NCBI GenBank assembly: GCA_902802985.1
Contig: CADCOE010000024.1
Coordinates: forward strand, 1 to 64,000
Length of the DNA: 64,000 nt
From: an uncultured Ruminococcus sp.
GTDB lineage: Bacteria; Bacillota; Clostridia; Oscillospirales; Acutalibacteraceae
Reading direction: 5' to 3'
Shown here: positions 1-64,000 of the stretch, one piece after another
How positions within the stretch are numbered: the stretch's first letter is position 1
Layout of the letters: each line of letters opens with the position of its first letter
Program-made: the position numbers and the translations under genes
The notes under the pieces: generated by a model
What the model was told of the DNA's origin: nothing
Seen by the model: the letters and a program-made list of their open reading frames with translations, nothing else
The model's database searches: none

Positions 1-129
1 GATTTTTTTAAGATTTATTTAGAGGAGCGTAAATACACAACATATTTATTTGTATCTGATAGATTTAAGAGAATAATGGAAGAAAATAATGTAACAGGTT
101 TAGCACTTGAAAAGGTTTACTCAATTTAA
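1..129 (+). CDS. C-terminal end of a possible Imm11/DUF1629-type immunity protein (partial)
   Basis: Frame 1 is open from the window edge to TAA at 127-129 and gives 42 residues with the ending YLFVSDRFKRIMEENNVTGL. A 'VS.rfk..ie..n.tGl.fe.v' ending is typical of the DUF1629/Imm11 family of polymorphic-toxin immunity proteins. With only the tail visible this is a suggestion. If right, a toxin gene may lie upstream, outside the window. Confidence 0.45.
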   Translation, partial: DFFKIYLEERKYTTYLFVSDRFKRIMEENNVTGLALEKVYSI

Positions 130-302
130 TGATGCCGAAAATGTATAAAAATAACTCAACCTCCAATACTTGCAGAAGTGCAATGGATACTAAAATGAAT
201 AGTTTTAGAAAAATGCGTTCAAAACTTGAGAACATTAGTGAAAAAACGGTTTCAATTTGTATGGATACATCTTTTAGAATTGAGGTTATCGAACAGATCT
301 AA
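129..302 (+). CDS. Small hypothetical ORF overlapping the preceding stop (TAATGATG)
   Basis: An ATG at 129 shares one base with the preceding TAA and opens a 57-residue frame (MMPKMYKNNS...) ending with TAA at 300-302. Only a weak AAAGG lies upstream, so translation would rely on coupling. After the stop the same frame reads on for about 21 codons (SIALTVARVYDLCDDLL...), so this could also be a decayed longer gene. I do not recognise it. Bases 303-430 hold nothing else I can support. Confidence 0.3.
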   Translation: MMPKMYKNNSTSNTCRSAMDTKMNSFRKMRSKLENISEKTVSICMDTSFRIEVIEQI

Positions 303-430
303 TCAATTGCCTTAACTGTTGCTCGTGTTTACGATCTTTGCGATGATCTTTTGGTATGGAAAAAATGAACGAAGCAGAGGAAAAAGATCATAGGCTATAA
401 ATATCTTTGAATGATTACGGAGAATCAACA

Positions 431-1318
431 ATGCATGATATATGGAATCCGTGGCACGGCTGTAAAAAATGCAGCGAGGGCTGCCAGAACTGTTATATGT
501 ATTTTCTGGACGGGCAAAGAGGAAAAAGCGGTGCTGAAATCTACCGCACTAAAGCAGGCTTTCGCTATCCTCTTTCCAAAGACAGAAACGGACAGTATAA
601 AATCAAATGCGGCGAACGGTTGCGAGTATGCATGACCTCTGATTTCTTTTTAGAGGAAGCGGATGTATGGCGTGACGAGGCGTGGAGTATCATTCGGCAG
701 CGTCCCGACGTGGTATTCTTTCTGCTGACAAAACGCCCGCAGAGAGTTGAGGATTGTTTACCGCATGATTGGAACGACGGTTGGGAAAACGTTTTCTTCA
801 ATGTTAGTTGCGAAAATCAGAAAAGAGCTGACGAGAGAATCCCAATTTTACTGTCGCTGCCGTTCAAGCACAAGGGCATTATGTGCGCACCATTTATCGG
901 GGAAGTCAGTATTAAAAAATATCTGCCATATGGTCAGATTGAGCAGGTGATATGTGACGGTGAAAACTATTCGGGAGCCCGTCCCTGCCATTATGAATGG
1001 GTAAAAGCACTCAGAGATGAATGTATGGAATATAACGTGACTTTTGCTTTTATCGGTACAGGCAGACGATTTGTGAAAGACGGCAGACTGTATCGCATTG
1101 AAGGCAGCGAGCTTCAAGCAAATCAAGCATATCGTTCAGGCTTAAGTTATCAGGGAAAGCCGATTGATTTCAAGCTGTTTCATCCGTTAGGATCTTCTGT
1201 ATCAAGTGAAGAAAGATACAAGCCCTACTTCGGCAGCAAATGTGAAACCTGCGGTATGAAAATCATCTGCAACGGCTGTACACGGTGCAGTAAATGCGAG
1301 CTACCTATTAAAAATTGA
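431..1318 (+). CDS. DUF5131 / phage Gp37-Gp68-like protein
   Basis: 295 residues. The start at 431 is chosen because GGAG sits 8-9 bases upstream; an earlier ATG at 407 lacks this. The N-terminus has a tight cysteine cluster, C11, C14, C18 and C21 in WHGCKKCSEGCQNCY, followed by LLTKRPQRV near residue 100. Both are hallmarks of the DUF5131 (phage Gp37/Gp68) family, which is thought to be radical-SAM-like. The last 25 residues carry six more cysteines (CETCGMKIICNGCTRCSKC), which look like a small zinc- or iron-binding knuckle. The substrate is unknown. The gene stands alone between a possible immunity-gene fragment and a terminator, which suits a mobile cargo gene. Confidence 0.75.
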   Translation: MHDIWNPWHGCKKCSEGCQNCYMYFLDGQRGKSGAEIYRTKAGFRYPLSKDRNGQYKIKCGERLRVCMTSDFFLEEADVWRDEAWSIIRQRPDVVFFLLTKRPQRVEDCLPHDWNDGWENVFFNVSCENQKRADERIPILLSLPFKHKGIMCAPFIGEVSIKKYLPYGQIEQVICDGENYSGARPCHYEWVKALRDECMEYNVTFAFIGTGRRFVKDGRLYRIEGSELQANQAYRSGLSYQGKPIDFKLFHPLGSSVSSEERYKPYFGSKCETCGMKIICNGCTRCSKCELPIKN

Positions 1319-1350
1319 TTTTGAGATTGCTGAAAGTTAATGATAAACGT

Positions 1351-1387
1351 CGGCAGCACTTATGTTTTTTGCTCATAAGTGCTGCCG
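1351..1387. terminator. Hairpin between convergent genes
   Basis: Perfect 14-bp arms CGGCAGCACTTATG (1351-1364) and CATAAGTGCTGCCG (1374-1387), with a T-rich loop and CTTTTAA on the right. It probably ends the DUF5131 transcript and may also stop the leftward aldo/keto reductase operon. Confidence 0.8.
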
Positions 1388-1443
1388 CTTTTAATCAATT
1401 CTTCTGTGATACATTTGCAGGATACCGGTCTTTTGGAGGCTGA

Positions 1444-2442
1444 TTATTTGATGACCTTTGTTCCTCCGTACACCTCTGACATTTGCATATCGTTCAAAGC
1501 GTTATCAATGGCAGTAACTTCCTCCGATGTTAATTCAATTTCGGATGCTCCTGCATTTTCAATCAGCCGTTCGTATTTTCTTGTACCGGGTATCGGCACA
1601 ATATACGGTTTTTTACACAACATCCATGCCATTGCGATTTGTGCGGGAGTGGCATTCTTTTCCTTTGCCGTGCTTTGTACGAGGTCGATCAGTTTCTTGT
1701 TTTTCTCAAAGCTGTCTGCTTTGAACTGTGGCATAATACTGCGGTAATCAACAACAGATTCAAATTTTGTGTTTTGGTTATACTGTGCTGTCAATAATCC
1801 GTTTGCGGTAGGTGAAAAAGCGACATATCCTATACCGAGTTCTTCCAAACACGGAAACAGGCTTTCATGCCAGCGAGCCATCATCGAATAACGGTTTTGT
1901 ACAGCAGTCAAAGGGCATATTTTATGTGCCCTGCGAATTGTTTCCTCGGGTGCTTCCGAAAGACCCCAGTGCAGAATTTTTCCCTTTTTGATAAGTTCCA
2001 ACATCACACCTGCCACTTCCTCTACAGGAACATCGGGATCTTGTCTATGCTGATAATAAATGTCAATATAATCTGTTTTCAACCGTTTCAGTGAACCATC
2101 AACAGCCTTTCTGATTGTTTCGGGACGTGAATCCGCAATCACAGGCAAATTGGTTTCTTTTGAGCTGTAATCAAAGCATATTCCAAACTTTGTACCGATG
2201 ACGATTTTCTGCCTGAAACTGTGGAGTGCTTCACCAAGTAATTCCTCGTTATGATGGGGGCTTTCCGGCATACCATAACACTCCGCCGTATCAAAGAACG
2301 TATAACCAACCTCAACGGCTTGTTCAAGGAGTTTTGTCATTGCTTTTTTATCCGGCGGAGTACCGTAGGCATGACTCATTCCCATACAGCCAAGTCCGAC
2401 AGAACTTACCTTCAAATCTTTTCCGAGTATTCTTTGTTTCAT
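1444..2442 (-). CDS. Aldo/keto reductase (AKR11/13-like)
   Basis: 332 residues, the full length for the large AKR class that reduces aldehydes and ketones with NADPH. The catalytic tetrad is visible as D51, Y56 (FDTAECYG), K85 (VIGTKFG) and H132 (YYQHRQDP). The GLGCMGMSHAYG start and the HRQDPDVPVEEVAG block match the AKR13-type proteins often labelled 'pyridoxal reductase-like'. The C-terminal IPGTRKYERLIENAGA is the NADP-binding segment. It is the last gene of a leftward run and lies 10 bases after the 2453-3322 reductase. The physiological substrate cannot be read from sequence. Confidence 0.88.
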   Translation of the reverse strand: MKQRILGKDLKVSSVGLGCMGMSHAYGTPPDKKAMTKLLEQAVEVGYTFFDTAECYGMPESPHHNEELLGEALHSFRQKIVIGTKFGICFDYSSKETNLPVIADSRPETIRKAVDGSLKRLKTDYIDIYYQHRQDPDVPVEEVAGVMLELIKKGKILHWGLSEAPEETIRRAHKICPLTAVQNRYSMMARWHESLFPCLEELGIGYVAFSPTANGLLTAQYNQNTKFESVVDYRSIMPQFKADSFEKNKKLIDLVQSTAKEKNATPAQIAMAWMLCKKPYIVPIPGTRKYERLIENAGASEIELTSEEVTAIDNALNDMQMSEVYGGTKVIK

Positions 2443-2452
2443 AGTGGTCTCC

Positions 2453-3322
2453 TTATGAATGTACCTTCATGCCATTCAATGCCTTAACAAAAGCAGGGCT
2501 GGAATGATCAATAATTTCACTGTGCCCAAGGTCTTTTGAACCGATAATTTCCATTTCCTCGTCTGTAAGCGTGAAATCCCATATATCAATATTTTGTTCC
2601 ATTCGCTCTGTTTTGACAGATTTCGGAATGATGGAAACGCCTCTTTGTGTATTCCAGCGAAGTACAACCTGGGCGTTGCTTTTACCGTATTTCTCACCGA
2701 CAGCGGCGATTTCGGAATCGGTGAAGATACCATGCTTTCCCTCTGCAAGAGGTCCCCACGCTTGCGGAGCAACACCGTATGCTTTCATATTTTCAAGTGC
2801 ATCAGCCTGTGAAAAATACGGGTGCAGCTCAACCTGATTGACAGCAGGTATCGTTCTGACATTTTCGCAGAAATTGGCAAGGATAGCCGGATAGAAATTG
2901 GATACGCCGATTGCTTTTGTCAATCCTTCATCGTATGCTTTTTCCAATCCTCTGTATGCAGCGAAATAATCTCCCATAGGCTGGTGCAGAAGAATCAGGT
3001 CAAGATATTCCAAACTGAGTTTGGCAAGAGATGATTTGACAGCGCTGTATGCCGTTTCTTCGTTTCTCATATCCTGTACCCATACCTTTGTTGTAACAAA
3101 CAAATCTTCACGTTTTACCAGTCCGTCAGCAACAGCACGGGCTACTGCTTTACCGACCGCCTCCTCGTTCATATAGGCGGCTGCTGTGTCGATAAGTCGA
3201 TAACCTGTTTTGATGGCATTGTAAACCACCTGCTCGCACTGTGTGGCATCCGGAATTTGAAAGACACCAAATCCCTCCAAAGGCATTTTTGCACCTGTAT
3301 TCAATGTTAAGTACTCCATCAT
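2453..3322 (-). CDS. Aldo/keto reductase (AKR5-like, 2,5-diketo-gluconate reductase type)
   Basis: 289 residues with the small-AKR tetrad D45, Y50 (LIDTAAAY), K79 (VTTKVWV) and H113 (LILLHQP). The IPKSVKTERMEQNIDIWDF segment binds the 2'-phosphate of NADPH. AGGAGG ends 7 bases before the start; MM allows initiation at either of two adjacent ATGs. It belongs to a different AKR subfamily from its downstream neighbour, so the pair is not a recent duplication. The operon context (FMN reductase, flavodoxins, alcohol dehydrogenase) suggests reactive aldehyde or electrophile detoxification, which is inference. Confidence 0.88.
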   Translation of the reverse strand: MMEYLTLNTGAKMPLEGFGVFQIPDATQCEQVVYNAIKTGYRLIDTAAAYMNEEAVGKAVARAVADGLVKREDLFVTTKVWVQDMRNEETAYSAVKSSLAKLSLEYLDLILLHQPMGDYFAAYRGLEKAYDEGLTKAIGVSNFYPAILANFCENVRTIPAVNQVELHPYFSQADALENMKAYGVAPQAWGPLAEGKHGIFTDSEIAAVGEKYGKSNAQVVLRWNTQRGVSIIPKSVKTERMEQNIDIWDFTLTDEEMEIIGSKDLGHSEIIDHSSPAFVKALNGMKVHS

Positions 3323-3385
3323 TAAAAACCTCCTGTATATATTTTATTTAAATTTTGTTGCTTATATTATGTTTCATAGAACAGG

Positions 3386-3925
3386 TCAAACGGATTTTCC
3401 CATTTCGTATGCCTGTACAAAGGCAGGTGTATCCTTGATTTCACCCGATTGATAAACACCTGTACCGTAAATAATGCCCATTTCCTCTGCACCTTCCACA
3501 CATTCCGCATAGCCTCGGAAACATTCCAATGTACGTTCCTGTGAAGCTTTGTCTTCATCAGCAGATGTGGCAATGTAATAAAACTCCTTGTTTTTCACCT
3601 CCGTCCAGCGGGCTACTGTACGGTCAATAACGGCTTTGAGCTGTGCGTCAATCGAATAGAAATAAACGGGACTTGCCAACACAATCACATCTGCATCAAT
3701 GATTTTTTGCAGTACTTCCGCCATGTCATCTTTTTTGGCACAAACACCGCCTGACTTTACACAGTAATAACAGCCACTGCAATAACCTATCTTCTTTTCA
3801 GCCACACGAATTTTTTCCGCATCATTACCCGATTCCAAGGCGCCACGCAGAAATTCATCGCACAGCAAATCGGAATTACCTCCCTTTCTGGGACTTCCGG
3901 ACAGAATCAATACCTTTTTGTTCAT
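3386..3925 (-). CDS. NAD(P)H-dependent FMN reductase / iron-sulfur flavoprotein-like
   Basis: 179 residues from the ATG at 3925, which has GGGAGG 8-10 bases upstream; the frame runs on upstream, but that part lacks a ribosome site and looks like decayed DNA. SGSPRKGGNS near the N-terminus is the FMN phosphate loop of the NADPH-dependent FMN reductase fold. A CSGCYYCVKSGGVC cluster (C49, C52, C55, C62 region) resembles that of iron-sulfur flavoproteins but lacks the full spacing, so an Fe-S centre is uncertain. ASPVYFYSIDAQLKAVIDR is the usual flavin-facing segment. It is the first gene of the AKR trio and probably reduces flavin or quinone-like electrophiles. Confidence 0.82.
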   Translation of the reverse strand: MNKKVLILSGSPRKGGNSDLLCDEFLRGALESGNDAEKIRVAEKKIGYCSGCYYCVKSGGVCAKKDDMAEVLQKIIDADVIVLASPVYFYSIDAQLKAVIDRTVARWTEVKNKEFYYIATSADEDKASQERTLECFRGYAECVEGAEEMGIIYGTGVYQSGEIKDTPAFVQAYEMGKSV

Positions 3926-4055
3926 TTGATTTTCCTCCCATTCAATTATGAGTATTGTGTTATTTTCGTATGCTATGAACCGCAACAGATGACTGTAGGC
4001 CGACAAAAATGGCGAACACAAAAACCAGCAATGCCCAATCATTTCTTGTTTTCTA

Positions 4056-4290
4056 TTAATTCATATTTCTTCCCCAAAACTTGACCGCTTTGATTTGCGG
4101 CTCTTTCACGCCGGCAACAGACATATAGGATCCGGAACCGCAGATGCCAAGACCGCCGATGCGCTCACTATCCATATAAGGCAGGCTGCAAAGATAGTCC
4201 CACTGTGCCCTCAATATCGCTTTCCTTCACGTCGGGAAGCTCCTGTCCTCTCGGCGATCCTTTGCTTCTACTCCTGGAAAGTACAGTCCT
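4056..4290 (-). pseudogene. Frameshifted alpha/beta-hydrolase fragment
   Basis: Two minus-strand frames join into one hydrolase-like segment. The first reads GSPRGQELPDVKESDIEGTV and, after one extra G near 4199-4201, the second continues as DYLCSLPYMDSERIGGLGIC, then GSGSYMSVAGVKEPQIKAV, and runs into unrelated sequence and a stop at 4056. GICGSGSYM is a nucleophile-elbow region (G-x-C-x-G) typical of dienelactone-hydrolase-like and YcjY-like proteins. Both ends are missing, so this is a decaying remnant. The rest of the 3926-4462 gap holds only other degenerate pieces, including a short hydrophobic frame near 3960-4045. Confidence 0.7.
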
Positions 4291-4425
4291 TCCCAACCGG
4301 GCAGAGTAATAAAAAGTGCATATGCTTTTGTGCTGTCTTAACTTTCGGGAATATAACTGCTGTAATGAATTTTTACTTCTGTGTCCGAATGATAAATAGT
4401 ATCATTAACAAATCCTCTCGACATT

Positions 4426-4457
4426 TCCGTACCGACTGTCATTTTCTCTGGTACGGA
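4426..4457 (+). terminator. Weak hairpin with T-tract
   Basis: TCCGTACC (4426-4433) pairs with GGTACGGA (4450-4457), followed by TTTTTCT on the plus strand. It lies directly beyond the stop of the leftward flavodoxin lipoprotein gene, so it may halt readthrough from either side. Confidence 0.45.
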
Positions 4458-4462
4458 TTTTT

Positions 4463-5215
4463 CTATTCCAAGCCGGAAATCCAGTCCCTTACTGTTTGTT
4501 TGGTGCTGTCATCAAAGACTGTACTGCCGCTGACAGCAAGTCCGTCTAAAACATTCGCATTGGGCTCCAGTTCTTTGATAGTCTGATAGGTACCGCCGTC
4601 ACCGCTGCCAAGATGAGTGTTGAACGGAACCAGTGTCTTTCCGCTGAAATCGTAGGTGTCAAAGAAAGTGTACATAATCATTGGCATTGTGTACCACCAC
4701 ATAGGATAGCCTACATATATCGTATCGTAATCAGCAATATTGACACCAATATCCTCAAATTTCGGTCGTTCATCGTTATCTCTTTCGGCTTTCGCTTCAT
4801 CAGCTACGGCGTTGTATTCCAAAGAATAATTCTTGCTCGGTATGATTTTGACAATATCACCGCCAACTGTTTCGTGTATCACATTTGCAATATGCTGTAC
4901 TGCGGCGGTATTATCGGTAACCTGTGTCGCTGCCGTTACAGCATCAACTTGATCGGTATTGGCGGCGCTGAAATAGATAACCAATGTTTTACTGTCCGTT
5001 TTTTCCGGCGAATTCCCATCAGATCGTTTTGACGATTGGCTTTTTGCTGTTTCAGAACTGCCCTGTACATCAGTTTTTGCCGATTGCTCCATATCGGTAT
5101 TGTTAACACCGCCTGATGTTTCTCTGCTGTTCTCTGTTTCTGTATTTGTACAGGCTGCAAAAGAGACAAGTATGGCAACTGATAAAAAAATTGCTGTTAA
5201 TCTTTTCGCTTTCAT
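4463..5215 (-). CDS. Flavodoxin-like lipoprotein
   Basis: 250 residues. The N-terminus is a lipoprotein signal: KR, a hydrophobic stretch, and the lipobox VSFAAC with Cys22. A Ser/Thr/Lys-rich linker (about 25-72) leads to a flavodoxin domain (about 75-250) starting LVIYFSAANTDQVDAVT, with the flavin-facing block GYPMWWYTMPMIMYTFFDTY and PFNTHLGSGDGGTY. The domain closely resembles the soluble flavodoxin at 6541-7026, so the two are paralogues. The signal predicts an FMN-type protein on the outer face of the membrane, pointing to extracytoplasmic electron transfer. AAGGAGTG precedes the ATG. A 155-bp gap separates it from the upstream alcohol dehydrogenase gene. Confidence 0.85.
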   Translation of the reverse strand: MKAKRLTAIFLSVAILVSFAACTNTETENSRETSGGVNNTDMEQSAKTDVQGSSETAKSQSSKRSDGNSPEKTDSKTLVIYFSAANTDQVDAVTAATQVTDNTAAVQHIANVIHETVGGDIVKIIPSKNYSLEYNAVADEAKAERDNDERPKFEDIGVNIADYDTIYVGYPMWWYTMPMIMYTFFDTYDFSGKTLVPFNTHLGSGDGGTYQTIKELEPNANVLDGLAVSGSTVFDDSTKQTVRDWISGLE

Positions 5216-5370
5216 GGGGTGTCACTCCTTCAAATTGATTGATTTCCAAAAAATCTTAATCCATTATGGGTATATTTATTGACTGCTTTTCCATCACGCA
5301 CATATGTTTGGTAAATTAATTTTTCAAGTTTGCCTTGATGTTTTGCAGGCTGTTCGTTTCAATTTCATAC

Positions 5371-6528
5371 TCAAATACACTCTTTCAGAATTTTCTCTAT
5401 TTCCTGTGCATCTAATTTTTTGCAGCAGCCGCCTGTCAAAATTGTTGATTCGGCGATGGCTTTATAGTCAGTATCCGTAATTCCCATTTCCGCCAATGTT
5501 GTCGGCAAACCGACTTCCTTAATAAATGCGGCAAGTGCATTGATACCTTCAAGAGCAAGCTCTTCATCTGTTTTATTTTCTCGTGAGATGCCCCAAACAT
5601 TTTCTGCCAGCCTTGCGAACTGTGCAGGAGCGGATTTGTAAATGTGCCGATATAAAATCGGGTGAATTACCGCTAATCCCTGACCGTGATTACAGTCGGT
5701 GTAAGCTCCCAACTGGTGTTCTATCATGTGACACTGAAAATCCGTTACCTTACCGAGCTTCAAAATACCGTTTTCTGCCATAGCAGCCGCCCAGATTAGT
5801 TCCGATCTTGCAAATTTATCTTTGTGATTTTTGAGTGTTTTTCTCATGTTTTTAACGACATTTCGCATGACAGCTTCATTGATTTCATCGCTGAGATTGG
5901 TATCTCTCGGTGTGCCGAGATAGGTTTCCATACAATGACTTAATGTATCAAACGAGCCTGAAATGACCTGACTTATCGGCATTGTCATTGTGTAATTAAC
6001 GTCCAGCACCGCAAAATCGTAAAACGCTCCCCAAAGCGGCGACTTCATTTTTTTGGCTTCGTTGGTAATCACTGCACCGTTATTCATTTCCGCACCTGTA
6101 CCAAATGCCGTTACAACTGCACCCATCGGGACAAACTCTGTCGGGCTTTTATGCTCTGTATATTCAAAATCCCAAATATCGCAGTCAAGTTTTGCCTGTG
6201 CGGAAACAATTTTACAGCAGTCAATGACAGAACCGCCTCCTACCGCAAGGATAAAGTCAATCTTATTTTCTTTGGCGAGGGCGGCACCCTCCTGAACCTT
6301 TTGATAGGTTGGATTAGACATAATTCCCGAAAACTCAGTGACCTTCTTTCCGGCATCTTTCAGTGCCTGCAATATTTCATCATATATTCCAACCTTTTTG
6401 ATAGAACCCCCGCCGTATGCAAACAGAACATTTGAACCGTATTTTGAAAACTCTGCCTTGAGTGCATCTTTTGTTACTGTTTCTCCAAAATAAACCTGAA
6501 CAGGATACTGATAGGTAAAATTTTTCAT
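5371..6528 (-). CDS. Iron-containing alcohol dehydrogenase (YqhD/BdhA-like)
   Basis: 385 residues, the normal length for group III alcohol dehydrogenases. The N-terminal Rossmann-like half shows FAYGGGSIKKVGIYDE and AVGGGSVIDCCKIVSA (NADPH site). The metal-binding half has SHCMETYLG, MIEHQLGAYTDCNHGQGLAV and HPILYRHIY, whose Asp and His residues hold the iron or zinc. Closest families are butanol dehydrogenase and YqhD, which reduce aldehydes with NADPH. It lies 12 bases downstream of the soluble flavodoxin gene and surely shares its transcript. The context suggests aldehyde scavenging or fermentative alcohol formation. Confidence 0.92.
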   Translation of the reverse strand: MKNFTYQYPVQVYFGETVTKDALKAEFSKYGSNVLFAYGGGSIKKVGIYDEILQALKDAGKKVTEFSGIMSNPTYQKVQEGAALAKENKIDFILAVGGGSVIDCCKIVSAQAKLDCDIWDFEYTEHKSPTEFVPMGAVVTAFGTGAEMNNGAVITNEAKKMKSPLWGAFYDFAVLDVNYTMTMPISQVISGSFDTLSHCMETYLGTPRDTNLSDEINEAVMRNVVKNMRKTLKNHKDKFARSELIWAAAMAENGILKLGKVTDFQCHMIEHQLGAYTDCNHGQGLAVIHPILYRHIYKSAPAQFARLAENVWGISRENKTDEELALEGINALAAFIKEVGLPTTLAEMGITDTDYKAIAESTILTGGCCKKLDAQEIEKILKECI

Positions 6529-6540
6529 TGTTGTTGCCCC

Positions 6541-7026
6541 CTAAAAATTAAGTGATTTCATCCATTCTGCAACTGCATCCGTACAGCCGTGCTCCGCTTC
6601 AGACATTTCAATCGGCAGTCCTTTCAAAACCCTTGCTTTTGGTGCAAGTTTTTCGATTGTATGATAAGTACCTCCGTCTGAAGAACCCATATGTGTGTTG
6701 AATGGAATGATGGTTTTATCCGAAAAGTTGTATTGATCGAACAGTGTATAAATAATCATTGGAAAAGTGTACCACCACATAGGATAGCCAATAAAAATAT
6801 TGTCATAGCCATCAATAGAGATCTTATTTTTGATAGCGGGACGCATATCCTCGTCATGCTCCTTTTGGGCAAAGCGTGCCAGAGCGTTATAGTGATTTTT
6901 ATTACTGTCATAGGGGATGGCAGGCTCAATTTCAACCAAATCGGCACCGGTTTGTTCGGCTATTTCTTCGGCAACCAGTTTTGTACTGCCGTAAACGGAG
7001 AAATAAAGCACTAAATTCTTTGACAT
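6541..7026 (-). CDS. Flavodoxin (Flavodoxin_4 type)
   Basis: 161 residues forming a single flavodoxin domain: LVLYFSVYGSTKLVAEEIA is the FMN phosphate loop, GYPMWWYTFPMIIYTLF and PFNTHMGSSDGGTYHTI flank the isoalloxazine ring. There is no signal peptide, so it is cytoplasmic. It is the first gene of the leftward operon and faces a LysR gene across a 123-bp promoter region. GGAG lies 8-9 bases before the ATG. Its likely job is to carry electrons or reduce quinones for the neighbouring oxidoreductases. Confidence 0.9.
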   Translation of the reverse strand: MSKNLVLYFSVYGSTKLVAEEIAEQTGADLVEIEPAIPYDSNKNHYNALARFAQKEHDEDMRPAIKNKISIDGYDNIFIGYPMWWYTFPMIIYTLFDQYNFSDKTIIPFNTHMGSSDGGTYHTIEKLAPKARVLKGLPIEMSEAEHGCTDAVAEWMKSLNF

Positions 7027-7053
7027 AATATCATCTCCGATTATGTTTCCATA

Positions 7054-7082
7054 TTGTTTTTAACCAAATTATATGCTATAAT
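7054..7082 (+). promoter_or_regulatory. Promoter of the LysR gene
   Basis: TTGTTT (7054-7059) and TATAAT (7077-7082) are 17 bp apart and point toward the LysR gene at 7150. The site interleaves with the opposite promoter at 7068-7096, so RNA polymerase can probably occupy only one at a time. Confidence 0.6.
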
Positions 7083-7096
7083 GACGAAAAAGTAAA
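7068..7096 (-). promoter_or_regulatory. Promoter of the flavodoxin-alcohol dehydrogenase operon
   Basis: On the minus strand TTTACT (7096-7091) and TATAAT (7073-7068) are 17 bp apart and lead to the flavodoxin start at 7026. It overlaps the divergent LysR promoter. Confidence 0.6.
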
Positions 7097-7115
7097 ATAC
7101 CTTTTGTTTATATAA

Positions 7116-7134
7116 ATATAACTAACAGTTATAT
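7116..7134. promoter_or_regulatory. Palindrome, candidate LysR operator
   Basis: ATATAACT-AAC-AGTTATAT has perfect 8-bp arms and the T-N11-A character of LysR-type boxes. It lies 16 bp before the LysR start and just upstream of the flavodoxin promoter -35, which fits autorepression plus activation of the divergent operon. Confidence 0.5.
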
Positions 7135-7149
7135 AGGAAGCGTGAATTT

Positions 7150-8007
7150 ATGATAGAGATGTATCTTTTGGAACAGCTTGCGGCATTTGCACAGTACGGT
7201 ACACTGACAGGAGCTGCCGAAGCACTGCATATTTCACAGCCTGCACTGACCCGCTCTATGAAAAAATTGGAAAATGATTTAGGCATCACGTTGTTTGAAC
7301 GTAACAACAAGAAAATTCACTTGAACGAAACAGGAAAGTTAGCGGCTGCTCTTGCTCAATCACAATTGGAACAGAATAAAGAGATGGTCAGCCGTTTGAT
7401 TGCTTTTGACCGCAGTCTGCACAGTATTGGTATTGCTTCGTGTGCACCAAAGCCGATGGCTGATCTTATGCCGATTTTGCAGGATCACTTTGGAGGAATG
7501 ACGATTTTCTCAGAGCTTGTCTACGGCGAAAAATTGATAAACGGTCTCAAAAATGGAATGTATCACCTTGCAGTTTTCTGTGAGTTGTTGGAAGATAAGG
7601 AAGTCTTGTGTCAGCGATATATAACTGAGCACCTCTATGTTTCACTTCCGAAAAATCACAGACTAGCAGAAAGAGAAAGTGTCCGTTTCGGCGATTTGGC
7701 AGGAGAAAAGTTTCTGTTATACCAGCATATCGGATTCTGGAAAAGTGTATGTGAGAAATATATGAAAGACACAAGCTTTATCATTCAGCCGGACAGAGAT
7801 TCTTTTATGGAGCTTGTACAGAATACAGATTATCCTGCTTTTTCATCTGATACGATTCTTGCCTCCGAATATACGCCTGAGGACAGAATTTATATTCCCA
7901 TCAATGAAGAAAAAGCAAGCTACACTTATTATGTAGCCTGCTTGAATAAGGATAAGCATAAATATTCTTCATTTTTTAGTGCCGTGAGAAGCACTGTAAT
8001 AAAATGA
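7150..8007 (+). CDS. LysR-family transcriptional regulator
   Basis: 285 residues. The N-terminal winged helix-turn-helix reads FAQYGTLTGAAEALHISQPA then LTRSMKKLENDLGITLFER, a textbook LysR DNA-binding domain. The remainder is the two-lobed effector domain, slightly short for the family (usually about 290-300). It diverges from the flavodoxin operon, with an AT-rich intergenic region that holds interleaved promoters and a perfect palindrome, the usual arrangement for a LysR protein controlling its neighbour. The ligand is unknown; a redox-active electrophile would fit the targets. Confidence 0.92.
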   Translation: MIEMYLLEQLAAFAQYGTLTGAAEALHISQPALTRSMKKLENDLGITLFERNNKKIHLNETGKLAAALAQSQLEQNKEMVSRLIAFDRSLHSIGIASCAPKPMADLMPILQDHFGGMTIFSELVYGEKLINGLKNGMYHLAVFCELLEDKEVLCQRYITEHLYVSLPKNHRLAERESVRFGDLAGEKFLLYQHIGFWKSVCEKYMKDTSFIIQPDRDSFMELVQNTDYPAFSSDTILASEYTPEDRIYIPINEEKASYTYYVACLNKDKHKYSSFFSAVRSTVIK

Positions 8008-8069
8008 ATTCAAAAAATGTTAGACTTATATTTGTTTTAGATACAAGTAAGTATTGCTATTCCAAATTT

Positions 8070-8097
8070 ACAGCCACAGGATTTCTCCCGTGGCTGT
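8070..8097 (+). terminator. Terminator after the LysR gene
   Basis: ACAGCCAC (8070-8077) and GTGGCTGT (8090-8097) form an 8-bp stem followed by ACTATTTTTC. Confidence 0.75.
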
Positions 8098-8191
8098 ACT
8101 ATTTTTCATCCTACCACATATCTCGCAATCAGCTTTGCAATCGTCATTGGAAACGTCTTCAAATTCCTCAAAATACATATCAAGTATATAA

Positions 8192-9094
8192 TTACATATT
8201 GACTATTTTACAAAGAATATCAATCAACATTACAGTAATCGAAGATGGCTTGATACCTGATGGGAGAAGATAGCCTATTTCCATATAATCATCAACATCA
8301 AGCGGCTTGGCGATAATATTGGAACCGTTAAGTTCTTCACTGATCACACCGCTGCACAGTGTATAACCGTTAAGACCGACAAGCAGATTAAAAAGCGTCG
8401 CTCTGTCGCATACAACAATATCCTTGTCGCTGTCGGCAGTACTGAGTATTTCTTCGGCAAAATAAAAAGAATTATGACTTCCCTGTTCATAAGAAAGACG
8501 AGGATAAGGCTTTAAATCTTCAAGAGTAATTTTTTTCTTTTCGGCAAGCGGACTGTTCTTTCCGATAAAAACATGAGGCTTTGCCGTGAATAATTTTTTG
8601 AAAATAAGGTTGTTGTCACGAATGGTTTTCTTAATAACGGTTTCATTAAATTTATTAAGGTATAAAACTCCTATTTCACTCCTGAGATGTGCCACATCCT
8701 CTATGATTTGATAGGTCTGCGTTTCTCTCATATGAAATTCATATTTATCGCCGATATTGTTTTTTAATAGCTCTACAAAGGCTTCTACAACAAACGAATA
8801 ATGCTGTGAGGAAATGCAAAATCTTTGTTTTCCGACAGTTTTTCCCATATACCGTTCATTGATAAGATTTGTCTGTTCCAGAACCTGACGGGCATAGCCG
8901 AGAAATTCTTCACCGTCTTTTGTCGGTTCAATTCCCCTTTTGGAACGGTAAAATATCGTAATACCATATTCTGATTCCAATTCATGAATGGCTGCGGTAA
9001 GACTTGGTTGTGCGATAAAAAGCTCCTTTGCTGCTTCTGTTACCGAGTTTTTTTCGGCAGCCTTTACTACATATTCAAGTTGTTTTAAAGTCAT
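8192..9094 (-). CDS. LysR-family regulator divergent from metE
   Basis: 300 residues with an N-terminal helix-turn-helix (EKNSVTEAAKELFIAQPS, then LTAAIHELESEYGITIFYR) and a periplasmic-binding-like effector domain. The gene is transcribed away from metE across 147 bp that contain a palindrome at 9139-9155. This arrangement parallels MetR/metE of enterobacteria and the MtaR/MetR-type regulators of Firmicutes, so it probably controls methionine synthesis. That role is inferred from position. The start has a weak GGAGTGATG ribosome site. Confidence 0.88.
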   Translation of the reverse strand: MTLKQLEYVVKAAEKNSVTEAAKELFIAQPSLTAAIHELESEYGITIFYRSKRGIEPTKDGEEFLGYARQVLEQTNLINERYMGKTVGKQRFCISSQHYSFVVEAFVELLKNNIGDKYEFHMRETQTYQIIEDVAHLRSEIGVLYLNKFNETVIKKTIRDNNLIFKKLFTAKPHVFIGKNSPLAEKKKITLEDLKPYPRLSYEQGSHNSFYFAEEILSTADSDKDIVVCDRATLFNLLVGLNGYTLCSGVISEELNGSNIIAKPLDVDDYMEIGYLLPSGIKPSSITVMLIDILCKIVNM

Positions 9095-9138
9095 ATCATC
9101 ACTCCATCAATAGATTATAATTTTATCATAACATATTT

Positions 9139-9155
9139 CATAGAAAATATCTATG
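9139..9155. promoter_or_regulatory. Palindrome, candidate LysR/MetR-type operator
   Basis: CATAGA-AAATA-TCTATG is a perfect 6-bp inverted repeat with a T-N11-A core. It lies between the divergent LysR gene and metE, about 23 bp upstream of the metE -35 element, where a LysR activator would bind. Confidence 0.45.
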
Positions 9156-9177
9156 GATAAACAAGTGTTTTTTATAT

Positions 9178-9206
9178 TTTACATATCCCTCCGGTAGGTT
9201 TATAGT
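9178..9206 (+). promoter_or_regulatory. metE promoter
   Basis: TTTACA (9178-9183) and TATAGT (9201-9206) with 17-bp spacing. No SAM or T-box leader is visible in the short space before metE, so control probably comes from the LysR protein. Confidence 0.6.
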
Positions 9207-9241
9207 TGTATTTGTAATTTGTTTGAAAGGATTTGAAAAGT

Positions 9242-11518
9242 ATGAAAACATCCATCATCGGTTATCCGAGGATCGGCTCACTGCGTGAACTGAAATTTGC
9301 AAGCGAGAAATATTTTAAAGGTGAATTGTCCGAAGCAGAGCTTCAAAATACAGCCAAAGAATTAAGACTGAAAAATCTTAAAGAACAGAAGGAAAGCGGT
9401 CTTGATTTTATCCCGTCAAATGACTTTTCATTTTATGACGGAATGCTCGATACGGCTTTTCTTTTGAATGCAGTTTCTAAAAGATATAAAGAGCTTGGCT
9501 TATCAGAGCTTGACGAATATTTTGCGGCGGCAAGAGGCTATCAGGGCGAAAATGGTGACGTGAAAGCTCTTGCTATGAAAAAGTGGTTTAATACCAACTA
9601 TCACTATATGGTTCCCGAAATTGATGACGATACAGAGATAAAATTATTGGGCAGTAAGCCTTTTGAGCTTTTCAAAGAGGCTCTTGCAAACGGTATAAAA
9701 ACAAAGTCCGTTCTGATTGGTCCTTTTACATTTCTTGAATTGGCAAGATATACTGGCAAGAAAACAAAAGAGGATTTTGCAGAAGCAACAGCAAATGCCT
9801 ATATAGACATCATTGCAAAGCTTTCGGAGCTTGGTGCAGAATGGGTACAGCTTGACGAACCCTATCTTGTAAAAGATTTAAGTCAAGAAGATATTGCTTT
9901 ATTCAGGGCTTTGTATCAGAAAATACTTGAAAATAAAAAAGGTATTAAGGTTATCCTGCAAACCTATTTTGGCGATATAAGAGATTGCTATAACGAAGCA
10001 ACAGCTCTTGATTTTGACGGAATCGGTCTTGACTTCGTTGAGGGCAGAAAAACTTTGGAACTTGTAAAATCCAACGATTTTTCCAAAGACAAAATCCTTT
10101 TTGCAGGCATAGTTAACGGCAAAAATATATGGAAGAATCATTATACGAAATCTTTTGAAGTTCTAAACGAACTGAAAAAACAGGGAATCAATTTTGTTGT
10201 CGGCACTTCCTGTTCACTGCTTCATGTGCCTTACACGCTCGAAAATGAAACAAAACTTTCCGATGATTATAAAAAATATTTTGCGTATGCAAGTGAAAAG
10301 CTGCTCGAACTTGCGGAAATCAAGAAAATTATCGAATCCGCAAATCCGTTTGAAACTGCCGAATATAAAGCCAACGCAGAGCTTTTTACACAGCCGAGAA
10401 GCGGCAGCAATGCCGAAATAAGGGAAAAGGTTCAGGCTTTGTCAACCACCGATTTTACAAGATTTCCTACATTTGCTGAACGTGAGAAAATTCAGAAGGA
10501 AAAATTCAAGCTCCCTCTGTTCCCGACAACTACAATCGGTTCATTTCCTCAAACAGCAGAGGTTCGCAAAATAAGAGCAGGCTTCCGTAAGGGCGAAATC
10601 TCAGAAACGGATTACGAAAGCTTTTTGAAAGAAAAAATCTCAAACTGTATCAATCTTCAGGAACAAATCGGAATGGATGTGCTTGTTCATGGAGAATTTG
10701 AAAGAAACGACATGGTGGAATATTTCGGAGAATGCCTTGACGGTTATCTGTTCACCGAAAAAGCATGGGTGCAGTCCTACGGTACAAGATGTGTAAAACC
10801 GCCTATTGTATGGGGCGATATTTCCAGAGCAAAATCCATAACTGTCAAATGGTCGTCGTATGCACAAAGTTTGACAGAGAAGCCTGTTAAGGGTATGCTG
10901 ACAGGTCCTGTCACCATTCTCAACTGGTCGTTCCCGAGAGAGGATATTTCTCTGAAAGAAAGTGCCTATCAAATAGCCCTTGCCATTCGTGAAGAAGTAT
11001 TAGACCTTGAAGCAAACGGTATCAATATCATTCAGATCGATGAAGCGGCTCTCAGAGAAAAACTGCCCCTTCGCAGAAGTGATTGGAACAGTGAATATCT
11101 TGATTGGGCAATTCCTGCATTCCGATTGGTACACAGCGGCGTCAAACCCGAAACACAGATTCACACTCATATGTGCTACAGCGAATTTGCGGATATTATC
11201 GAAGATATCGATAATATGGACGCTGATGTTATCACCTTTGAGGCAAGCCGTTCCGATCTTACCATTCTTGATGTTCTGAAGGCTAAAAACTTTCGCACAG
11301 AAGTCGGTCCGGGTGTTTATGATATTCATTCGCCGAGAATCCCTACAAAGGAAGAAATCAAATCGGCACTCAAAAAAATGCTTGACCGTATTCCTGCTGA
11401 AAAACTTTGGGTCAATCCTGACTGTGGACTGAAAACAAGAGGCAATGAAGAAACCATACCCAGCCTTGAAAATCTTGTCGTTGCTGCAAAAGAAGTACGA
11501 AACACATATAATGAATAA
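9242..11518 (+). CDS. metE: Cobalamin-independent methionine synthase
   Basis: 758 residues, the full family length, giving methionine by transfer of a methyl group from methyl-tetrahydrofolate-polyglutamate to homocysteine. The N-terminal barrel starts [16 protein letters not shown]; the catalytic C-terminal barrel starts [20 protein letters not shown]. The zinc ligands are visible as His and Cys in [10 protein letters not shown], Glu in FEASRSD and Cys in [13 protein letters not shown] 9242 is preferred over TTG 9233 because AAAGGA lies about 10 bases upstream of it. It is monocistronic, ending before a terminator at 11842. The divergent LysR gene is its likely regulator. Confidence 0.96.
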
Positions 11519-11610
11519 TCACTTAAAACTTTGCTAAGACGTCAATATGAAGACAGATCGATTACATGTTCATTATATCAGAACTAAAAACGATGATCTG
11601 GCGATATGAT

Positions 11611-11841
11611 ATGTGCTATTGGACAAACAGACGGATTTGTACTTTAAACGGTGAACTTCCTCCGGCTGTCAAGAGAACACTTTACTATAAAGCAAGCATA
11701 GCCGCTTGAATGGTTCAAATTCATCGCCGCATTTCAAGTGATATTTTTTTGATACCTGTTGCCCTTTTGTACTATGAAAAAACAGAAAAAAACATTCAAC
11801 TTAGGTCTCCTAATAGTAAAGAGGATATGCAAAAATTTTAG
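11611..11841 (+). pseudogene. Broken reading frame of unknown origin
   Basis: One frame gives MCYWTNRRICTLNGELPPAV then KRTLYYKASIAA, a single TGA at 11707-11709, then ATG and 43 more codons (MVQIHRRISSDIFLIPVALL...) to TAG at 11839-11841. No ribosome site is present. I do not recognise it; it looks like a remnant of an accessory gene. The rest of the 11519-12014 gap holds a terminator, repeats and a promoter. Confidence 0.3.
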
Positions 11842-11882
11842 AAGCAACCGAATGGTTCATTCTGCTGAACCGTTTGGTTGCT
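11842..11882 (+). terminator. Strong terminator
   Basis: AAGCAACCGAATGGTTCA (11842-11859) pairs over its full 18 bases, with two G-T wobbles, with TGAACCGTTTGGTTGCTT (to 11882), then TTTAA. It isolates the following unit from metE. Confidence 0.85.
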
Positions 11883-11893
11883 TTTAATCAGAA

Positions 11894-11985
11894 TTTTACT
11901 AAATAATACACTATTAATTATCACTAAATCGTATCATTTCTGTTGATAATAACTGCGTAATATGATAATATTAAATTTAGTAAAA
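11894..11985. repeat. ACTAAAT repeats bracketing a promoter
   Basis: TTTTACTAAAT (11894-11904) recurs as its exact reverse complement ATTTAGTAAAA (11975-11985), and TCACTAAATCG lies between them near 11921-11931. The promoter at 11943-11971 is enclosed, which suggests binding sites for a regulator acting by looping or cooperative binding. Confidence 0.45.
11943..11971 (+). promoter_or_regulatory. Promoter of the DUF4132 unit
   Basis: TTGATA (11943-11948) and TAATAT (11966-11971) with 17-bp spacing, 44 bp before the first gene. Confidence 0.55.
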
Positions 11986-12014
11986 TAAAATCGAAAACTG
12001 CAATGGAGGTAACT

Positions 12015-12434
12015 ATGGAACTGAATGTCAATGTAAAATCTGTTTCCGGGAAGAAAAACAAAATAACCACTATCCCCATTCCTTACAGTCAGGATAAAAT
12101 GACTGTCCGTGAACTGATAGAGGAAACTGTTCTATATTGCGTGAACGACTACAATAAGCGGAAAGAAAACGGCGACCTTCTTCGTGCTCTTCTCCCACAG
12201 GAAATAGAGGACAAAGCTGCCGGAGGCAAAATTTCTTTCGGGATGATTTATGGAGAAAAGGACGTTGATCTGAAAAAAGCAACAAATGATGCTGTACAGG
12301 CCTTTTCTGACGGAGTGGTTGCTGTTTTTGCAGACGAAAGACGGATCAAAAAACTTGATGAAGTATTGAAACTGACAGAAATACAAAACCTGACATTGAT
12401 AAAGCTGGTAATGCTTGCGGGCAGAATATGGTAA
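12015..12434 (+). CDS. Small partner protein of the DUF4132 gene, function unknown
   Basis: 139 residues from ATG 12015; GGAGG at 12005-12009 gives ideal spacing, unlike the ATG at 12003 that overlaps it. The N-terminal half alternates strand-like runs (LNVNVKSVSG, KITTIPIPYS) with a helix MTVRELIEETVLYCVNDYN; the C-terminal half reads KKATNDAVQAFSDGVVAVFA and ends in a hydrophobic TLIKLVMLAGRIW. The order strand-strand-helix-strand with 'tvrelie' recalls beta-grasp (ubiquitin-like) folds, but this is an impression only. It ends 13 bases before the DUF4132 gene, with that gene's ribosome site in between, so the two are made from one message and probably act together. Confidence 0.7.
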   Translation: MELNVNVKSVSGKKNKITTIPIPYSQDKMTVRELIEETVLYCVNDYNKRKENGDLLRALLPQEIEDKAAGGKISFGMIYGEKDVDLKKATNDAVQAFSDGVVAVFADERRIKKLDEVLKLTEIQNLTLIKLVMLAGRIW

Positions 12435-12447
12435 GGAGGAGAGCAAA

Positions 12448-15400
12448 ATGAGTATGGATTATAAAAATGCACTCAAAAAATATAATGAAAAATTCCGAGA
12501 GGATCATCAAAAGGAAATTGATGCTCTGAGTGAACGTGAAAAGCATATTTTTGATCAGATAATGACCGACCAATGGGTAAACTCAGAACAGGAAGGTTTT
12601 ATTGATAATCTGAATGATTATTTCAACAAGTATTATTCCAGACTGGTTAGCCTTATGGTTCCACTGCAGTTTCTTGACGATTTCAAGTATATACTCGGAA
12701 AATTCATTGAATTTCAATATGATGACAGCTATACCCGCCGAAGCTTCCGTAGCAAGGATTATTCTCCCTTCCTGCAAAGAGCGTTTTTGCTGCTGACAGC
12801 ATACTATCTTATGGGTTTTCGGGAAACAGACATAAACGATATGGGAAAATATGTATCCGGTAAGGACTGTCCTTTTGGTGAAGAATTAAGCCGTCACCAA
12901 ACCTTTTGTGCAGACCCGTATATTATTGCTGCTTGTATCGATAAGGGTGACACAACAGTGATTGAAACCGTCAGGGAAATGATGAACAGCGAACGCAACA
13001 CCGAAATACTGACTGTTTCGGTTATCCGTGCGGTTTTTTGCTGTGATAATACCGAGCTGCACGAACTCATATGCAGACTTCTGGTCGCCGCAAGGCTTTC
13101 CGAAGGACTGCGACAGGCTATCTGTGAAAATGCGGATTATGGCACAGCACAGGCATTTATTTGCTTGGTGAAAACCATCCAGGAAAACAATCTCATCCGT
13201 TTTTCTGCGGTGAAGCGGGCTGTTGGCACATGGACAGGGCTTTGCCGCTACGAAGATCCCGACCGTCTGGCAGATAAGATGTTATCGGATATACCATATG
13301 TTCTTGAAAGCCGTGAAAATGCACTTGAAAAAATCAGAACATCTGATCCTGTTGATATTTATATGGGACTCTGGGGTATCGGATTTTATGATGTCAGCAA
13401 GGTACTTGATATGATAAGAGGGCTTACCGGAATTCCCCTGAAAAAAGATATGAAAAAGATAATTGACCGGGTAAAAGATTTTTTCGGTAATTATAGTAAA
13501 GAACAACCGGAAAAAAGCTCTCAAATATTCGAGCCGGAGGAAATACACCTTCTTACCATAGGTTATTTCTGCCGAAATTTGGGCTATCCTGAAATCGCTA
13601 TGCAGATCGCTTTGGCGGTAACTGAAAAATATCCCGACAATTATAAGCTGTTTTCTGTTTTCAAGAATGATTATCCTTACAGTCAGTTTGTTGAATTCTA
13701 CGGCAGGGGGGAACCACACCTAAGAAAACAAATACATAAAGATAAACAGCTTGCTGCAATACATTATAATATAATGCGAAATATGTACGAGAAAATGCTG
13801 CACAAAGAAGAAAATTATTATCCTCTTCTGTATCCATGGTTTGGAACATCCGTTTCAAAAAGTGACATACTATATTGTATGCTCAACTGTGCGGATATAA
13901 TGGAGGATGATGAAAAGATCGACTTTATCTGTGATCATTTTTCAGAATTTGATACAAAAAAAAGGTATCAGGTCGCAAAAAAGGCGGGAAAAGTTATTCA
14001 TACACCGAAACAGCGTGAAACTATTATCAATGCCGTTGCCGACAAGGAAAGTATGACAAGGAGTACTGCTGTAAAGATACTCGAAAAAACAGAACTTACC
14101 GACAGCGAATACAAAACGATAGAAGGTTTTGCGAAATACAAGACAGCAGATCTGCGTTCCGGTGTGATTACACTGCTTAAAAAGCGTAAGAATAAGGATC
14201 TTGAGGAAAGCATTATCCGTATGCTTTCGGCTAAAAACGAAAATATCCGTCTTGCGGCTCTCGATCTATTGCGGTACGGTATCAGTACATATGCAGAATA
14301 TGATTTTTCAGCTTCAAAGCAGGCTGCTTCCGATATACCCTCTCCCACAGAAAGAGAACAGATACTGATTGAACAGTTGACCGTCAACAGTACATCTGAA
14401 AAAGTCACAAAGGATAATGGCTATGGTATGTATGATCCCAATGCACAGCTGGCTCCACCGAATTTCACACCGGATATTGGCGTTGTCAGAAACTTTTTCA
14501 ACATTTCCACAAATGAAGTCAATGATATATATTGTGGTCTGCTGAAAATCATAGACAATAATGCCGAAAGGGAATATACCTATGATGACGGCAATGAGCG
14601 TATTTTAGGTAATATGGGAACGATAATTCGAGGCTATCATCAATTACATGGTGATATTGCTGAACTTGAAAAAGAGGTTCCATTCTCTGAGCTTTGGAAT
14701 CAATTTTATGAAGAAACCATCAGAACACCTCAAAGATTTTTCTGCTATGTGTATGCCGGAGCATCGTTTGATACAACCCAGCTTTCGAAAGATGGATTTA
14801 ATACCGCCAAGAAAAATATGTGGCAGCTTTTCGGAGAACTGTCAGCTTACAGTTTGTCAGAGGAGCTCGGAGGGCAAGATGAGCGTGTCACAAGGTATAC
14901 TTTTCAATATTTGAATTATGATATTATTCAGTATCTGAAAAAACGATACAAACTTGGAATGCCAATGGAGATATTGCAGCATTTTGTCGGTTACCTTGCA
15001 CTTATTGTGCCAGCAGAGGAATTATGGCTTCCATATAAAAAGGATAACGGATATTATTACGGTTCAAGTCAAGAGTACGATTTTACTCTTGCTCCTCCCG
15101 TTTATCAATTAATATCAGAATTATACAGCAGGATCAATGAAGATTTTGAAACGAATTTCCGTTTGCTCCATCTATTGTCAGAAAAAATAGACGGAATCGG
15201 TCACTCAGAAAAAACTGACCAATACTGGTATAGAAGTACACATATCCCGGTGGAATACTACCTGAAAGCCTACCGTATCGGGATAATTGATCGTAATATC
15301 TTTCTGAAAGCTATGATGAGAATTGTTGGCCTAAAGGATGCCAATCGTGAGCTGAGTGTTTATGTATGCAATAAACCGCTGAGATTTAGCTTTTACGATC

Positions 15401-17613
15401 CCCGTGAAAACAGCCGTTATGTAAAGCTGCTCGCTGAAGAAGGAAAGTCCCTTTGTAATGATGATACCCTGCCCCATGACAGCCGACTTTATCAGGACGG
15501 AAATATGTTTGCTCAAACTATCATAGACAAAGTGTTGGATGTTGAGCTGAAACGCGGTGACAGCGAAACGGTATTCTCAAAGTCAATACACAGCATCAGA
15601 GCAATTTACGGTCTTGACAGGTTCATACAGATACTGAAAGCACTCGGCAATGAAGCTCTGAAAACCCGCAGCCGACAGATGTCCAAAAAGAAAAGTCTCA
15701 GTCATTTGCTGACCGTTTGCTATCCCACAGCGGACGACAGTTCCGAAAAGCTCAGAGAAATGCTGAAAGACTCAAAAATAACCACCAACAGACTGATTGA
15801 GGTGGCGATGTTCTCACCGCAATGGATAGATATTATTGAGGGTTATCTCGGCATAAAGGGAATGAAATCCGGATGCTATTATTTTATGGCTCATACTGCT
15901 GAAACTATTGATGAAAAACGTGAAGCTATCATTGCAAAATATACCCCTTTAACAAAAGAAGAACTTAACGGTGGCTGCTTTGATGTCAAGTGGTTCTTTG
16001 AGGTATATGAAACGCTGGGAGAAAAAACTTTTAAAAAGCTTTACCAAAGTGCAAAATATTCCTCCTCAGGAAACAAGCATACCCGTGCAAGAAAATATGC
16101 CGACGCTGCCCTCGGTAAAATGGATATTGAAGCGACAGAAGAACAGATCATCGATAAGAGAAACAAAGACCTGCTGATGGCACTGGCAATTATTCCGTCA
16201 AAGAAAAAATCAGATATACTTAACAGATATGAATTTATACAAAGATTCCTCAAGGAAAGTAAGCAGTTCGGCGCACAAAGGCGTGCAAGCGAGAGTGAAG
16301 CGTGTGCCTATGCACTAAAAAATCTTGCTGTCACCGCCGGATACAGTGACGAAACAAGGCTCATACTTTCAATGGAAACCGAGCTTGTGCAGGAAAACAG
16401 CGTCTATTTTGAAAACACCCGAATGGGGGATTATGATGTAAGAATTACTGTCAATTCCTTTGGAAAAGCCACTTTGACAGTAGAAAAGGACGGCAAAACG
16501 CTGAAATCCGTTCCTGCCGCAATTAAGAAGAATGACGAGTTTTTACAGATCAAGGAATTCTGCAATAAGCTAAAGCAGCAGTACAGCCGTACGGTCAAAA
16601 TGTTTGAAACTGCTATGGAGGAAAAGGATCGCTTTACCTTCGAAGAGCTTCGCAGACTGAGTGAAAATCCTGTCACAAAGGCAATCACAGAAAATATTGT
16701 ATTCATTTCCGACGACGATGAACCAATCAGTGGATTGCCAGTGAACAGTGGACTTTGTGATTATAGCGGAACAGTACATATTGTTTCTGGTGAAAAGCTC
16801 CTTCGTGCCGCACATCCGTTTGATCTGTATAAAAACGGCATCTGGGCGGATTATCAGAAGATGCTGCTGGAGCTTGGAAACAAAGAGGGCAGACGGCAGC
16901 CGTTCCGTCAGATATTCCGTGAACTTTATGTCAAGCTGCCAGAGGAAACGAACAAAACCCGTTCTTTGATGTTTGCCGGAAATCAGATACAGACAAAGAG
17001 AACAATTGGTGCCCTTAAAAATCGCCGCTGGGTGGCAGATTATGAAGACGGCTTGCAGAAGATCTATTACAAGGATAATATCATTGCTTCCATTTACGCA
17101 GAAGCAGACTGGTTCTCACCGGGAGATATTGAAGCACCGACACTGGAGGGTGTATTCTTCACCGACAGAAAAACAGGAAAGCTTTTGAAAATAGAGAATG
17201 TACCTGATATTATTTATTCGGAGATAATGCGTGATGTTGATCTTGCTGTCAGTGTAGCCCACGCAGGCGGAGTTGATCCGGAAACCAGCCATTCAACCGT
17301 TGAAATGCGTCGTGTTATTCTTGAATTCAATCTTTCGCTTTTCGGCATCAAAAATGTACACTTTGAAAAAAATCACGCCTTTATTGACGGAACGCACGGA
17401 AAATATACCGTTCATCTTGGAAGCGGCATAATACATAAAATTGGCGACCATCAGATCAATGTGATTGCAGTGGGCGGAGGCAAAAAGAGCAAGCTGTTCT
17501 TGCCATTCATTGATGAGGATCCGAAAACCGCTGAGATAATGACAAAAGTGCTGACCTTTGCGGAGGACAGCAAGATCAAAGATCCGTATATTATGGAGCA
17601 GATCAGAGGTTGA
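12448..17613 (+). CDS. Giant DUF4132-family protein
   Basis: 1721 residues from ATG 12448, with AAGGAGG 8-9 bases upstream. No signal peptide or membrane segment is visible, so it is cytoplasmic. Residues about 500-640 look like HEAT-type helical repeats (STAVKILEKTELTDSEYK, LRSGVITLLKKR, ENIRLAALDLLRYG). Residues about 1400-1570 match the DUF4132 core (SGLCDYSGTVHIVSGEKLLRA, LKNRRWVADYEDGLQKIYY, YAEADWFSPGD). The last 110 residues (VEMRRVILEFNLSLFGIKNV to the end) are the usual family tail. E. coli MolR/YehI belongs to this family; no biochemical role is established. Homologues often sit beside AAA/VWA genes, which are absent here, leaving only the 139-residue partner. Confidence 0.85.
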   Translation: MSMDYKNALKKYNEKFREDHQKEIDALSEREKHIFDQIMTDQWVNSEQEGFIDNLNDYFNKYYSRLVSLMVPLQFLDDFKYILGKFIEFQYDDSYTRRSFRSKDYSPFLQRAFLLLTAYYLMGFRETDINDMGKYVSGKDCPFGEELSRHQTFCADPYIIAACIDKGDTTVIETVREMMNSERNTEILTVSVIRAVFCCDNTELHELICRLLVAARLSEGLRQAICENADYGTAQAFICLVKTIQENNLIRFSAVKRAVGTWTGLCRYEDPDRLADKMLSDIPYVLESRENALEKIRTSDPVDIYMGLWGIGFYDVSKVLDMIRGLTGIPLKKDMKKIIDRVKDFFGNYSKEQPEKSSQIFEPEEIHLLTIGYFCRNLGYPEIAMQIALAVTEKYPDNYKLFSVFKNDYPYSQFVEFYGRGEPHLRKQIHKDKQLAAIHYNIMRNMYEKMLHKEENYYPLLYPWFGTSVSKSDILYCMLNCADIMEDDEKIDFICDHFSEFDTKKRYQVAKKAGKVIHTPKQRETIINAVADKESMTRSTAVKILEKTELTDSEYKTIEGFAKYKTADLRSGVITLLKKRKNKDLEESIIRMLSAKNENIRLAALDLLRYGISTYAEYDFSASKQAASDIPSPTEREQILIEQLTVNSTSEKVTKDNGYGMYDPNAQLAPPNFTPDIGVVRNFFNISTNEVNDIYCGLLKIIDNNAEREYTYDDGNERILGNMGTIIRGYHQLHGDIAELEKEVPFSELWNQFYEETIRTPQRFFCYVYAGASFDTTQLSKDGFNTAKKNMWQLFGELSAYSLSEELGGQDERVTRYTFQYLNYDIIQYLKKRYKLGMPMEILQHFVGYLALIVPAEELWLPYKKDNGYYYGSSQEYDFTLAPPVYQLISELYSRINEDFETNFRLLHLLSEKIDGIGHSEKTDQYWYRSTHIPVEYYLKAYRIGIIDRNIFLKAMMRIVGLKDANRELSVYVCNKPLRFSFYDPRENSRYVKLLAEEGKSLCNDDTLPHDSRLYQDGNMFAQTIIDKVLDVELKRGDSETVFSKSIHSIRAIYGLDRFIQILKALGNEALKTRSRQMSKKKSLSHLLTVCYPTADDSSEKLREMLKDSKITTNRLIEVAMFSPQWIDIIEGYLGIKGMKSGCYYFMAHTAETIDEKREAIIAKYTPLTKEELNGGCFDVKWFFEVYETLGEKTFKKLYQSAKYSSSGNKHTRARKYADAALGKMDIEATEEQIIDKRNKDLLMALAIIPSKKKSDILNRYEFIQRFLKESKQFGAQRRASESEACAYALKNLAVTAGYSDETRLILSMETELVQENSVYFENTRMGDYDVRITVNSFGKATLTVEKDGKTLKSVPAAIKKNDEFLQIKEFCNKLKQQYSRTVKMFETAMEEKDRFTFEELRRLSENPVTKAITENIVFISDDDEPISGLPVNSGLCDYSGTVHIVSGEKLLRAAHPFDLYKNGIWADYQKMLLELGNKEGRRQPFRQIFRELYVKLPEETNKTRSLMFAGNQIQTKRTIGALKNRRWVADYEDGLQKIYYKDNIIASIYAEADWFSPGDIEAPTLEGVFFTDRKTGKLLKIENVPDIIYSEIMRDVDLAVSVAHAGGVDPETSHSTVEMRRVILEFNLSLFGIKNVHFEKNHAFIDGTHGKYTVHLGSGIIHKIGDHQINVIAVGGGKKSKLFLPFIDEDPKTAEIMTKVLTFAEDSKIKDPYIMEQIRG

Positions 17614-17628
17614 TAGAAAGGCGGATTT

Positions 17629-17676
17629 ATGATTTTAGAAACCGAGTACTATCAATATAATACATTACTCCTATGA
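17629..17676 (+). other. Truncated start of a possible third gene
   Basis: AAAGGCGG and an ATG at 17629 open a 15-codon frame (MILETEYYQYNTLLL) that stops at TGA. A shifted frame then reads YSYDRDIKQFYKPKIGC to a TAA near 17719. It may be the decayed stump of a gene once translated after the DUF4132 gene. Confidence 0.25.
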
Positions 17677-17726
17677 CAGGGATATTAAGCAGTTTTATAA
17701 ACCCAAAATAGGATGTTAACCTAAAC

Positions 17727-17770
17727 GAGCAAGAACACCCTCACCTCTACAGGTGGGGGTGTTCTTGCCC
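17727..17770. repeat. Long hairpin resembling the element at 18874-18914
   Basis: GAGCAAGAACACCC...GGGTGTTCTTGCCC folds into a nearly perfect stem of about 17 bp with an inner CACCTCTACAGGTG. Read on the minus strand it starts GGGCAAGAAC and ends GTTCTTGCTC, the same layout as the plus-strand element beyond the lipase gene. It may also terminate transcription, although no clear T-tract follows. Confidence 0.6.
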
Positions 17771-17807
17771 AATAACTTAATTTAAAACGTTTCACTTGGA
17801 TAAAGGA

Positions 17808-18626
17808 TTAAAATTCTTTATCTTTCAGAGTTTGTAGTATTTCCCTGTACAGCTCTAAAATATCCGATACACCATCTCCGGACTTTTTTGTAAAGCGTCG
17901 CCGCCGCATATCCACCTCATCGCAGTGGGAAATACCTCTGCCGGAATTACTTTTTATTATACCTTTGAAGTCTCCGTGCATAACACCATCAGGTGTCAAA
18001 AATCCGTCATTTTCCCCCTCGATCATCTTTACTACTGAATATGGTATCAGCATAAATATATCACTAATGTTTTTATTCATTATGCAGGCATAACTCTGAT
18101 AATAAATATCCGGTTCGTCAGGATTGTCTTGATTAAACTGACGGGCAAAACCAGTGGAGAATGACTGGATTGTTTTGTATGTATGAGGAGCTTTGTCATC
18201 AAGAATTCTCATCCACAGATCTGTACAGCCGCTTCCGAGTTTAATAGGGAGCTGAGGTAAGGTTAATATTGCATCAATGGTTTTGGAACCATTATGAGGC
18301 GTATTGATAGTAGTAAGTGAAGCAACATATGGTGCCGTTCCCAACTGACAAATAGCATAACGCATATCCAGCCCGCCTTTTGAATGAGCGATTACATTCA
18401 GTTTTTCCGCTCCTGTTGCCAAAATGATTTTTTCGATGCGTTCTTTAAGAGTATATGCGTTATCCTCAATAGTACCGTTGCTGTCCTGACATCCATAAAA
18501 TACCCGGTTGTCGTCATCAATAAATATTTTCGGAATATGCCCCCAGTAATTAATCAATTTTCTATCACGAAATCCCATTCCGTGAACGAACAGTATAGGA
18601 TATTTAAGCAATATCATCCACCTCAT
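17808..18626 (-). CDS. Lipase / esterase-like alpha/beta hydrolase
   Basis: 272 residues from the first ATG. YPILFVHGMGFRDRK is the oxyanion-hole HG motif of class-2 lipases; NVIAHSKGGLDMRYAI holds the nucleophile Ser in an HSKGG elbow; TINTPHNGSKT is typical of PGAP1/lipase_2 proteins. The acid may be the Asp of GENDGFLTPDGV and the His that of GISHCDEVDM. No signal peptide is visible, so it is probably cytoplasmic. The start is uncertain: AGGTGG directly abuts the ATG at 18617, and a TTG at 18611 has better spacing. It stands alone between two matching hairpins, which suggests it arrived as cargo. Confidence 0.8.
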   Translation of the reverse strand: MRWMILLKYPILFVHGMGFRDRKLINYWGHIPKIFIDDDNRVFYGCQDSNGTIEDNAYTLKERIEKIILATGAEKLNVIAHSKGGLDMRYAICQLGTAPYVASLTTINTPHNGSKTIDAILTLPQLPIKLGSGCTDLWMRILDDKAPHTYKTIQSFSTGFARQFNQDNPDEPDIYYQSYACIMNKNISDIFMLIPYSVVKMIEGENDGFLTPDGVMHGDFKGIIKSNSGRGISHCDEVDMRRRRFTKKSGDGVSDILELYREILQTLKDKEF

Positions 18627-18855
18627 ACTATTACACGCAGTTTTTTGTCAACATTACCAATATAACCTAATGCATTTAAACTTAATCCCACTTCATCCTT
18701 TACCATATTTTTTCTATTGTTCCAAATGGCTTATTATAAATGAATATCCCATCTACATATTTTGTTAGAAAGATCAATCATTGTCAGCGTGGATTTCTAT
18801 ACTATGTTCTGCTTTTCCATTATAACATTATCGTTTTACAATACTAAGAAAAAAA

Positions 18856-18914
18856 GTCAGCCTTGCGGCTGACGGGCAATTCATCTCTCCGCCTATAGAG
18901 GCGGAGGATTTTTT
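18856..18914. mobile_element. Possible solitary IS200/IS605-type right end, also the phosphoglucomutase terminator
   Basis: Hairpin GTCAGCC-TTGC-GGCTGAC (18856-18873), then GGGCAATTCATC and a second hairpin CTCCGCCT-ATAG-AGGCGGAG (18887-18906), then GATTTTTTGCTC. A small hairpin followed by 'GGG(C)AATTCATC' and a GC-rich hairpin is the known look of IS200/IS605 right ends and of the 3' part of TnpB-linked RNAs. No tnpA or tnpB is nearby. On the minus strand the first hairpin is followed by TTTTTTTC and would end the phosphoglucomutase transcript. The remainder of 18627-18855 shows nothing. Confidence 0.55.
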
Positions 18915-18933
18915 GCTCATTTGGGTTAAAAAA

Positions 18934-20652
18934 TCAGATGCCAAGAATTTGTACCATAGACTTTACCATACTGTCAGCAGTAGCAAGAGCTTCCTCGTTT
19001 GTTTTGCCTACAGCGGTAATATAAACCTTGATTTTCGGTTCGGTACCCGATGGTCTTACAATAGCAGCACCGCCGCCTTCAAGAGAATAAGACAGAACAT
19101 TTGATTTAGGAAGATCGATTTCTTCTTGTACGCCTGTTGTCAGTGATTTGCTATAGGAATTGAGATAATCGGCGGTATCGGTTACTCTAAAGCCGGCGAT
19201 CTCTGTCGGATGGGCACTACGCAGAGAGGACATAATATCAGCCATTTTCTGCATACCGGCAGAACCGTCAAATTCAAAGCTTTCCGTTCTGTTGATATAA
19301 TATCCGTGTTCTTCGTAAATAGAATTCATTACCTGATCAAGAGTTTTACCCTGCTGACGGTAGTAAGCTGCCATTTCACAGATTAGCATAGAAGCAACAA
19401 CAGCATCCTTGTCCCTGACGTAAGAGCCGGCAAGATAGCCGTAACTTTCTTCAAAGCCAAACACGTATCTGTTTTCTTCGTGTTTCTGTTCCAGTAAAAG
19501 AATTTGTTCACCGATATATTTAAAACCTGTAAGGACTTTTTTAAGTTCACAGTTGTACTTTTCGCAAATTTTGTCCACGAGCTTACTGGTAACGATAGTT
19601 CTTACAGCAACAGGATTTTGGGGAAGTGTACCGTTTTTTCTGCGGCAGTCCAAGATATAATTCATCAGCATAATACCGGTTTCATTACCGGACATCAAAC
19701 GATAACCTTCGCTGCACTTTACGGCAATGCCGACACGGTCGCTGTCGGGGTCTGTTGCCAACAGAAGATCCGGCTGTTCCTTTTCACAAAGATCAAGACC
19801 AAGAGCGAGTGCTTCTTTGATTTCCGGATTAGGATAAGGACAGGTAGTAAAATTACCGTCAGGATTTTCCTGTTCGGGAACCACAATGACATTTTCTACA
19901 CCGATCTGTGACAGAACCTTTCTGACCAGTTTATTTCCGGCACCATTCAGCGGTGTATATACTACTTTTAGTTCGGAATTTTTGCAGATACCGGGGTTAA
20001 CCGACTGTTTTCTGACGTTTTCTAAATAGCTGTCATACAGATCTTCACTGATGATTTCGATGCAGCCGTCTGCAACACCCTTGTCAAAATCAATGAGCTT
20101 AATATCACCGTTAAAGTAATCAACATTCTGGATTTCTTCAAAAACGGCATTAGCGTTCACATCTGTCATCTGACAACCGTCATTGCCGTAGCATTTATAG
20201 CCGTTATATTTAGCGGGGTTGTGGCTTGCTGTAACCATAATGCCGGCATCGGTTTTTAATTCACGCACAGCAAATGAAACAACGGGAGTCGGTTGAAGCT
20301 CGGAAGAGATATAAGCTTTGATACCGTTTGCGGCAAGTACTCTGGCGGCCTCTCTGGCAAACAGATCTGCCTTAATGCGTGAATCATAAGAAATCGCAAC
20401 GGACGGATTGGGATATTTTTTATTGAGGAAGTTGGCAAGACCTTGTGTAGCACGGCGAACAGTATACACATTCATACGATTGGTACCTGCACCGATAACA
20501 CCTCTCAAGCCTGCTGTGCCAAAGTTCAGTTCACGATAAAAACGTTCATAGATTTCATCTTCATTATTTTGAATGCTCTGCAGTTCTTCAATGAGATCTT
20601 TGTCATCATTGGCACTGTTGAGCCATAAATCATAAATTGTTTTTGTTTCCAT
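18934..20652 (-). CDS. Phosphoglucomutase / phosphomannomutase
   Basis: 572 residues, the size of the PgcA-type enzymes of Firmicutes that interconvert glucose 1- and 6-phosphate. In order: TAGLRGVIGAGTNRMN (substrate loop), the active serine S143 in MVTASHNPAKYNG, metal loop DPDSDRVG, sugar-recognition loop GFEESYGYL, and phosphate-binding RPSGTEPKIKVY. All four motifs are intact, unlike those of the paralogue at 21923. It is monocistronic with its own promoter and terminator. It supplies glucose 1-phosphate for glycogen or cell-surface polymers. Confidence 0.93.
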   Translation of the reverse strand: METKTIYDLWLNSANDDKDLIEELQSIQNNEDEIYERFYRELNFGTAGLRGVIGAGTNRMNVYTVRRATQGLANFLNKKYPNPSVAISYDSRIKADLFAREAARVLAANGIKAYISSELQPTPVVSFAVRELKTDAGIMVTASHNPAKYNGYKCYGNDGCQMTDVNANAVFEEIQNVDYFNGDIKLIDFDKGVADGCIEIISEDLYDSYLENVRKQSVNPGICKNSELKVVYTPLNGAGNKLVRKVLSQIGVENVIVVPEQENPDGNFTTCPYPNPEIKEALALGLDLCEKEQPDLLLATDPDSDRVGIAVKCSEGYRLMSGNETGIMLMNYILDCRRKNGTLPQNPVAVRTIVTSKLVDKICEKYNCELKKVLTGFKYIGEQILLLEQKHEENRYVFGFEESYGYLAGSYVRDKDAVVASMLICEMAAYYRQQGKTLDQVMNSIYEEHGYYINRTESFEFDGSAGMQKMADIMSSLRSAHPTEIAGFRVTDTADYLNSYSKSLTTGVQEEIDLPKSNVLSYSLEGGGAAIVRPSGTEPKIKVYITAVGKTNEEALATADSMVKSMVQILGI

Positions 20653-20708
20653 TTAAAAATCCCCCTCAGCGGTTAATGACATAAAAATGACTATAAATAG
20701 ATAAGTTT

Positions 20709-20737
20709 ATGATAGCATATTTTTCTTCATCTTTCAA
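20709..20737 (-). promoter_or_regulatory. Phosphoglucomutase promoter
   Basis: On the minus strand TTGAAA (20737-20732) and TATCAT (20714-20709) with 17-bp spacing. Confidence 0.55.
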
Positions 20738-20830
20738 CAATTACTTTTTGTTTTGAATGAATTTTTTACTTATTTTTTGATTTTCAATAATTCCCGTGAT
20801 AAAAAAACTAAAAATTTATGACATTTTTTC

Positions 20831-20859
20831 TTGTATTGCCGGCGGATTTAAGCTAAAAT
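20831..20859 (+). promoter_or_regulatory. Promoter of the 20957-24137 operon
   Basis: TTGTAT (20831-20836) and TAAAAT (20854-20859) with 17-bp spacing. The rest of the 20653-20956 gap is AT-rich with no other feature seen. Confidence 0.5.
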
Positions 20860-20956
20860 AGATTTAGAGTGCTGTATTAGAGATTAACAGGCTTTTTCAT
20901 CATATGAAAATATCGCTTTGACTATGCAGGCACAAAACTAAATACGGAGGAATTTT

Positions 20957-21904
20957 ATGTCATCGGAAACAAAAATTGATCAGCTTGATACGAACATCAC
21001 CGATGCCGAAGGTATCGCAGCGGATAATGCCGATACGCTTGCCGGGTCAGAAGAAACTTCTCCGAAACGTTCCCAACGCTCAAAAAAGTCCGGAAGAATA
21101 ACTCCCCTTACGGTTGCGGCGATTATTTTTATCCTGACGCTGCTGTTTTTTGGTGTATGGAAATGTTTCTTTGACACAAGCATTGTTGGCAGTTGGACAT
21201 TCAAAATCAATGAGGCTGAACGAAAATATACCTATAATTTTACATTTGAGGATGACAACGTGGTACGCTATCATTATGGCGGAAGAACGTTTATCGGCAA
21301 GTACAATTTCACGGAGAATAAACCACAGGTGCATATTTTCATTTCCAGTCTGGGAATGACGTTTATTGACGCTTATTTTGATTATTCTGTCACAGGCAAT
21401 ATTTTTACCGGCAGAGAGCTGCGGCTTACTGATAGAACTGGTCTGATTTTTCCGCCTGATGAAATAAGCGAAGAAACAGATCAATCCGATCTGGTCAAAC
21501 TCAAAAAGAAAATTGCCAAATCAAAAGAAGAGGACGGAATAAGATATTACACGCTTCCTTTTGAAAACTATTCTGTTGATCCGGAAATAAAAAAATATGA
21601 TAATTTCAAAGCGGACAGTAAACTGTTGGGGTCGTGGCTCTATAAGGATGACGAAACAGGTTATTCCTATACTTTCACATTTCATAAAAACGGTGTGATG
21701 GAGCAGTTATCCCCCGAAATTGCAATGACAGGCGGCTATCAGGTGAAGGATGGTATATGTACCTATAATTTTATCGCTGCCGGCGGAACCACCACTGATT
21801 ACAGTTTTGATTATACCGTTGACGGAAAAACACTGTTGATCAACGATGAAATCAAGCTGACAAAAACAGATAATAAATATGCCTATCAAACAGAAATAAA
21901 ATAA
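20957..21904 (+). CDS. Membrane-anchored protein with two lipocalin-like (DUF5640-type) repeats
   Basis: 315 residues. An acidic N-terminal tail and a basic patch (KRSQRSKKSGR) precede one membrane helix (about 50-70). Two similar beta-rich domains follow: IVGSWTFKINEAERKYTYNF at about 76-150 and LLGSWLYKDDETGYSYTFTF at about 225-312. The 'GSW....Y.F.F..dg......G.Y' pattern is that of DUF5640/lipocalin-like domains of Clostridia. The domains should lie outside the membrane. It starts after GGAGG and ends 18 bases before the divergent phosphohexomutase gene, so the two are co-expressed. Function is unknown. Confidence 0.75.
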   Translation: MSSETKIDQLDTNITDAEGIAADNADTLAGSEETSPKRSQRSKKSGRITPLTVAAIIFILTLLFFGVWKCFFDTSIVGSWTFKINEAERKYTYNFTFEDDNVVRYHYGGRTFIGKYNFTENKPQVHIFISSLGMTFIDAYFDYSVTGNIFTGRELRLTDRTGLIFPPDEISEETDQSDLVKLKKKIAKSKEEDGIRYYTLPFENYSVDPEIKKYDNFKADSKLLGSWLYKDDETGYSYTFTFHKNGVMEQLSPEIAMTGGYQVKDGICTYNFIAAGGTTTDYSFDYTVDGKTLLINDEIKLTKTDNKYAYQTEIK

Positions 21905-21922
21905 CAGGAGGACATTTGGGTT

Positions 21923-23608
21923 ATGTTAAATGATTTTTGGAAACAGTTTAAAAGCGGTACGGACATTAGAGGTGTTGCCGTAGAGGGTGCAGGCTACGAA
22001 GTTAACCTGACAGATGATACCGTTAAAGCAATGATTAACGGCTTTATTTTATGGCTTGCCAAAAAAACGGGAAAAGAAGCAGCCGAACTGAAAATTTCTG
22101 TGGGACGTGATTCAAGAATATCGGGTGAACATATTCTTGATATTGCTGCTGATACGATGCTTGCAGCAGGTGTTTTGGTAGTTAACTGTGATCTGGCATC
22201 TACACCATCTATGTTTATGACAACTGTGGAAATGAACTGTGACGGTGCTCTTGAAATTACAGCAAGTCACCATCCATATTATCGTAACGGATTGAAATTC
22301 TTCACACGAGAGGGAGGATTGGAAGGCAGTGATATTGTTGCTATTCTTGAATATGCACAAGAAGGAGCCGTTCCCATGGAATGTAGTGACGGCAAGCTGA
22401 TCGACTGCGATTATATGAGCCAATATGCACTGCGTCTTCGTGAAATGATGAAAGAAGCCATTCACTCCGATGATGATTACCATCACCCTCTCAAGGGATT
22501 CCGTATCGTAGTGGATGCAGGAAACGGCGTAGGAGGCTTTTATGCTACCGATGTGCTTGAAGCACTGGGTGCCGATATTAGAGGAAGCCAGTTCCTTGAG
22601 CCCGATGGAATGTTCCCCAATCATATCCCCAATCCTGAAGATAAAGACGCTATGGCATCTATTAGTGCGGCTGTTAAAAAAGCTAATGCACATCTCGGTG
22701 TTATTTTTGATACCGATGTGGACAGAGGAGGAGCCGTAGATGCATCAGGTAAAGAAATCAACCGCAGTCGTCTGGTAGCATTGGCTTCGGCTATTGCACT
22801 GGAAGGAAATGATGGTGGTTTGATCGTGACTGACTCCATTACGTCAAGTGGTTTGAAAGAATTTATCGAAAATGATCTCGGCGGCACACATCTTCGCTTT
22901 AAGAGGGGCTATAAAAACGTCATCGATGAGGCTGTCAAGCAGAATAACGATGGTGTGAATTGTCCGTTGGCAATTGAAACATCGGGACACGCTGCGATGA
23001 GGGAAAACTATTTTCTTGATGATGGTGCTTATCTTGTCACAAAGATCATTATTAAGATGGCACAGCTTCGTAAAGAAGGAAAAACACTGGAAAGTTTGAT
23101 TGAAAACCTGAAAGAGCCTGTTGAAAGCAAAGAAATCAGAATAAAGATTACCGAAAAGGATTTCCGTACTTATGGAGAGAAAGTGATCCGTGATTTGTTT
23201 GCTTATGCTGAAAAGCAAAGAACTTTCAAAATTGCAGAGGACAATCACGAAGGTATTCGTGTATCGTTTGATAAAAGAAACGGTAACGGATGGTTTCTGC
23301 TCAGACTGAGTGTGCATGATCCGATTATGCCGCTGAACATAGAAAGTGACAGCAAGGGCGGAGCGGAAAAAATTTATAAGAAGATACTTCCGTTCCTTGA
23401 AAGCTGTGAAGGACTTGATACCTATCAGCCGGCTGCCAAAACGACCAAAACCACAAAAAGAACAGCCAAAACCTTGGAAAAGACAGCTGTGAAAACAGAA
23501 GAAGAAACAGCAGCACCAACTCCTGTTGAAGCAGAAGCGGCAGTGAAAGAGGAAAAAGCCGAACCCAAAAAAGCAACGAGAAAATCTGCCAAAAAAACAG
23601 AAGAATAA
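21923..23608 (+). CDS. Divergent phosphohexomutase with a Lys/Ala/Glu-rich tail
   Basis: 561 residues of the alpha-D-phosphohexomutase family. Motifs in order: SGTDIRGVAV, catalytic S115 in EITASHHPYYRNG (TASHHP instead of TASHNP), metal loop D263-x-D265-x-D267-R268 in FDTDVDRGG, and AIETSGHAAMRENYFLDDG. The phosphate-binding segment is RLSVHDPIMPLNIES instead of the usual R-x-SGTEP, so the substrate may differ. Residues about 500-561 are a low-complexity tail of Lys, Thr, Ala and Glu (KTTKTTKRTAKTLEKTAVKT...), probably disordered and able to bind nucleic acid or partners. The sugar is unknown. The family is clear, the activity is not. Confidence 0.85.
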   Translation: MLNDFWKQFKSGTDIRGVAVEGAGYEVNLTDDTVKAMINGFILWLAKKTGKEAAELKISVGRDSRISGEHILDIAADTMLAAGVLVVNCDLASTPSMFMTTVEMNCDGALEITASHHPYYRNGLKFFTREGGLEGSDIVAILEYAQEGAVPMECSDGKLIDCDYMSQYALRLREMMKEAIHSDDDYHHPLKGFRIVVDAGNGVGGFYATDVLEALGADIRGSQFLEPDGMFPNHIPNPEDKDAMASISAAVKKANAHLGVIFDTDVDRGGAVDASGKEINRSRLVALASAIALEGNDGGLIVTDSITSSGLKEFIENDLGGTHLRFKRGYKNVIDEAVKQNNDGVNCPLAIETSGHAAMRENYFLDDGAYLVTKIIIKMAQLRKEGKTLESLIENLKEPVESKEIRIKITEKDFRTYGEKVIRDLFAYAEKQRTFKIAEDNHEGIRVSFDKRNGNGWFLLRLSVHDPIMPLNIESDSKGGAEKIYKKILPFLESCEGLDTYQPAAKTTKTTKRTAKTLEKTAVKTEEETAAPTPVEAEAAVKEEKAEPKKATRKSAKKTEE

Positions 23609-23621
23609 TATTTTGACCTGC

Positions 23622-24137
23622 ATGGACAAAAGATATAACACAAAACATTTTGTTACCTTGGCAATGCTTCTTGCAGTAGCGTTTGTATTGAGTTGGATAG
23701 AATATATGATCGCCTTGCCGATGATCATTCCAGGGATAAAAATTGGTCTTGCCAATCTGGCTATTTTATTTTCATTGTATTATTGTGGTTCAAAAGATAC
23801 CATAAGTGTGCTGTTGGGTCGTTTACTGTTGAATGCATTATTGTTTGGAAATATTGTATCGCTGATATACAGTGCGGCAGGAGGTTTGCTGAGTTATATC
23901 ATAATGAGTCTTTGCAAAAAAATCTTGAATGAGCGAATGGTAGGAGTCAGTATCATTGGCGGTGTTGTTCATAATATTGGGCAGCTGGCAGCGGCAATGG
24001 TGGTTCTTCGTACAATATATATTTTATACTATTTGCCGTACTTGATTGTGGGAGGCATTGCAGCAGGAGCAGTTAACGGTTTTGTCGTGAAAAAAATTCT
24101 TTCCTGTTCATATTTTTCTGTGAACCATTCTGAATAA
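23622..24137 (+). CDS. Gx transporter family membrane protein (heptaprenyl diphosphate synthase subunit I-like)
   Basis: 171 residues from ATG 23622 (TTG 23613 is possible; neither has a good ribosome site, so coupling to the upstream gene is likely). Five or so hydrophobic helices with short loops are seen. IPGIKIGLANLAILFSLYY and GRLLLNALLFGNIVSLIYSA are typical of the Gx/Hpre_diP_synt_I family, now regarded as a small-molecule (S-component-like) transporter instead of a prenyl synthase. It is the last gene of its operon and is followed by a strong bidirectional terminator. The NusG-like partner often found beside it is absent. Confidence 0.82.
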   Translation: MDKRYNTKHFVTLAMLLAVAFVLSWIEYMIALPMIIPGIKIGLANLAILFSLYYCGSKDTISVLLGRLLLNALLFGNIVSLIYSAAGGLLSYIIMSLCKKILNERMVGVSIIGGVVHNIGQLAAAMVVLRTIYILYYLPYLIVGGIAAGAVNGFVVKKILSCSYFSVNHSE

Positions 24138-24142
24138 AAACA

Positions 24143-24184
24143 AATCAACCGTTTCCCTCACGATGATGAGGGAAACGGTTGATT
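24143..24184. terminator. Bidirectional terminator
   Basis: AATCAACCGTTTCCCTCA and TGAGGGAAACGGTTGATT form an 18-bp perfect stem between the convergent Gx-transporter and sigG genes, with T-rich DNA on both sides. Confidence 0.92.
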
Positions 24185-24185
24185 G

Positions 24186-24968
24186 TTATAATTCTTTTTT
24201 TATTTTTTTGAGTACGTTTTTTTCGAGCCTTGATACTTGTGCCTGACTGATACCAATTTCTTCGGCAACTTCCATTTGTGTTTTTCCTTTGAAAAAACGA
24301 AGGGACAGTATTGTTTTTTCACGGTGATCCAAGGAGTGAATCGCTTCTTTCAAAGCAATTCCGTTAAGCCAGTTAGTATCATCATTGGCGTCCCCAAGCT
24401 GATCCATAACATAGATCGTATCGGTTCCATCGGAATATACCGGCTCATAAAGTGAAACCGGTTCAACGATCGCTTCGAAAGCAATCACTACGTTTTCTTT
24501 GGGAATATTTAATTCTGATGCAATTTCTTCAACAGTTGGCTCACGATTATTTTCAGTCGTCAGCCGTTCCTTGACCTGCATTGCGCGATAAGCTGTATCA
24601 CGCAGCGAACGGCTGACTCTTACCGAGTTGTAGTCTCTTAAATATCGCCGGACTTCACCGATGATCATAGGAACACCGTAGGTGGAAAAGCGTACATCTT
24701 TATCACAGTTGAAATTGTCGATTGCTTTTATCAGACCGATACAACCTACCTGAAACAAATCATCAGGATTTTCACCTCGATTGGCAAAACGCTGTATTAC
24801 ACTCAGCACAAGCCGGAGATTGCCGCTGATCATTTCTTCACGAGCCTGTTTTTGCTGAGAGGGAGTGCCATTGTGCATTATTGTGAGTAGTTCCTGCTTT
24901 TTATTTTCTGAAAGAACAGGGAGCTTAGAGGTGTTGACTCCGCATATTTCAACTTTATTATAAAGCAC
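24186..24968 (-). CDS. sigG: RNA polymerase sporulation sigma factor SigG
   Basis: 260 residues starting at GTG after GGAGGT. The diagnostic N-terminus NKVEICGVNTSKLPVL is that of forespore sigma-G. Region 2 reads NLRLVLSVIQRFANRG, DDLFQVGCIGLIKAIDNF; region 3 RVSRSLRDTAYRAMQVKERL; region 4 GKTQMEVAEEIGISQAQVSR. It directs late forespore transcription and shows that the organism can sporulate or descends from a spore-former. In Bacillus and many Clostridia sigG follows spoIIGA-sigE; here it stands without them, between a terminator and a ferredoxin gene. Confidence 0.96.
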   Translation of the reverse strand: MLYNKVEICGVNTSKLPVLSENKKQELLTIMHNGTPSQQKQAREEMISGNLRLVLSVIQRFANRGENPDDLFQVGCIGLIKAIDNFNCDKDVRFSTYGVPMIIGEVRRYLRDYNSVRVSRSLRDTAYRAMQVKERLTTENNREPTVEEIASELNIPKENVVIAFEAIVEPVSLYEPVYSDGTDTIYVMDQLGDANDDTNWLNGIALKEAIHSLDHREKTILSLRFFKGKTQMEVAEEIGISQAQVSRLEKNVLKKIKKEL

Positions 24969-24996
24969 GTTAATACCTCCATATGCTTGATGGAAA

Positions 24997-25026
24997 TAGT
25001 ATTGTCGTGCGAGTCAACTCTCATTC
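24997..25026 (-). promoter_or_regulatory. Possible sigma-F/G-type promoter of sigG
   Basis: On the minus strand GAATG (25026-25022), 18 bases, then AATACTA (25003-24997) matches the sigma-G pattern GHATR-N18-CATNHTA in all but the first -10 base. It would allow forespore expression and self-activation. Confidence 0.45.
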
Positions 25027-25042
25027 ATACCTCAATAAAAAG

Positions 25043-25076
25043 AAATGACAGATGTGCCGGAACACATCTGTCATTT
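25043..25076 (-). terminator. Ferredoxin terminator
   Basis: AAATGACAGATGTG and CACATCTGTCATTT form a 14-bp stem; on the minus strand CTTTTTATTG follows. Confidence 0.85.
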
Positions 25077-25115
25077 GTTTATGAGTTTGTATTATCGTTG
25101 CATTCCCAAAGGAAA

Positions 25116-25298
<183 letters not shown>

Positions 25299-25467
25299 TT
25301 ATAAATTATTTACCTATATTTTATCACACACAAAAAAAATTGCAATAGATTTTTCAAAAATTATTTTGTTATTTTGTGTTATTTTTCAAAATGATTTTCA
25401 TTTGATAAGTTTTGACTGCTGCTCAAAAATAATGAAACGATTTCTGTCTGAATTTGTATTTTATTCC

Positions 25468-25496
25468 TTTACGATAAATCGGGTTTGTGTTATAAT
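25468..25496 (+). promoter_or_regulatory. Promoter of the methyltransferase-maf operon
   Basis: TTTACG (25468-25473) and TATAAT (25491-25496) with 17-bp spacing. Confidence 0.6.
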
Positions 25497-25524
25497 AAAA
25501 GCATATTTGTTTGGGGGTGTTGTT

Positions 25525-26268
25525 GTGCTGGAAGAAGGGGAAAGACTGGAGCCGTTGGGAAACGGTATCAAGGTGATTGTATCCGATGAGCATAAATTTT
25601 GGACGGATACGGTGCTGCTGGCTAATTTTGCAGAGCCACGCCGCAAGGATATTGCCTGTGAGTTGGGCAGTGGATGTGGTGCTATCCCGCTGATATGGGT
25701 TCGTGATAACACTCCGAAAAGCGTAGCAGCAGTTGAAATTCAGGAGAAAGCCTGCTCTATGCTGAGCCGCAGTGTTGCCCTCAATCATCTTCAAGACAAA
25801 ATTCGTGTGATTTGTTCCGATTTACGGGATCTTGACGGCAAGCTGGAACCGTCAACATTTGATTTGGTAGTATGTAATCCGCCTTATAAAGCGGCAGGAA
25901 CAGGTATTCTTAATCCGCTTGATGCTCATAAAATTGCACGTCACGAATTGTCATGTACAACCGATGATATTACATCGGCTGCTGCCAGACTTTTGAAATA
26001 CGCAGGTAGGTTGTGTATGTGTCAGCGTCCCGAGCGGCTGAGCGACATTATTATGTCAATGAGAAAAAACGGCATTGAACCGAAACGTCTAAGATTTGTG
26101 CAGCAGCGTCCTGCCAAAGCTCCTAAGTTATTTTTGATAGAGGGAAAATTTGGTGGCAAACCAGGCGGTCTGACGGTCGAGCCTGTATTGTTTATCGAAA
26201 AGGAAGGCGGAGCGTTTTCTGACGAGATGATGTCGATTTATGGGGCATATAAGGAGGATTATGTTTGA
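25525..26268 (+). CDS. tRNA1(Val) adenine-37 N6-methyltransferase-like protein
   Basis: 247 residues from GTG 25525, with GGGGG 7 bases upstream; the frame extends further but that part overlaps the promoter. The SAM-binding motif is CELGSGCGAIPLIW and the N6-adenine methyltransferase motif is VVCNPPYKAAGTG. HKFWTDTVLLANF is the usual TrmN6/YfiC N-terminal block. It probably methylates a tRNA or another nucleic acid. Its TGA directly abuts the ATG of rsmI, a conserved Firmicute pairing (yabB-yabC). Confidence 0.85.
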   Translation: MLEEGERLEPLGNGIKVIVSDEHKFWTDTVLLANFAEPRRKDIACELGSGCGAIPLIWVRDNTPKSVAAVEIQEKACSMLSRSVALNHLQDKIRVICSDLRDLDGKLEPSTFDLVVCNPPYKAAGTGILNPLDAHKIARHELSCTTDDITSAAARLLKYAGRLCMCQRPERLSDIIMSMRKNGIEPKRLRFVQQRPAKAPKLFLIEGKFGGKPGGLTVEPVLFIEKEGGAFSDEMMSIYGAYKEDYV

Positions 26269-27096
26269 ATGAACGGAAAGCTTTTTGTTGTGGGAACGCC
26301 CATAGGCAATTTATCGGATTTTTCTCCCCGGGCAATCGAAACGCTGTCGCAGGTGGATTTTATTGCTGCTGAGGATACAAGGGTAACGATCAAACTATTG
26401 AATAAATTTCAAATAGCCACACCGATGGTAAGTTATCATAAATATAACACGCACGAACGGGGAGAAGAAATATGCCGGCGAATAGAAAACGGTGAAAATT
26501 GTGCGATCGTAACAGATGCAGGAATGCCGTGCATTTCCGATCCCGGAGAGCTTCTTGTTAAACAGTGTGCCGAACGGGGCATTTCTGTTTGCGTTATTCC
26601 CGGACCAACCGCATTGGCATCCGCCATTGCAGTTTCAGGATTGAGCACCGGCCGTTTTACGTTTGAGGGTTTTCTGACAGTCAATAAACAAGGCAGACGG
26701 GAACATCTTCTTTCATTAAAAAACGAAAAACGCACAATGGTATTTTATGAGGCACCTCATAAGCTGCCGGCGACTCTGCGTGATATGTATGCTAACTTTG
26801 GAGACAGAAAAATTTCCATTGTTCGGGAACTGACAAAAATTCACGAAGAAGTGATCCGCACAACACTTGCCCGAGCCTATGAACAATTTGCAGATGGCAG
26901 TTTAAAAGGGGAAATCGTTCTAATATTAGAGGGTGTTCCCCAGTCGAAACAGCAGGAAGAAATAACGCTGGAATATGCTGTCGCTCTGGCAAAAAAATTG
27001 ACAGAGGACGGAATGTCGCTCTCCGATGCCGCCAAGGAGAGTGCTAAAGTAACAGGCTTTAAAAAAGGCGATATTTATAAACATATGATTTCATAA
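26269..27096 (+). CDS. rsmI: 16S rRNA 2'-O-ribose C1402 methyltransferase
   Basis: 275 residues. VVGTPIGNLSDFSPRA, FIAAEDTRVTIKLLNK, SDAGMPCISDPGELLV and VIPGPTALASAIAVSG are the ordered motifs of the tetrapyrrole-methylase-fold RsmI family. It places the ribose methyl of m4Cm1402 in the ribosomal P site. The start is immediately after the stop of the preceding methyltransferase, with AAGGAGG inside that gene's end. Length and motifs are normal. Confidence 0.95.
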   Translation: MNGKLFVVGTPIGNLSDFSPRAIETLSQVDFIAAEDTRVTIKLLNKFQIATPMVSYHKYNTHERGEEICRRIENGENCAIVTDAGMPCISDPGELLVKQCAERGISVCVIPGPTALASAIAVSGLSTGRFTFEGFLTVNKQGRREHLLSLKNEKRTMVFYEAPHKLPATLRDMYANFGDRKISIVRELTKIHEEVIRTTLARAYEQFADGSLKGEIVLILEGVPQSKQQEEITLEYAVALAKKLTEDGMSLSDAAKESAKVTGFKKGDIYKHMIS

Positions 27097-27122
27097 GAAT
27101 TCGATTGAAAGAGGTAGATAAA

Positions 27123-27746
27123 ATGGATTTAATTCTTGCTTCAAAATCACCACGTCGCAAACAGCTGATGGAAATGATCTACAATAAAGATCAATTCAGG
27201 GTGATCAAGTCAGATATAAGAGAACTGGTTCCCCGTGATCTGGCGGTAGAGCAATGCCCTGAATACCTTGCCAAGGAAAAAGCAGAGTCTATTGCCAAGG
27301 GTTACAGTAAAGCGTTGGTGATAGGTTGTGATACATCAGTGATTATGGAGGGGAAAATTCTCAATAAACCACGCAGTACAAGTGACGCCAGAGAAATGAT
27401 GGAGATGCTTTCAGGAAAGACCCATTACGTAGTAACAGGTTGTGCATTGTGTTATCTGGGACAAACTCACACGTTTTCTGAAACAACAGAGGTGGAATTT
27501 TACGAAATCACCCCCGACGAAATAGAGGAATATATTGCTACAACCGAACCATATGATAAAGCGGGAGGATATGGTATTCAATCAATAGGTGCCTTATTCG
27601 TTAAAAGAATTAGCGGAGATTATTATAATGTAGTAGGGATGCCTATTGCAAGATTAAAAAGAGAGATTGATACTTTTCTGGATCAGGATTTCCCGGGCGA
27701 GGAGCAAATTATCATTAAAAGAGACAAACCCAAGGCAAAAATATAA
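27123..27746 (+). CDS. maf: Maf-family nucleotide pyrophosphatase
   Basis: 207 residues from ATG 27123, with AAAGAGG upstream. Motifs are ASKSPRRKQLM (phosphate loop), GCDTSVIMEGKILNKPRS, SDAREMMEMLSGKTHYVVTG and EPYDKAGGYGIQSIGALFV. This is the dTTP/UTP pyrophosphatase fold, linked to septum control and housecleaning of modified nucleotides. It is the last gene of its operon. The last 15 residues are charged and not conserved. Confidence 0.93.
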   Translation: MDLILASKSPRRKQLMEMIYNKDQFRVIKSDIRELVPRDLAVEQCPEYLAKEKAESIAKGYSKALVIGCDTSVIMEGKILNKPRSTSDAREMMEMLSGKTHYVVTGCALCYLGQTHTFSETTEVEFYEITPDEIEEYIATTEPYDKAGGYGIQSIGALFVKRISGDYYNVVGMPIARLKREIDTFLDQDFPGEEQIIIKRDKPKAKI

Positions 27747-27748
27747 AG

Positions 27749-27786
27749 AATACCGTGCTGTTCTATGGCGTGAACAGCACGGTATT
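27749..27786. terminator. Bidirectional terminator
   Basis: AATACCGTGCTGTTC and GAACAGCACGGTATT form a 15-bp stem followed by TTTGTG, between convergent maf and the VanY-type gene. Confidence 0.9.
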
Positions 27787-27799
27787 TTTGTGTTACAAA

Positions 27800-29392
27800 T
27801 TATTCGTCATCTTCATCGTAATAGTCATCGTCATAATCATCGTAATCATCTTCATAATCATCATCTTCGTCATCTTCATCCTCATACTCTTCTTCGGAAG
27901 AATTTTCATCGTCATCTTCATCCTCATACTCTTCTTCGGAAGAATTTTCATCGTCATCTTCATCCTCGTCATCATCGGAAAGTTCTTCCTCGTAATCAGG
28001 CACTTCGTAGTCATCGTCTTCGTATTGGGAGGAAATACCGAAATATTCTTCCAGTGTTAGTCCCAACTTATATAACTTTTCGGCGTAATCCTTACCAACG
28101 TAACGAATATGCCACGGCTCATAAGAATAACCTGTAATGTCAAGTTTTTCATCGGGATAACGTATAATGAATCCATATTTGTAGCAATTTTCATCAAGCC
28201 ACTCTGCTTCGGGAGTGTCAATAAAAGACGAATCGGTAGAATTAATATCGAACGCAAAGCCTGTTTGGTGTTCCGAATGACCCGGACGAGCTGAAACTTT
28301 GTCGGTTTCTTCTTGTCCCCGTTCCTTGACATAGCTGCTGTAAATTCTGGACTGTAAATCATAACTTCTGTAACCCGACACAATTTTGAGGGTAATACCA
28401 TCTTTTTCGGCATTAGCTGCCATCAATTCAAACGCTTTTGCAGCATCATCATTGACACCGGGATCATAGTCAGAGGGCAAATTGTAGGTTTTATTGGCAA
28501 TGATGACTCCGTCAATATAGGTGCGTCCTTCTGTTTCCGTTTTTTCAAGAAGTTTGATATTTTTAGGAGTACTCCATTCGGAATAGATGACATTTTCTTT
28601 TTGGCTGTCGGAAGTATCGTTTTCAGTGTCCTCATCGGTATCGCTGATTTCTTCTTCATCGGTGTCGCTGTTTTCCTCATCAACGTCAGCATCTTCTTCA
28701 TTTTCAGTCTTTTTTCTGTCCTTCATTTCCTGAATATCTTCATTTGTCAGGAAAGAGCGGACTCTGACATAGTATGCAGCCGTTTTTTCATCTTCGCTGT
28801 CGGTATCGTCATCTACCTCTATAGAGGACATTGCGGTTATTCCATCCTCAACAGTTTGGGTATCGCTTTCAGAAAAATCTTTATTGGTACTGTACTCAAT
28901 TTCGTAACCGGAAAGGGTATCAACATTTTTGTATGAAACGTGCAGTACATCCAATCCTGCTGAAAGATCGGTGATTTCAGGTGTTTCCAGATCAATCGTA
29001 AAATTTTTTTTGATTTCCCCGTCATAGCCTCCCTTAAAACGAATATCAGCAACATATTCGCCGGGATAGAGCAATTCATCGCTGTACACTACATCATAAT
29101 CAGTATTTTGTTTCAGTGTTTTTTTGTCATAGGTAATATTCAGTCCCAGTTTATGGATATTACCGTCATATACAATTCCTTCTAATCCGCTGATGGTACA
29201 TTGTTTTTCATCCACCTTGACAAACTCAGGCTGTTTGATCTCAGCACTGTTTTCCACCTTGCTGTTAGCGGCTTTGTCTTTCTCGGAAAGAGTTTGTTTA
29301 GAAACATCGGCACTTTCGTTAGCACAGCCGGACATTACGGAAACCGTCAAGGCAGCGGTGATCATCAGCGTTAGTATTGATTTGATCTTCAT
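27800..29392 (-). CDS. VanY-type D-alanyl-D-alanine carboxypeptidase lipoprotein with acidic repeat tail
   Basis: 530 residues. The signal ends in lipobox VMSGC (Cys23). Residues about 55-130 form an MBG/Ig-like domain (VYDGNIHKLGLNITYDKKT, GGYDGEIKKNF), followed by a fibronectin-like stretch and a first acidic linker. The VanY domain spans about 300-453: SGYRSYDLQSRIYSSYV, zinc motif GHSEHQTGFAFDI and catalytic EPWHIRYVG. The final 77 residues are almost all Asp, Glu and Tyr, with a repeated DEDDDENSSEEEYE unit. It trims the terminal D-Ala of peptidoglycan stem peptides outside the cell. The tail is odd for the family and may bind Ca2+ or cationic cell-wall material. Confidence 0.88.
   Translation of the reverse strand: MKIKSILTLMITAALTVSVMSGCANESADVSKQTLSEKDKAANSKVENSAEIKQPEFVKVDEKQCTISGLEGIVYDGNIHKLGLNITYDKKTLKQNTDYDVVYSDELLYPGEYVADIRFKGGYDGEIKKNFTIDLETPEITDLSAGLDVLHVSYKNVDTLSGYEIEYSTNKDFSESDTQTVEDGITAMSSIEVDDDTDSEDEKTAAYYVRVRSFLTNEDIQEMKDRKKTENEEDADVDEENSDTDEEEISDTDEDTENDTSDSQKENVIYSEWSTPKNIKLLEKTETEGRTYIDGVIIANKTYNLPSDYDPGVNDDAAKAFELMAANAEKDGITLKIVSGYRSYDLQSRIYSSYVKERGQEETDKVSARPGHSEHQTGFAFDINSTDSSFIDTPEAEWLDENCYKYGFIIRYPDEKLDITGYSYEPWHIRYVGKDYAEKLYKLGLTLEEYFGISSQYEDDDYEVPDYEEELSDDDEDEDDDENSSEEEYEDEDDDENSSEEEYEDEDDEDDDYEDDYDDYDDDYYDEDDE
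27868..27967. repeat. 42-bp tandem repeat coding the acidic tail
   Basis: A 42-bp unit starting CGTCATCTTCATCCTC repeats at 27868 and 27910 without visible mismatch, with a 16-bp third copy at 27952. It encodes a 14-residue acidic unit, so copy number could vary without frameshift. Confidence 0.85.
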
Positions 29393-29435
29393 ATTAAAAT
29401 CTCCCCAAAATGTTTTATTTTACCAACGTTTCTAT

Positions 29436-29463
29436 TTTATACCCAAAATTACCCCATAGTCAA
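29436..29463 (-). promoter_or_regulatory. Promoter of the VanY-type gene
   Basis: On the minus strand TTGACT (29463-29458) and TATAAA (29441-29436) with 16-bp spacing. Confidence 0.5.
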
Positions 29464-29602
29464 TAGTCATTATTCTTATATCAATGATCTTTTTTGCTGA
29501 CAAATTACAGCAAACTGTATTGAAGAAATGAATGTATAATATATTGTGAGTGATATTGAATGTAAAAAAATTATAAAACAGGGAAAAAGTATAAAATAAT
29601 AC

Positions 29603-29631
29603 TTGATTTTTTTGGAAAAACAGTATACAAT
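29603..29631 (+). promoter_or_regulatory. groESL promoter
   Basis: TTGATT (29603-29608) and TACAAT (29626-29631) with 17-bp spacing, directly before the CIRCE operator. Confidence 0.65.
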
Positions 29632-29635
29632 ACAT

Positions 29636-29662
29636 TTAGCACTTAAAGACAGAGAGTGCTAA
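29636..29662. promoter_or_regulatory. CIRCE operator for HrcA
   Basis: TTAGCACTT-N9-GAGTGCTAA differs from the consensus TTAGCACTC-N9-GAGTGCTAA at one base. It lies at the start of the groESL transcript, where HrcA blocks transcription until heat shock. Confidence 0.95.
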
Positions 29663-29995
<333 letters not shown>

Positions 29996-30104
29996 TTTGG
30001 AGTGGGAAAGATCCGCAGACGTTAATGTTATATGTGGGTATTTCTCTGATCTGACTATAGCAAGATCATCCGGCAGCAGGGCATTGTTCTGCCTATGCTG
30101 TTGA

Positions 30105-31766
<1,662 letters not shown>

Positions 31767-31797
31767 TCCATCCTGTGTCACATAAAGAATAATATCA

Positions 31798-31839
31798 GCA
31801 CCCGTATACGGATTGATGGCGATAATCCGGTACGGGTGC
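31798..31839 (+). terminator. groESL terminator
   Basis: GCACCCGTA-TA-CGGATT pairs with AATCCG-G-TACGGGTGC, then CGCTTTTTG. Confidence 0.88.
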
Positions 31840-31860
31840 CGCTTTTTGATCAATAAACAG

Positions 31861-31889
31861 TTGACAAAATGAAAAAATATGATTATACT
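31861..31889 (+). promoter_or_regulatory. tyrS promoter
   Basis: TTGACA (31861-31866) and TATACT (31884-31889) with 17-bp spacing, upstream of the T-box leader. Confidence 0.75.
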
Positions 31890-31939
31890 AATATCTATCT
31901 CAGAACAAAAAATTTGACATTTTCTGTTTGAGGTAAACA

Positions 31940-32235
31940 ATATCAGGATAAGATAAAAGCGATGATAAGAAAAAGTACACAGAAATACTTTGTGCAGAGA
32001 GAATATGGTAGGTGAAAATATTCCAAAGTATCTGTAGAAATACATCTTTGAGCTGACGGACTGAGAAAGATTTTGTTAGAAATGATTAGGTCCGGACGTT
32101 TTGCACACGTTACAATGCGAGGTTTTGAAGCCAATGAGGTCGGTGCGGTATAGTTTGCCGTGTCGATAAATTGAGGTGGTACCGCGGTAAAATATCGCCC
32201 TCTGTTGTCATCGACAGGGGGTGTTGTTGTATTTT
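31940..32235 (+). ncRNA. T-box leader of tyrS (Tyr specifier)
   Basis: The conserved T-box GGTGGTACCGCGG is at 32175-32187, followed by a terminator stem CCCTCTGT/ACAGGGGG (32198-32221) and a T-rich tract. Upstream, GCAGAGAGAATATGG with GGTAGGTGAAA has the AG-bulge and GNUG-loop look of stem I. A TAC at 32041-32043, in GAAATACATC, fits a tyrosine specifier followed by a purine. Uncharged tRNA-Tyr would bind and favour the antiterminator, raising tyrS expression. From 32236 to the tyrS start lie about 170 more leader bases, with only a small GCAGG/CCTGC hairpin. Confidence 0.92.
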
Positions 32236-32408
32236 ATTCAATCTGATCCCCAACGTCGATCAATTATTTTCGCTGAGCGGTAATATCTGCCCAGCATTTG
32301 ATTCCCTATTTTATGCAAGCCTTTTTCAGGGTTTGCCAAGATAGTTAGCAGGAATACAACCTGCGGCTGACTGACACATTTTAAAATGACAGAAAGGACG
32401 ACGGACAA

Positions 32409-33638
32409 ATGGGAGTATTTGAAGAACTTCAGGAGCGTGGTTTGATCGCTCAAATGACAGATGAGGAAGAAATCCGTGAATTGATCAACTCGGGAAAGGC
32501 TGTATTTTATATCGGTTTCGACCCCACAGCCGACAGTCTGCACGTAGGACATTTTATGGCATTATGCTTAATGAAAAGGCTCCAGATGGCAGGAAATAAA
32601 CCGATCGCTCTTCTTGGCGGAGGTACCGGTATGATCGGTGACCCTTCGGGAAAAACAGATATGCGTAAAATGCTGACCAAAGAGGATATTCAGCATAATA
32701 TCGAATGCTTTAAGAAACAAATGGAACGCTTTATTGACTTTTCGGATGATAAGGCTTTGATGGTCAATAATGCTGATTGGCTCCTTGAATTGAATTACGT
32801 AGAACTTCTTCGTGAAGTGGGAGCGTGTTTCTCTGTTAATAATATGCTGCGTGCAGAGTGCTACAAACAGCGTATGGAAAAAGGACTCAGTTTTCTTGAG
32901 TTTAACTATATGATTATGCAGAGCTACGACTTTTTGTCGTTGTATCGGAAGTACGGCTGTAATCTCCAATTTGGCGGAGATGATCAGTGGAGCAATATGC
33001 TGGGCGGAACGGAACTGATCCGAAGAAAGCTCGGCAAAGATGCTTATGCAATGACCATTAATCTGCTGCTCAATTCCGAGGGCAAAAAAATGGGTAAAAC
33101 GGAAAAAGGTGCGGTATGGCTGGATGCTGAAAAAACAAGTCCGTTTGAATTTTTCCAGTATTGGAGAAATGTTGCCGACAGTGACGTTATTAAATGTTTG
33201 AAAATGCTGACCTTTGTGCCGATGGAGCAGATCAGGGAACTGGAAAAATTGGAAGGTAGTGAACTGAATAAGGCAAAAGAAATTCTTGCTTATGAGCTGA
33301 CCGATCTCGTACACGGCAAGGAAGAAGCAGATAAGGCATTGGAAGGAGCCAGAGCTTTATTCTCCCGTAAATCTGACACAGACAATATGCCCTCTACATC
33401 CATAGAGGCGGCGATGTTCACAGACGGTAAAATTGGTTTGATCGATCTTCTTGCTGCAACAAAGCTTGTGCCGTCGAAAGCAGAGGCAAGACGACTTATT
33501 CAGCAAGGAGGTATTTCCATTGATGATGAAAAAATCACCGATGTGAAAGCAGAGCTGACTGCCGAACAGTTCGCAAAGGGCTATGTTGTTATCAAAAAAG
33601 GCAAGAAAGTATTCCACAAGGCAATCTTCAATGCCTGA
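32409..33638 (+). CDS. tyrS: Tyrosyl-tRNA synthetase
   Basis: 409 residues of the bacterial TyrRS class. [20 protein letters not shown] holds the HIGH-type motif (HVGH), [17 protein letters not shown] shapes the tyrosine pocket, [11 protein letters not shown] is the specificity block and [12 protein letters not shown] the KMSKS equivalent. The C-terminal S4-like RNA-binding domain runs from about 345 to the end ([19 protein letters not shown]). AGAAAGGA precedes the ATG. The T-box leader ties its expression to tRNA-Tyr charging. nusB follows after 23 bases, so they may share a message. Confidence 0.97.
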
Positions 33639-33661
33639 TGAAGAAACGAGAGGTCTTATCA

Positions 33662-34102
33662 ATGGAAAAAAATCCCAAGGAAAATAAGAAAATAAGCAGG
33701 CGAGAAGAAAGACAGACCGCTTTGGGTTTTGTTTTTGAGCGTATGTTTCGAGATGATACCGCAGAAGATGTTTTTGCCGATGCCGAAAATGCCCGTGATA
33801 CCATAGCAGGGGATTACGTCAAAACAGTGGTACAGGGAGTGGAGCAGCATCTGGAGGAAATTGACAGGGTGATCGAAGCCAATCTCAAAGGATGGAAGAA
33901 AAATCGTATTTCTAAAATATCACTGACCATTCTTCGTATTGCCGTATTTGAAATGCTCTATATCAAAGATATTCCGATAGGAGTATCCATCAACGAAGCA
34001 GTTGAGCTTGCCAAAAATTACGCAACAGACAACGATGGTTCTTTTGTGAACGGTGTTCTTGGATCTATTGCCAAATCATTGGAAACAAGCGGTGATCAAT
34101 AA
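33662..34102 (+). CDS. nusB: Transcription antitermination factor NusB
   Basis: 146 residues from ATG 33662, with GAGGT 8 bases upstream. The all-helical NusB fold is recognised by SRREERQTALGFVFERM at the N-terminus, WKKNRISKISLTILRIAVFE and GVSINEAVELAKNYATDNDG near the C-terminus. It binds boxA RNA with NusE (S10) in rRNA antitermination complexes. Its TAA overlaps the next start by one base (TAATG), so translation is coupled to the TsaD-like gene. Confidence 0.93.
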   Translation: MEKNPKENKKISRREERQTALGFVFERMFRDDTAEDVFADAENARDTIAGDYVKTVVQGVEQHLEEIDRVIEANLKGWKKNRISKISLTILRIAVFEMLYIKDIPIGVSINEAVELAKNYATDNDGSFVNGVLGSIAKSLETSGDQ

Positions 34103-35058
34103 TGTCCTATTATCTTGGTATAGATACCAGCAATTATACAACATCGGCGGCGGTGTATGATACCGCCGCCAAAACAATTATTCACGCCAAAAAACTGTTG
34201 CCTGTCAAAGACGGAGAGTGCGGATTGCGTCAAAGTGATGCGGTTTTTCATCACATACAGCAGTTGCCGGACATTATTGGCAGTGTACTTTTAGACTTTG
34301 ACGAAAATATTGCTGCTGTGGGGGTATCTTCACGCCCCAGAGATGTTGACGGTTCGTATATGCCGTGTTTTACAGTAGGACATTCCACAGCGAAAGTTCT
34401 TTCGTCAGTCCTTCGAGTTCCACTGTATACTTTTTCACATCAAAGCGGTCACATTGCTGCGGCACTTTATTCATCCCGAAAAACACAGTTAATAGGTGAA
34501 CGTTTCCTGGCTTTTCACGTATCAGGCGGAACAACCGAAGCGGTGATTGTTACACCTGACTCTGAGCACATTATTCGTGCAGAATTGGTTGCCAAAACAC
34601 TTGATCTCAACGCAGGACAACTGGTAGATAGGGTGGGGGTAATGCTGGGGCTGCATTTTCCGTGCGGTGCAGCGTTGGAGCAGCTTGCTGTGAGAAATAC
34701 TGAAAAATTTCCCAAGGTACACCCCACTTTAAAAGGCAGTGATTGCTGTCTTTCGGGAGTAGAAAATATATGCCGTCGGGCTTACGAAAATGGTGCGTCA
34801 AAAGAAAGCGTATCGGCATTATGTCTTGAATACATAAAAATGACACTGGACAATATGTGTTCACGTTTGCTTGAACAATACGGAGAAATGCCTGTGCTGT
34901 TTGCAGGCGGCGTAATGTCCGACAAAATTATCAAAGATCATATTACGGAAAAATTCGGAGCCTATTTTGCACAGCCTGAATTTTCGGCAGATAATGCCGC
35001 AGGCACAGCATTACTTTGTGCCTTAAAGCACGAATTGATTTCAAAAGATGAAAAATAA
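34102..35058 (+). CDS. TsaD/Kae1-like paralogue (peptidase M22 family)
   Basis: 318 residues. LGIDTSNYTTSAAVYD is the ASKHA ATP-binding start and SHQSGHIAAAL the metal motif HxxxH, matching Kae1/TsaD folds but differing from the N/S-HLEGH of true TsaD. FHVSGGTTEAVIV and LFAGGVMSDKII complete the fold. True tRNA t6A synthase is usually longer (about 335-345). Clostridia carry this shorter paralogue, annotated 'O-sialoglycoprotein endopeptidase', beside nusB; its function is not established. It is coupled to nusB by a TAATG junction. Confidence 0.82.
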   Translation: MSYYLGIDTSNYTTSAAVYDTAAKTIIHAKKLLPVKDGECGLRQSDAVFHHIQQLPDIIGSVLLDFDENIAAVGVSSRPRDVDGSYMPCFTVGHSTAKVLSSVLRVPLYTFSHQSGHIAAALYSSRKTQLIGERFLAFHVSGGTTEAVIVTPDSEHIIRAELVAKTLDLNAGQLVDRVGVMLGLHFPCGAALEQLAVRNTEKFPKVHPTLKGSDCCLSGVENICRRAYENGASKESVSALCLEYIKMTLDNMCSRLLEQYGEMPVLFAGGVMSDKIIKDHITEKFGAYFAQPEFSADNAAGTALLCALKHELISKDEK

Positions 35059-35141
35059 TGCTAATTGGTGCTGATCATAACATAAAAATATATCGATTGA
35101 CATTGGGTCAGATATTTAACATATAGTAAGGAGTTTTGATT

Positions 35142-36491
35142 ATGGGAAGATTATTTGGAACTGATGGTGCACGTGGTATTGCCAACACAGAATTGACCTG
35201 TGAACTGGCAATGAACATCGGTAGAGCCGCAGCAATGGTACTGACAGAAAATGGTAATGAACACCCGAAAATTTTGATTGGTAAAGATACCCGACTTTCT
35301 TCTGATATGCTGGAAGGAGCATTGACCGCAGGTCTTTGTTCGGTGGGGGCAGATGTTGTTTTGTTGGGAGTCGTTCCGACACCGGCCGTTGCTTATCTTA
35401 TCAAAAAGTATCATGCTGATGCCGGCATTATGATTTCCGCTTCGCATAACTCATTTGAGTTTAACGGAATTAAAATTTTCTCAGGAGAAGGCTTTAAATT
35501 GCCCGATGCACTCGAAGCGAAGATTGAAGCCATTGTTCTGGATGGAGCAAAGTCATACGCTCAGCCTGTGGGCAATGAACTTGGCAGTGTCACAAAAGCA
35601 AAACGTTCGGCAGACGACTATATTGAACACGTCATCGAAACAGTACCGACTCGTCTTGACGGAATGAAGGTGGCGATAGACTGCTCCAACGGTTCTGCAT
35701 CACGCACGGCAGAAAAACTGTTTACTTCGCTCGGTGCAGAATGTCACTTGCTGTTTGATAAACCGGACGGAACCAATATCAACGATAACTGCGGCTCAAC
35801 TCACCTTGAAAATCTGCAGCGTTATGTAATGGAAAACGATGTAGAACTGGGTATTGCTTTTGACGGCGATGCAGACAGATGTCTTGCCGTAGACGATAAC
35901 GGCAATGTTGTTGATGGTGATTTCATTATGGCAATTTGTGCAATGGATCTTCATTCCAATCATCGTTTGAGTAAAGATACCGCAGTTGGTACGGTAATGT
36001 CGAATATGGGCTTCGGCTGCTTCTGTGAAGATAATGGCTTGAATTTTGTAGCAACGGATGTAGGCGACAGATATGTGCTGGAAGAAATGCGTCGTTCAGG
36101 TTATAATTTTGGCGGTGAGCAGTCGGGACACGTTATTTTTCTGGACTATTCCACGACAGGTGACGGTGAGCTGACAGCAGCACAGCTTCTCAGTATTGTC
36201 AGCAGAAGAAAAACGAAGCTTTCCTATATCACAAAGGTAATGAAGCAATATCCTCAGGTACTTGTTAATGTTAAAGTAACCGCTGAGGGTAAAGAGAGTT
36301 TCCAAACTAATCAGATCATCAAAGATAAAATTGAAAGCGTACAAAATGAGCTTGGTAAAAACGGCAGAATTCTGGTCAGACTTTCGGGAACAGAACCGCT
36401 TGTCCGAGTAATGCTGGAAGGACTGGATAAGGAACAAATTACCCGTCTTGCTCACGAAACCGCTAACCTCATCAAAAATACAATCGGATAA
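35142..36491 (+). CDS. glmM: Phosphoglucosamine mutase
   Basis: 449 residues from ATG 35142, with AAGGAG 8 bases upstream. GRLFGTDGARGIANTELT is the GlmM signature; S101 in MISASHNSFEFNG is the phosphorylated serine; FDGDADRCLAVD binds the metal; GGEQSGHVIF recognises the sugar; RLSGTEPLVRVM binds phosphate. It converts glucosamine 6-phosphate to glucosamine 1-phosphate for UDP-GlcNAc and peptidoglycan. It is the most canonical of the three phosphohexomutases in this window. Confidence 0.97.
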   Translation: MGRLFGTDGARGIANTELTCELAMNIGRAAAMVLTENGNEHPKILIGKDTRLSSDMLEGALTAGLCSVGADVVLLGVVPTPAVAYLIKKYHADAGIMISASHNSFEFNGIKIFSGEGFKLPDALEAKIEAIVLDGAKSYAQPVGNELGSVTKAKRSADDYIEHVIETVPTRLDGMKVAIDCSNGSASRTAEKLFTSLGAECHLLFDKPDGTNINDNCGSTHLENLQRYVMENDVELGIAFDGDADRCLAVDDNGNVVDGDFIMAICAMDLHSNHRLSKDTAVGTVMSNMGFGCFCEDNGLNFVATDVGDRYVLEEMRRSGYNFGGEQSGHVIFLDYSTTGDGELTAAQLLSIVSRRKTKLSYITKVMKQYPQVLVNVKVTAEGKESFQTNQIIKDKIESVQNELGKNGRILVRLSGTEPLVRVMLEGLDKEQITRLAHETANLIKNTIG

Positions 36492-36502
36492 TTTTTTACA
36501 GA

Positions 36503-36524
36503 ACGGGGCAGTGATCTGCTCCGT
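36503..36524 (+). terminator. glmM terminator
   Basis: ACGGGGCAG and CTGCTCCGT pair over 9 bp (one wobble), followed by TTTTCG. Confidence 0.8.
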
Positions 36525-36591
36525 TTTTCGTATAAAATCGTCAGCCAACTCATACATATTGATAACATCCAAGACAAACGGAGGAATGGCA

Positions 36592-36855
36592 GTGTCGGAT
36601 AGTGTGTTTGTGATGATCTGTATTTCAGCATTTGCGGTCATAGTGATTTTGCATAAAATAATGCATACAAGACATCCATTCCGAAGCGGAATGCTTTCTG
36701 TGCTGGGGGGGATAGCGGCATTAACCGTTGTCAATCTCTGTTCTTCTTTGACAGCGGTTTCGATACCGGTCAGTCGGTTGTCGCTTGGGGTATCCTCCTT
36801 TCTTGGGATACCGGGAGTAATTTGTATGCTTTTGCTGCCGATGATATGGCAGTAA
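36592..36855 (+). CDS. BofA-like (pro-sigma-K processing inhibitor family) membrane protein
   Basis: 87 residues from GTG 36592, with GGAGG 7 bases upstream; an ATG at 36586 abuts that site and is less likely. Two or three hydrophobic helices are seen: SVFVMICISAFAVIVILHKI, MLSVLGGIAALTVVNL and SSFLGIPGVICMLLLPMIW. The ending 'N....L..v..~v...lLGIPGv..mlll' is the BofA pattern. BofA tethers and inhibits the SpoIVFB protease in Bacillus sporulation. The match is in pattern and size only. Confidence 0.65.
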   Translation: MSDSVFVMICISAFAVIVILHKIMHTRHPFRSGMLSVLGGIAALTVVNLCSSLTAVSIPVSRLSLGVSSFLGIPGVICMLLLPMIWQ

Positions 36856-36899
36856 GTGCCAATGAAGTATCAGTGATTGATAAAAATCTCTCACACAAA

Positions 36900-36953
36900 A
36901 TATTCCCCACAGAATGACTGTTGTATTTTGACAGCAATTTCTGTGGGGAATAT
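36900..36953. terminator. Bidirectional terminator
   Basis: ATATTCCCCACAGAA (36900-36914) and TTCTGTGGGGAATAT (36939-36953) form a 15-bp stem between the convergent BofA-like gene and valS; the loop holds a second ACTGT/ACAG pairing. Confidence 0.88.
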
Positions 36954-36976
36954 TATATGTATTTTATGAGGAATAA

Positions 36977-39595
36977 TTATTTGAGTGCATCAATAGCAGC
37001 TTTGATCATTTCGATTTTTTCTGCAAACTTAGCGGCATTGGCCTTTACTTCGGCAACAACCTTTTCAGGAGCCTTTGCCATAAAGCCTTGATTGTTCAGT
37101 TTCTTTTCATTGAACATCAGATCCTTCTGTGCGGTTTCCAGTTCTTTGTTAAGACGTTTCAGTTCGGCATCTTTATCTACCAATTCATCCATCGGGATAT
37201 AAATTTTAGCATCTGCCGTTACGATGGTGACAGCTCCATCTATGTCATAGCTTTCGGCAACATTCACTTCGCTGGCACTGGCCAGACGAGAGAAAAACAA
37301 TCTGCCGTTCTGGAAGGTAACAGTATCCTTTGCCGCAATAAAGACCTTTGCTTTTCTTGACGGGGGAACATTCATTTCTGAGCGGCGGTTACGAATGGCT
37401 TTGATGGCGTCCATAATCATATTCATCTGTTTTTCAGCCTCAGGGAAGCTGTGTTCTTCCGTATATACCGGGTATTCTTCCAGCATAATGGTTTCACCGC
37501 TATGGGGCATCGACTGCCAGATTTCCTCTGTAATAAACGGCATAAACGGATGCAGCAGTTTGAGGGACTGCGTCATTACCCATACGAGAACCTGACGGGC
37601 GTTTTGTGCGGAATTTCCTTCGGACTGAAGTCTGGATTTTGTTAATTCAATATACCAGTCACACAGACAGTCCCAAATAAAATCATACAATTTCTGGACA
37701 GCCACACCCAACTCATATTTTTCCAGATTTTCGGTCACTTCTTGAATAACGGTGTTAAGGGTAGATACGATCCATTTATCCTCAGCGGCAAGTTTGTCCG
37801 GCAGCTCATTTTTGACATCATAGTCATCAATATTCATATGGATAAAGCGAGCAGCATTCCAAAGCTTGTTGGCAAAGTTACGGCTTGCAGTGATTTTTTC
37901 TTCCGAATAACGCATATCATTGCCGGGAGCATTTCCTGTTACAAGAGTCAGTCGGAGTGCGTCTGCGCCAAATTGATCAATCACTTCCAGCGGATCGATA
38001 CCGTTACCGAGAGATTTACTCATTTTTCTGCCCTGAGCATCACGCACCAAGCCATGGATGAGTACTTTACCAAACGGAACCTTGCCGACGTGTTCCAACC
38101 CACTGAACATCATACGCATTACCCAGAAGGGGATAATATCATAACCTGTTACCAATACACTGGTAGGATAGAAGTAATCCAATTCAGGGGTATGGTCAGG
38201 CCAGCCCAATGTGCTGAACGGCCAAAGAGCAGATGAGAACCACGTATCAAGAGTATCGGGATCCTGACGCATAGGTTTCCCGCACTTGGGGCAGTTGGCT
38301 TCGTTTTCTTTTGTGACAACAGTTTCGCCGCAGTCATCACAGTAGAAAGCAGGTATCTGATGTCCCCACCAAAGCTGACGAGAAATACACCAGTCACGGA
38401 TATTTTCGAGCCAGTGGAAATAAGTTTTTTCAAAATGGGGAGGAACAAACTGCGTATCACCGTTTTTAACGGCATCAATAGCAGGACCAGCCAACGGTTT
38501 CATTTTAACAAACCATTGTTTGGAAACTCTCGGTTCTACGGTAGTGGAACAACGATAGCAAGTGCCAACATTGTGAGTATAATCTTCTATTTTGACGAGA
38601 GCACCCTCTTTTTCCAGATCAGCGACGATCGCCTTTCTCGCTTCGTATCTGTCCATACCGGCATATTGAGGATAATCACTGGTGATTTTGGCATCGTCAG
38701 TCATTACGTTGATAACAGGTAATTGATGACGAAGACCTACTTCAAAGTCATTAGGGTCGTGTGCCGGTGTGATTTTTACAACACCTGTACCAAAATCCAT
38801 TTCAACATACTCATCGGCAACAATGGGAATTTCTCTGTGAACGATAGGGAGAATAAGCATTTTGCCTACAAGAGCTTTGTATCTTTCATCCTTGGGGTTA
38901 ACCGCTACGGCAGTATCACCGAGCAGTGTTTCGGGACGTGTTGTGGCGAGGTTAATATAACCGCTTCCGTCAGCGAGCGGATATCTGAGATGCCAGAAAT
39001 GACCTGCCTGTTCCTCGTATTCTACCTCAGCGTCAGAGATGGAGGTAAGACAATGGGGACACCAGTTGATGATACGTTCACCACGATAGATAAGTCCCTT
39101 ATCATAAAGACGGACAAAAACATTTTTGACAGCTTTGTTACAGCCTTCATCCATTGTAAAGCGTTCTCTTTCCCAGTCGGCGGAAGAACCCATTTTTCGG
39201 AGCTGCTTAACAATACGTCCGCCATATTCGGCTTTCCAGTTCCAAGCACGTTCCAGAAATTTTTTTCTGCCGATTTCCTCTTTGGTAACGCCTTCTTTAC
39301 GCATTGCCTCAACAATTTTTGCTTCAGTAGCGATAGAAGCGTGGTCAGTGCCCGGGAGCCAAAGAGCAGAATAACCCTGCATTCTCTTGAAACGAATTAA
39401 AATATCCTGCAGTGTGTTGTCCAGAGCGTGACCCATATGAAGCTGACCGGTGATATTGGGAGGCGGCATCATAATGCTGTATGGTTTTTTTGTATTGTCA
39501 ACCTCAGCGTGAAAAAATCCGCTTTTTTCCCAGAATTGATAAATTCTGTCCTCAAATTCACTCGGATTGTAAGCTTTTGCAAGTTCCTTTGACAT
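36977..39595 (-). CDS. valS: Valyl-tRNA synthetase
   Basis: 872 residues from ATG 39595, with GGAGG 9 bases upstream; an ATG at 39610 lies before that site. PPPNITGQLHMGHALDNTL is the HIGH region, the editing domain holds TTRPETLLGDTAVAVNP, zinc-like cysteines CDDCGETV and CPKCGKPM sit near 430-460, and KMSKSLGNGIDP is the KMSKS loop. The last 65 residues are a coiled coil (LNKELETAQKDLMFNEKKLN) that binds tRNA. Unlike tyrS, no T-box is visible in the short 5' region, which is unusual for a Clostridial valS. Confidence 0.97.
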   Translation of the reverse strand: MSKELAKAYNPSEFEDRIYQFWEKSGFFHAEVDNTKKPYSIMMPPPNITGQLHMGHALDNTLQDILIRFKRMQGYSALWLPGTDHASIATEAKIVEAMRKEGVTKEEIGRKKFLERAWNWKAEYGGRIVKQLRKMGSSADWERERFTMDEGCNKAVKNVFVRLYDKGLIYRGERIINWCPHCLTSISDAEVEYEEQAGHFWHLRYPLADGSGYINLATTRPETLLGDTAVAVNPKDERYKALVGKMLILPIVHREIPIVADEYVEMDFGTGVVKITPAHDPNDFEVGLRHQLPVINVMTDDAKITSDYPQYAGMDRYEARKAIVADLEKEGALVKIEDYTHNVGTCYRCSTTVEPRVSKQWFVKMKPLAGPAIDAVKNGDTQFVPPHFEKTYFHWLENIRDWCISRQLWWGHQIPAFYCDDCGETVVTKENEANCPKCGKPMRQDPDTLDTWFSSALWPFSTLGWPDHTPELDYFYPTSVLVTGYDIIPFWVMRMMFSGLEHVGKVPFGKVLIHGLVRDAQGRKMSKSLGNGIDPLEVIDQFGADALRLTLVTGNAPGNDMRYSEEKITASRNFANKLWNAARFIHMNIDDYDVKNELPDKLAAEDKWIVSTLNTVIQEVTENLEKYELGVAVQKLYDFIWDCLCDWYIELTKSRLQSEGNSAQNARQVLVWVMTQSLKLLHPFMPFITEEIWQSMPHSGETIMLEEYPVYTEEHSFPEAEKQMNMIMDAIKAIRNRRSEMNVPPSRKAKVFIAAKDTVTFQNGRLFFSRLASASEVNVAESYDIDGAVTIVTADAKIYIPMDELVDKDAELKRLNKELETAQKDLMFNEKKLNNQGFMAKAPEKVVAEVKANAAKFAEKIEMIKAAIDALK

Positions 39596-39738
39596 AAAAC
39601 AATCCTCCAAAATAATCTATAATTTTACAGAACTATATTATCCCACGAAAATCACCGTTTGTCAACGGTGTTGACCGTAAATGACAGAGCAGCAAAATGA
39701 AAAATCGAAAGAGTTTAAGTCGATTTGAGGCAGGACGG

Positions 39739-39767
39739 TTGTATTCTTCTAAAAAAAGTGCTATAAT
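39739..39767 (+). promoter_or_regulatory. cmk operon promoter
   Basis: TTGTAT (39739-39744) and TATAAT (39762-39767) with 17-bp spacing. Confidence 0.65.
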
Positions 39768-39802
39768 GATTGCATATCATACGTAAACGGAGGCAAAAAT
39801 TT

Positions 39803-40468
39803 ATGATAGCGGTTGCAATAGACGGACCTGCAGGGGCAGGCAAAAGCACCATTGCCCGAAGAGCAGCATCGGAACTTGGCTTTATTTATGTTGATACGGG
39901 TGCATTGTATCGTACGATAGGGTTAGCGTGTATTCAAAAGAAAATAGATCCATCGAATACCGCAGCTGTCATTCACATTCTTCAGGATATTGACATCAGC
40001 ATAGTTTTCCTGAATGGTGAGCAACACGTATTGCTGAACGATAAGGATGTGAGCAGTGAGATACGTACCGAACAGGCATCGATGACAGCGTCGGTCGTTT
40101 CTGCTGTTCCTGAAGTACGTCAATTCTTGCTGGATTTGCAGCGTGATTTTGCTAGGACAAATGATGTTATTATGGATGGAAGGGACATAGGGACAGTTGT
40201 TTTACCTAATGCTCAGGTTAAAATTTTTCTTACCGCTTCGCCCGAAACCAGAGCCAGACGCCGTTTGCTGCAGCTTGAGGAAAAGGGTGAAAAATTAGAT
40301 TACGAAACCATTCTTGTGGATATTATCAAGCGTGACTATAACGACTCTCATAGAGAGGCAGCACCGTTGAAAGCTGCTGACAATGCGATCATTGTGGATA
40401 CTTCCGACTTGACATTGGAGGAATCAATACGAAAAGTGGTCGGCATTATCAAGGAGGCGGTCATATGA
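39803..40468 (+). CDS. cmk: Cytidylate kinase
   Basis: 221 residues from ATG 39803 after GGAGG. P-loop GPAGAGKST at residues 8-16, VDTGALYRTIGLAC (CMP site), DGRDIGTVVLPNAQVKIFL and the lid segment RDYNDSHREAAPLKAADNAI are all intact. It phosphorylates CMP and dCMP. It leads an operon with two acyltransferases and ispH-S1; cmk-plsC-ispH-rpsA order is conserved in Clostridia. Its TGA overlaps the next ATG by four bases. Confidence 0.96.
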   Translation: MIAVAIDGPAGAGKSTIARRAASELGFIYVDTGALYRTIGLACIQKKIDPSNTAAVIHILQDIDISIVFLNGEQHVLLNDKDVSSEIRTEQASMTASVVSAVPEVRQFLLDLQRDFARTNDVIMDGRDIGTVVLPNAQVKIFLTASPETRARRRLLQLEEKGEKLDYETILVDIIKRDYNDSHREAAPLKAADNAIIVDTSDLTLEESIRKVVGIIKEAVI

Positions 40469-41076
40469 AACGACATCCTCTTTATGTTGTGGGACGAATT
40501 CTCATCATCCCGATTTTTAAGCTGATGTTTTTTTATAAAGTCAATGGAAAGAAAAATGTTCCCCAAGAGGGAGCTTATATTATTTGTTCCAATCATCTTT
40601 CCAATTTTGACCCTGTATTGTTGGGAGTAACGCAAAAGCGGCAGATATATTATATGGCAAAGGAAGAACTATTTCACAATCGTTTTCTTGCCAGTCTTAT
40701 TCGTACTTTAGGAGCTTTTCCTGTTACCAGAGGAGCAGGTGACGGAAAGGCAATCAATGAAGCTGACAATGTCGTTCGTGATGGTAAGCTTCTGGGGATC
40801 TTCATTGAGGGAACACGTTCCAAAACGGGTGAATTTCTTCGTCCGAAAGCAGGAGCGGCTATCGTGGCACATCAGATGAATGTGCCTGTTATTCCGGTTT
40901 GTATCACTCCCAAGAATAAGAAAGTCAAAGTGTTTCGCAAAGTGACTATTTCGTGGGGGAATCCGATGACACCGCAAGAATTGGGACTTGAAAACGGTAT
41001 AGGTGAGGAATACCGAAATGCAAGCCGCCGTATTATGTCTGAAATACAAAAACTCAGAGAGAATGATTTAAAATAA
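40465..41076 (+). CDS. 1-acyl-sn-glycerol-3-phosphate acyltransferase (first copy)
   Basis: 203 residues. The HX4D catalytic motif is CSNHLSNFDPVLLG, the phosphate-binding motif FIEGTRSKTGEFLRPKAGAA and the VPVIPVCI block follows. An N-terminal hydrophobic stretch (ILIIPIFKLMFFYK) probably lies on the membrane. This PlsC-type enzyme makes phosphatidic acid from lysophosphatidic acid. It overlaps cmk by four bases (ATGA). It shows about the same layout as the next gene but clearly different sequence. Confidence 0.92.
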   Translation: MKRHPLYVVGRILIIPIFKLMFFYKVNGKKNVPQEGAYIICSNHLSNFDPVLLGVTQKRQIYYMAKEELFHNRFLASLIRTLGAFPVTRGAGDGKAINEADNVVRDGKLLGIFIEGTRSKTGEFLRPKAGAAIVAHQMNVPVIPVCITPKNKKVKVFRKVTISWGNPMTPQELGLENGIGEEYRNASRRIMSEIQKLRENDLK

Positions 41077-41081
41077 TCTAC

Positions 41082-41657
41082 TTGATATTAAGATTTCTTG
41101 GATTGATCTTTATCCGACCGTTCTATAGAATACACTATATTGGGAAAAAGCATATTCCTCAAAAGGGAGCATTGATTATTTGTTCCAACCACATCAGCTT
41201 TTTTGATCCTGTTGCTATCGGTTTGGGAATAAAAAGACAGATTTGCTTTATGGCAAAGTCGGAATTTTTTACCGACTGCGGTATTTTTGTTCGGGCATTT
41301 CTGAAAGCCTGCGGAGTGTTTTCTGTCAAACGTGGCAGCTCGGATATACGATCGGTTAATTATGCGGCAAAACTGCTTGCTGATAGTAAGGCAGTAGGTA
41401 TTTTTCCACAAGGAAAAATTGTCAAAGACGGCAGCTTTGAACCAAAAGCCGGAGCAGCATTACTTGCTGTCAAAAATCACGTTCCGGTTTTACCGGTGTT
41501 TGTTTGGACAGATGGAAAAATCAGACCATTTTCAACTGTGACGGTCACCTTCGGTGAGGTGATCATTCCGCCGGATGACCATTCTCTGCGTGCGGCCAGA
41601 CAGTTGACACAAACCATCAAAGAACGGATTAATACCATCGGGGAGGCGAAAAATTGA
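41082..41657 (+). CDS. 1-acyl-sn-glycerol-3-phosphate acyltransferase-like protein (second copy)
   Basis: 191 residues from TTG 41082, five bases after the preceding stop; no ATG lies in the open frame upstream. CSNHISFFDPVAIG holds HX4D, and FPQGKIVKDGSFEPKAGAAL is the second motif, with QGK instead of the usual EGT, so substrate or efficiency may differ. It arises from tandem duplication with the previous gene. Its TGA overlaps the ispH start (ATTGA). Confidence 0.87.
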   Translation: MILRFLGLIFIRPFYRIHYIGKKHIPQKGALIICSNHISFFDPVAIGLGIKRQICFMAKSEFFTDCGIFVRAFLKACGVFSVKRGSSDIRSVNYAAKLLADSKAVGIFPQGKIVKDGSFEPKAGAALLAVKNHVPVLPVFVWTDGKIRPFSTVTVTFGEVIIPPDDHSLRAARQLTQTIKERINTIGEAKN

Positions 41658-43612
41658 CTGTAACAGTAGCAAAGTCGGCAGGTTTTTGTTTTGGTGTGAG
41701 CCGTGCCGTTAATATCGTTGAAAAACTTCTTGATGAGGGGAAGTGTGTCTATACGCTCGGACCGATCATTCACAATCAGCATATGGTGAATGAACTTGCA
41801 GCCAGAGGTGTTAAAATTGCTGATGTGCCCGATGATGTGAAAAACGGAGAAACGCTTGTTATCCGTTCTCACGGGATACCGGAAAGCGTAACGGATAGAA
41901 TTAAAGAATTGGGGATCAAATGTGAGGATGCCACGTGTCCCTTTGTACTCAAAATTCATCGTATTGCCGCCGAATATTCAAGGTGCGGTAAAATCATCCT
42001 GATCGCCGGAGATGAGCACCATCCGGAGGTACAGGGAATTATCGGACACTGCCATTCGGAATATCATTCTTATCAAAACTGCGATGAATTGGAAGAAATT
42101 TTAAAAAAATTTCCTTATTTGAAAAATAAAGAGATCTGTGTGGTTGCTCAGACCACTTTTGATATATCAGAGTGGAAAAAATCTTTAAAAATATTTCAAA
42201 AAGTATGTACAAATACTAAAATATTTGATACAATATGTAGTGCCACATCAGATCGACAATCCGAAGCGGAGGTTCTTGCATCGCAATCTGACCTGATGCT
42301 TGTCATTGGAGGCAGACACAGCTCGAATACCAATAAGCTGTATCATATCTGTAAAGATAAGTGCCGTGAAACTTATCTGATCGAATCGGTAACAGAGCTG
42401 CCGCTTTTTGCTGTAAGGCAGGCGAATCGGATTGGCATAACAGCCGGAGCATCGACTCCGGCAAGCATTATAAAGGAGGTACTTGTTACCATGACAGAAG
42501 AAATCAAAAACGTTGAGGAAACCAAAACTGAGCCGAGCGAATTTGAGGCACTCCTTGAGGAGTCTTTCAAAAATTATAATACAGACGGAAGGATAAAGGG
42601 TGTTGTTGTTGGCGTAACTCCAACAGAGGTTCGTGTAGATGTAGGCAGAAAACAGACTGGCATTATTCCGCTGGCAGAGCTGTCTGATGATCCTTCGGCA
42701 AAAGCAGAAGACCTTGTAAAAGTTGGTGACGAGCTTAACCTTGTCATTATGAAAACGAACGATCAGGAAGGAACTATTCTTCTTTCTAAAAAGCGTTTTG
42801 ACTCACAGAAGGGTTGGGACACTATCGTAAAGGCAGAAGAAGAAAAATCCGTTATTACAGGTGTCGTTACCGAAATCGTAAAAGGTGGCGTAATCGCTCT
42901 TTCTAACGGTGTCAAGGTATTCATTCCTGCATCACAGGCAACTGCAACCAGAGGTGAAAGTCTTGATGGTCTGCTTAAGCAGGAGGTTTCTTTCCGTATT
43001 ATTGAAGTAACCAAGCAGAGAAGACGTGCAGTAGGTTCTATTCGTTCCGTTCTTAATGATGAACGTAAGAAAAAGGCGGAAGAATTCTGGGCAGATGCAG
43101 AAGTAGGCAAGAAATATACAGGTACTGTTAAGTCATTGACATCTTATGGTGCATTCGTTGACATCGGCGGTATTGACGGTATGATCCATATCTCGGAGCT
43201 TTCTTGGAACAGAATTAAGCATCCGTCAGAGGTAGTAAACGTAGGCGATACCGTTGAGGTATACATAAAGGCACTTGATCCGGAAAAGGGCAAGATTTCA
43301 CTGGGTTACAAGAAAGACGAGGACAATCCTTGGGAAATTCTTAAAAATCAGTATCCCGAAGGCACAGAGTGTGAGGTAGAGATCGTTGGTCTTACACAGT
43401 TCGGTGCTTTTGCTAAGATCATTCCCGGTATTGACGGTCTGATCCACGTTTCACAGATTTCTAACGAGAGAGTTGAGAAACCGGAGGATGTCCTTTCTGT
43501 AGGTCAGAAGGTAAAAGTAAAGATTACAGCAATCGACTTCGAGCAGAAGCGTATCAGCCTTTCTATGAAGGCTCTTTTGACAGATACAGCTGAGGAAGAA
43601 GACGCTGAATAA
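41654..43612 (+). CDS. ispH: Bifunctional IspH (HMBPP reductase) - ribosomal protein S1 fusion
   Basis: 652 residues from TTG 41654. Residues 1-285 are IspH/LytB with the three [4Fe-4S] cysteines C12 (SAGFCFGV), C95 (EDATCPFV) and C195 (FDTICSAT) and IRSHGIPE, making IPP and DMAPP in the MEP pathway. Residues about 300-650 are four S1 (OB-fold) domains, e.g. [20 protein letters not shown] and [20 protein letters not shown]. The fusion is known in Clostridia and puts isoprenoid synthesis and an RNA-binding translation factor in one chain. No stop or restart lies between the parts, but an in-frame ATG with GGAGG at 42477-42493 ([11 protein letters not shown]) could also give free S1 protein. 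Confidence 0.95.
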
Positions 43613-43630
43613 TCGAAAAAGATTTCCTTA

Positions 43631-43658
43631 TTTAGGCATCTCGTGAGAGGTGCCTAAA
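43631..43658 (+). terminator. Hairpin after ispH-S1
   Basis: TTTAGGCATCTC and GAGGTGCCTAAA form a 12-bp stem (one wobble) with a GTGA tetraloop. No strong T-tract directly follows (ACGTATTTTA), so it may be a partial terminator or an RNA-stability hairpin. Confidence 0.6.
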
Positions 43659-43685
43659 CGTATTTTATATCGGAGATGTTGGATT

Positions 43686-44231
43686 ATGTACGAAGAAATA
43701 AAAGAACAAGCAAATCGTGTTGTATTGGAAGCTCTTGAACAATCAGGATTGAAACAAGGAGATATTTTTGTGGTCGGCTGTTCCTCAAGTACAGTGATTG
43801 GTAAAAATTTCGGCACGTCATCAAGCGTTGATATTGCACAGGCTATTTTTGACGGCATTTATCCTGAATTGCAAAAAAGAGGCATTTACCTTGCGTCACA
43901 ATGTTGTGAACATCTGAATCGTGCCATTATTATAGAAAAGTCCGCTGTTGGAAATATTGAAATTGTTAATGTAGTTCCTCAGCCTAAAGCAGGAGGTTCT
44001 TTTTCTACGATAGCTTACCGTACGATGAAAGAACCGGTTGCGGTCGAACATATTAAGGCCGATGCAGGGATCGATATAGGCGGTGTGCTGATCGGTATGC
44101 ATTTAAAAGAAGTTGCTGTACCGATCGTATTTGAAACCAAGCAAATCGGTGAAGCACATATCACCGGTGCCCGTACAAGAGCAAAGTTTATCGGCGGCGA
44201 AAGAGCACACTATGATGATAAATTGAAGTGA
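43686..44231 (+). CDS. UPF0340 / TIGR01440 family protein (YwlG-like)
   Basis: 181 residues from ATG 43686 (GGAG upstream). VVGCSSSTVIGKNFGTSSSV, YLASQCCEHLNRAIIIEK, VVPQPKAGGSFSTIAY and DIGGVLIGMHLKEVAVP are the conserved blocks of the YwlG/UPF0340 family. The function is unknown; B. subtilis ywlG lies near cell-envelope and tRNA-modification genes. The Cys pair in SQCCEHL may be reactive. Length is normal for the family. Confidence 0.88.
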   Translation: MYEEIKEQANRVVLEALEQSGLKQGDIFVVGCSSSTVIGKNFGTSSSVDIAQAIFDGIYPELQKRGIYLASQCCEHLNRAIIIEKSAVGNIEIVNVVPQPKAGGSFSTIAYRTMKEPVAVEHIKADAGIDIGGVLIGMHLKEVAVPIVFETKQIGEAHITGARTRAKFIGGERAHYDDKLK

Positions 44232-44259
44232 TTGCCTGAGAGGAGTCGAAATGAACTAA

Positions 44260-44841
44260 ATGAGTTATAAAAATGAATTTATCGAAATATACACGCAAAA
44301 TATCAAGCGTGAAGGTTCGGTAGAATTGCTGGAGTGGCTACAGAAAACAGATTTTTTTACAACTCCTGCCAGTTCTAAATTTCATTGTGCCTGTGAACAA
44401 GGTTTGGTGATGCATAGTCTTAGCGTCTACAAAACATTGATGGCAAAGCATTTTGACGAAGAAAGAGATAATAGGGAAAGCTTCGTTATTTGTGCTTTGC
44501 TGCACGACCTTTGTAAAGCCCAATTTTATAAAGTGTCCTTCCGTAATGTCAAGAATGAGGAAACAGGTGCTTGGGAAAAAAAGCCGTTTTATGCAGTAGA
44601 TGATCAGTTTCCCTACGGTCACGGAGAAAAATCTGTTTTTTTGATAGAACGCTTTATGAGACTCAAAACTTCTGAGGCTATGGCAATTCGTTGGCATATG
44701 GGTGGTTTTGATGAAGCAGCTAGGGGAGGAAGCTTTGCTATCAGTCAGGCATATGAAAAATATCCTTTGGCAGTAAAACTGCATCTTGCCGATTTGGAGT
44801 CTACCTATCTTGCAGAAAAAAACACTTCTGTCGTTCATTAA
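44260..44841 (+). CDS. HD-domain hydrolase
   Basis: 193 residues. HSLSVYKTLMAKHF and VICALLHDLCKAQFYK give the H...HD metal motif, with GHGEKSVFLIERF and IRWHMGGFD as further ligands. HD proteins of this kind hydrolyse nucleotides or cyclic nucleotides; the substrate is not evident. It follows the UPF0340 gene after 28 bases. GAGGAG lies about 15 bases before the ATG, longer than ideal. It precedes the trp promoter. Confidence 0.82.
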   Translation: MSYKNEFIEIYTQNIKREGSVELLEWLQKTDFFTTPASSKFHCACEQGLVMHSLSVYKTLMAKHFDEERDNRESFVICALLHDLCKAQFYKVSFRNVKNEETGAWEKKPFYAVDDQFPYGHGEKSVFLIERFMRLKTSEAMAIRWHMGGFDEAARGGSFAISQAYEKYPLAVKLHLADLESTYLAEKNTSVVH

Positions 44842-44924
44842 ATCCAAGAAACGTTATATCCGTGCCGAATGAATGAGAGATCAGCTACCGTTTTATCAAA
44901 AATTTTTTCTGTGTTAAAAAATGC

Positions 44925-44953
44925 TTGACAAATGGTTGGTGAAGTTTTATAAT
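44925..44953 (+). promoter_or_regulatory. trp operon promoter
   Basis: Full-consensus TTGACA (44925-44930) and TATAAT (44948-44953) with 17-bp spacing: the strongest promoter seen here, consistent with a regulated leader downstream. Confidence 0.9.
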
Positions 44954-44974
44954 TTGGTTATAGGATATTGGTAA

Positions 44975-45248
44975 ACCGTTGAACGGGAGTAAGTAAATAT
45001 CAGTGATACTCACAGAGAGCTGTCAGTTGGTGCGATGACGGTAGTTTAACTTTTATTGAATGGACTCGTAAGGGCGGCAGGAAATCGCTTTGGCGAAAGT
45101 AATGGTCGACGGAACTCTGACCGTTATCAGCAGAGTATGTATGTTAGTACAAACAATGAGCGGATGATTAATTTATCAATTTGGGTGGTACCGCAGAAGC
45201 TAATTCAAGCTTTTGTCCCTTGTGTTGCAGGGGACAAAAGCTTTTTTA
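44975..45248 (+). ncRNA. T-box leader of the trp operon (Trp specifier)
   Basis: T-box GGGTGGTACCGCAG is at 45183-45196, followed by a terminator stem AAGCTTTTGTCCC/GGGACAAAAGCTT (to 45242) and TTTTTATT. In stem I, ACAGAGAGCTGTCAGTTGGTGCG has the AG-bulge and GNUG loop, and the basal stem CGGGAGT/ACTCG leaves TGG at 45061-45063 in GAATGGACTCG as a tryptophan specifier followed by a purine. Uncharged tRNA-Trp would stabilise antitermination. No TRAP sites or leader peptide with Trp codons is needed. Confidence 0.95.
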
Positions 45249-45292
45249 TTTTGTGTATCCGTACCGTTCAATTTTTAAGGGAGGTAATCAAA

Positions 45293-46750
45293 ATGTTAAA
45301 ACCCGATTTGAAAACAGTCGAAAAAATGTCAGCCCAGTATAACACCATTCCCGTTTCCAAAGAGTTCTTTGCAGATGTTGTTACACCTATCACACTTTTG
45401 CGTAAAATTGCGGGAATTAGTAAACGTTATTTTCTTCTGGAAAGTGTAGAGAACGGTACCAAATGGGGACGTTACTCCTTTCTTGGTTTCGATCCGATTA
45501 TGCACGTTACCTGTAAAAATAAAATAATGACCGTGGAGAAGGATGGAGAAACAAAATTGATCCATACCGATGATCCTTTAAGCTTTGTACGTGAAATTAT
45601 GAAAAAATATCGGGCACCTGATGTCGATGAAATGTCGCCGTTCAAGGGAGGATTTGTGGGATATTTTTCCTATTCTATGATCGGTTATGCAGAGCCTAAA
45701 TTAAAAATTGATTCAGGCGACTTTTATGATATGGAATTAATGTTGTTTGAAAAGGTGATCGCTTATGATCACCTTAAACAGAAAATTAATATTACAGTCA
45801 ATATTAGTACGGATGACCTTTCCAAAAACTATGCCGATGCCGAAAAAACGATTGATAATACTGCTCGTCTGTTTTATGCCGATGAGCCGCTTCCCAAAAC
45901 AAAAAAACCGCAGTATTCCGCATTTACCGGTAATTTTTCAAAAGAAGAGTACTGCGATGTGGTGGAAAAAACCAAGGAATATATCCGTGATGGAGACATC
46001 TTTCAAGCAGTGATCTCCAGACGTTTTGAGGCGGATTTTGACGGCAGTCTGATCAATGCTTACCGTGTTCTCCGTACAACCAATCCTTCACCATATATGG
46101 TTTATATGAGTATCGACGGTATGGATATTATGAGTACCTCTCCCGAAACCCTTGTTAGTCTGAGAAACGGCAGACTATACACTTTCCCTGTGGCAGGCTC
46201 ACGTCCCAGAGGAAAAACAGAGCAGGAAGATATTGAATTGGAACACGGACTTCTTGCGGATGAAAAAGAGCTTTCGGAACATAATATGTTGGTTGACTTG
46301 GGCAGGAACGATCTTGGCAGGATCTCTCAATTTAACTCCGTAGAAGTAACAAAGTATAAAATGATACACCGTTACTCTAAAATTATGCACATCTGTTCAC
46401 AGGTAGAGGGTAACATCCGCAGTGATAAGGATGGACTGGATGCGGTGGAAAGTGTTCTGCCGGCAGGCACCCTTTCAGGGGCGCCCAAAATTCGTGCGTG
46501 TGAAATTATCGGAGAACTGGAAAAATGTCCTCGTGGTATTTATGGGGGAGCACTTGGCTATATGGATTTTTCCGGTAATTTAGATACCTGTATTGCTATT
46601 CGTATGGCTGTCAAAAAAGACGGCAAAGTTTATGTACAGGCAGGCGGTGGAATTGTAGCTGACAGTATTCCCGAAAACGAATATATGGAGTCATATAACA
46701 AAGCACTTGCCGTGATGAATGCCGTTCAGTCCAGTGCAGACATCGTTTGA
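45293..46750 (+). CDS. trpE: Anthranilate synthase component I
   Basis: 485 residues from ATG 45293, with GGGAGG 7-9 bases upstream; the open frame extends into the T-box but is not coding there. LLES (48-51) in the Trp feedback pocket, PAGTLSGAPKIRACEII, the chorismate site, and VQAGGGIVADSIPENEY are intact. Makes anthranilate from chorismate with ammonia from TrpG. The LLES motif predicts feedback inhibition in addition to T-box control. Confidence 0.97.
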   Translation: MLKPDLKTVEKMSAQYNTIPVSKEFFADVVTPITLLRKIAGISKRYFLLESVENGTKWGRYSFLGFDPIMHVTCKNKIMTVEKDGETKLIHTDDPLSFVREIMKKYRAPDVDEMSPFKGGFVGYFSYSMIGYAEPKLKIDSGDFYDMELMLFEKVIAYDHLKQKINITVNISTDDLSKNYADAEKTIDNTARLFYADEPLPKTKKPQYSAFTGNFSKEEYCDVVEKTKEYIRDGDIFQAVISRRFEADFDGSLINAYRVLRTTNPSPYMVYMSIDGMDIMSTSPETLVSLRNGRLYTFPVAGSRPRGKTEQEDIELEHGLLADEKELSEHNMLVDLGRNDLGRISQFNSVEVTKYKMIHRYSKIMHICSQVEGNIRSDKDGLDAVESVLPAGTLSGAPKIRACEIIGELEKCPRGIYGGALGYMDFSGNLDTCIAIRMAVKKDGKVYVQAGGGIVADSIPENEYMESYNKALAVMNAVQSSADIV

Positions 46751-46766
46751 AAGGAGGGCAAAACAA

Positions 46767-47336
46767 ATGATTTTACTGATTGATAATTACGATAGTTTTT
46801 CATACAATCTTGTTCAGTTGGCAGGTTCCATCAATCCCGACATTAAGGTGATCCGCAATGATGAAATGACAGTGGAGGAAATAAGAACACTTCGACCAAC
46901 ACATATTATTCTTTCTCCGGGACCGTGTTATCCAAAGGATGCGGGGATATGTGAGGAGGTTGCCTTGACAATGCGTGGGGAAATGCCTATTTTAGGTGTT
47001 TGTTTGGGACATCAGGCGATTTGTGAAGCATATGGCGGAACAATCATACACGCCAAAAAATTAATGCACGGCAAACAAGATCGTATTATGATCGACAATA
47101 CATCCCCTCTTTTTCAAGGACTGAATACACAGCTGGATGCAGCCCGTTATCATTCCTTGATTGCTGAGCGGCAATCGCTTCCCGATTGTTTCCGTATCAT
47201 CGCTGAAGATAAAACAGGTGAAATAATGGGTGTAAAGCACAAGGAAAGCGAACTGTATGGATTGCAGTTTCATCCTGAGTCAATTATGACCCCGCAGGGC
47301 AAAAAAATAATGGAAAACTTTTTAAATATTCAATAA
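46767..47336 (+). CDS. trpG: Anthranilate synthase component II (glutamine amidotransferase)
   Basis: 189 residues. DNYDSFSYNLVQLAG opens the class-I amidotransferase domain; C79 in GVCLGHQAI is the nucleophile and His/Glu of LQFHPESIMT complete the triad; oxyanion loop SPGPCYPKDAG. It gives ammonia to TrpE. AAAGGAGGG is well placed. The short form without a fused TrpD is kept. Confidence 0.96.
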   Translation: MILLIDNYDSFSYNLVQLAGSINPDIKVIRNDEMTVEEIRTLRPTHIILSPGPCYPKDAGICEEVALTMRGEMPILGVCLGHQAICEAYGGTIIHAKKLMHGKQDRIMIDNTSPLFQGLNTQLDAARYHSLIAERQSLPDCFRIIAEDKTGEIMGVKHKESELYGLQFHPESIMTPQGKKIMENFLNIQ

Positions 47337-47358
47337 ATATCAGAAAGGAAAGTATATT

Positions 47359-48378
47359 ATGATGAAACAGGCTATTTCGGAATTGGTCGAAGGTAAGGAT
47401 CTTGGTTATGAAAAAACTAAGCAGGTTATGAATGAAATTATGGATGGAAAAGCAACAGATGCCCAGATTGCAGCATTCATAACAGCGTTTAGAATAAAAG
47501 GGGAAACCATAGAAGAAATTACAGCTTGTGCCGAAGTAATGAGGGCAAAGGGCATTAAGCTCAACAAAAATAATCTTGATGTTTTTGAAATTGTAGGTAC
47601 AGGCGGAGATAAGGCAGGAACATTTAATATTTCTACCACATCGGCATTTGTGATTGCAGGTGCAGGAATACCCGTGGCGAAACACGGAAACCGAAGCGTG
47701 TCAAGCAAGAGCGGAGCAGCAGATGTACTGGAAATGCTTGGAGCTAATATCAAATTGACCCCTGAACAGACAGAAAGTGTATTACAAAACACTAATATGT
47801 GCTTTATGTTTGCTCCGACCTATCACTCATCAATGCGTTTTGCTGCGCCCGCCAGACGTGAAACAGGCATACGTTCGGTATTTAACGTACTTGGACCGCT
47901 TACCAGTCCCGCTGCTGCCGAATATCAGTTAATGGGTGTCTATAGTGATGAGCTGGTTGAACCTCTTGCAAGGGTACTCCATAACTTGGGATTAAAGCGT
48001 GGTGCGGTTGTATGCGGTGCATCAAAACTGGACGAAATGACAATCACAGGCAGTAATCTGGTATGTGAGATTAATCACGGGGAATTTACAACCTATACTG
48101 TCAATGCTTCGGATTACGAATTAACATCGGCAATCGAACAGGATATTGTAGGCGGTACTCCCGAAGAAAATGCACAAATCACACTGGATATTCTCAGCGG
48201 ACAAAAAGGAGCCAAACGGGATATGGTCGTTTTAAATGCGGGTATGAGTTTGTATCTGGCAGGAGCAGCGAATACTATTAAAGACGGCATTCATCTGGCA
48301 CAGGAAACGATTGACAGTGGTAAAGCGAAGGCAAAATTGGATGAATTTGTTAAGGCGACACAGACATTTGCAGAATAA
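47359..48378 (+). CDS. trpD: Anthranilate phosphoribosyltransferase
   Basis: 339 residues. IVGTGGDKAGTFNISTTSAF holds the PRPP-binding GTGGD loop, KHGNRSVSSKSGAADVLE the second, and RETGIRSVFNVLGPLTSPA binds anthranilate. MM permits initiation at 47359 or 47362. It adds a phosphoribosyl group to anthranilate. Confidence 0.96.
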   Translation: MMKQAISELVEGKDLGYEKTKQVMNEIMDGKATDAQIAAFITAFRIKGETIEEITACAEVMRAKGIKLNKNNLDVFEIVGTGGDKAGTFNISTTSAFVIAGAGIPVAKHGNRSVSSKSGAADVLEMLGANIKLTPEQTESVLQNTNMCFMFAPTYHSSMRFAAPARRETGIRSVFNVLGPLTSPAAAEYQLMGVYSDELVEPLARVLHNLGLKRGAVVCGASKLDEMTITGSNLVCEINHGEFTTYTVNASDYELTSAIEQDIVGGTPEENAQITLDILSGQKGAKRDMVVLNAGMSLYLAGAANTIKDGIHLAQETIDSGKAKAKLDEFVKATQTFAE

Positions 48379-48405
48379 AATATGCGGGCGAAAGGAAGGG
48401 AAAAG

Positions 48406-49188
48406 ATGATACTTGACAAACTGGCACAGTCGGCAAAACTTCGTGCAGAAAATGATAAAAAAAGAATGCCCTCTGAAGAAATGAAGCAAATGGCACTTTC
48501 GCTCCCCAAAAAGAATTTTGAGTTTGAGAAGGCATTGGGTGGCAACGATATACGTTTTATCTGTGAAGTCAAAAAAGCATCTCCATCGAAAGGGCTGATT
48601 GCTTCCGACTTTCCTTACATACAGATCGCCAAGGATTACGAATTGGCGGGGGCGGCAGCTGTATCCGTACTGACTGAGCCGGAATATTTTCAAGGCAGTG
48701 ATCGATACTTGGAAGAGATCAGTCGGAATATTGCCATTCCGATTATCCGCAAGGATTTTACGGTGGATGAATATATGATTTATCAGGCACATACCATAGG
48801 AGCTTCGGCAGTACTTTTGATTGGTTCCCTACTTGACACGGCGACCATAAAGTCTTATATTAGAGTGTGTGACTCTTTGGGCTTGTCGGCACTTGTTGAA
48901 GCACACGATGAAACGGAAATCCGTTCGGCTCTCGATGCAGGAGCAAGGCTGATTGGGGTAAATAACAGAAATCTTAAAGATTTTACTGTTGATATTCATA
49001 ACTGTATACGTCTGAGAAAACTGGTACCGTCGGAAGTTACCTTTGTAGCCGAAAGCGGTATCAAAACCGCTGAAGATATTGACGTTCTTCGACAGGCTAA
49101 TGTCAATGCAGTATTGATCGGCGAAACGTTGATGCGTTCTCCCAACAAAAAAGCAATGTTGGCACAGCTGAAAGGTGGGACTGTATGA
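48406..49188 (+). CDS. trpC: Indole-3-glycerol-phosphate synthase
   Basis: 260 residues from ATG 48406 (AAGGAAGG upstream). FICEVKKASPSKGLI, VLTEPEYFQGSDRYLEEI, IIRKDFTVDEYMIYQA, INNRNLKDFTVD-type block and FVAESGIKTAEDIDVL are the usual barrel motifs. Its TGA overlaps the trpF start by four bases, so the two are translationally coupled. Confidence 0.96.
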   Translation: MILDKLAQSAKLRAENDKKRMPSEEMKQMALSLPKKNFEFEKALGGNDIRFICEVKKASPSKGLIASDFPYIQIAKDYELAGAAAVSVLTEPEYFQGSDRYLEEISRNIAIPIIRKDFTVDEYMIYQAHTIGASAVLLIGSLLDTATIKSYIRVCDSLGLSALVEAHDETEIRSALDAGARLIGVNNRNLKDFTVDIHNCIRLRKLVPSEVTFVAESGIKTAEDIDVLRQANVNAVLIGETLMRSPNKKAMLAQLKGGTV

Positions 49189-49796
49189 CAAAGATCAAAA
49201 TTTGTGGATTGACCCGTTATCAGGATATAGAAGCGGTGAATGAATGTCAGCCCGATTATATTGGCTTTCTGTTTGCTCCGGAACGCAGACGCACAGTTAC
49301 TGCTGAAACAGCAGGTACGCTGAAATCTTTTCTCGATAAAAATATAAAAGCCGTCGGTGTTTTCGTTAATAATGACATTGATTTTGTCATTCATTTAGCG
49401 CAAAAAGGGACGATTGACCTGATACAGCTGCACGGCGATGAAACGGAGGAGTATATCCATTTCCTGAAGCAGCATACAAATCTTCCGATTATCCGTGCAG
49501 TCAGGGCAAAGACAGCGGAAGATATTCTAAAAGCTGATACACTGCCTGTGGATTACCTGTTACTGGATACTTACGCTCCAAATGCATATGGCGGTACAGG
49601 AAAAACCTTTGATTGGTCGATGATTCCATCCATAAAAAAGCCGTTCTTTCTGGCAGGAGGACTGAGGATCGATAATATCGCCCAAGCCTGCCACAGCGAT
49701 GCTTATTGTCTTGATTTAAGCAGTGGAGCTGAAACGAACGGAGTAAAGGACAAAAAGAAAATAGAGGAATTGATTAGAATAGTGAGGAGTGAATGA
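49185..49796 (+). CDS. trpF: Phosphoribosylanthranilate isomerase
   Basis: 203 residues. [18 protein letters not shown] carries the catalytic Cys, [51 protein letters not shown] with the catalytic Asp, and [13 protein letters not shown] the phosphate site. It is overlapped by trpC upstream and nearly abuts trpB. Confidence 0.95.
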
Positions 49797-49797
49797 A

Positions 49798-50982
49798 ATG
49801 TCAAAAGGAAGATTTGGTATACACGGAGGTCAGTATATTCCAGAAACCTTGATGAATGCGGTCAGTGACCTTGAAAAGGCATATCGTTTTTATCAAAATG
49901 ACGATCAGTTCAATAAGGAATTAACAGCTCTTTTTAATGAATATACAGGCAGACCATCGCTGCTGTATTATGCAGAGAAAATGACAAAGGATCTGGGCGG
50001 AGCGAAAATTTATTTAAAACGAGAAGATTTGAACCATACAGGTTCTCATAAGATTAATAATGCTCTCGGTCAGGCACTGTTGGCAAAAAAAATGGGTAAA
50101 ACCAGACTCATTGCAGAAACGGGGGCAGGACAGCACGGAGTAGCAACTGCAACTGTAGCAGCACTGATGGGAATGGAATGTGAGATATTTATGGGAGAGG
50201 TGGACTGCGAAAGACAAGCTCTTAACGTCTACCGAATGGAATTGTTGGGAGCAAAGGTACATCCTGTTGCAAGCGGAACGAAAACGTTGAAGGATGCGGT
50301 GAATGAAACCTTTCGTGAGTGGGTTTCCAGAATAGATGATACACACTATGCTTTGGGTTCGGTAATGGGACCACACCCATTTCCGACGATTGTCAGAGAT
50401 TTTCAGTCAGTGATCAGCCGGGAAATCAAGGATCAAATTTTGGAAAAAGAAGGCAGATTACCCGATGCAGTATTAGCTTGTGTCGGCGGCGGCAGCAATG
50501 CGATTGGGGCATTCTATCACTTTATCGGAGAGGAAAATGTTCGTTTGATCGGCTGCGAAGCAGCAGGTCTTGGTGTTGATAATCCCCAAAATGCTGCTAC
50601 TATGGCCAACGGCAGACTGGGCATTTTTCACGGAATGAAATCTTATTTCTGTCAGGACGAATTTGGTCAGATTGCACCTGTATATTCCATTTCGGCAGGT
50701 TTGGATTATCCGGGCATCGGTCCCGAACACGCTGACTTGAAAGATACGGGGAGAGCAGAATATGTTCCCATTACGGATGAGGAAGCAGTGAAAGCGTTCG
50801 AGTATTTGTCACGAACAGAGGGTATTATCCCTGCTATTGAAAGTTCACATGCTGTTGCTTATGCACTTAAACTGGCACCTACTATGGCAACAAATCAAAT
50901 AATGGTAATTAATATCAGCGGCAGAGGCGATAAAGATGTGGCTGCGATTGCAAGATACAGGGGGGTAGATATTCATGACTAA
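49798..50982 (+). CDS. trpB: Tryptophan synthase beta chain
   Basis: 394 residues from ATG 49798; GAGGAG at 49784-49789 gives the best spacing. The PLP lysine is in [30 protein letters not shown] and [10 protein letters not shown] cradle the cofactor. It joins indole with serine. It overlaps trpA by eight bases. Confidence 0.97.
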
Positions 50983-51754
50983 ACTGGGAACAGCGTTTCA
51001 AAACAAAAAAGCATTTATTGCTTTTATTACAGCAGGCGACCCCGATCTGGATACAACCGAAAAACTGATATATGAAATGGTATCCAATGGGGTTGACTTA
51101 ATTGAAATCGGTATTCCTTTTTCTGATCCTATTGCAGAAGGTCCTGTTATTCAGGAAGCAGATATTCGGGCACTTGCCGGTGGTACAACAACAGAAAAGA
51201 TATTTGACTTAGTGGAGAGAGTACGTCCGAACATTGACATTCCACTGGTTTTTATGACCTACTGCAATGTAGTTTTCGGTTACGGCACCGAAAAATTTAT
51301 GGAAAAAAGCCATCAGATAGGAATTGACGGTCTTATCATTCCCGATGTGCCATATGAAGAAAAAGAAGAATTGCAGCCGTTTGCCAAAAAATATGGAATA
51401 GAATTGGTATCATTAGTAGCACCAACTTCCCACGATCGGATCAAGATGATAGCAAAAGAGGCAGAAGGTTTTTTATATATTGTTTCTTCTTTGGGCGTGA
51501 CGGGTGTACGTTCTGAAATTACGACAGATATTGGTGAAATTGTTGCTTTGTCCAAATCGGCTTCTCCTATTCCTTGTGCGGTTGGCTTTGGTATCTCCAC
51601 CCCTGAACAGGCGGCTCAAATGGCAAAACAGGCTGACGGTGTGATTGTTGGCAGTGCGATTGTAAAAATGGTGGCGAAATACGGTAAAGATAGTGTGAAG
51701 TATGTTGGGAATTTTGTAAGAGAAATGTCCTCGGCTGTTCATTCGGTATCGTAA
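50975..51754 (+). CDS. trpA: Tryptophan synthase alpha chain
   Basis: 259 residues. [35 protein letters not shown] with the catalytic Glu, [12 protein letters not shown] and [14 protein letters not shown] with the second acid, and [15 protein letters not shown] binding phosphate are intact. It cleaves indole-glycerol phosphate and channels indole to TrpB. Last gene of the operon. Confidence 0.97.
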
Positions 51755-51788
51755 AAGAGTAAGACGAACTGCTGCAAAATAAAAGACG

Positions 51789-51946
51789 GCTCTGTAATAA
51801 AAGTTGAGATAAAAAATAGAGCCTACAAAAAATAAAAAAGTAGAGCATATTTGCACCAAATCCGTTAAAATGGAATTGTCCGAAAACTCTGAACGGAGGT
51901 CGCTAATATGCTCTATACTCATTTTACTGAAGAACTTATAGAATAG
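51789..51946 (+). mobile_element. Decayed IS remnant (ISL3-like end and transposase start)
   Basis: GGCTCTGTAATAAAAGTTGAG at 51789 resembles the terminal repeat of ISL3-type elements. GGAGG and ATG 51908 open MLYTHFTEELIE then TAG, and HFTEELI is the usual ISL3 transposase N-terminus. Nothing else of the transposase survives. The rest of 51755-52071 holds one hairpin and no gene. Confidence 0.5.
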
Positions 51947-51976
51947 AAGTGCTATCTTTGCCCATTAGACTGAAAA

Positions 51977-52006
51977 ACAAGCGATAGCTCCTTAGCTATC
52001 GCTTGT
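51977..52006. terminator. Perfect 13-bp hairpin
   Basis: ACAAGCGATAGCT-CCTT-AGCTATCGCTTGT lies between convergent trpA and the SDR gene; T-rich DNA follows on both strands only weakly. It may end the trp message. Confidence 0.65.
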
Positions 52007-52071
52007 CATATCTTCCTCATCTTTTCGGGGTTATCCCAACGATTGAAAGAGAGCCATTGGGCGTAATTGAT

Positions 52072-52983
52072 TCAATGTTTTTTAAAATTTGCTTCAATAT
52101 ATTCAAAGTAAGCATTCTTTTTCATTACTTCATTCTGATGATCCCTGTAATATTCAAAATCTTCCCGGAGTCCTTCCTCAAGGGGAATTTCAGAAGGGAA
52201 GATTTCATATTGTTTTGTAACATCAAGATAATAAGTATAATCGTGGAAGGGAAAATAACTGCGTTGACTATGTGAAGCATCAACATAAATTTTCTCCAGT
52301 TCTGTTCCGACAATGCGATAGCATATTTCCACAAATTCATTGACATCGACAATCTTTTTGTTGCCGACATTTAGAATATGCTGCCCGGGTTTTTGGAGCA
52401 AAAGTGCGTCAATCAATTTGCACAGATCGGATACATGATAGAACTGAAGCGGCATTTTGCCGTCTTTGGGGAGATAGAAGGGTTGGTGCTGCATTGCACA
52501 GTCAAAGACAAAACCCTCACGATAAAGATTTTGGTATTTTCCGTAAAAATAGGGGGGACGCAGAATATAAGCATTCGGCACTCTTTCAAGAAGCAGTTGT
52601 TCTGCTGCAATTTTGTTTGTGCCATAAATACCCCATATCGAATTTGTACCTGTAGGATCTGTTTCCTGAAACGGCAGGGGTGTGGTTTCGGGATAGACCG
52701 CACTGGAACTGATGAATACAAAATCGCCGATTTCGCCCAGACCATCCAGAAGTTTCCGCATTTCATCAGCCGTATAGATGTTAACGGCGATCACAAGATC
52801 AAAGCTGTGATTTTTAAATTCTTTGCAAACCTCGTTTTTATCGCCCTGAATGAGCTGCGTGCCATTAACTTGCGGATGTGTGTTTCTGTTAAAAACAAAG
52901 ACTTCGTTGTCCCGTTGAGCAAAGTATTCAGCGAGATACTTGCTGACAAACACTGTTCCGCCTGTGATAAGAATTTTTTTCAT
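52072..52983 (-). CDS. NAD-dependent epimerase/dehydratase (extended SDR)
   Basis: 303 residues. ILITGGTVFVSKYLAEYFAQ is the NAD site, with GTVFVS in place of the usual GxGFIG; the active Y120 and K124 lie in YGTNKIAAEQ. FISSSAVYPETTPL is the serine strand. It is similar to sugar-nucleotide or mRNA-binding-type atypical SDRs in Firmicutes and chloroplasts. Substrate not inferable. No nucleotide-sugar genes adjoin it. Confidence 0.85.
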   Translation of the reverse strand: MKKILITGGTVFVSKYLAEYFAQRDNEVFVFNRNTHPQVNGTQLIQGDKNEVCKEFKNHSFDLVIAVNIYTADEMRKLLDGLGEIGDFVFISSSAVYPETTPLPFQETDPTGTNSIWGIYGTNKIAAEQLLLERVPNAYILRPPYFYGKYQNLYREGFVFDCAMQHQPFYLPKDGKMPLQFYHVSDLCKLIDALLLQKPGQHILNVGNKKIVDVNEFVEICYRIVGTELEKIYVDASHSQRSYFPFHDYTYYLDVTKQYEIFPSEIPLEEGLREDFEYYRDHQNEVMKKNAYFEYIEANFKKH

Positions 52984-53094
52984 AGCCTGACCATCTCCCG
53001 ATATTCAATTTTTGTCGACTGATACCGACAAGTACAGTATAACACTGACGTTTGAATAATGTCAAGGATGTGGGTGCAATGCGTTTGTTTTTGT

Positions 53095-54186
53095 TTATTT
53101 CCCCGCAAGAGCCTTCAATTCTTCCACTCTTTCAGGGGAAGCAGATGCCATTGTGTTATTGATAAAAATAACCTCATCGATTTCATTATCTTCCAGATAC
53201 TGTTTAAAATCAAAATTCATATCTCTGAAATCCATAATATGAGCTTCGCTGTAGGTGTAAGCAATGAAGGGAGCAAACGCATTACCATAGGACTCTTTGA
53301 CAACAGCAATTTTTTTGCCATTACCGTTTGCATTTTTAGTGACGATCAAGGGTTCATCACCGCCTAAAAATACTCCATAGGCATTCACTCCCTCTGCGTA
53401 AGTGTGCATTAAAAGGTGATCTTGGGGATTTTCTGCATTTTCGTCATAGCGCGTGGTGTCTATATCATCCTCCACCGTAAAGTATTCTACATAATCAGCT
53501 GTTAAAAGTGAATGATCATTAATATTATCGGCAAGACTGCCGTAGTAATCTTCGATTTTGTAGGACTGCATTTTTTCCATCGGAATAGCTTTCACTTTTG
53601 CAGCTTTACAAAAATCTGTATAAGCATAATAAGCCGCACGTCCTGTCCAATGATGATCTGTATTGAAATAAAGGTATTCATCTCTATGGTACATCAGTGT
53701 ATCATAAGTGCTGACTCCTGTCACGTCAGCGGAATATGACTGTAGAATGGTGTTGATATAATCCTTTTGGGAAGAAACACGATCTTTGAATTTATCTGGA
53801 AGAGTGATTCCACAGTGTGTGGGAACTAAAACATTATAAACTTTAATTTTTTCGCCGAGATGAGTTTTAATATCAGAAATCACTTGTGCGTAATCTTTCG
53901 CTAAAGATTCGCCTCCGCCAAATAATTCGTAAGCGATGCCGTTGTATACCAAAATTCCATTAATAGTTTGACCTTGGCTGTCGGGAGTGGGATCGGAAAG
54001 TGAAGGAATATCTTTCTGTTCTACGCTGTCCGTGTCTGCTTGTTTATCGACGGAAACAGACGATGTTTCGTTTTGATCGATTTGATTGTCTTGTACAGAA
54101 CCACTGTAGTCTGAACAGCCGGAAAAGCATATTGCGGTAGTTGCCATAAGAGCGGCGGCAGCCAGCCTGATCATTTGCTGTTTCAT
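53095..54186 (-). CDS. DHHW-family lipoprotein (SGNH-like)
   Basis: 363 residues. The signal ends with lipobox ICFSGC (Cys24), followed by a Gln/Ser/Asp-rich linker. YLYFNTDHHWTGRAAYYAYT gives the DHHW motif that names the family, and VVKESYGNAFAPFIAY and MDFRDMNFDFKQYLED complete the SGNH/AlgX-type fold seen in polysaccharide O-acetyltransfer proteins. It acts outside the membrane. No MBOAT acetyltransferase gene lies beside it, so the partner must be elsewhere. A start at MIRLAAA (residue 5) is equally possible. Confidence 0.85.
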   Translation of the reverse strand: MKQQMIRLAAAALMATTAICFSGCSDYSGSVQDNQIDQNETSSVSVDKQADTDSVEQKDIPSLSDPTPDSQGQTINGILVYNGIAYELFGGGESLAKDYAQVISDIKTHLGEKIKVYNVLVPTHCGITLPDKFKDRVSSQKDYINTILQSYSADVTGVSTYDTLMYHRDEYLYFNTDHHWTGRAAYYAYTDFCKAAKVKAIPMEKMQSYKIEDYYGSLADNINDHSLLTADYVEYFTVEDDIDTTRYDENAENPQDHLLMHTYAEGVNAYGVFLGGDEPLIVTKNANGNGKKIAVVKESYGNAFAPFIAYTYSEAHIMDFRDMNFDFKQYLEDNEIDEVIFINNTMASASPERVEELKALAGK

Positions 54187-54356
54187 TCAAATACCTCCGT
54201 ATATATGGGGTTGTAAAGTATCCAAATTATAGCATACAATCCTTGTTAATTCAATAAAGAAGGCTAAAAAACTGAAATAATCAAATCATCCTGCCCCTTC
54301 AAAAAATAAATCATTGGAATGATCAAAAAAAATTGCCATTATCACAAAATAATATA

Positions 54357-54385
54357 TTGAATATTCATCAAAAAAATGATATTAT
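54357..54385 (+). promoter_or_regulatory. recJ operon promoter
   Basis: TTGAAT (54357-54362) and TATTAT (54380-54385) with 17-bp spacing, 29 bp before recJ. The 54187-54356 stretch is AT-rich and otherwise empty. Confidence 0.6.
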
Positions 54386-54413
54386 ATTTTAATACAGAAA
54401 AGGCGGTGGGAAA

Positions 54414-56450
54414 ATGAAGAAATGGACCGTTTCTGAGTTGGATAAAAATAAGGTCCGTGAACTGGCAAAACGTTACGGAATTCCCATTTTTACTGCAATG
54501 CTGCTTACTATCAGAAACATAACAGAAAAAGAAGATATTGAGCAATTTTTTTCCTCACAAAATGAGTTGTCCGACCCATTTTTGATAAAAGATATGGATA
54601 AGGCGGTCCAACGAATTAAAAAAGCTGTTTTGTCATACGAAAAAATTTGCGTATACGGTGACTATGACTGCGATGGAGTAACCTCCACGGCAATTCTGTA
54701 TTCCTATCTGGACTCGGTATTTGCCAATGTAATGTACTACATTCCCGATCGTAATACCGAAGGATATGGAATGAACAAGGCGGCGGTGGATAAACTGAGT
54801 GCCGAAGGAGTTAAACTGATCATCACTGTAGATAACGGAATAGCGGCGATTGATGAGATCGACTATGCATCAAAATTGGGAATGGATGTTGTTATTACCG
54901 ATCACCATAAGCCGCAGGATATTCTTCCGAAAGCGATAGCTGTAGTGAACCCACACAGAATGGATGATGATTCACCCTTCGAGCATTTTTCGGGGGCGGG
55001 GCTTGCTCTGAAGTTAGCAATAGCCTTGGAGGGTGACAGCTTTTCCGTAATGGAAAATTATTCCGACCTTGCCGCACTGGGAACAGTAGCAGATCTGGTT
55101 CCCATTAACGGGGAAAACCGTGATATAGTAAAGGCAGGAATTTTCAATATAGAAAATACCGAACGAATAGGAATTGCCAAATTGATGGAACAAGCCGACA
55201 TTGCCAAGGTCAACGCAGGAACAATCGGTTTTCGGATAGCGCCAAGGATCAATGCGGCCGGAAGACTTGGCACACCATATGACGCACTTGATCTTTTTAT
55301 TACAGAAGATGAAGATGTGGCGAAAAAAAATGCCGATCTGCTTGGAAAACTCAATTCGGAACGCCAATCCATTGAAATGAATATTTATCGTGAAATTATT
55401 ATTCAGTTGGAGCAAACCCCACAGCTTACTTATGATCGGGTGATGGTATTATCATCGAAGGGCTGGAACGCAGGCGTTATAGGAATTGTTGCTTCAAGGG
55501 TGACAGAAAAATATGGAAAACCGTGTATTATCATTTCAGAAGATGGAGCAATAGGCAAGGCGTCAGGCAGAAGTATTTCCGGTTTTTCGATTGTAGATGC
55601 GGTATTTGCGTGTTCGGAGTATTTGGAAAAATTCGGCGGTCATCCAATGGCGGTCGGATTTAGTATTAAAACAGAAAATATTGACGTTTTCCGACAAGCT
55701 ATTAACGAATATGCCAATAAGTTGGATAAAATGCCGCTGGCAGCCATCAAAATTGATTGCAGTCTGAACCCCGAAACCATCACTACCGATATGATTTCTC
55801 AACTGCAGGCGTTTGAGCCGTTCGGTTATGGTAATCCTAAACCGACATTCGGACTCAACCGTATGCACCTTGATAAAATTATACCGCTTTCAGGTGGAAA
55901 ACACCTGAAGTTTGCCGTATCCAGAGGGGCGGCAAGGCTGAATATATTAAAGTTCTCCTGCACTCCTGATGAGTTTCCGTATCAAGAGGGGGATACCCTT
56001 GATTTTGCAGTGAGTATTGATATGAATGTATATCAGGGAAAAGAAAGTCTGTCTTTTACCGTAAAGGACATCAAAATTTCGGATTTTGATAACGAAACAC
56101 TTATGTATGGAATACAGGATTATGAAAAATATCAAAGCGGTTATCGGCCGAACCACTTTGATGAAAGCTTTTATCCGTCAAGAACCGAATTTGCAGCGGT
56201 ATATGTATATCTTCGCAAAAATCCCAAAGCGATGTATTCCCCCGATGCACTCCTTGCGAATATTCATTGTGCCACATTGAGTACATTCAAGCTTTTTGTG
56301 ATACTGGATATTATGAAGGAGCTTTACTTGATAGACTACAGCAGAGATGCTGATTGTCTGATAATAAAAATACGTGATGTGAATGGCAAAGTGGACCTGA
56401 ATGCATCACAAATTTACAGAAAATTAAAGGAGGATATAAAAAATGCCTGA
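54414..56450 (+). CDS. recJ: Single-stranded-DNA-specific exonuclease RecJ
   Basis: 678 residues. DHH phosphoesterase motifs: VYGDYDCDGVTSTAIL, ITVDNGIAAIDE, VITDHHKPQ, DLAALGTVADLVP, and the DHHA1 part with KGWNAGVIGIVASRV and SGRSISGFSIVDA. An OB-like C-terminal region follows and the last 120 residues diverge. It digests 5' single-stranded DNA in RecF-pathway repair. Overlaps relA by eight bases. Confidence 0.95.
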   Translation: MKKWTVSELDKNKVRELAKRYGIPIFTAMLLTIRNITEKEDIEQFFSSQNELSDPFLIKDMDKAVQRIKKAVLSYEKICVYGDYDCDGVTSTAILYSYLDSVFANVMYYIPDRNTEGYGMNKAAVDKLSAEGVKLIITVDNGIAAIDEIDYASKLGMDVVITDHHKPQDILPKAIAVVNPHRMDDDSPFEHFSGAGLALKLAIALEGDSFSVMENYSDLAALGTVADLVPINGENRDIVKAGIFNIENTERIGIAKLMEQADIAKVNAGTIGFRIAPRINAAGRLGTPYDALDLFITEDEDVAKKNADLLGKLNSERQSIEMNIYREIIIQLEQTPQLTYDRVMVLSSKGWNAGVIGIVASRVTEKYGKPCIIISEDGAIGKASGRSISGFSIVDAVFACSEYLEKFGGHPMAVGFSIKTENIDVFRQAINEYANKLDKMPLAAIKIDCSLNPETITTDMISQLQAFEPFGYGNPKPTFGLNRMHLDKIIPLSGGKHLKFAVSRGAARLNILKFSCTPDEFPYQEGDTLDFAVSIDMNVYQGKESLSFTVKDIKISDFDNETLMYGIQDYEKYQSGYRPNHFDESFYPSRTEFAAVYVYLRKNPKAMYSPDALLANIHCATLSTFKLFVILDIMKELYLIDYSRDADCLIIKIRDVNGKVDLNASQIYRKLKEDIKNA

Positions 56451-58620
56451 CAAACCAAAATATTATCAAGACTATAATGAACTTGTCGAGTTGATGGGTA
56501 AGAGCGATCATACTTATAATCTTGAGTTGATTGACAGTGCCTATCATTTTGCTGACGAGATGCACGGAGATCAGCGTCGTGCGTCGGGCATTCCTTATAT
56601 TCTTCACCCGACGTCCGTAGCGTGTATTCTTGCAGAACTCGGTATGGACTCAGAATCGATTGCTGCGGCGCTGCTGCACGATGTAGTGGAAGATACTCCT
56701 GTGACGTTGGAAGAAGTAACTAAAAAATTCGGTTCTGAAATTGCCGGTTTAATTGATGGTGTTACTAAACTCGGCAAAATTCCATATTCTTCACGGGAGG
56801 AACAGCAGGCAGAAAATATCCGTAAAATGTTGATCGCAATGTCGAATGATATTCGTGTTATCATCATCAAACTGGCGGACCGACTGCACAATATGCGTAC
56901 GATCGAATGTATGAAAGAGCAGCACCGCCGTGATAAGGCACTGGAGGTAATGGAGGTTTATGCACCTATTGCTCATCGACTTGGTATTCGGGCACTCAAA
57001 GAAGAATTAGAGGATCTGTCTATCCGCTATCTTGATCCTGTAGGATATGCTGAGATTGAACATCAGCTGGAGAATAAAAGCAAAGACAGGATTAACTTTG
57101 TAGCGGCGATCAAGCAAAACCTTTATGAAAGACTCAAGGATGAGATCAAAAACGTCTACATTGAAGGAAGAGTTAAAAGTATTCACGGTATTTATAAAAA
57201 GACCTTTATGAAAGGCCGTACAATGGATCAAATTTATGATATTTTTGCCGTGAGAGTCATTGTAGACAGTGTTGCTGACTGCTATAATGTACTTGGTGTG
57301 GTACACGATATATTTAGACCGCTGCCCAACCGCTTCAAGGATTATATTTCCACTCCGAAACCTAATATGTATCAGTCGCTTCACACCACTGTGATCGGCA
57401 AAGAGGGTATCCCTTTTGAAATACAGATACGTACATGGGAAATGCATTATACGGCAGAATATGGTATTGCTGCTCACTGGAAGTATAAGGAAGGCGTCAC
57501 CAAGAGTGACTCTCTTGATGAACGGTTGGCGTGGATACGCAAAATGCTGGAAAACCAGAGTGACAACGATTCTACGGATATTGTTCGTACTATCAAAATG
57601 GATCTTGCTCCGGAAGAAGTATTTGTTTTTACTCCCAAGGGGGATATTATTAATCTTCCTGCTGGAGCGACGGTCATTGATGTTGCTTATGCAATCCATA
57701 GTGAAGTAGGCAACCGTATGATGGGAGCAAAAGTAGACAAACGTATTGTACCGATTGATTATAAAGTCCGAACGGGAGAGATCGTTGAAATTCTGACTGC
57801 TAAGGAAAGCAGCGGTCCCAAACGTGACTGGTTAAATATCGTTCGTACGAGTGAGGCAAGAAATAAGATACGTCTTTGGTTTAAACGTGAGAAGCGTGAC
57901 GAAAACATTGCCGAAGGCAAGGCACAGGTAGAAGCAGAATTTAAACGTCTAAATATTAGTGTGCCCGAAAAAGAAATGTCTGATTTTCTTTCCGAGGTTA
58001 TGCATCGTCATAACTGCAATACGCTGGAGGACTTTTATGCTTCCATCGGCTATGGCGGCATACAGCTTTGGAGAATTCTTCCGAAAATCAAAGAAGAATA
58101 TTTCAAAAAATATACGGTGACAGAGCCGACTCCGATAGTCATTACCGAACCGGTCAAGAAAAAAGTCAGCAGCGGTGTTAATATTGAAGGAATAGACGAT
58201 TGTCTGGTCAAGTATTCACGATGCTGTAATCCTTTACCGGGAGATGACATTATCGGTTTTATTACCAGAGGATATGGTGTATCTATTCATAAACGCACCT
58301 GTTCCAACGTGCCCAAAGACATTGAAAATTCGGCAGAACCGGAACGCTGGGTCAAAGCAGAATGGGCATCAGATATTGTACACGAAACATTCCAGTCTAC
58401 ATTGCAGATCACAGCCACAGATCGTACCGGTCTGCTTGCCGATATTACCAACCATCTTTCTGCTATGCACTTGTTTATTCATAATCTGAATTCACGTGAG
58501 AGCAAGAACAGTATGGCACAAATTGAGATCACTATTACCGTTAATGGCATCAACCACCTCAAAATGGTTATCAGCCGTCTAAGCGGTATTAACGGAATTG
58601 TGTCTATCGAAAGAAATTAA
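56443..58620 (+). CDS. relA: Bifunctional (p)ppGpp synthetase/hydrolase RelA/SpoT
   Basis: 725 residues. The HD hydrolase half has H79-D80 in AALLHDVVEDTP and LADRLHNMRT; the synthetase half has GRVKSIHGIYKKT, DIFAVRVIVDSVADCY and KPNMYQSLHTTVIG. A TGS domain (FVFTPKGDIINLPAGAT), a zinc-finger-like segment (YSRCCNPLPGDDIIG) and a C-terminal ACT domain (TLQITATDRTGLLADIT) follow. Both catalytic halves look intact, so it makes and degrades the alarmone. Confidence 0.96.
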   Translation: MPDKPKYYQDYNELVELMGKSDHTYNLELIDSAYHFADEMHGDQRRASGIPYILHPTSVACILAELGMDSESIAAALLHDVVEDTPVTLEEVTKKFGSEIAGLIDGVTKLGKIPYSSREEQQAENIRKMLIAMSNDIRVIIIKLADRLHNMRTIECMKEQHRRDKALEVMEVYAPIAHRLGIRALKEELEDLSIRYLDPVGYAEIEHQLENKSKDRINFVAAIKQNLYERLKDEIKNVYIEGRVKSIHGIYKKTFMKGRTMDQIYDIFAVRVIVDSVADCYNVLGVVHDIFRPLPNRFKDYISTPKPNMYQSLHTTVIGKEGIPFEIQIRTWEMHYTAEYGIAAHWKYKEGVTKSDSLDERLAWIRKMLENQSDNDSTDIVRTIKMDLAPEEVFVFTPKGDIINLPAGATVIDVAYAIHSEVGNRMMGAKVDKRIVPIDYKVRTGEIVEILTAKESSGPKRDWLNIVRTSEARNKIRLWFKREKRDENIAEGKAQVEAEFKRLNISVPEKEMSDFLSEVMHRHNCNTLEDFYASIGYGGIQLWRILPKIKEEYFKKYTVTEPTPIVITEPVKKKVSSGVNIEGIDDCLVKYSRCCNPLPGDDIIGFITRGYGVSIHKRTCSNVPKDIENSAEPERWVKAEWASDIVHETFQSTLQITATDRTGLLADITNHLSAMHLFIHNLNSRESKNSMAQIEITITVNGINHLKMVISRLSGINGIVSIERN

Positions 58621-58676
58621 GAGAGAGGCGTTTTCTCAAAAGGCTATTTTTAAAATTAAAAAAAGGAAGAAAAATA

Positions 58677-59129
58677 ATGAAAGCAGTTATTCAGCGTGTC
58701 TCTCATTGTAAGGTTACAGTGGAAAACACCATATCAGGTGAAATCGGTCTGGGATTTCTGATCCTTCTCGGCGTGGAGGAAGGAGATACCGATAAGGACG
58801 CCGAGAAACTCAGCAATAAAATTGCGGGGTTGCGGGTCTTTACGGACGAGAATGATAAAATGAATTTATCACTCCAAGATATTGATGGTGCCGTTATGGT
58901 AGTATCACAGTTTACACTGTGTGCTAACTGCAAAAAGGGAAGAAGACCGAACTTTACATCGGCAGCACGTCCCGAAACGGCAGAACCATTATATCAGTAT
59001 TTCTGTCAATGTATGCGTCAGAACGGGATATCCAAAGTAGAACAAGGGGTCTTTGGTGCTGATATGAAGGTATCATTGTTGAATGACGGCCCCGTCACCA
59101 TTATTATCAACTCATATGAATTAGCGTAA
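58677..59129 (+). CDS. dtd: D-aminoacyl-tRNA deacylase
   Basis: 150 residues. MKAVIQRVSHCKVTVEN, VVSQFTLCANCKKGRRPNFT with the catalytic Thr, and the Gly-cisPro NDGPVTIII are family hallmarks. It frees D-amino acids from mischarged tRNA. It is one of the conserved relA-dtd-MBL-hemZ genes in Clostridia. AAAAGGAAG precedes the start. Confidence 0.95.
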   Translation: MKAVIQRVSHCKVTVENTISGEIGLGFLILLGVEEGDTDKDAEKLSNKIAGLRVFTDENDKMNLSLQDIDGAVMVVSQFTLCANCKKGRRPNFTSAARPETAEPLYQYFCQCMRQNGISKVEQGVFGADMKVSLLNDGPVTIIINSYELA

Positions 59130-59147
59130 ATACTGTTGGAGGGCAAA

Positions 59148-59798
59148 ATGATAAAGATAGAATGTTATCCTCTCGGAGAACTGATGGCAAATTGCTATTT
59201 TGTTATGGATACCGAGTCGGGAGTTTCACTGGTTGTTGATCCGGGTGCGGCATCGCATACACTGGAAAACAGAATGAATGATTTTGGTTCGGAAAAACTG
59301 GAGTATATTCTTCTCACTCACGGACATTTTGATCATATAGGAAATGCTGCTGCACTCAAAAAAAGGTATCCTTGGGTGAAAATTGTTATTGGGGAGCTTG
59401 ATGCACCGTTTACCTCCCATTCCTCGTTGAATCTTTCTGCTCATTTTGGTTTTGAAACCGAGCCTTTTGAGGCGGATATTCTTGTCAATGACGGAGATGA
59501 GTTGGCATTTGGAAAGAAAAATATACAGGTAATATCCACGCCTGGACACACATCGGGCGGTGTCTGCTACAGGCTGGAAAACAATTTGTTTACAGGTGAT
59601 ACCATTATGTCCCAAACAACAGGACGAATGGATTTTCCTACAGGAAACAGCCGAGATATGTTTGCCTCCGTGAAAAAAATTGCTTCTATCTCGGAAAATC
59701 TGAATATGTATTGTGGTCACGGAGAAAGCACGACTTTGGACTTTGAGAAAGAACACAATATTTTTATGGGGAACATCACTTATGACGATTTATATTAA
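59148..59798 (+). CDS. MBL-fold (glyoxalase II-like) hydrolase
   Basis: 216 residues from ATG 59148 after TTGGAGGG. H58, H60, D62 and H63 in LLTHGHFDHIGNA, then STPGHTSGGVCY, FTGDTIM and YCGHGESTT, form the two-metal site. Probably a thioester or hydroxyacylglutathione-type hydrolase; the substrate is unproven. It overlaps hemZ by 17 bases. Confidence 0.92.
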   Translation: MIKIECYPLGELMANCYFVMDTESGVSLVVDPGAASHTLENRMNDFGSEKLEYILLTHGHFDHIGNAAALKKRYPWVKIVIGELDAPFTSHSSLNLSAHFGFETEPFEADILVNDGDELAFGKKNIQVISTPGHTSGGVCYRLENNLFTGDTIMSQTTGRMDFPTGNSRDMFASVKKIASISENLNMYCGHGESTTLDFEKEHNIFMGNITYDDLY

Positions 59799-61281
59799 AA
59801 ATCATCATTTTAATTATGAAATGGAGAAGTTAGTAAGACTGTTTTTTCCTAACGATAAGATTACCGTTACGGAAGACTCGACAAACTTGTCCGAACCTTA
59901 TATATTTGCGGCATTACAGGAAGACAGTGACGGAAAACAAAAAGTTGCTGTGACGGTCAAAACAGAAGAATTTTGTGAGAGCAGTGAAGCCGAGGTGAAG
60001 GAAAATTCGGATGATCCCGAAAAGAATACCGAACGTCTGATGGCAACAGAGCTTTACGGACTTCTCGTAAAGTTGACAGGAATGAAACAGCCGTGGGGGA
60101 TATTGACCGGCGTGCGTCCTATCAAACTGTTCAGACGCTTTGCCGAGAAGTACGGAGTACAGTATGCACAAGAATATTTTCAAAATCAATTTCTGGTTTC
60201 TCCCGAAAAGACAAATTTGAGTGCCATTACCGAACAATATGAGAAGAAAATACTTTCTCTCAGTACACCCCGATCATTCAGTCTTTATATATCAATACCG
60301 TTTTGTCCGACACGCTGTTCTTACTGTTCTTTTGTATCGCAGTCGATAGAAAGGGCACAGAAACTGATACAGCCTTATCTGGAACTGTTGTGCCGGGAAA
60401 TTGTATTTACGGCTGAAATTGCCCGAAAATGTCATCTCAAACTGGAAAGTGTTTATGTTGGCGGCGGTACTCCCACCACGCTGACTGCTTCGCAGATGAC
60501 CACACTGCTCAACACGATTGGCAGCAGCTTCGATATATCAACGTGCCGTGAATTTACAGTAGAAGCAGGCAGACCGGATACTATTGACAGTGATAAACTA
60601 ACAGCTATTCTTACCGGAGGAGTTGATCGCATCAGTATCAATCCTCAAACATTAAATGATTCGGTGCTGGAGGTGATTGGCAGAAAGCATACAGCGGCAC
60701 AAACCATTGAGGCATTTGAACTGGCACGTACAGTAGGTTTCAGACATATTAATATGGATTTGATTGCAGGACTTCCCACAGAAACAGTTGAAAGTTTTAC
60801 AGCAACGTTGGATCGTATCTGCGAACTTTCGCCTGAAAGTGTGACGGTGCATACGCTGGCGATGAAACGTTCTTCTCATCTTACCAAACAAGGAAAAATG
60901 GTAGGAGCGAACGGAGAAGTTCCTGCTGCCAGAATGCTGCGTTACTGTGAGCAGAAGCTTACAGATGAGCAATATCATCCGTATTATCTTTACCGACAGA
61001 CCAGAATGGAAGGAAATCTTGAAAATGTCGGTTGGTCCAAAGAGGGCTTTGATGGAATATACAATGTATATGTAATGGATGAAACACATACTATTCTCGG
61101 GTGCGGTGCCGGTGCCGTCACTAAACTGAAAAAACCGTTGACCGAAGAATTGACAAGAATATTTAACTATAAATATCCGTATGAATATATGAACGGATTT
61201 GATGAAATGCTCAACCGTAAAAAGCAGGTGATTGATTTTTATGATGAACTATCTGAATACTTATCGCAGATATGCCTGTGA
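59782..61281 (+). CDS. hemZ: Radical-SAM coproporphyrinogen III oxidase-like protein HemZ
   Basis: 499 residues from ATG 59782. An N-terminal domain of about 150 residues is followed by the radical-SAM CxxxCxxC in IPFCPTRCSYCSF, GGGTPTTLTASQM, and NPQTLNDSVLEVIGRKHTA. The Clostridial HemZ form lacks some HemN residues, so coproporphyrinogen oxidation is not certain; related proteins act on heme. It sits in the conserved relA-dtd-MBL-hemZ cluster. Confidence 0.88.
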   Translation: MTIYIKNHHFNYEMEKLVRLFFPNDKITVTEDSTNLSEPYIFAALQEDSDGKQKVAVTVKTEEFCESSEAEVKENSDDPEKNTERLMATELYGLLVKLTGMKQPWGILTGVRPIKLFRRFAEKYGVQYAQEYFQNQFLVSPEKTNLSAITEQYEKKILSLSTPRSFSLYISIPFCPTRCSYCSFVSQSIERAQKLIQPYLELLCREIVFTAEIARKCHLKLESVYVGGGTPTTLTASQMTTLLNTIGSSFDISTCREFTVEAGRPDTIDSDKLTAILTGGVDRISINPQTLNDSVLEVIGRKHTAAQTIEAFELARTVGFRHINMDLIAGLPTETVESFTATLDRICELSPESVTVHTLAMKRSSHLTKQGKMVGANGEVPAARMLRYCEQKLTDEQYHPYYLYRQTRMEGNLENVGWSKEGFDGIYNVYVMDETHTILGCGAGAVTKLKKPLTEELTRIFNYKYPYEYMNGFDEMLNRKKQVIDFYDELSEYLSQICL

Positions 61282-62203
61282 TATTGAAAGAATTAATTAC
61301 GAGGCAAAGAATAATGCCAAAGATTTTATTAAAATGAATGAAAAGGTATTCCGTCATGATCTTCGGCTTATCGTGGAACAAATTTCGGGTATCCCTTCCA
61401 AACGTCACATTATTCTTCTTTCCGGACCGTCCAGCAGCGGAAAAACAACAACGGCAAAAAAATTGTGTGATGAATTTATGCGTAAAAACATAGATGTAAA
61501 GCATATTTCAATGGATGATTTTTATTTAGGGGAAGAATATGTCGAACGTTTGCCGAACGGTAAGCCGGATTTTGAATCTGTCAATGCCCTTGATATTCCA
61601 TTGATCAAAGAAAGTATACAAAAACTGGCGAATACAGGGGAATGCGTTATTCCAAAATATGATTTTAAAAAGAGCCGTCGCAGCAGCCAAACGCAAACTG
61701 TCACGGTCGGAGAAAATTCGGTTATCATTATGGAGGGTATACACGCACTCAATCCTATTTTCAGTGAAGATATGCCTACAGATGTTGTCAGTAAGCTTTA
61801 TGTTGCGGTGAAACAGGGAATTAAGGATAACGAGGAGTATGTACTCACAAACCGGGAAATTCGTTTTATCAGAAGGCTTGTCCGAGATTACCATTTTCGC
61901 AAAGTTGACCCTGAATATATGGTGGCGATGTGGAATTCAGTCATTGAGGGCGAGAAAAAATATATTCGTCCCTATCGTTATACCAGTGATTTTACCGTCA
62001 ATACCATTCATATTTATGAACCGTGTATTATGAAAGAGGTCGCTGTCAAGCTGCTGGGGGAAATCGGTGCCTATCATTCGGAATATGAATTTGCAACCCA
62101 TTTGATAGAAGCTTTGCAGCGATTTGAAAGCATTGATCTTTCACTGATTCCGAAAAACTCCCTCATCAGAGAGTTTATCGGCGGCGGCAGTTACACCTAC
62201 TGA
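61241..62203 (+). CDS. Uridine kinase-like nucleoside kinase
   Basis: About 320 residues; ATG 61241 and 61244 are adjacent, overlapping the hemZ end. P-loop GPSSSGKTT lies near residues 61-68, followed by SMDDFYLGEEYVERL and EGIHALNPIF of the uridine/cytidine kinase fold. The N-terminal 50 residues and C-terminal arm are additional to Udk (about 210 aa). Such longer Udk-like proteins of Clostridia are not well characterised. No TGS domain is visible here, although related proteins have one. Confidence 0.87.
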   Translation: MMNYLNTYRRYACDIERINYEAKNNAKDFIKMNEKVFRHDLRLIVEQISGIPSKRHIILLSGPSSSGKTTTAKKLCDEFMRKNIDVKHISMDDFYLGEEYVERLPNGKPDFESVNALDIPLIKESIQKLANTGECVIPKYDFKKSRRSSQTQTVTVGENSVIIMEGIHALNPIFSEDMPTDVVSKLYVAVKQGIKDNEEYVLTNREIRFIRRLVRDYHFRKVDPEYMVAMWNSVIEGEKKYIRPYRYTSDFTVNTIHIYEPCIMKEVAVKLLGEIGAYHSEYEFATHLIEALQRFESIDLSLIPKNSLIREFIGGGSYTY

Positions 62204-62274
62204 CCATTTTCCGAAAATGAACCTCATAGCATAAAATAATCCGGTATCTTGCGGTGAAAAATACATTAAAATCC

Positions 62275-62303
62275 TTGAAGTATCGCTATAAAGATGATAT
62301 AAT
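62275..62303 (+). promoter_or_regulatory. Promoter of the zinc-ribbon gene
   Basis: TTGAAG (62275-62280) and TATAAT (62298-62303) with 17-bp spacing. Confidence 0.65.
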
Positions 62304-62344
62304 CATTGGTAATAAAATAAATTTTGAAAAGGAGCATAAATAAT

Positions 62345-62785
62345 ATGGGTATTCTGGAAGATGTTCTTCTTAATGCGAGAACGGCAGTTGACTCCGTCGG
62401 AAAAAAAGCCGGCAAGATGATCGATATGTCAAAGCTGACGCTGGCTGCGGCTGACCTTAAAGCAGAAATTTCAAAAAAATATGAAATTCTGGGCAGAGTG
62501 ATATTTGAGTCAAAACAGACCGGTAAAAATTACGATAAAAGTGTAGAGGAGCTTATTGAGAAAATTGCCGATCTTCAGGCTCAGCTTAAAACTGTTAACG
62601 AAGCGATTGGAAATTCCAAACAAAAGGCAAAATGTCCGTCTTGTGGTGCCTATAACGCAAAGGGTTCGGTTTTTTGCAATAAGTGCGGCGAAAAATTGCC
62701 CTACACGGAACAGGAAGAAATCTCTCCCGATGACGTGATCGATTTTACCGAAGATAATTTTGAGGACGATGACATAGGACTGTAA
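62345..62785 (+). CDS. Zinc-ribbon protein with helical N-terminus
   Basis: 146 residues from ATG 62345 after AAAGGAG. Residues about 10-95 form long helices (KLTLAAADLKAEISKKYEILG, EKIADLQAQLKTVNEAIG), then a zinc ribbon CPSCGAYNAKGSVFCNKCG near 104-122 and an acidic tail (EDNFEDDDIGL). Helical-plus-zinc-ribbon proteins of this layout are common in Clostridia and have no known function. Monocistronic. Confidence 0.8.
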   Translation: MGILEDVLLNARTAVDSVGKKAGKMIDMSKLTLAAADLKAEISKKYEILGRVIFESKQTGKNYDKSVEELIEKIADLQAQLKTVNEAIGNSKQKAKCPSCGAYNAKGSVFCNKCGEKLPYTEQEEISPDDVIDFTEDNFEDDDIGL

Positions 62786-62814
62786 TTACCGTATAACATT
62801 TTTATAAATACTAA

Positions 62815-62848
62815 ATTGCACCGTGTAAATCTATTTATGCGGTGCAAT
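62815..62848 (+). terminator. Hairpin after the zinc-ribbon gene
   Basis: ATTGCACCG (62815-62823) and CGGTGCAAT (62840-62848) form a 9-bp stem, with only a short T-poor tail (TATGTG). Confidence 0.6.
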
Positions 62849-62883
62849 TATGTGTAGTAACACTCCTGAAAGGAAGTGCTTTT

Positions 62884-64000
62884 GTGTCGCAAAATAAGAA
62901 AGGGAGAAAATCACAGTCTTTCCTGAAAGGTGCAATGGTGCTGGGTTCCAGTATGGTTATTGTCAAAATTATGGGAATGATTTATAAGATACTTCTCTCC
63001 AATATGTACGGCGGTGTAGGTACAGGTCTTTTTAATTCTGCCTATGCCTTGTACAATCCCCTGTTTAACTTGGCAACGGCAGGATTTCCGATCGCTATCT
63101 CAAGAATGGTTTCGGAAAGTATTACAAGAAAACGTTTTCGTGATGTTAAACAAATTCATCGCATATCGGTCCCGATTTTCGTGATTACCGGCTGTGTTTG
63201 TTTTTTAGCGATGATGCTGGGAAGTTTCATCTATGTCAGGATCATTAATGCAGACAATGCGATTTTTGCCTTGATGTGTCTGTCACCAACGATTTTCTTT
63301 GGCTGTCTGATGTCTATTTACCGGGGCTATTTTGAAGGTTTTCGTAATATGATGCCTACAGCTGTTTCAGAAGTAATCGAAGCAGCGTGCAAATTGTTTT
63401 TCGGATTTACAGCATCATTTATTACAATGAAGCTTTGTATGGATCAGTATTTGTCAACGGGCTATGTGCTGGGGGTTAAATGTTCCGGTGAAGCTGAGGC
63501 AAATTCGGTCATCGTTCCTGTAGCAATCGGTGCAGCTATCACAGGTATTTCTCTGGGTTCACTGCTTGGTTTTTTGTATTTGTTTATCCGATATAAAAGA
63601 GGCGGTGACGGTATATCCAAAGAAGAACTTGCCAATTCACCGGCTCCGAGAAAACCTCGTGCTACTATCAACACAATGATCCGAACTGCCATACCGATTG
63701 GTTTGGGATCTATTGTAATGAGTCTGGCTGATATGATAGATTCTACGCTGGTACAGCGTCGAATTTATCATATTATGGAAACCGATCCACAGGCACTTCT
63801 GAATGTTTACGGCTCTTTGGTGCCCGATGAAGTTTATTATAACAACGAAACGCATATCTATCTTTACGGCTGTTATGGTATTGCATTGACATTGATGATG
63901 CTGATCAGCGCTGTGACCCAGGTCTTTGGTACCACAGCTCTGCCATCTGTAACTGCCGCTTGGACAAGCGGCAACAAACTGCAGATGAAAAAAAGTATGG
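62884..64000 (+). CDS. SpoVB/MurJ-type flippase (partial, continues beyond the window)
   Basis: 372 codons from GTG 62884 (AAAGGAAG 8-10 bases upstream) to the window edge without a stop. Multiple membrane helices are seen, with LKGAMVLGSSMVIVKIMGMI, NPLFNLATAGFPIAISRMVS, YRGYFEGFRNMMPTAVSEV and SLADMIDSTLVQRR typical of the MATE/MVF polysaccharide flippases, SpoVB and MurJ-like. Probably moves lipid-linked precursors for cell-wall or spore-cortex assembly. Confidence 0.88.
   Translation, partial: MSQNKKGRKSQSFLKGAMVLGSSMVIVKIMGMIYKILLSNMYGGVGTGLFNSAYALYNPLFNLATAGFPIAISRMVSESITRKRFRDVKQIHRISVPIFVITGCVCFLAMMLGSFIYVRIINADNAIFALMCLSPTIFFGCLMSIYRGYFEGFRNMMPTAVSEVIEAACKLFFGFTASFITMKLCMDQYLSTGYVLGVKCSGEAEANSVIVPVAIGAAITGISLGSLLGFLYLFIRYKRGGDGISKEELANSPAPRKPRATINTMIRTAIPIGLGSIVMSLADMIDSTLVQRRIYHIMETDPQALLNVYGSLVPDEVYYNNETHIYLYGCYGIALTLMMLISAVTQVFGTTALPSVTAAWTSGNKLQMKKSM

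Follow-up and report, generated by a model that had tools for sequence, protein, structure and literature searches.

Giant DUF5724-DUF4132-DUF7737 proteins are paired with a near-obligate small protein of predicted ubiquitin-like fold

The window analysed here, a 64,000-nt stretch of DNA from an uncultured Ruminococcus sp., carries two forward-strand genes that form a tight unit. The small gene, P0001 (12015..12434, 139 aa), starts with ATG at 12015, stops at 12432-12434, and has GGAGG 5 nt upstream. The giant gene, P0002 (12448..17613, 1721 aa), starts with ATG at 12448, stops at 17611-17613, and is preceded by AGGAGG. The two are separated by a gap of 13 bp, and both ORFs, with their good ribosome sites, were found where the first-pass annotation had placed them. 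That annotation had also described broken reading frames on the flanks, which we ruled out: the upstream metE-like gene (9233-11518) and the downstream alpha/beta hydrolase gene (17808-18626, reverse strand) are both complete ORFs. P0001 is single copy in its own genome.

The promoter and insulating terminator first proposed for the unit were recovered in part. A candidate promoter (TTGATA-17-TAATAT, the second hexamer preceded by TG; 11943..11971, forward strand) lies 43 nt upstream of P0001, but it comes from a consensus scan only, in which promoter-like sites in the region were no more frequent than in shuffled sequence. Upstream insulation could come from a terminator-like hairpin after metE (11838..11887, forward strand) with 22-nt arms, 86% complementary, and a 6-nt loop followed by TTTTAA. 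An 18-bp-stem hairpin (17729..17768; -33.9 kcal/mol, z -7.0) separates the convergent giant and hydrolase genes. Hairpins thus stand on both sides of the unit, but the T-run is found after metE and the downstream hairpin has no T-tract/U-tract. A perfect 12-nt inverted repeat, ATTTTACTAAAT / ATTTAGTAAAAT (11893-11904 and 11975-11986), brackets the candidate promoter and is a possible operator, though it is AT-rich and could have arisen by chance. Elsewhere in the window, an ORF at 407-1315 (forward strand) matched the PADLOC models PDC-M30B (E 3e-29) and PDC-M41B (E 8e-28), which carry a candidate-defence label. An 80-120 nt stretch at ~18808-18949, between the hydrolase and phosphoglucomutase genes, is a dispersed intergenic repeat: other genomes in the genus hold many copies at 80-90%, and there is one at G000:C27.

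P0002 contained three Pfam domains, all above the gathering score: PF18991 DUF5724 (943 bits, E 4e-283), PF13569 DUF4132 (residues 1349-1528; 125 bits, E 3e-36), and PF24879 DUF7737 (residues 1618-1719; 100 bits, E 8e-29). The second of these agrees with the initial labelling of the protein as a DUF4132-type giant. A HEAT-like middle had also been suggested, and HEAT-like repeats were seen around residues 494-549, within DUF5724, with a Pfam HEAT_2 score of 27.3 bits that falls just under the 27.7 cut-off. PADLOC returned only a weak match to HEAT-ARM_XIII (E 2e-4). The C-terminal 702 residues were modelled at pLDDT 86.1, helical first and then mixed alpha/beta. Structure searches of PDB and BFVD gave this core no significant match and hence no fold assignment. 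Sequence searches of PDB likewise gave nothing. The most conserved motifs of the giant were FGAQRxxSE, QPFxQxFRE, RDxDLxVxVAHxGxVDPExSxST, and DPxTAE...KIxDP, and no cysteine was among its listed invariant positions. The C-terminal core may be catalytic. To our knowledge, DUF4132 giants occur in many bacteria and have no known role. The giant gene was interrupted by a frameshift or an in-frame stop codon in loci L030, L042, L087, L103, and L080 and in genomes G586, G433, and G728; assembly error, decay, or phase variation are possible causes.

The small protein had no family in Pfam, NCBIfam, PADLOC, or PHROGs. Its AlphaFold2 model (pLDDT 72.9, pTM 0.66) had the order b-b-a-(a-a)-b-b-b-b, which agrees with the b-b-a-b-b(-b) order of beta-grasp folds. 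The top 50 Foldseek matches in PDB were beta-grasp by description, with a best E of 0.02 and none reaching E 0.001; they comprised superantigen-like C-domains, ubiquitin and its variants, SUMO, NEDD8, and Ras-binding domains, as well as a bacterial multi-ubiquitin protein (8u38) and a Bacteroides fragilis ubiquitin-like protein (8hm2). Weak ThiS matches were found in 3/69 small-protein members. Aligning the small-protein profile to single MoaD and ThiS sequences with hhalign gave nothing, an uninformative result since single sequences are shallow. The Deinococcus radiodurans orthologue described below, DRA0165, was threaded independently onto MOCS2/MoaD, SAMP1, and Urm1-type structures (PMC9650054). 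The first-pass annotation had raised a beta-grasp fold as a possibility, and these results favor it: the small protein probably has a beta-grasp (ubiquitin-like) fold, a structure prediction that we hold with moderate confidence. It would share that fold class with MoaD, ThiS, Urm1, SAMP1, YukD, and bacterial ubiquitin-like proteins. Unlike these prokaryotic relatives, it has a two-helix insert after the first helix, motifs of its own (GKVxFG, AxxxFxDG, and TFIRLTM[LF][AS]G), and neither a match to MoaD or ThiS in sequence nor a linked E1, E2, or protease.

We scanned GTDB genomes with an alignment of the giant, which found at least 553 relatives, and kept the 80 best-scoring as loci; remoter giants may differ. 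Using a profile of the small protein, we found the small gene beside the giant in 66/67 loci with upstream sequence, while 13 of the 80 were cut by a contig edge. In Treponema (L082) the small gene was directly downstream of the giant. The single exception, L073 from Butyrivibrio AE3009, was an orphan giant in a genome whose second giant has a small gene just upstream. Genome samples agreed with the locus counts. Among 299 genomes sampled across the phylum, the small gene and an above-cut-off DUF5724 co-occurred, adjacent, in the same seven, and among 200 genomes from the family, the small gene was present in three, the same three in which DUF5724 passed the cut-off. Eight genomes of the class sample were above the DUF5724 cut-off, and the small gene was present wherever upstream sequence was readable (7/8 either could be read as far as the small gene or its vicinity or were broken by contig ends). 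Public plasmid records added the pair in Bacteroides finegoldii and four Deinococcus. In all, the pair was found in Bacillota, Bacteroidota, Spirochaetota, and Deinococcota, with a median gap of 24 nt between the genes (<=50 nt in 45/65). Neighborhood counts had been put forward with the first-pass annotation as one way to check whether the small gene is conserved beside the giants, and it is (66/67 loci, 7/7 genomes). The small gene is therefore a near-obligate partner of the giant and the pair is a conserved unit. Both proteins have previously been noticed singly, and in the open-access literature we found no account that treats the pair as a unit throughout the family.

No third gene was conserved beside the pair in the 80 loci, where only scattered transporters and signalling proteins occurred, and no AAA or VWA gene was conserved there either. 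The small protein is thus the constant partner, as had been suspected when AAA/VWA companions appeared to be missing from the window. Pairwise distances of the small and giant proteins were strongly correlated across 61 loci (r=0.90, against at most 0.16 in permutations), and the two proteins had equal mean divergence (0.59 and 0.58). This correlation reflects co-inheritance and would be expected from simple co-inheritance as well, so r alone does not imply contact. The small gene is under purifying selection (dN/dS about 0.06-0.15 in close pairs). One Lachnospiraceae MAG carried a tandem duplication on a single contig, in the order giant, small gene, giant (L033, 255-10749).

A different arrangement surrounds the DUF4132 protein of E. 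coli. There, yehI-yehL-yehM-yehP-yehQ encode DUF4132, MoxR AAA+, DUF5682, VWA, and SWIM proteins. The DUF4132 core of YehI aligned to the C-terminal region of the giant (hhalign probability 95%, E 3e-8), but YehI has DUF4132 alone, without DUF5724 and DUF7737, and has the MoxR AAA+ (yehL), VWA (yehP), and SWIM partners instead of a small protein. MoxR AAA+ and VWA genes were absent at the window unit, which is flanked by metE and the hydrolase. Speaking of "DUF4132 genes" in general, as the first description did, was accordingly too broad: the pairing holds for DUF5724-DUF4132-DUF7737 giants, and YehI has no recognisable small partner.

The D. radiodurans pair in our scan (L025) is DRA0165-DRA0166. 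Both genes have been assigned to the DdrO regulon, and their motif is given as GGTTATGCTATTTACATAAC (PMC8533742); we make the assignment because that exact motif precedes the small gene of L025, by 63 bp. The pair also stands after a thioredoxin, as expected for DRA0164. Gene order, spacing, the DUF5724-DUF4132-DUF7737 giant, and the homologous small protein are all the same as in the window, making the two pairs orthologous, although identity to the window pair is only about 31% (small) and 26% (giant), and the Deinococcus small protein ends in AGG where the window type has AGRxW. Deinococcus D7000 and D. psychrotolerans carried the same 17-base core motif ahead of the small gene, and D. ficus had there a degenerate version with two mismatches, so that a DdrO-type motif was upstream in 4/4 Deinococcus loci examined (one degenerate). 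D. ficus also had a DdrO-type motif, TTATGCTATTTACGTAA (L024, 1525-1541), before an operon of hypothetical, DUF6745, VWA, and glutathionylspermidine synthase-like genes about 10 kb from the pair, which is a possible further damage-regulated cluster.

The two Deinococcus proteins have been handled separately in the literature. DRA0166 protein increased after mitomycin C only when IrrE was present (PMC8533742). DRA0165 was studied as SEP068184: the protein increased after gamma rays and H2O2, bound Trx1, and pulled down 157 proteins in co-IP, and its deletion left cells viable, raised H2O2 survival, and did not change DRA0166 expression (PMC9650054). Among the co-IP partners, the text gives Trx1, chaperones, and translation proteins by name and makes no mention of DRA0166 (PMC9650054). 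SEP068184 was also stated to be Deinococcus-only and without an RDRM (PMC9650054); both statements are contradicted by our searches.

Stress control was much less evident outside Deinococcus. No DdrO motif was found upstream of the window copy, where the best match to GAACN4GTTC had 3 mismatches and there was no LexA box. Perfect LexA-type boxes occurred in 2/67 upstream regions (expected 0.16), GAACAAAAGTTC and GAACAGACGTTC, before the small gene at L035 (-88) and L059 (-135), respectively. Judging from these boxes, some Lachnospiraceae may place the pair under SOS control. General SOS control in Bacillota was rejected, as two boxes exceed chance but are too few and the window has none. For the same reasons, to place the window copy under stress control is to extrapolate: the stress role initially suggested for it has been documented in the orthologous Deinococcus genes (PMC8533742, PMC9650054) and is not matched by a LexA box in the window.

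Defence had been the other suggestion. The pair is patchily distributed (7/299 phylum genomes, 3/200 family genomes), and its two-gene compactness and HEAT giant with the weak HEAT-ARM_XIII match would suit an anti-phage or other conflict module. However, the window copy is surrounded by housekeeping genes, 0/9 of the nearest tested genes matched PADLOC, neighbors varied at random between the 80 loci, and in Deinococcus the orthologous operon is controlled by DNA damage. Viral contigs and phage records were searched for carriage of the pair and yielded no copy, and PHROGs gave nothing. We consider a conflict role improbable. The position of the small gene first, the tight spacing, and the obligate pairing are also what would be expected if the giant were a toxin and the small protein its antitoxin. 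We know of no toxin that resembles a 1700-aa giant, however, and the viability of D. radiodurans without DRA0165, with DRA0166 expression unchanged, and the additional giant of Butyrivibrio AE3009, which has no small gene beside it, both argue against this arrangement, to which we give very little credence.

The C-terminus of the small protein bears on whether it is conjugated. It retains a glycine, followed by R-[MLI]-W in most species (about 40/66) and by W or nothing in others. Six small proteins from the genome scan stop at this glycine, and Deinococcus versions end ...ALAGG. Three ThiF-family E1-like proteins, unlinked to the pair, are encoded in the same genome as the window pair. The small protein could thus be a covalent modifier, conjugated like ubiquitin, SAMP1, or Urm1 after activation by a ThiF-type E1 located elsewhere, with the giant as a stress ligase or receptor that chooses targets; the weak ThiS matches, the DRA0165 threading, and the 157 co-precipitated proteins point the same way. 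Against this, the tail after the glycine is itself conserved, which does not resemble a removable propeptide, the 80 loci show no conserved E1, E2, or protease gene next to the pair, and the giant lacks a cysteine among its listed invariant positions. The window protein itself ends AGRIW, with no C-terminal GG and no linked E1. Conjugation is therefore unlikely in our assessment. The MoaD/ThiS-like fold hints and the Deinococcus GG end, along with the old MolR name, might also suggest a sulfur carrier or molybdenum-cofactor accessory, but most small proteins lack a GG end, the pair has no conserved moa, moe, or thi neighbor, and molybdate genes did not respond together with the DRA0165-DRA0166 operon in D. 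radiodurans (PMC8533742). That role seems highly improbable.

We propose, at roughly even chances of being correct, that the pair is a two-gene stress-response module in which a dedicated, non-covalent ubiquitin-fold subunit serves a HEAT-scaffold giant, whose C-terminal core is highly conserved, during damage and oxidative stress. The small protein would be made just upstream of the giant and in similar amounts, and would most likely dock on it non-covalently, using its conserved face together with the [AS]G-RxW tail at its C-terminus. Once docked, it would license or direct the giant, which might then recognise damaged or oxidised client complexes or assemble other factors on its helical scaffold. 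The physical complex, its stoichiometry, the job of the C-terminal core, and the same stress role in Bacillota copies, including that of the window, are what we infer here. Several observations run counter to the stress-module proposal: cells deleted for DRA0165 were more, not less, H2O2-resistant, DRA0166 goes unmentioned in the DRA0165 co-IP text, confidence in the beta-grasp model is moderate and no Foldseek match reaches E 0.001, and stress control was seen in Deinococcus only, with perfect boxes in just 2/67 upstream regions. More tentatively, and with considerable doubt, the pair may be an undescribed bacterial ubiquitin-like system, in which a stress-induced ubiquitin-fold protein works with a giant HEAT-scaffold receptor or ligase without a linked E1, E2, or protease, across at least four phyla.

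A large branch of DUF4132 giants therefore has a near-invariant partner of predicted ubiquitin fold. The DNA-damage operon DRA0165-DRA0166 of Deinococcus falls within it; this joins two separate experimental literatures and corrects the two published statements on SEP068184, namely its restriction to Deinococcus and its lack of an RDRM. The phenotype of DRA0165 should now be reinterpreted with DRA0166 in mind, and the Deinococcus pair would offer a tractable model for what may be an overlooked bacterial stress module.
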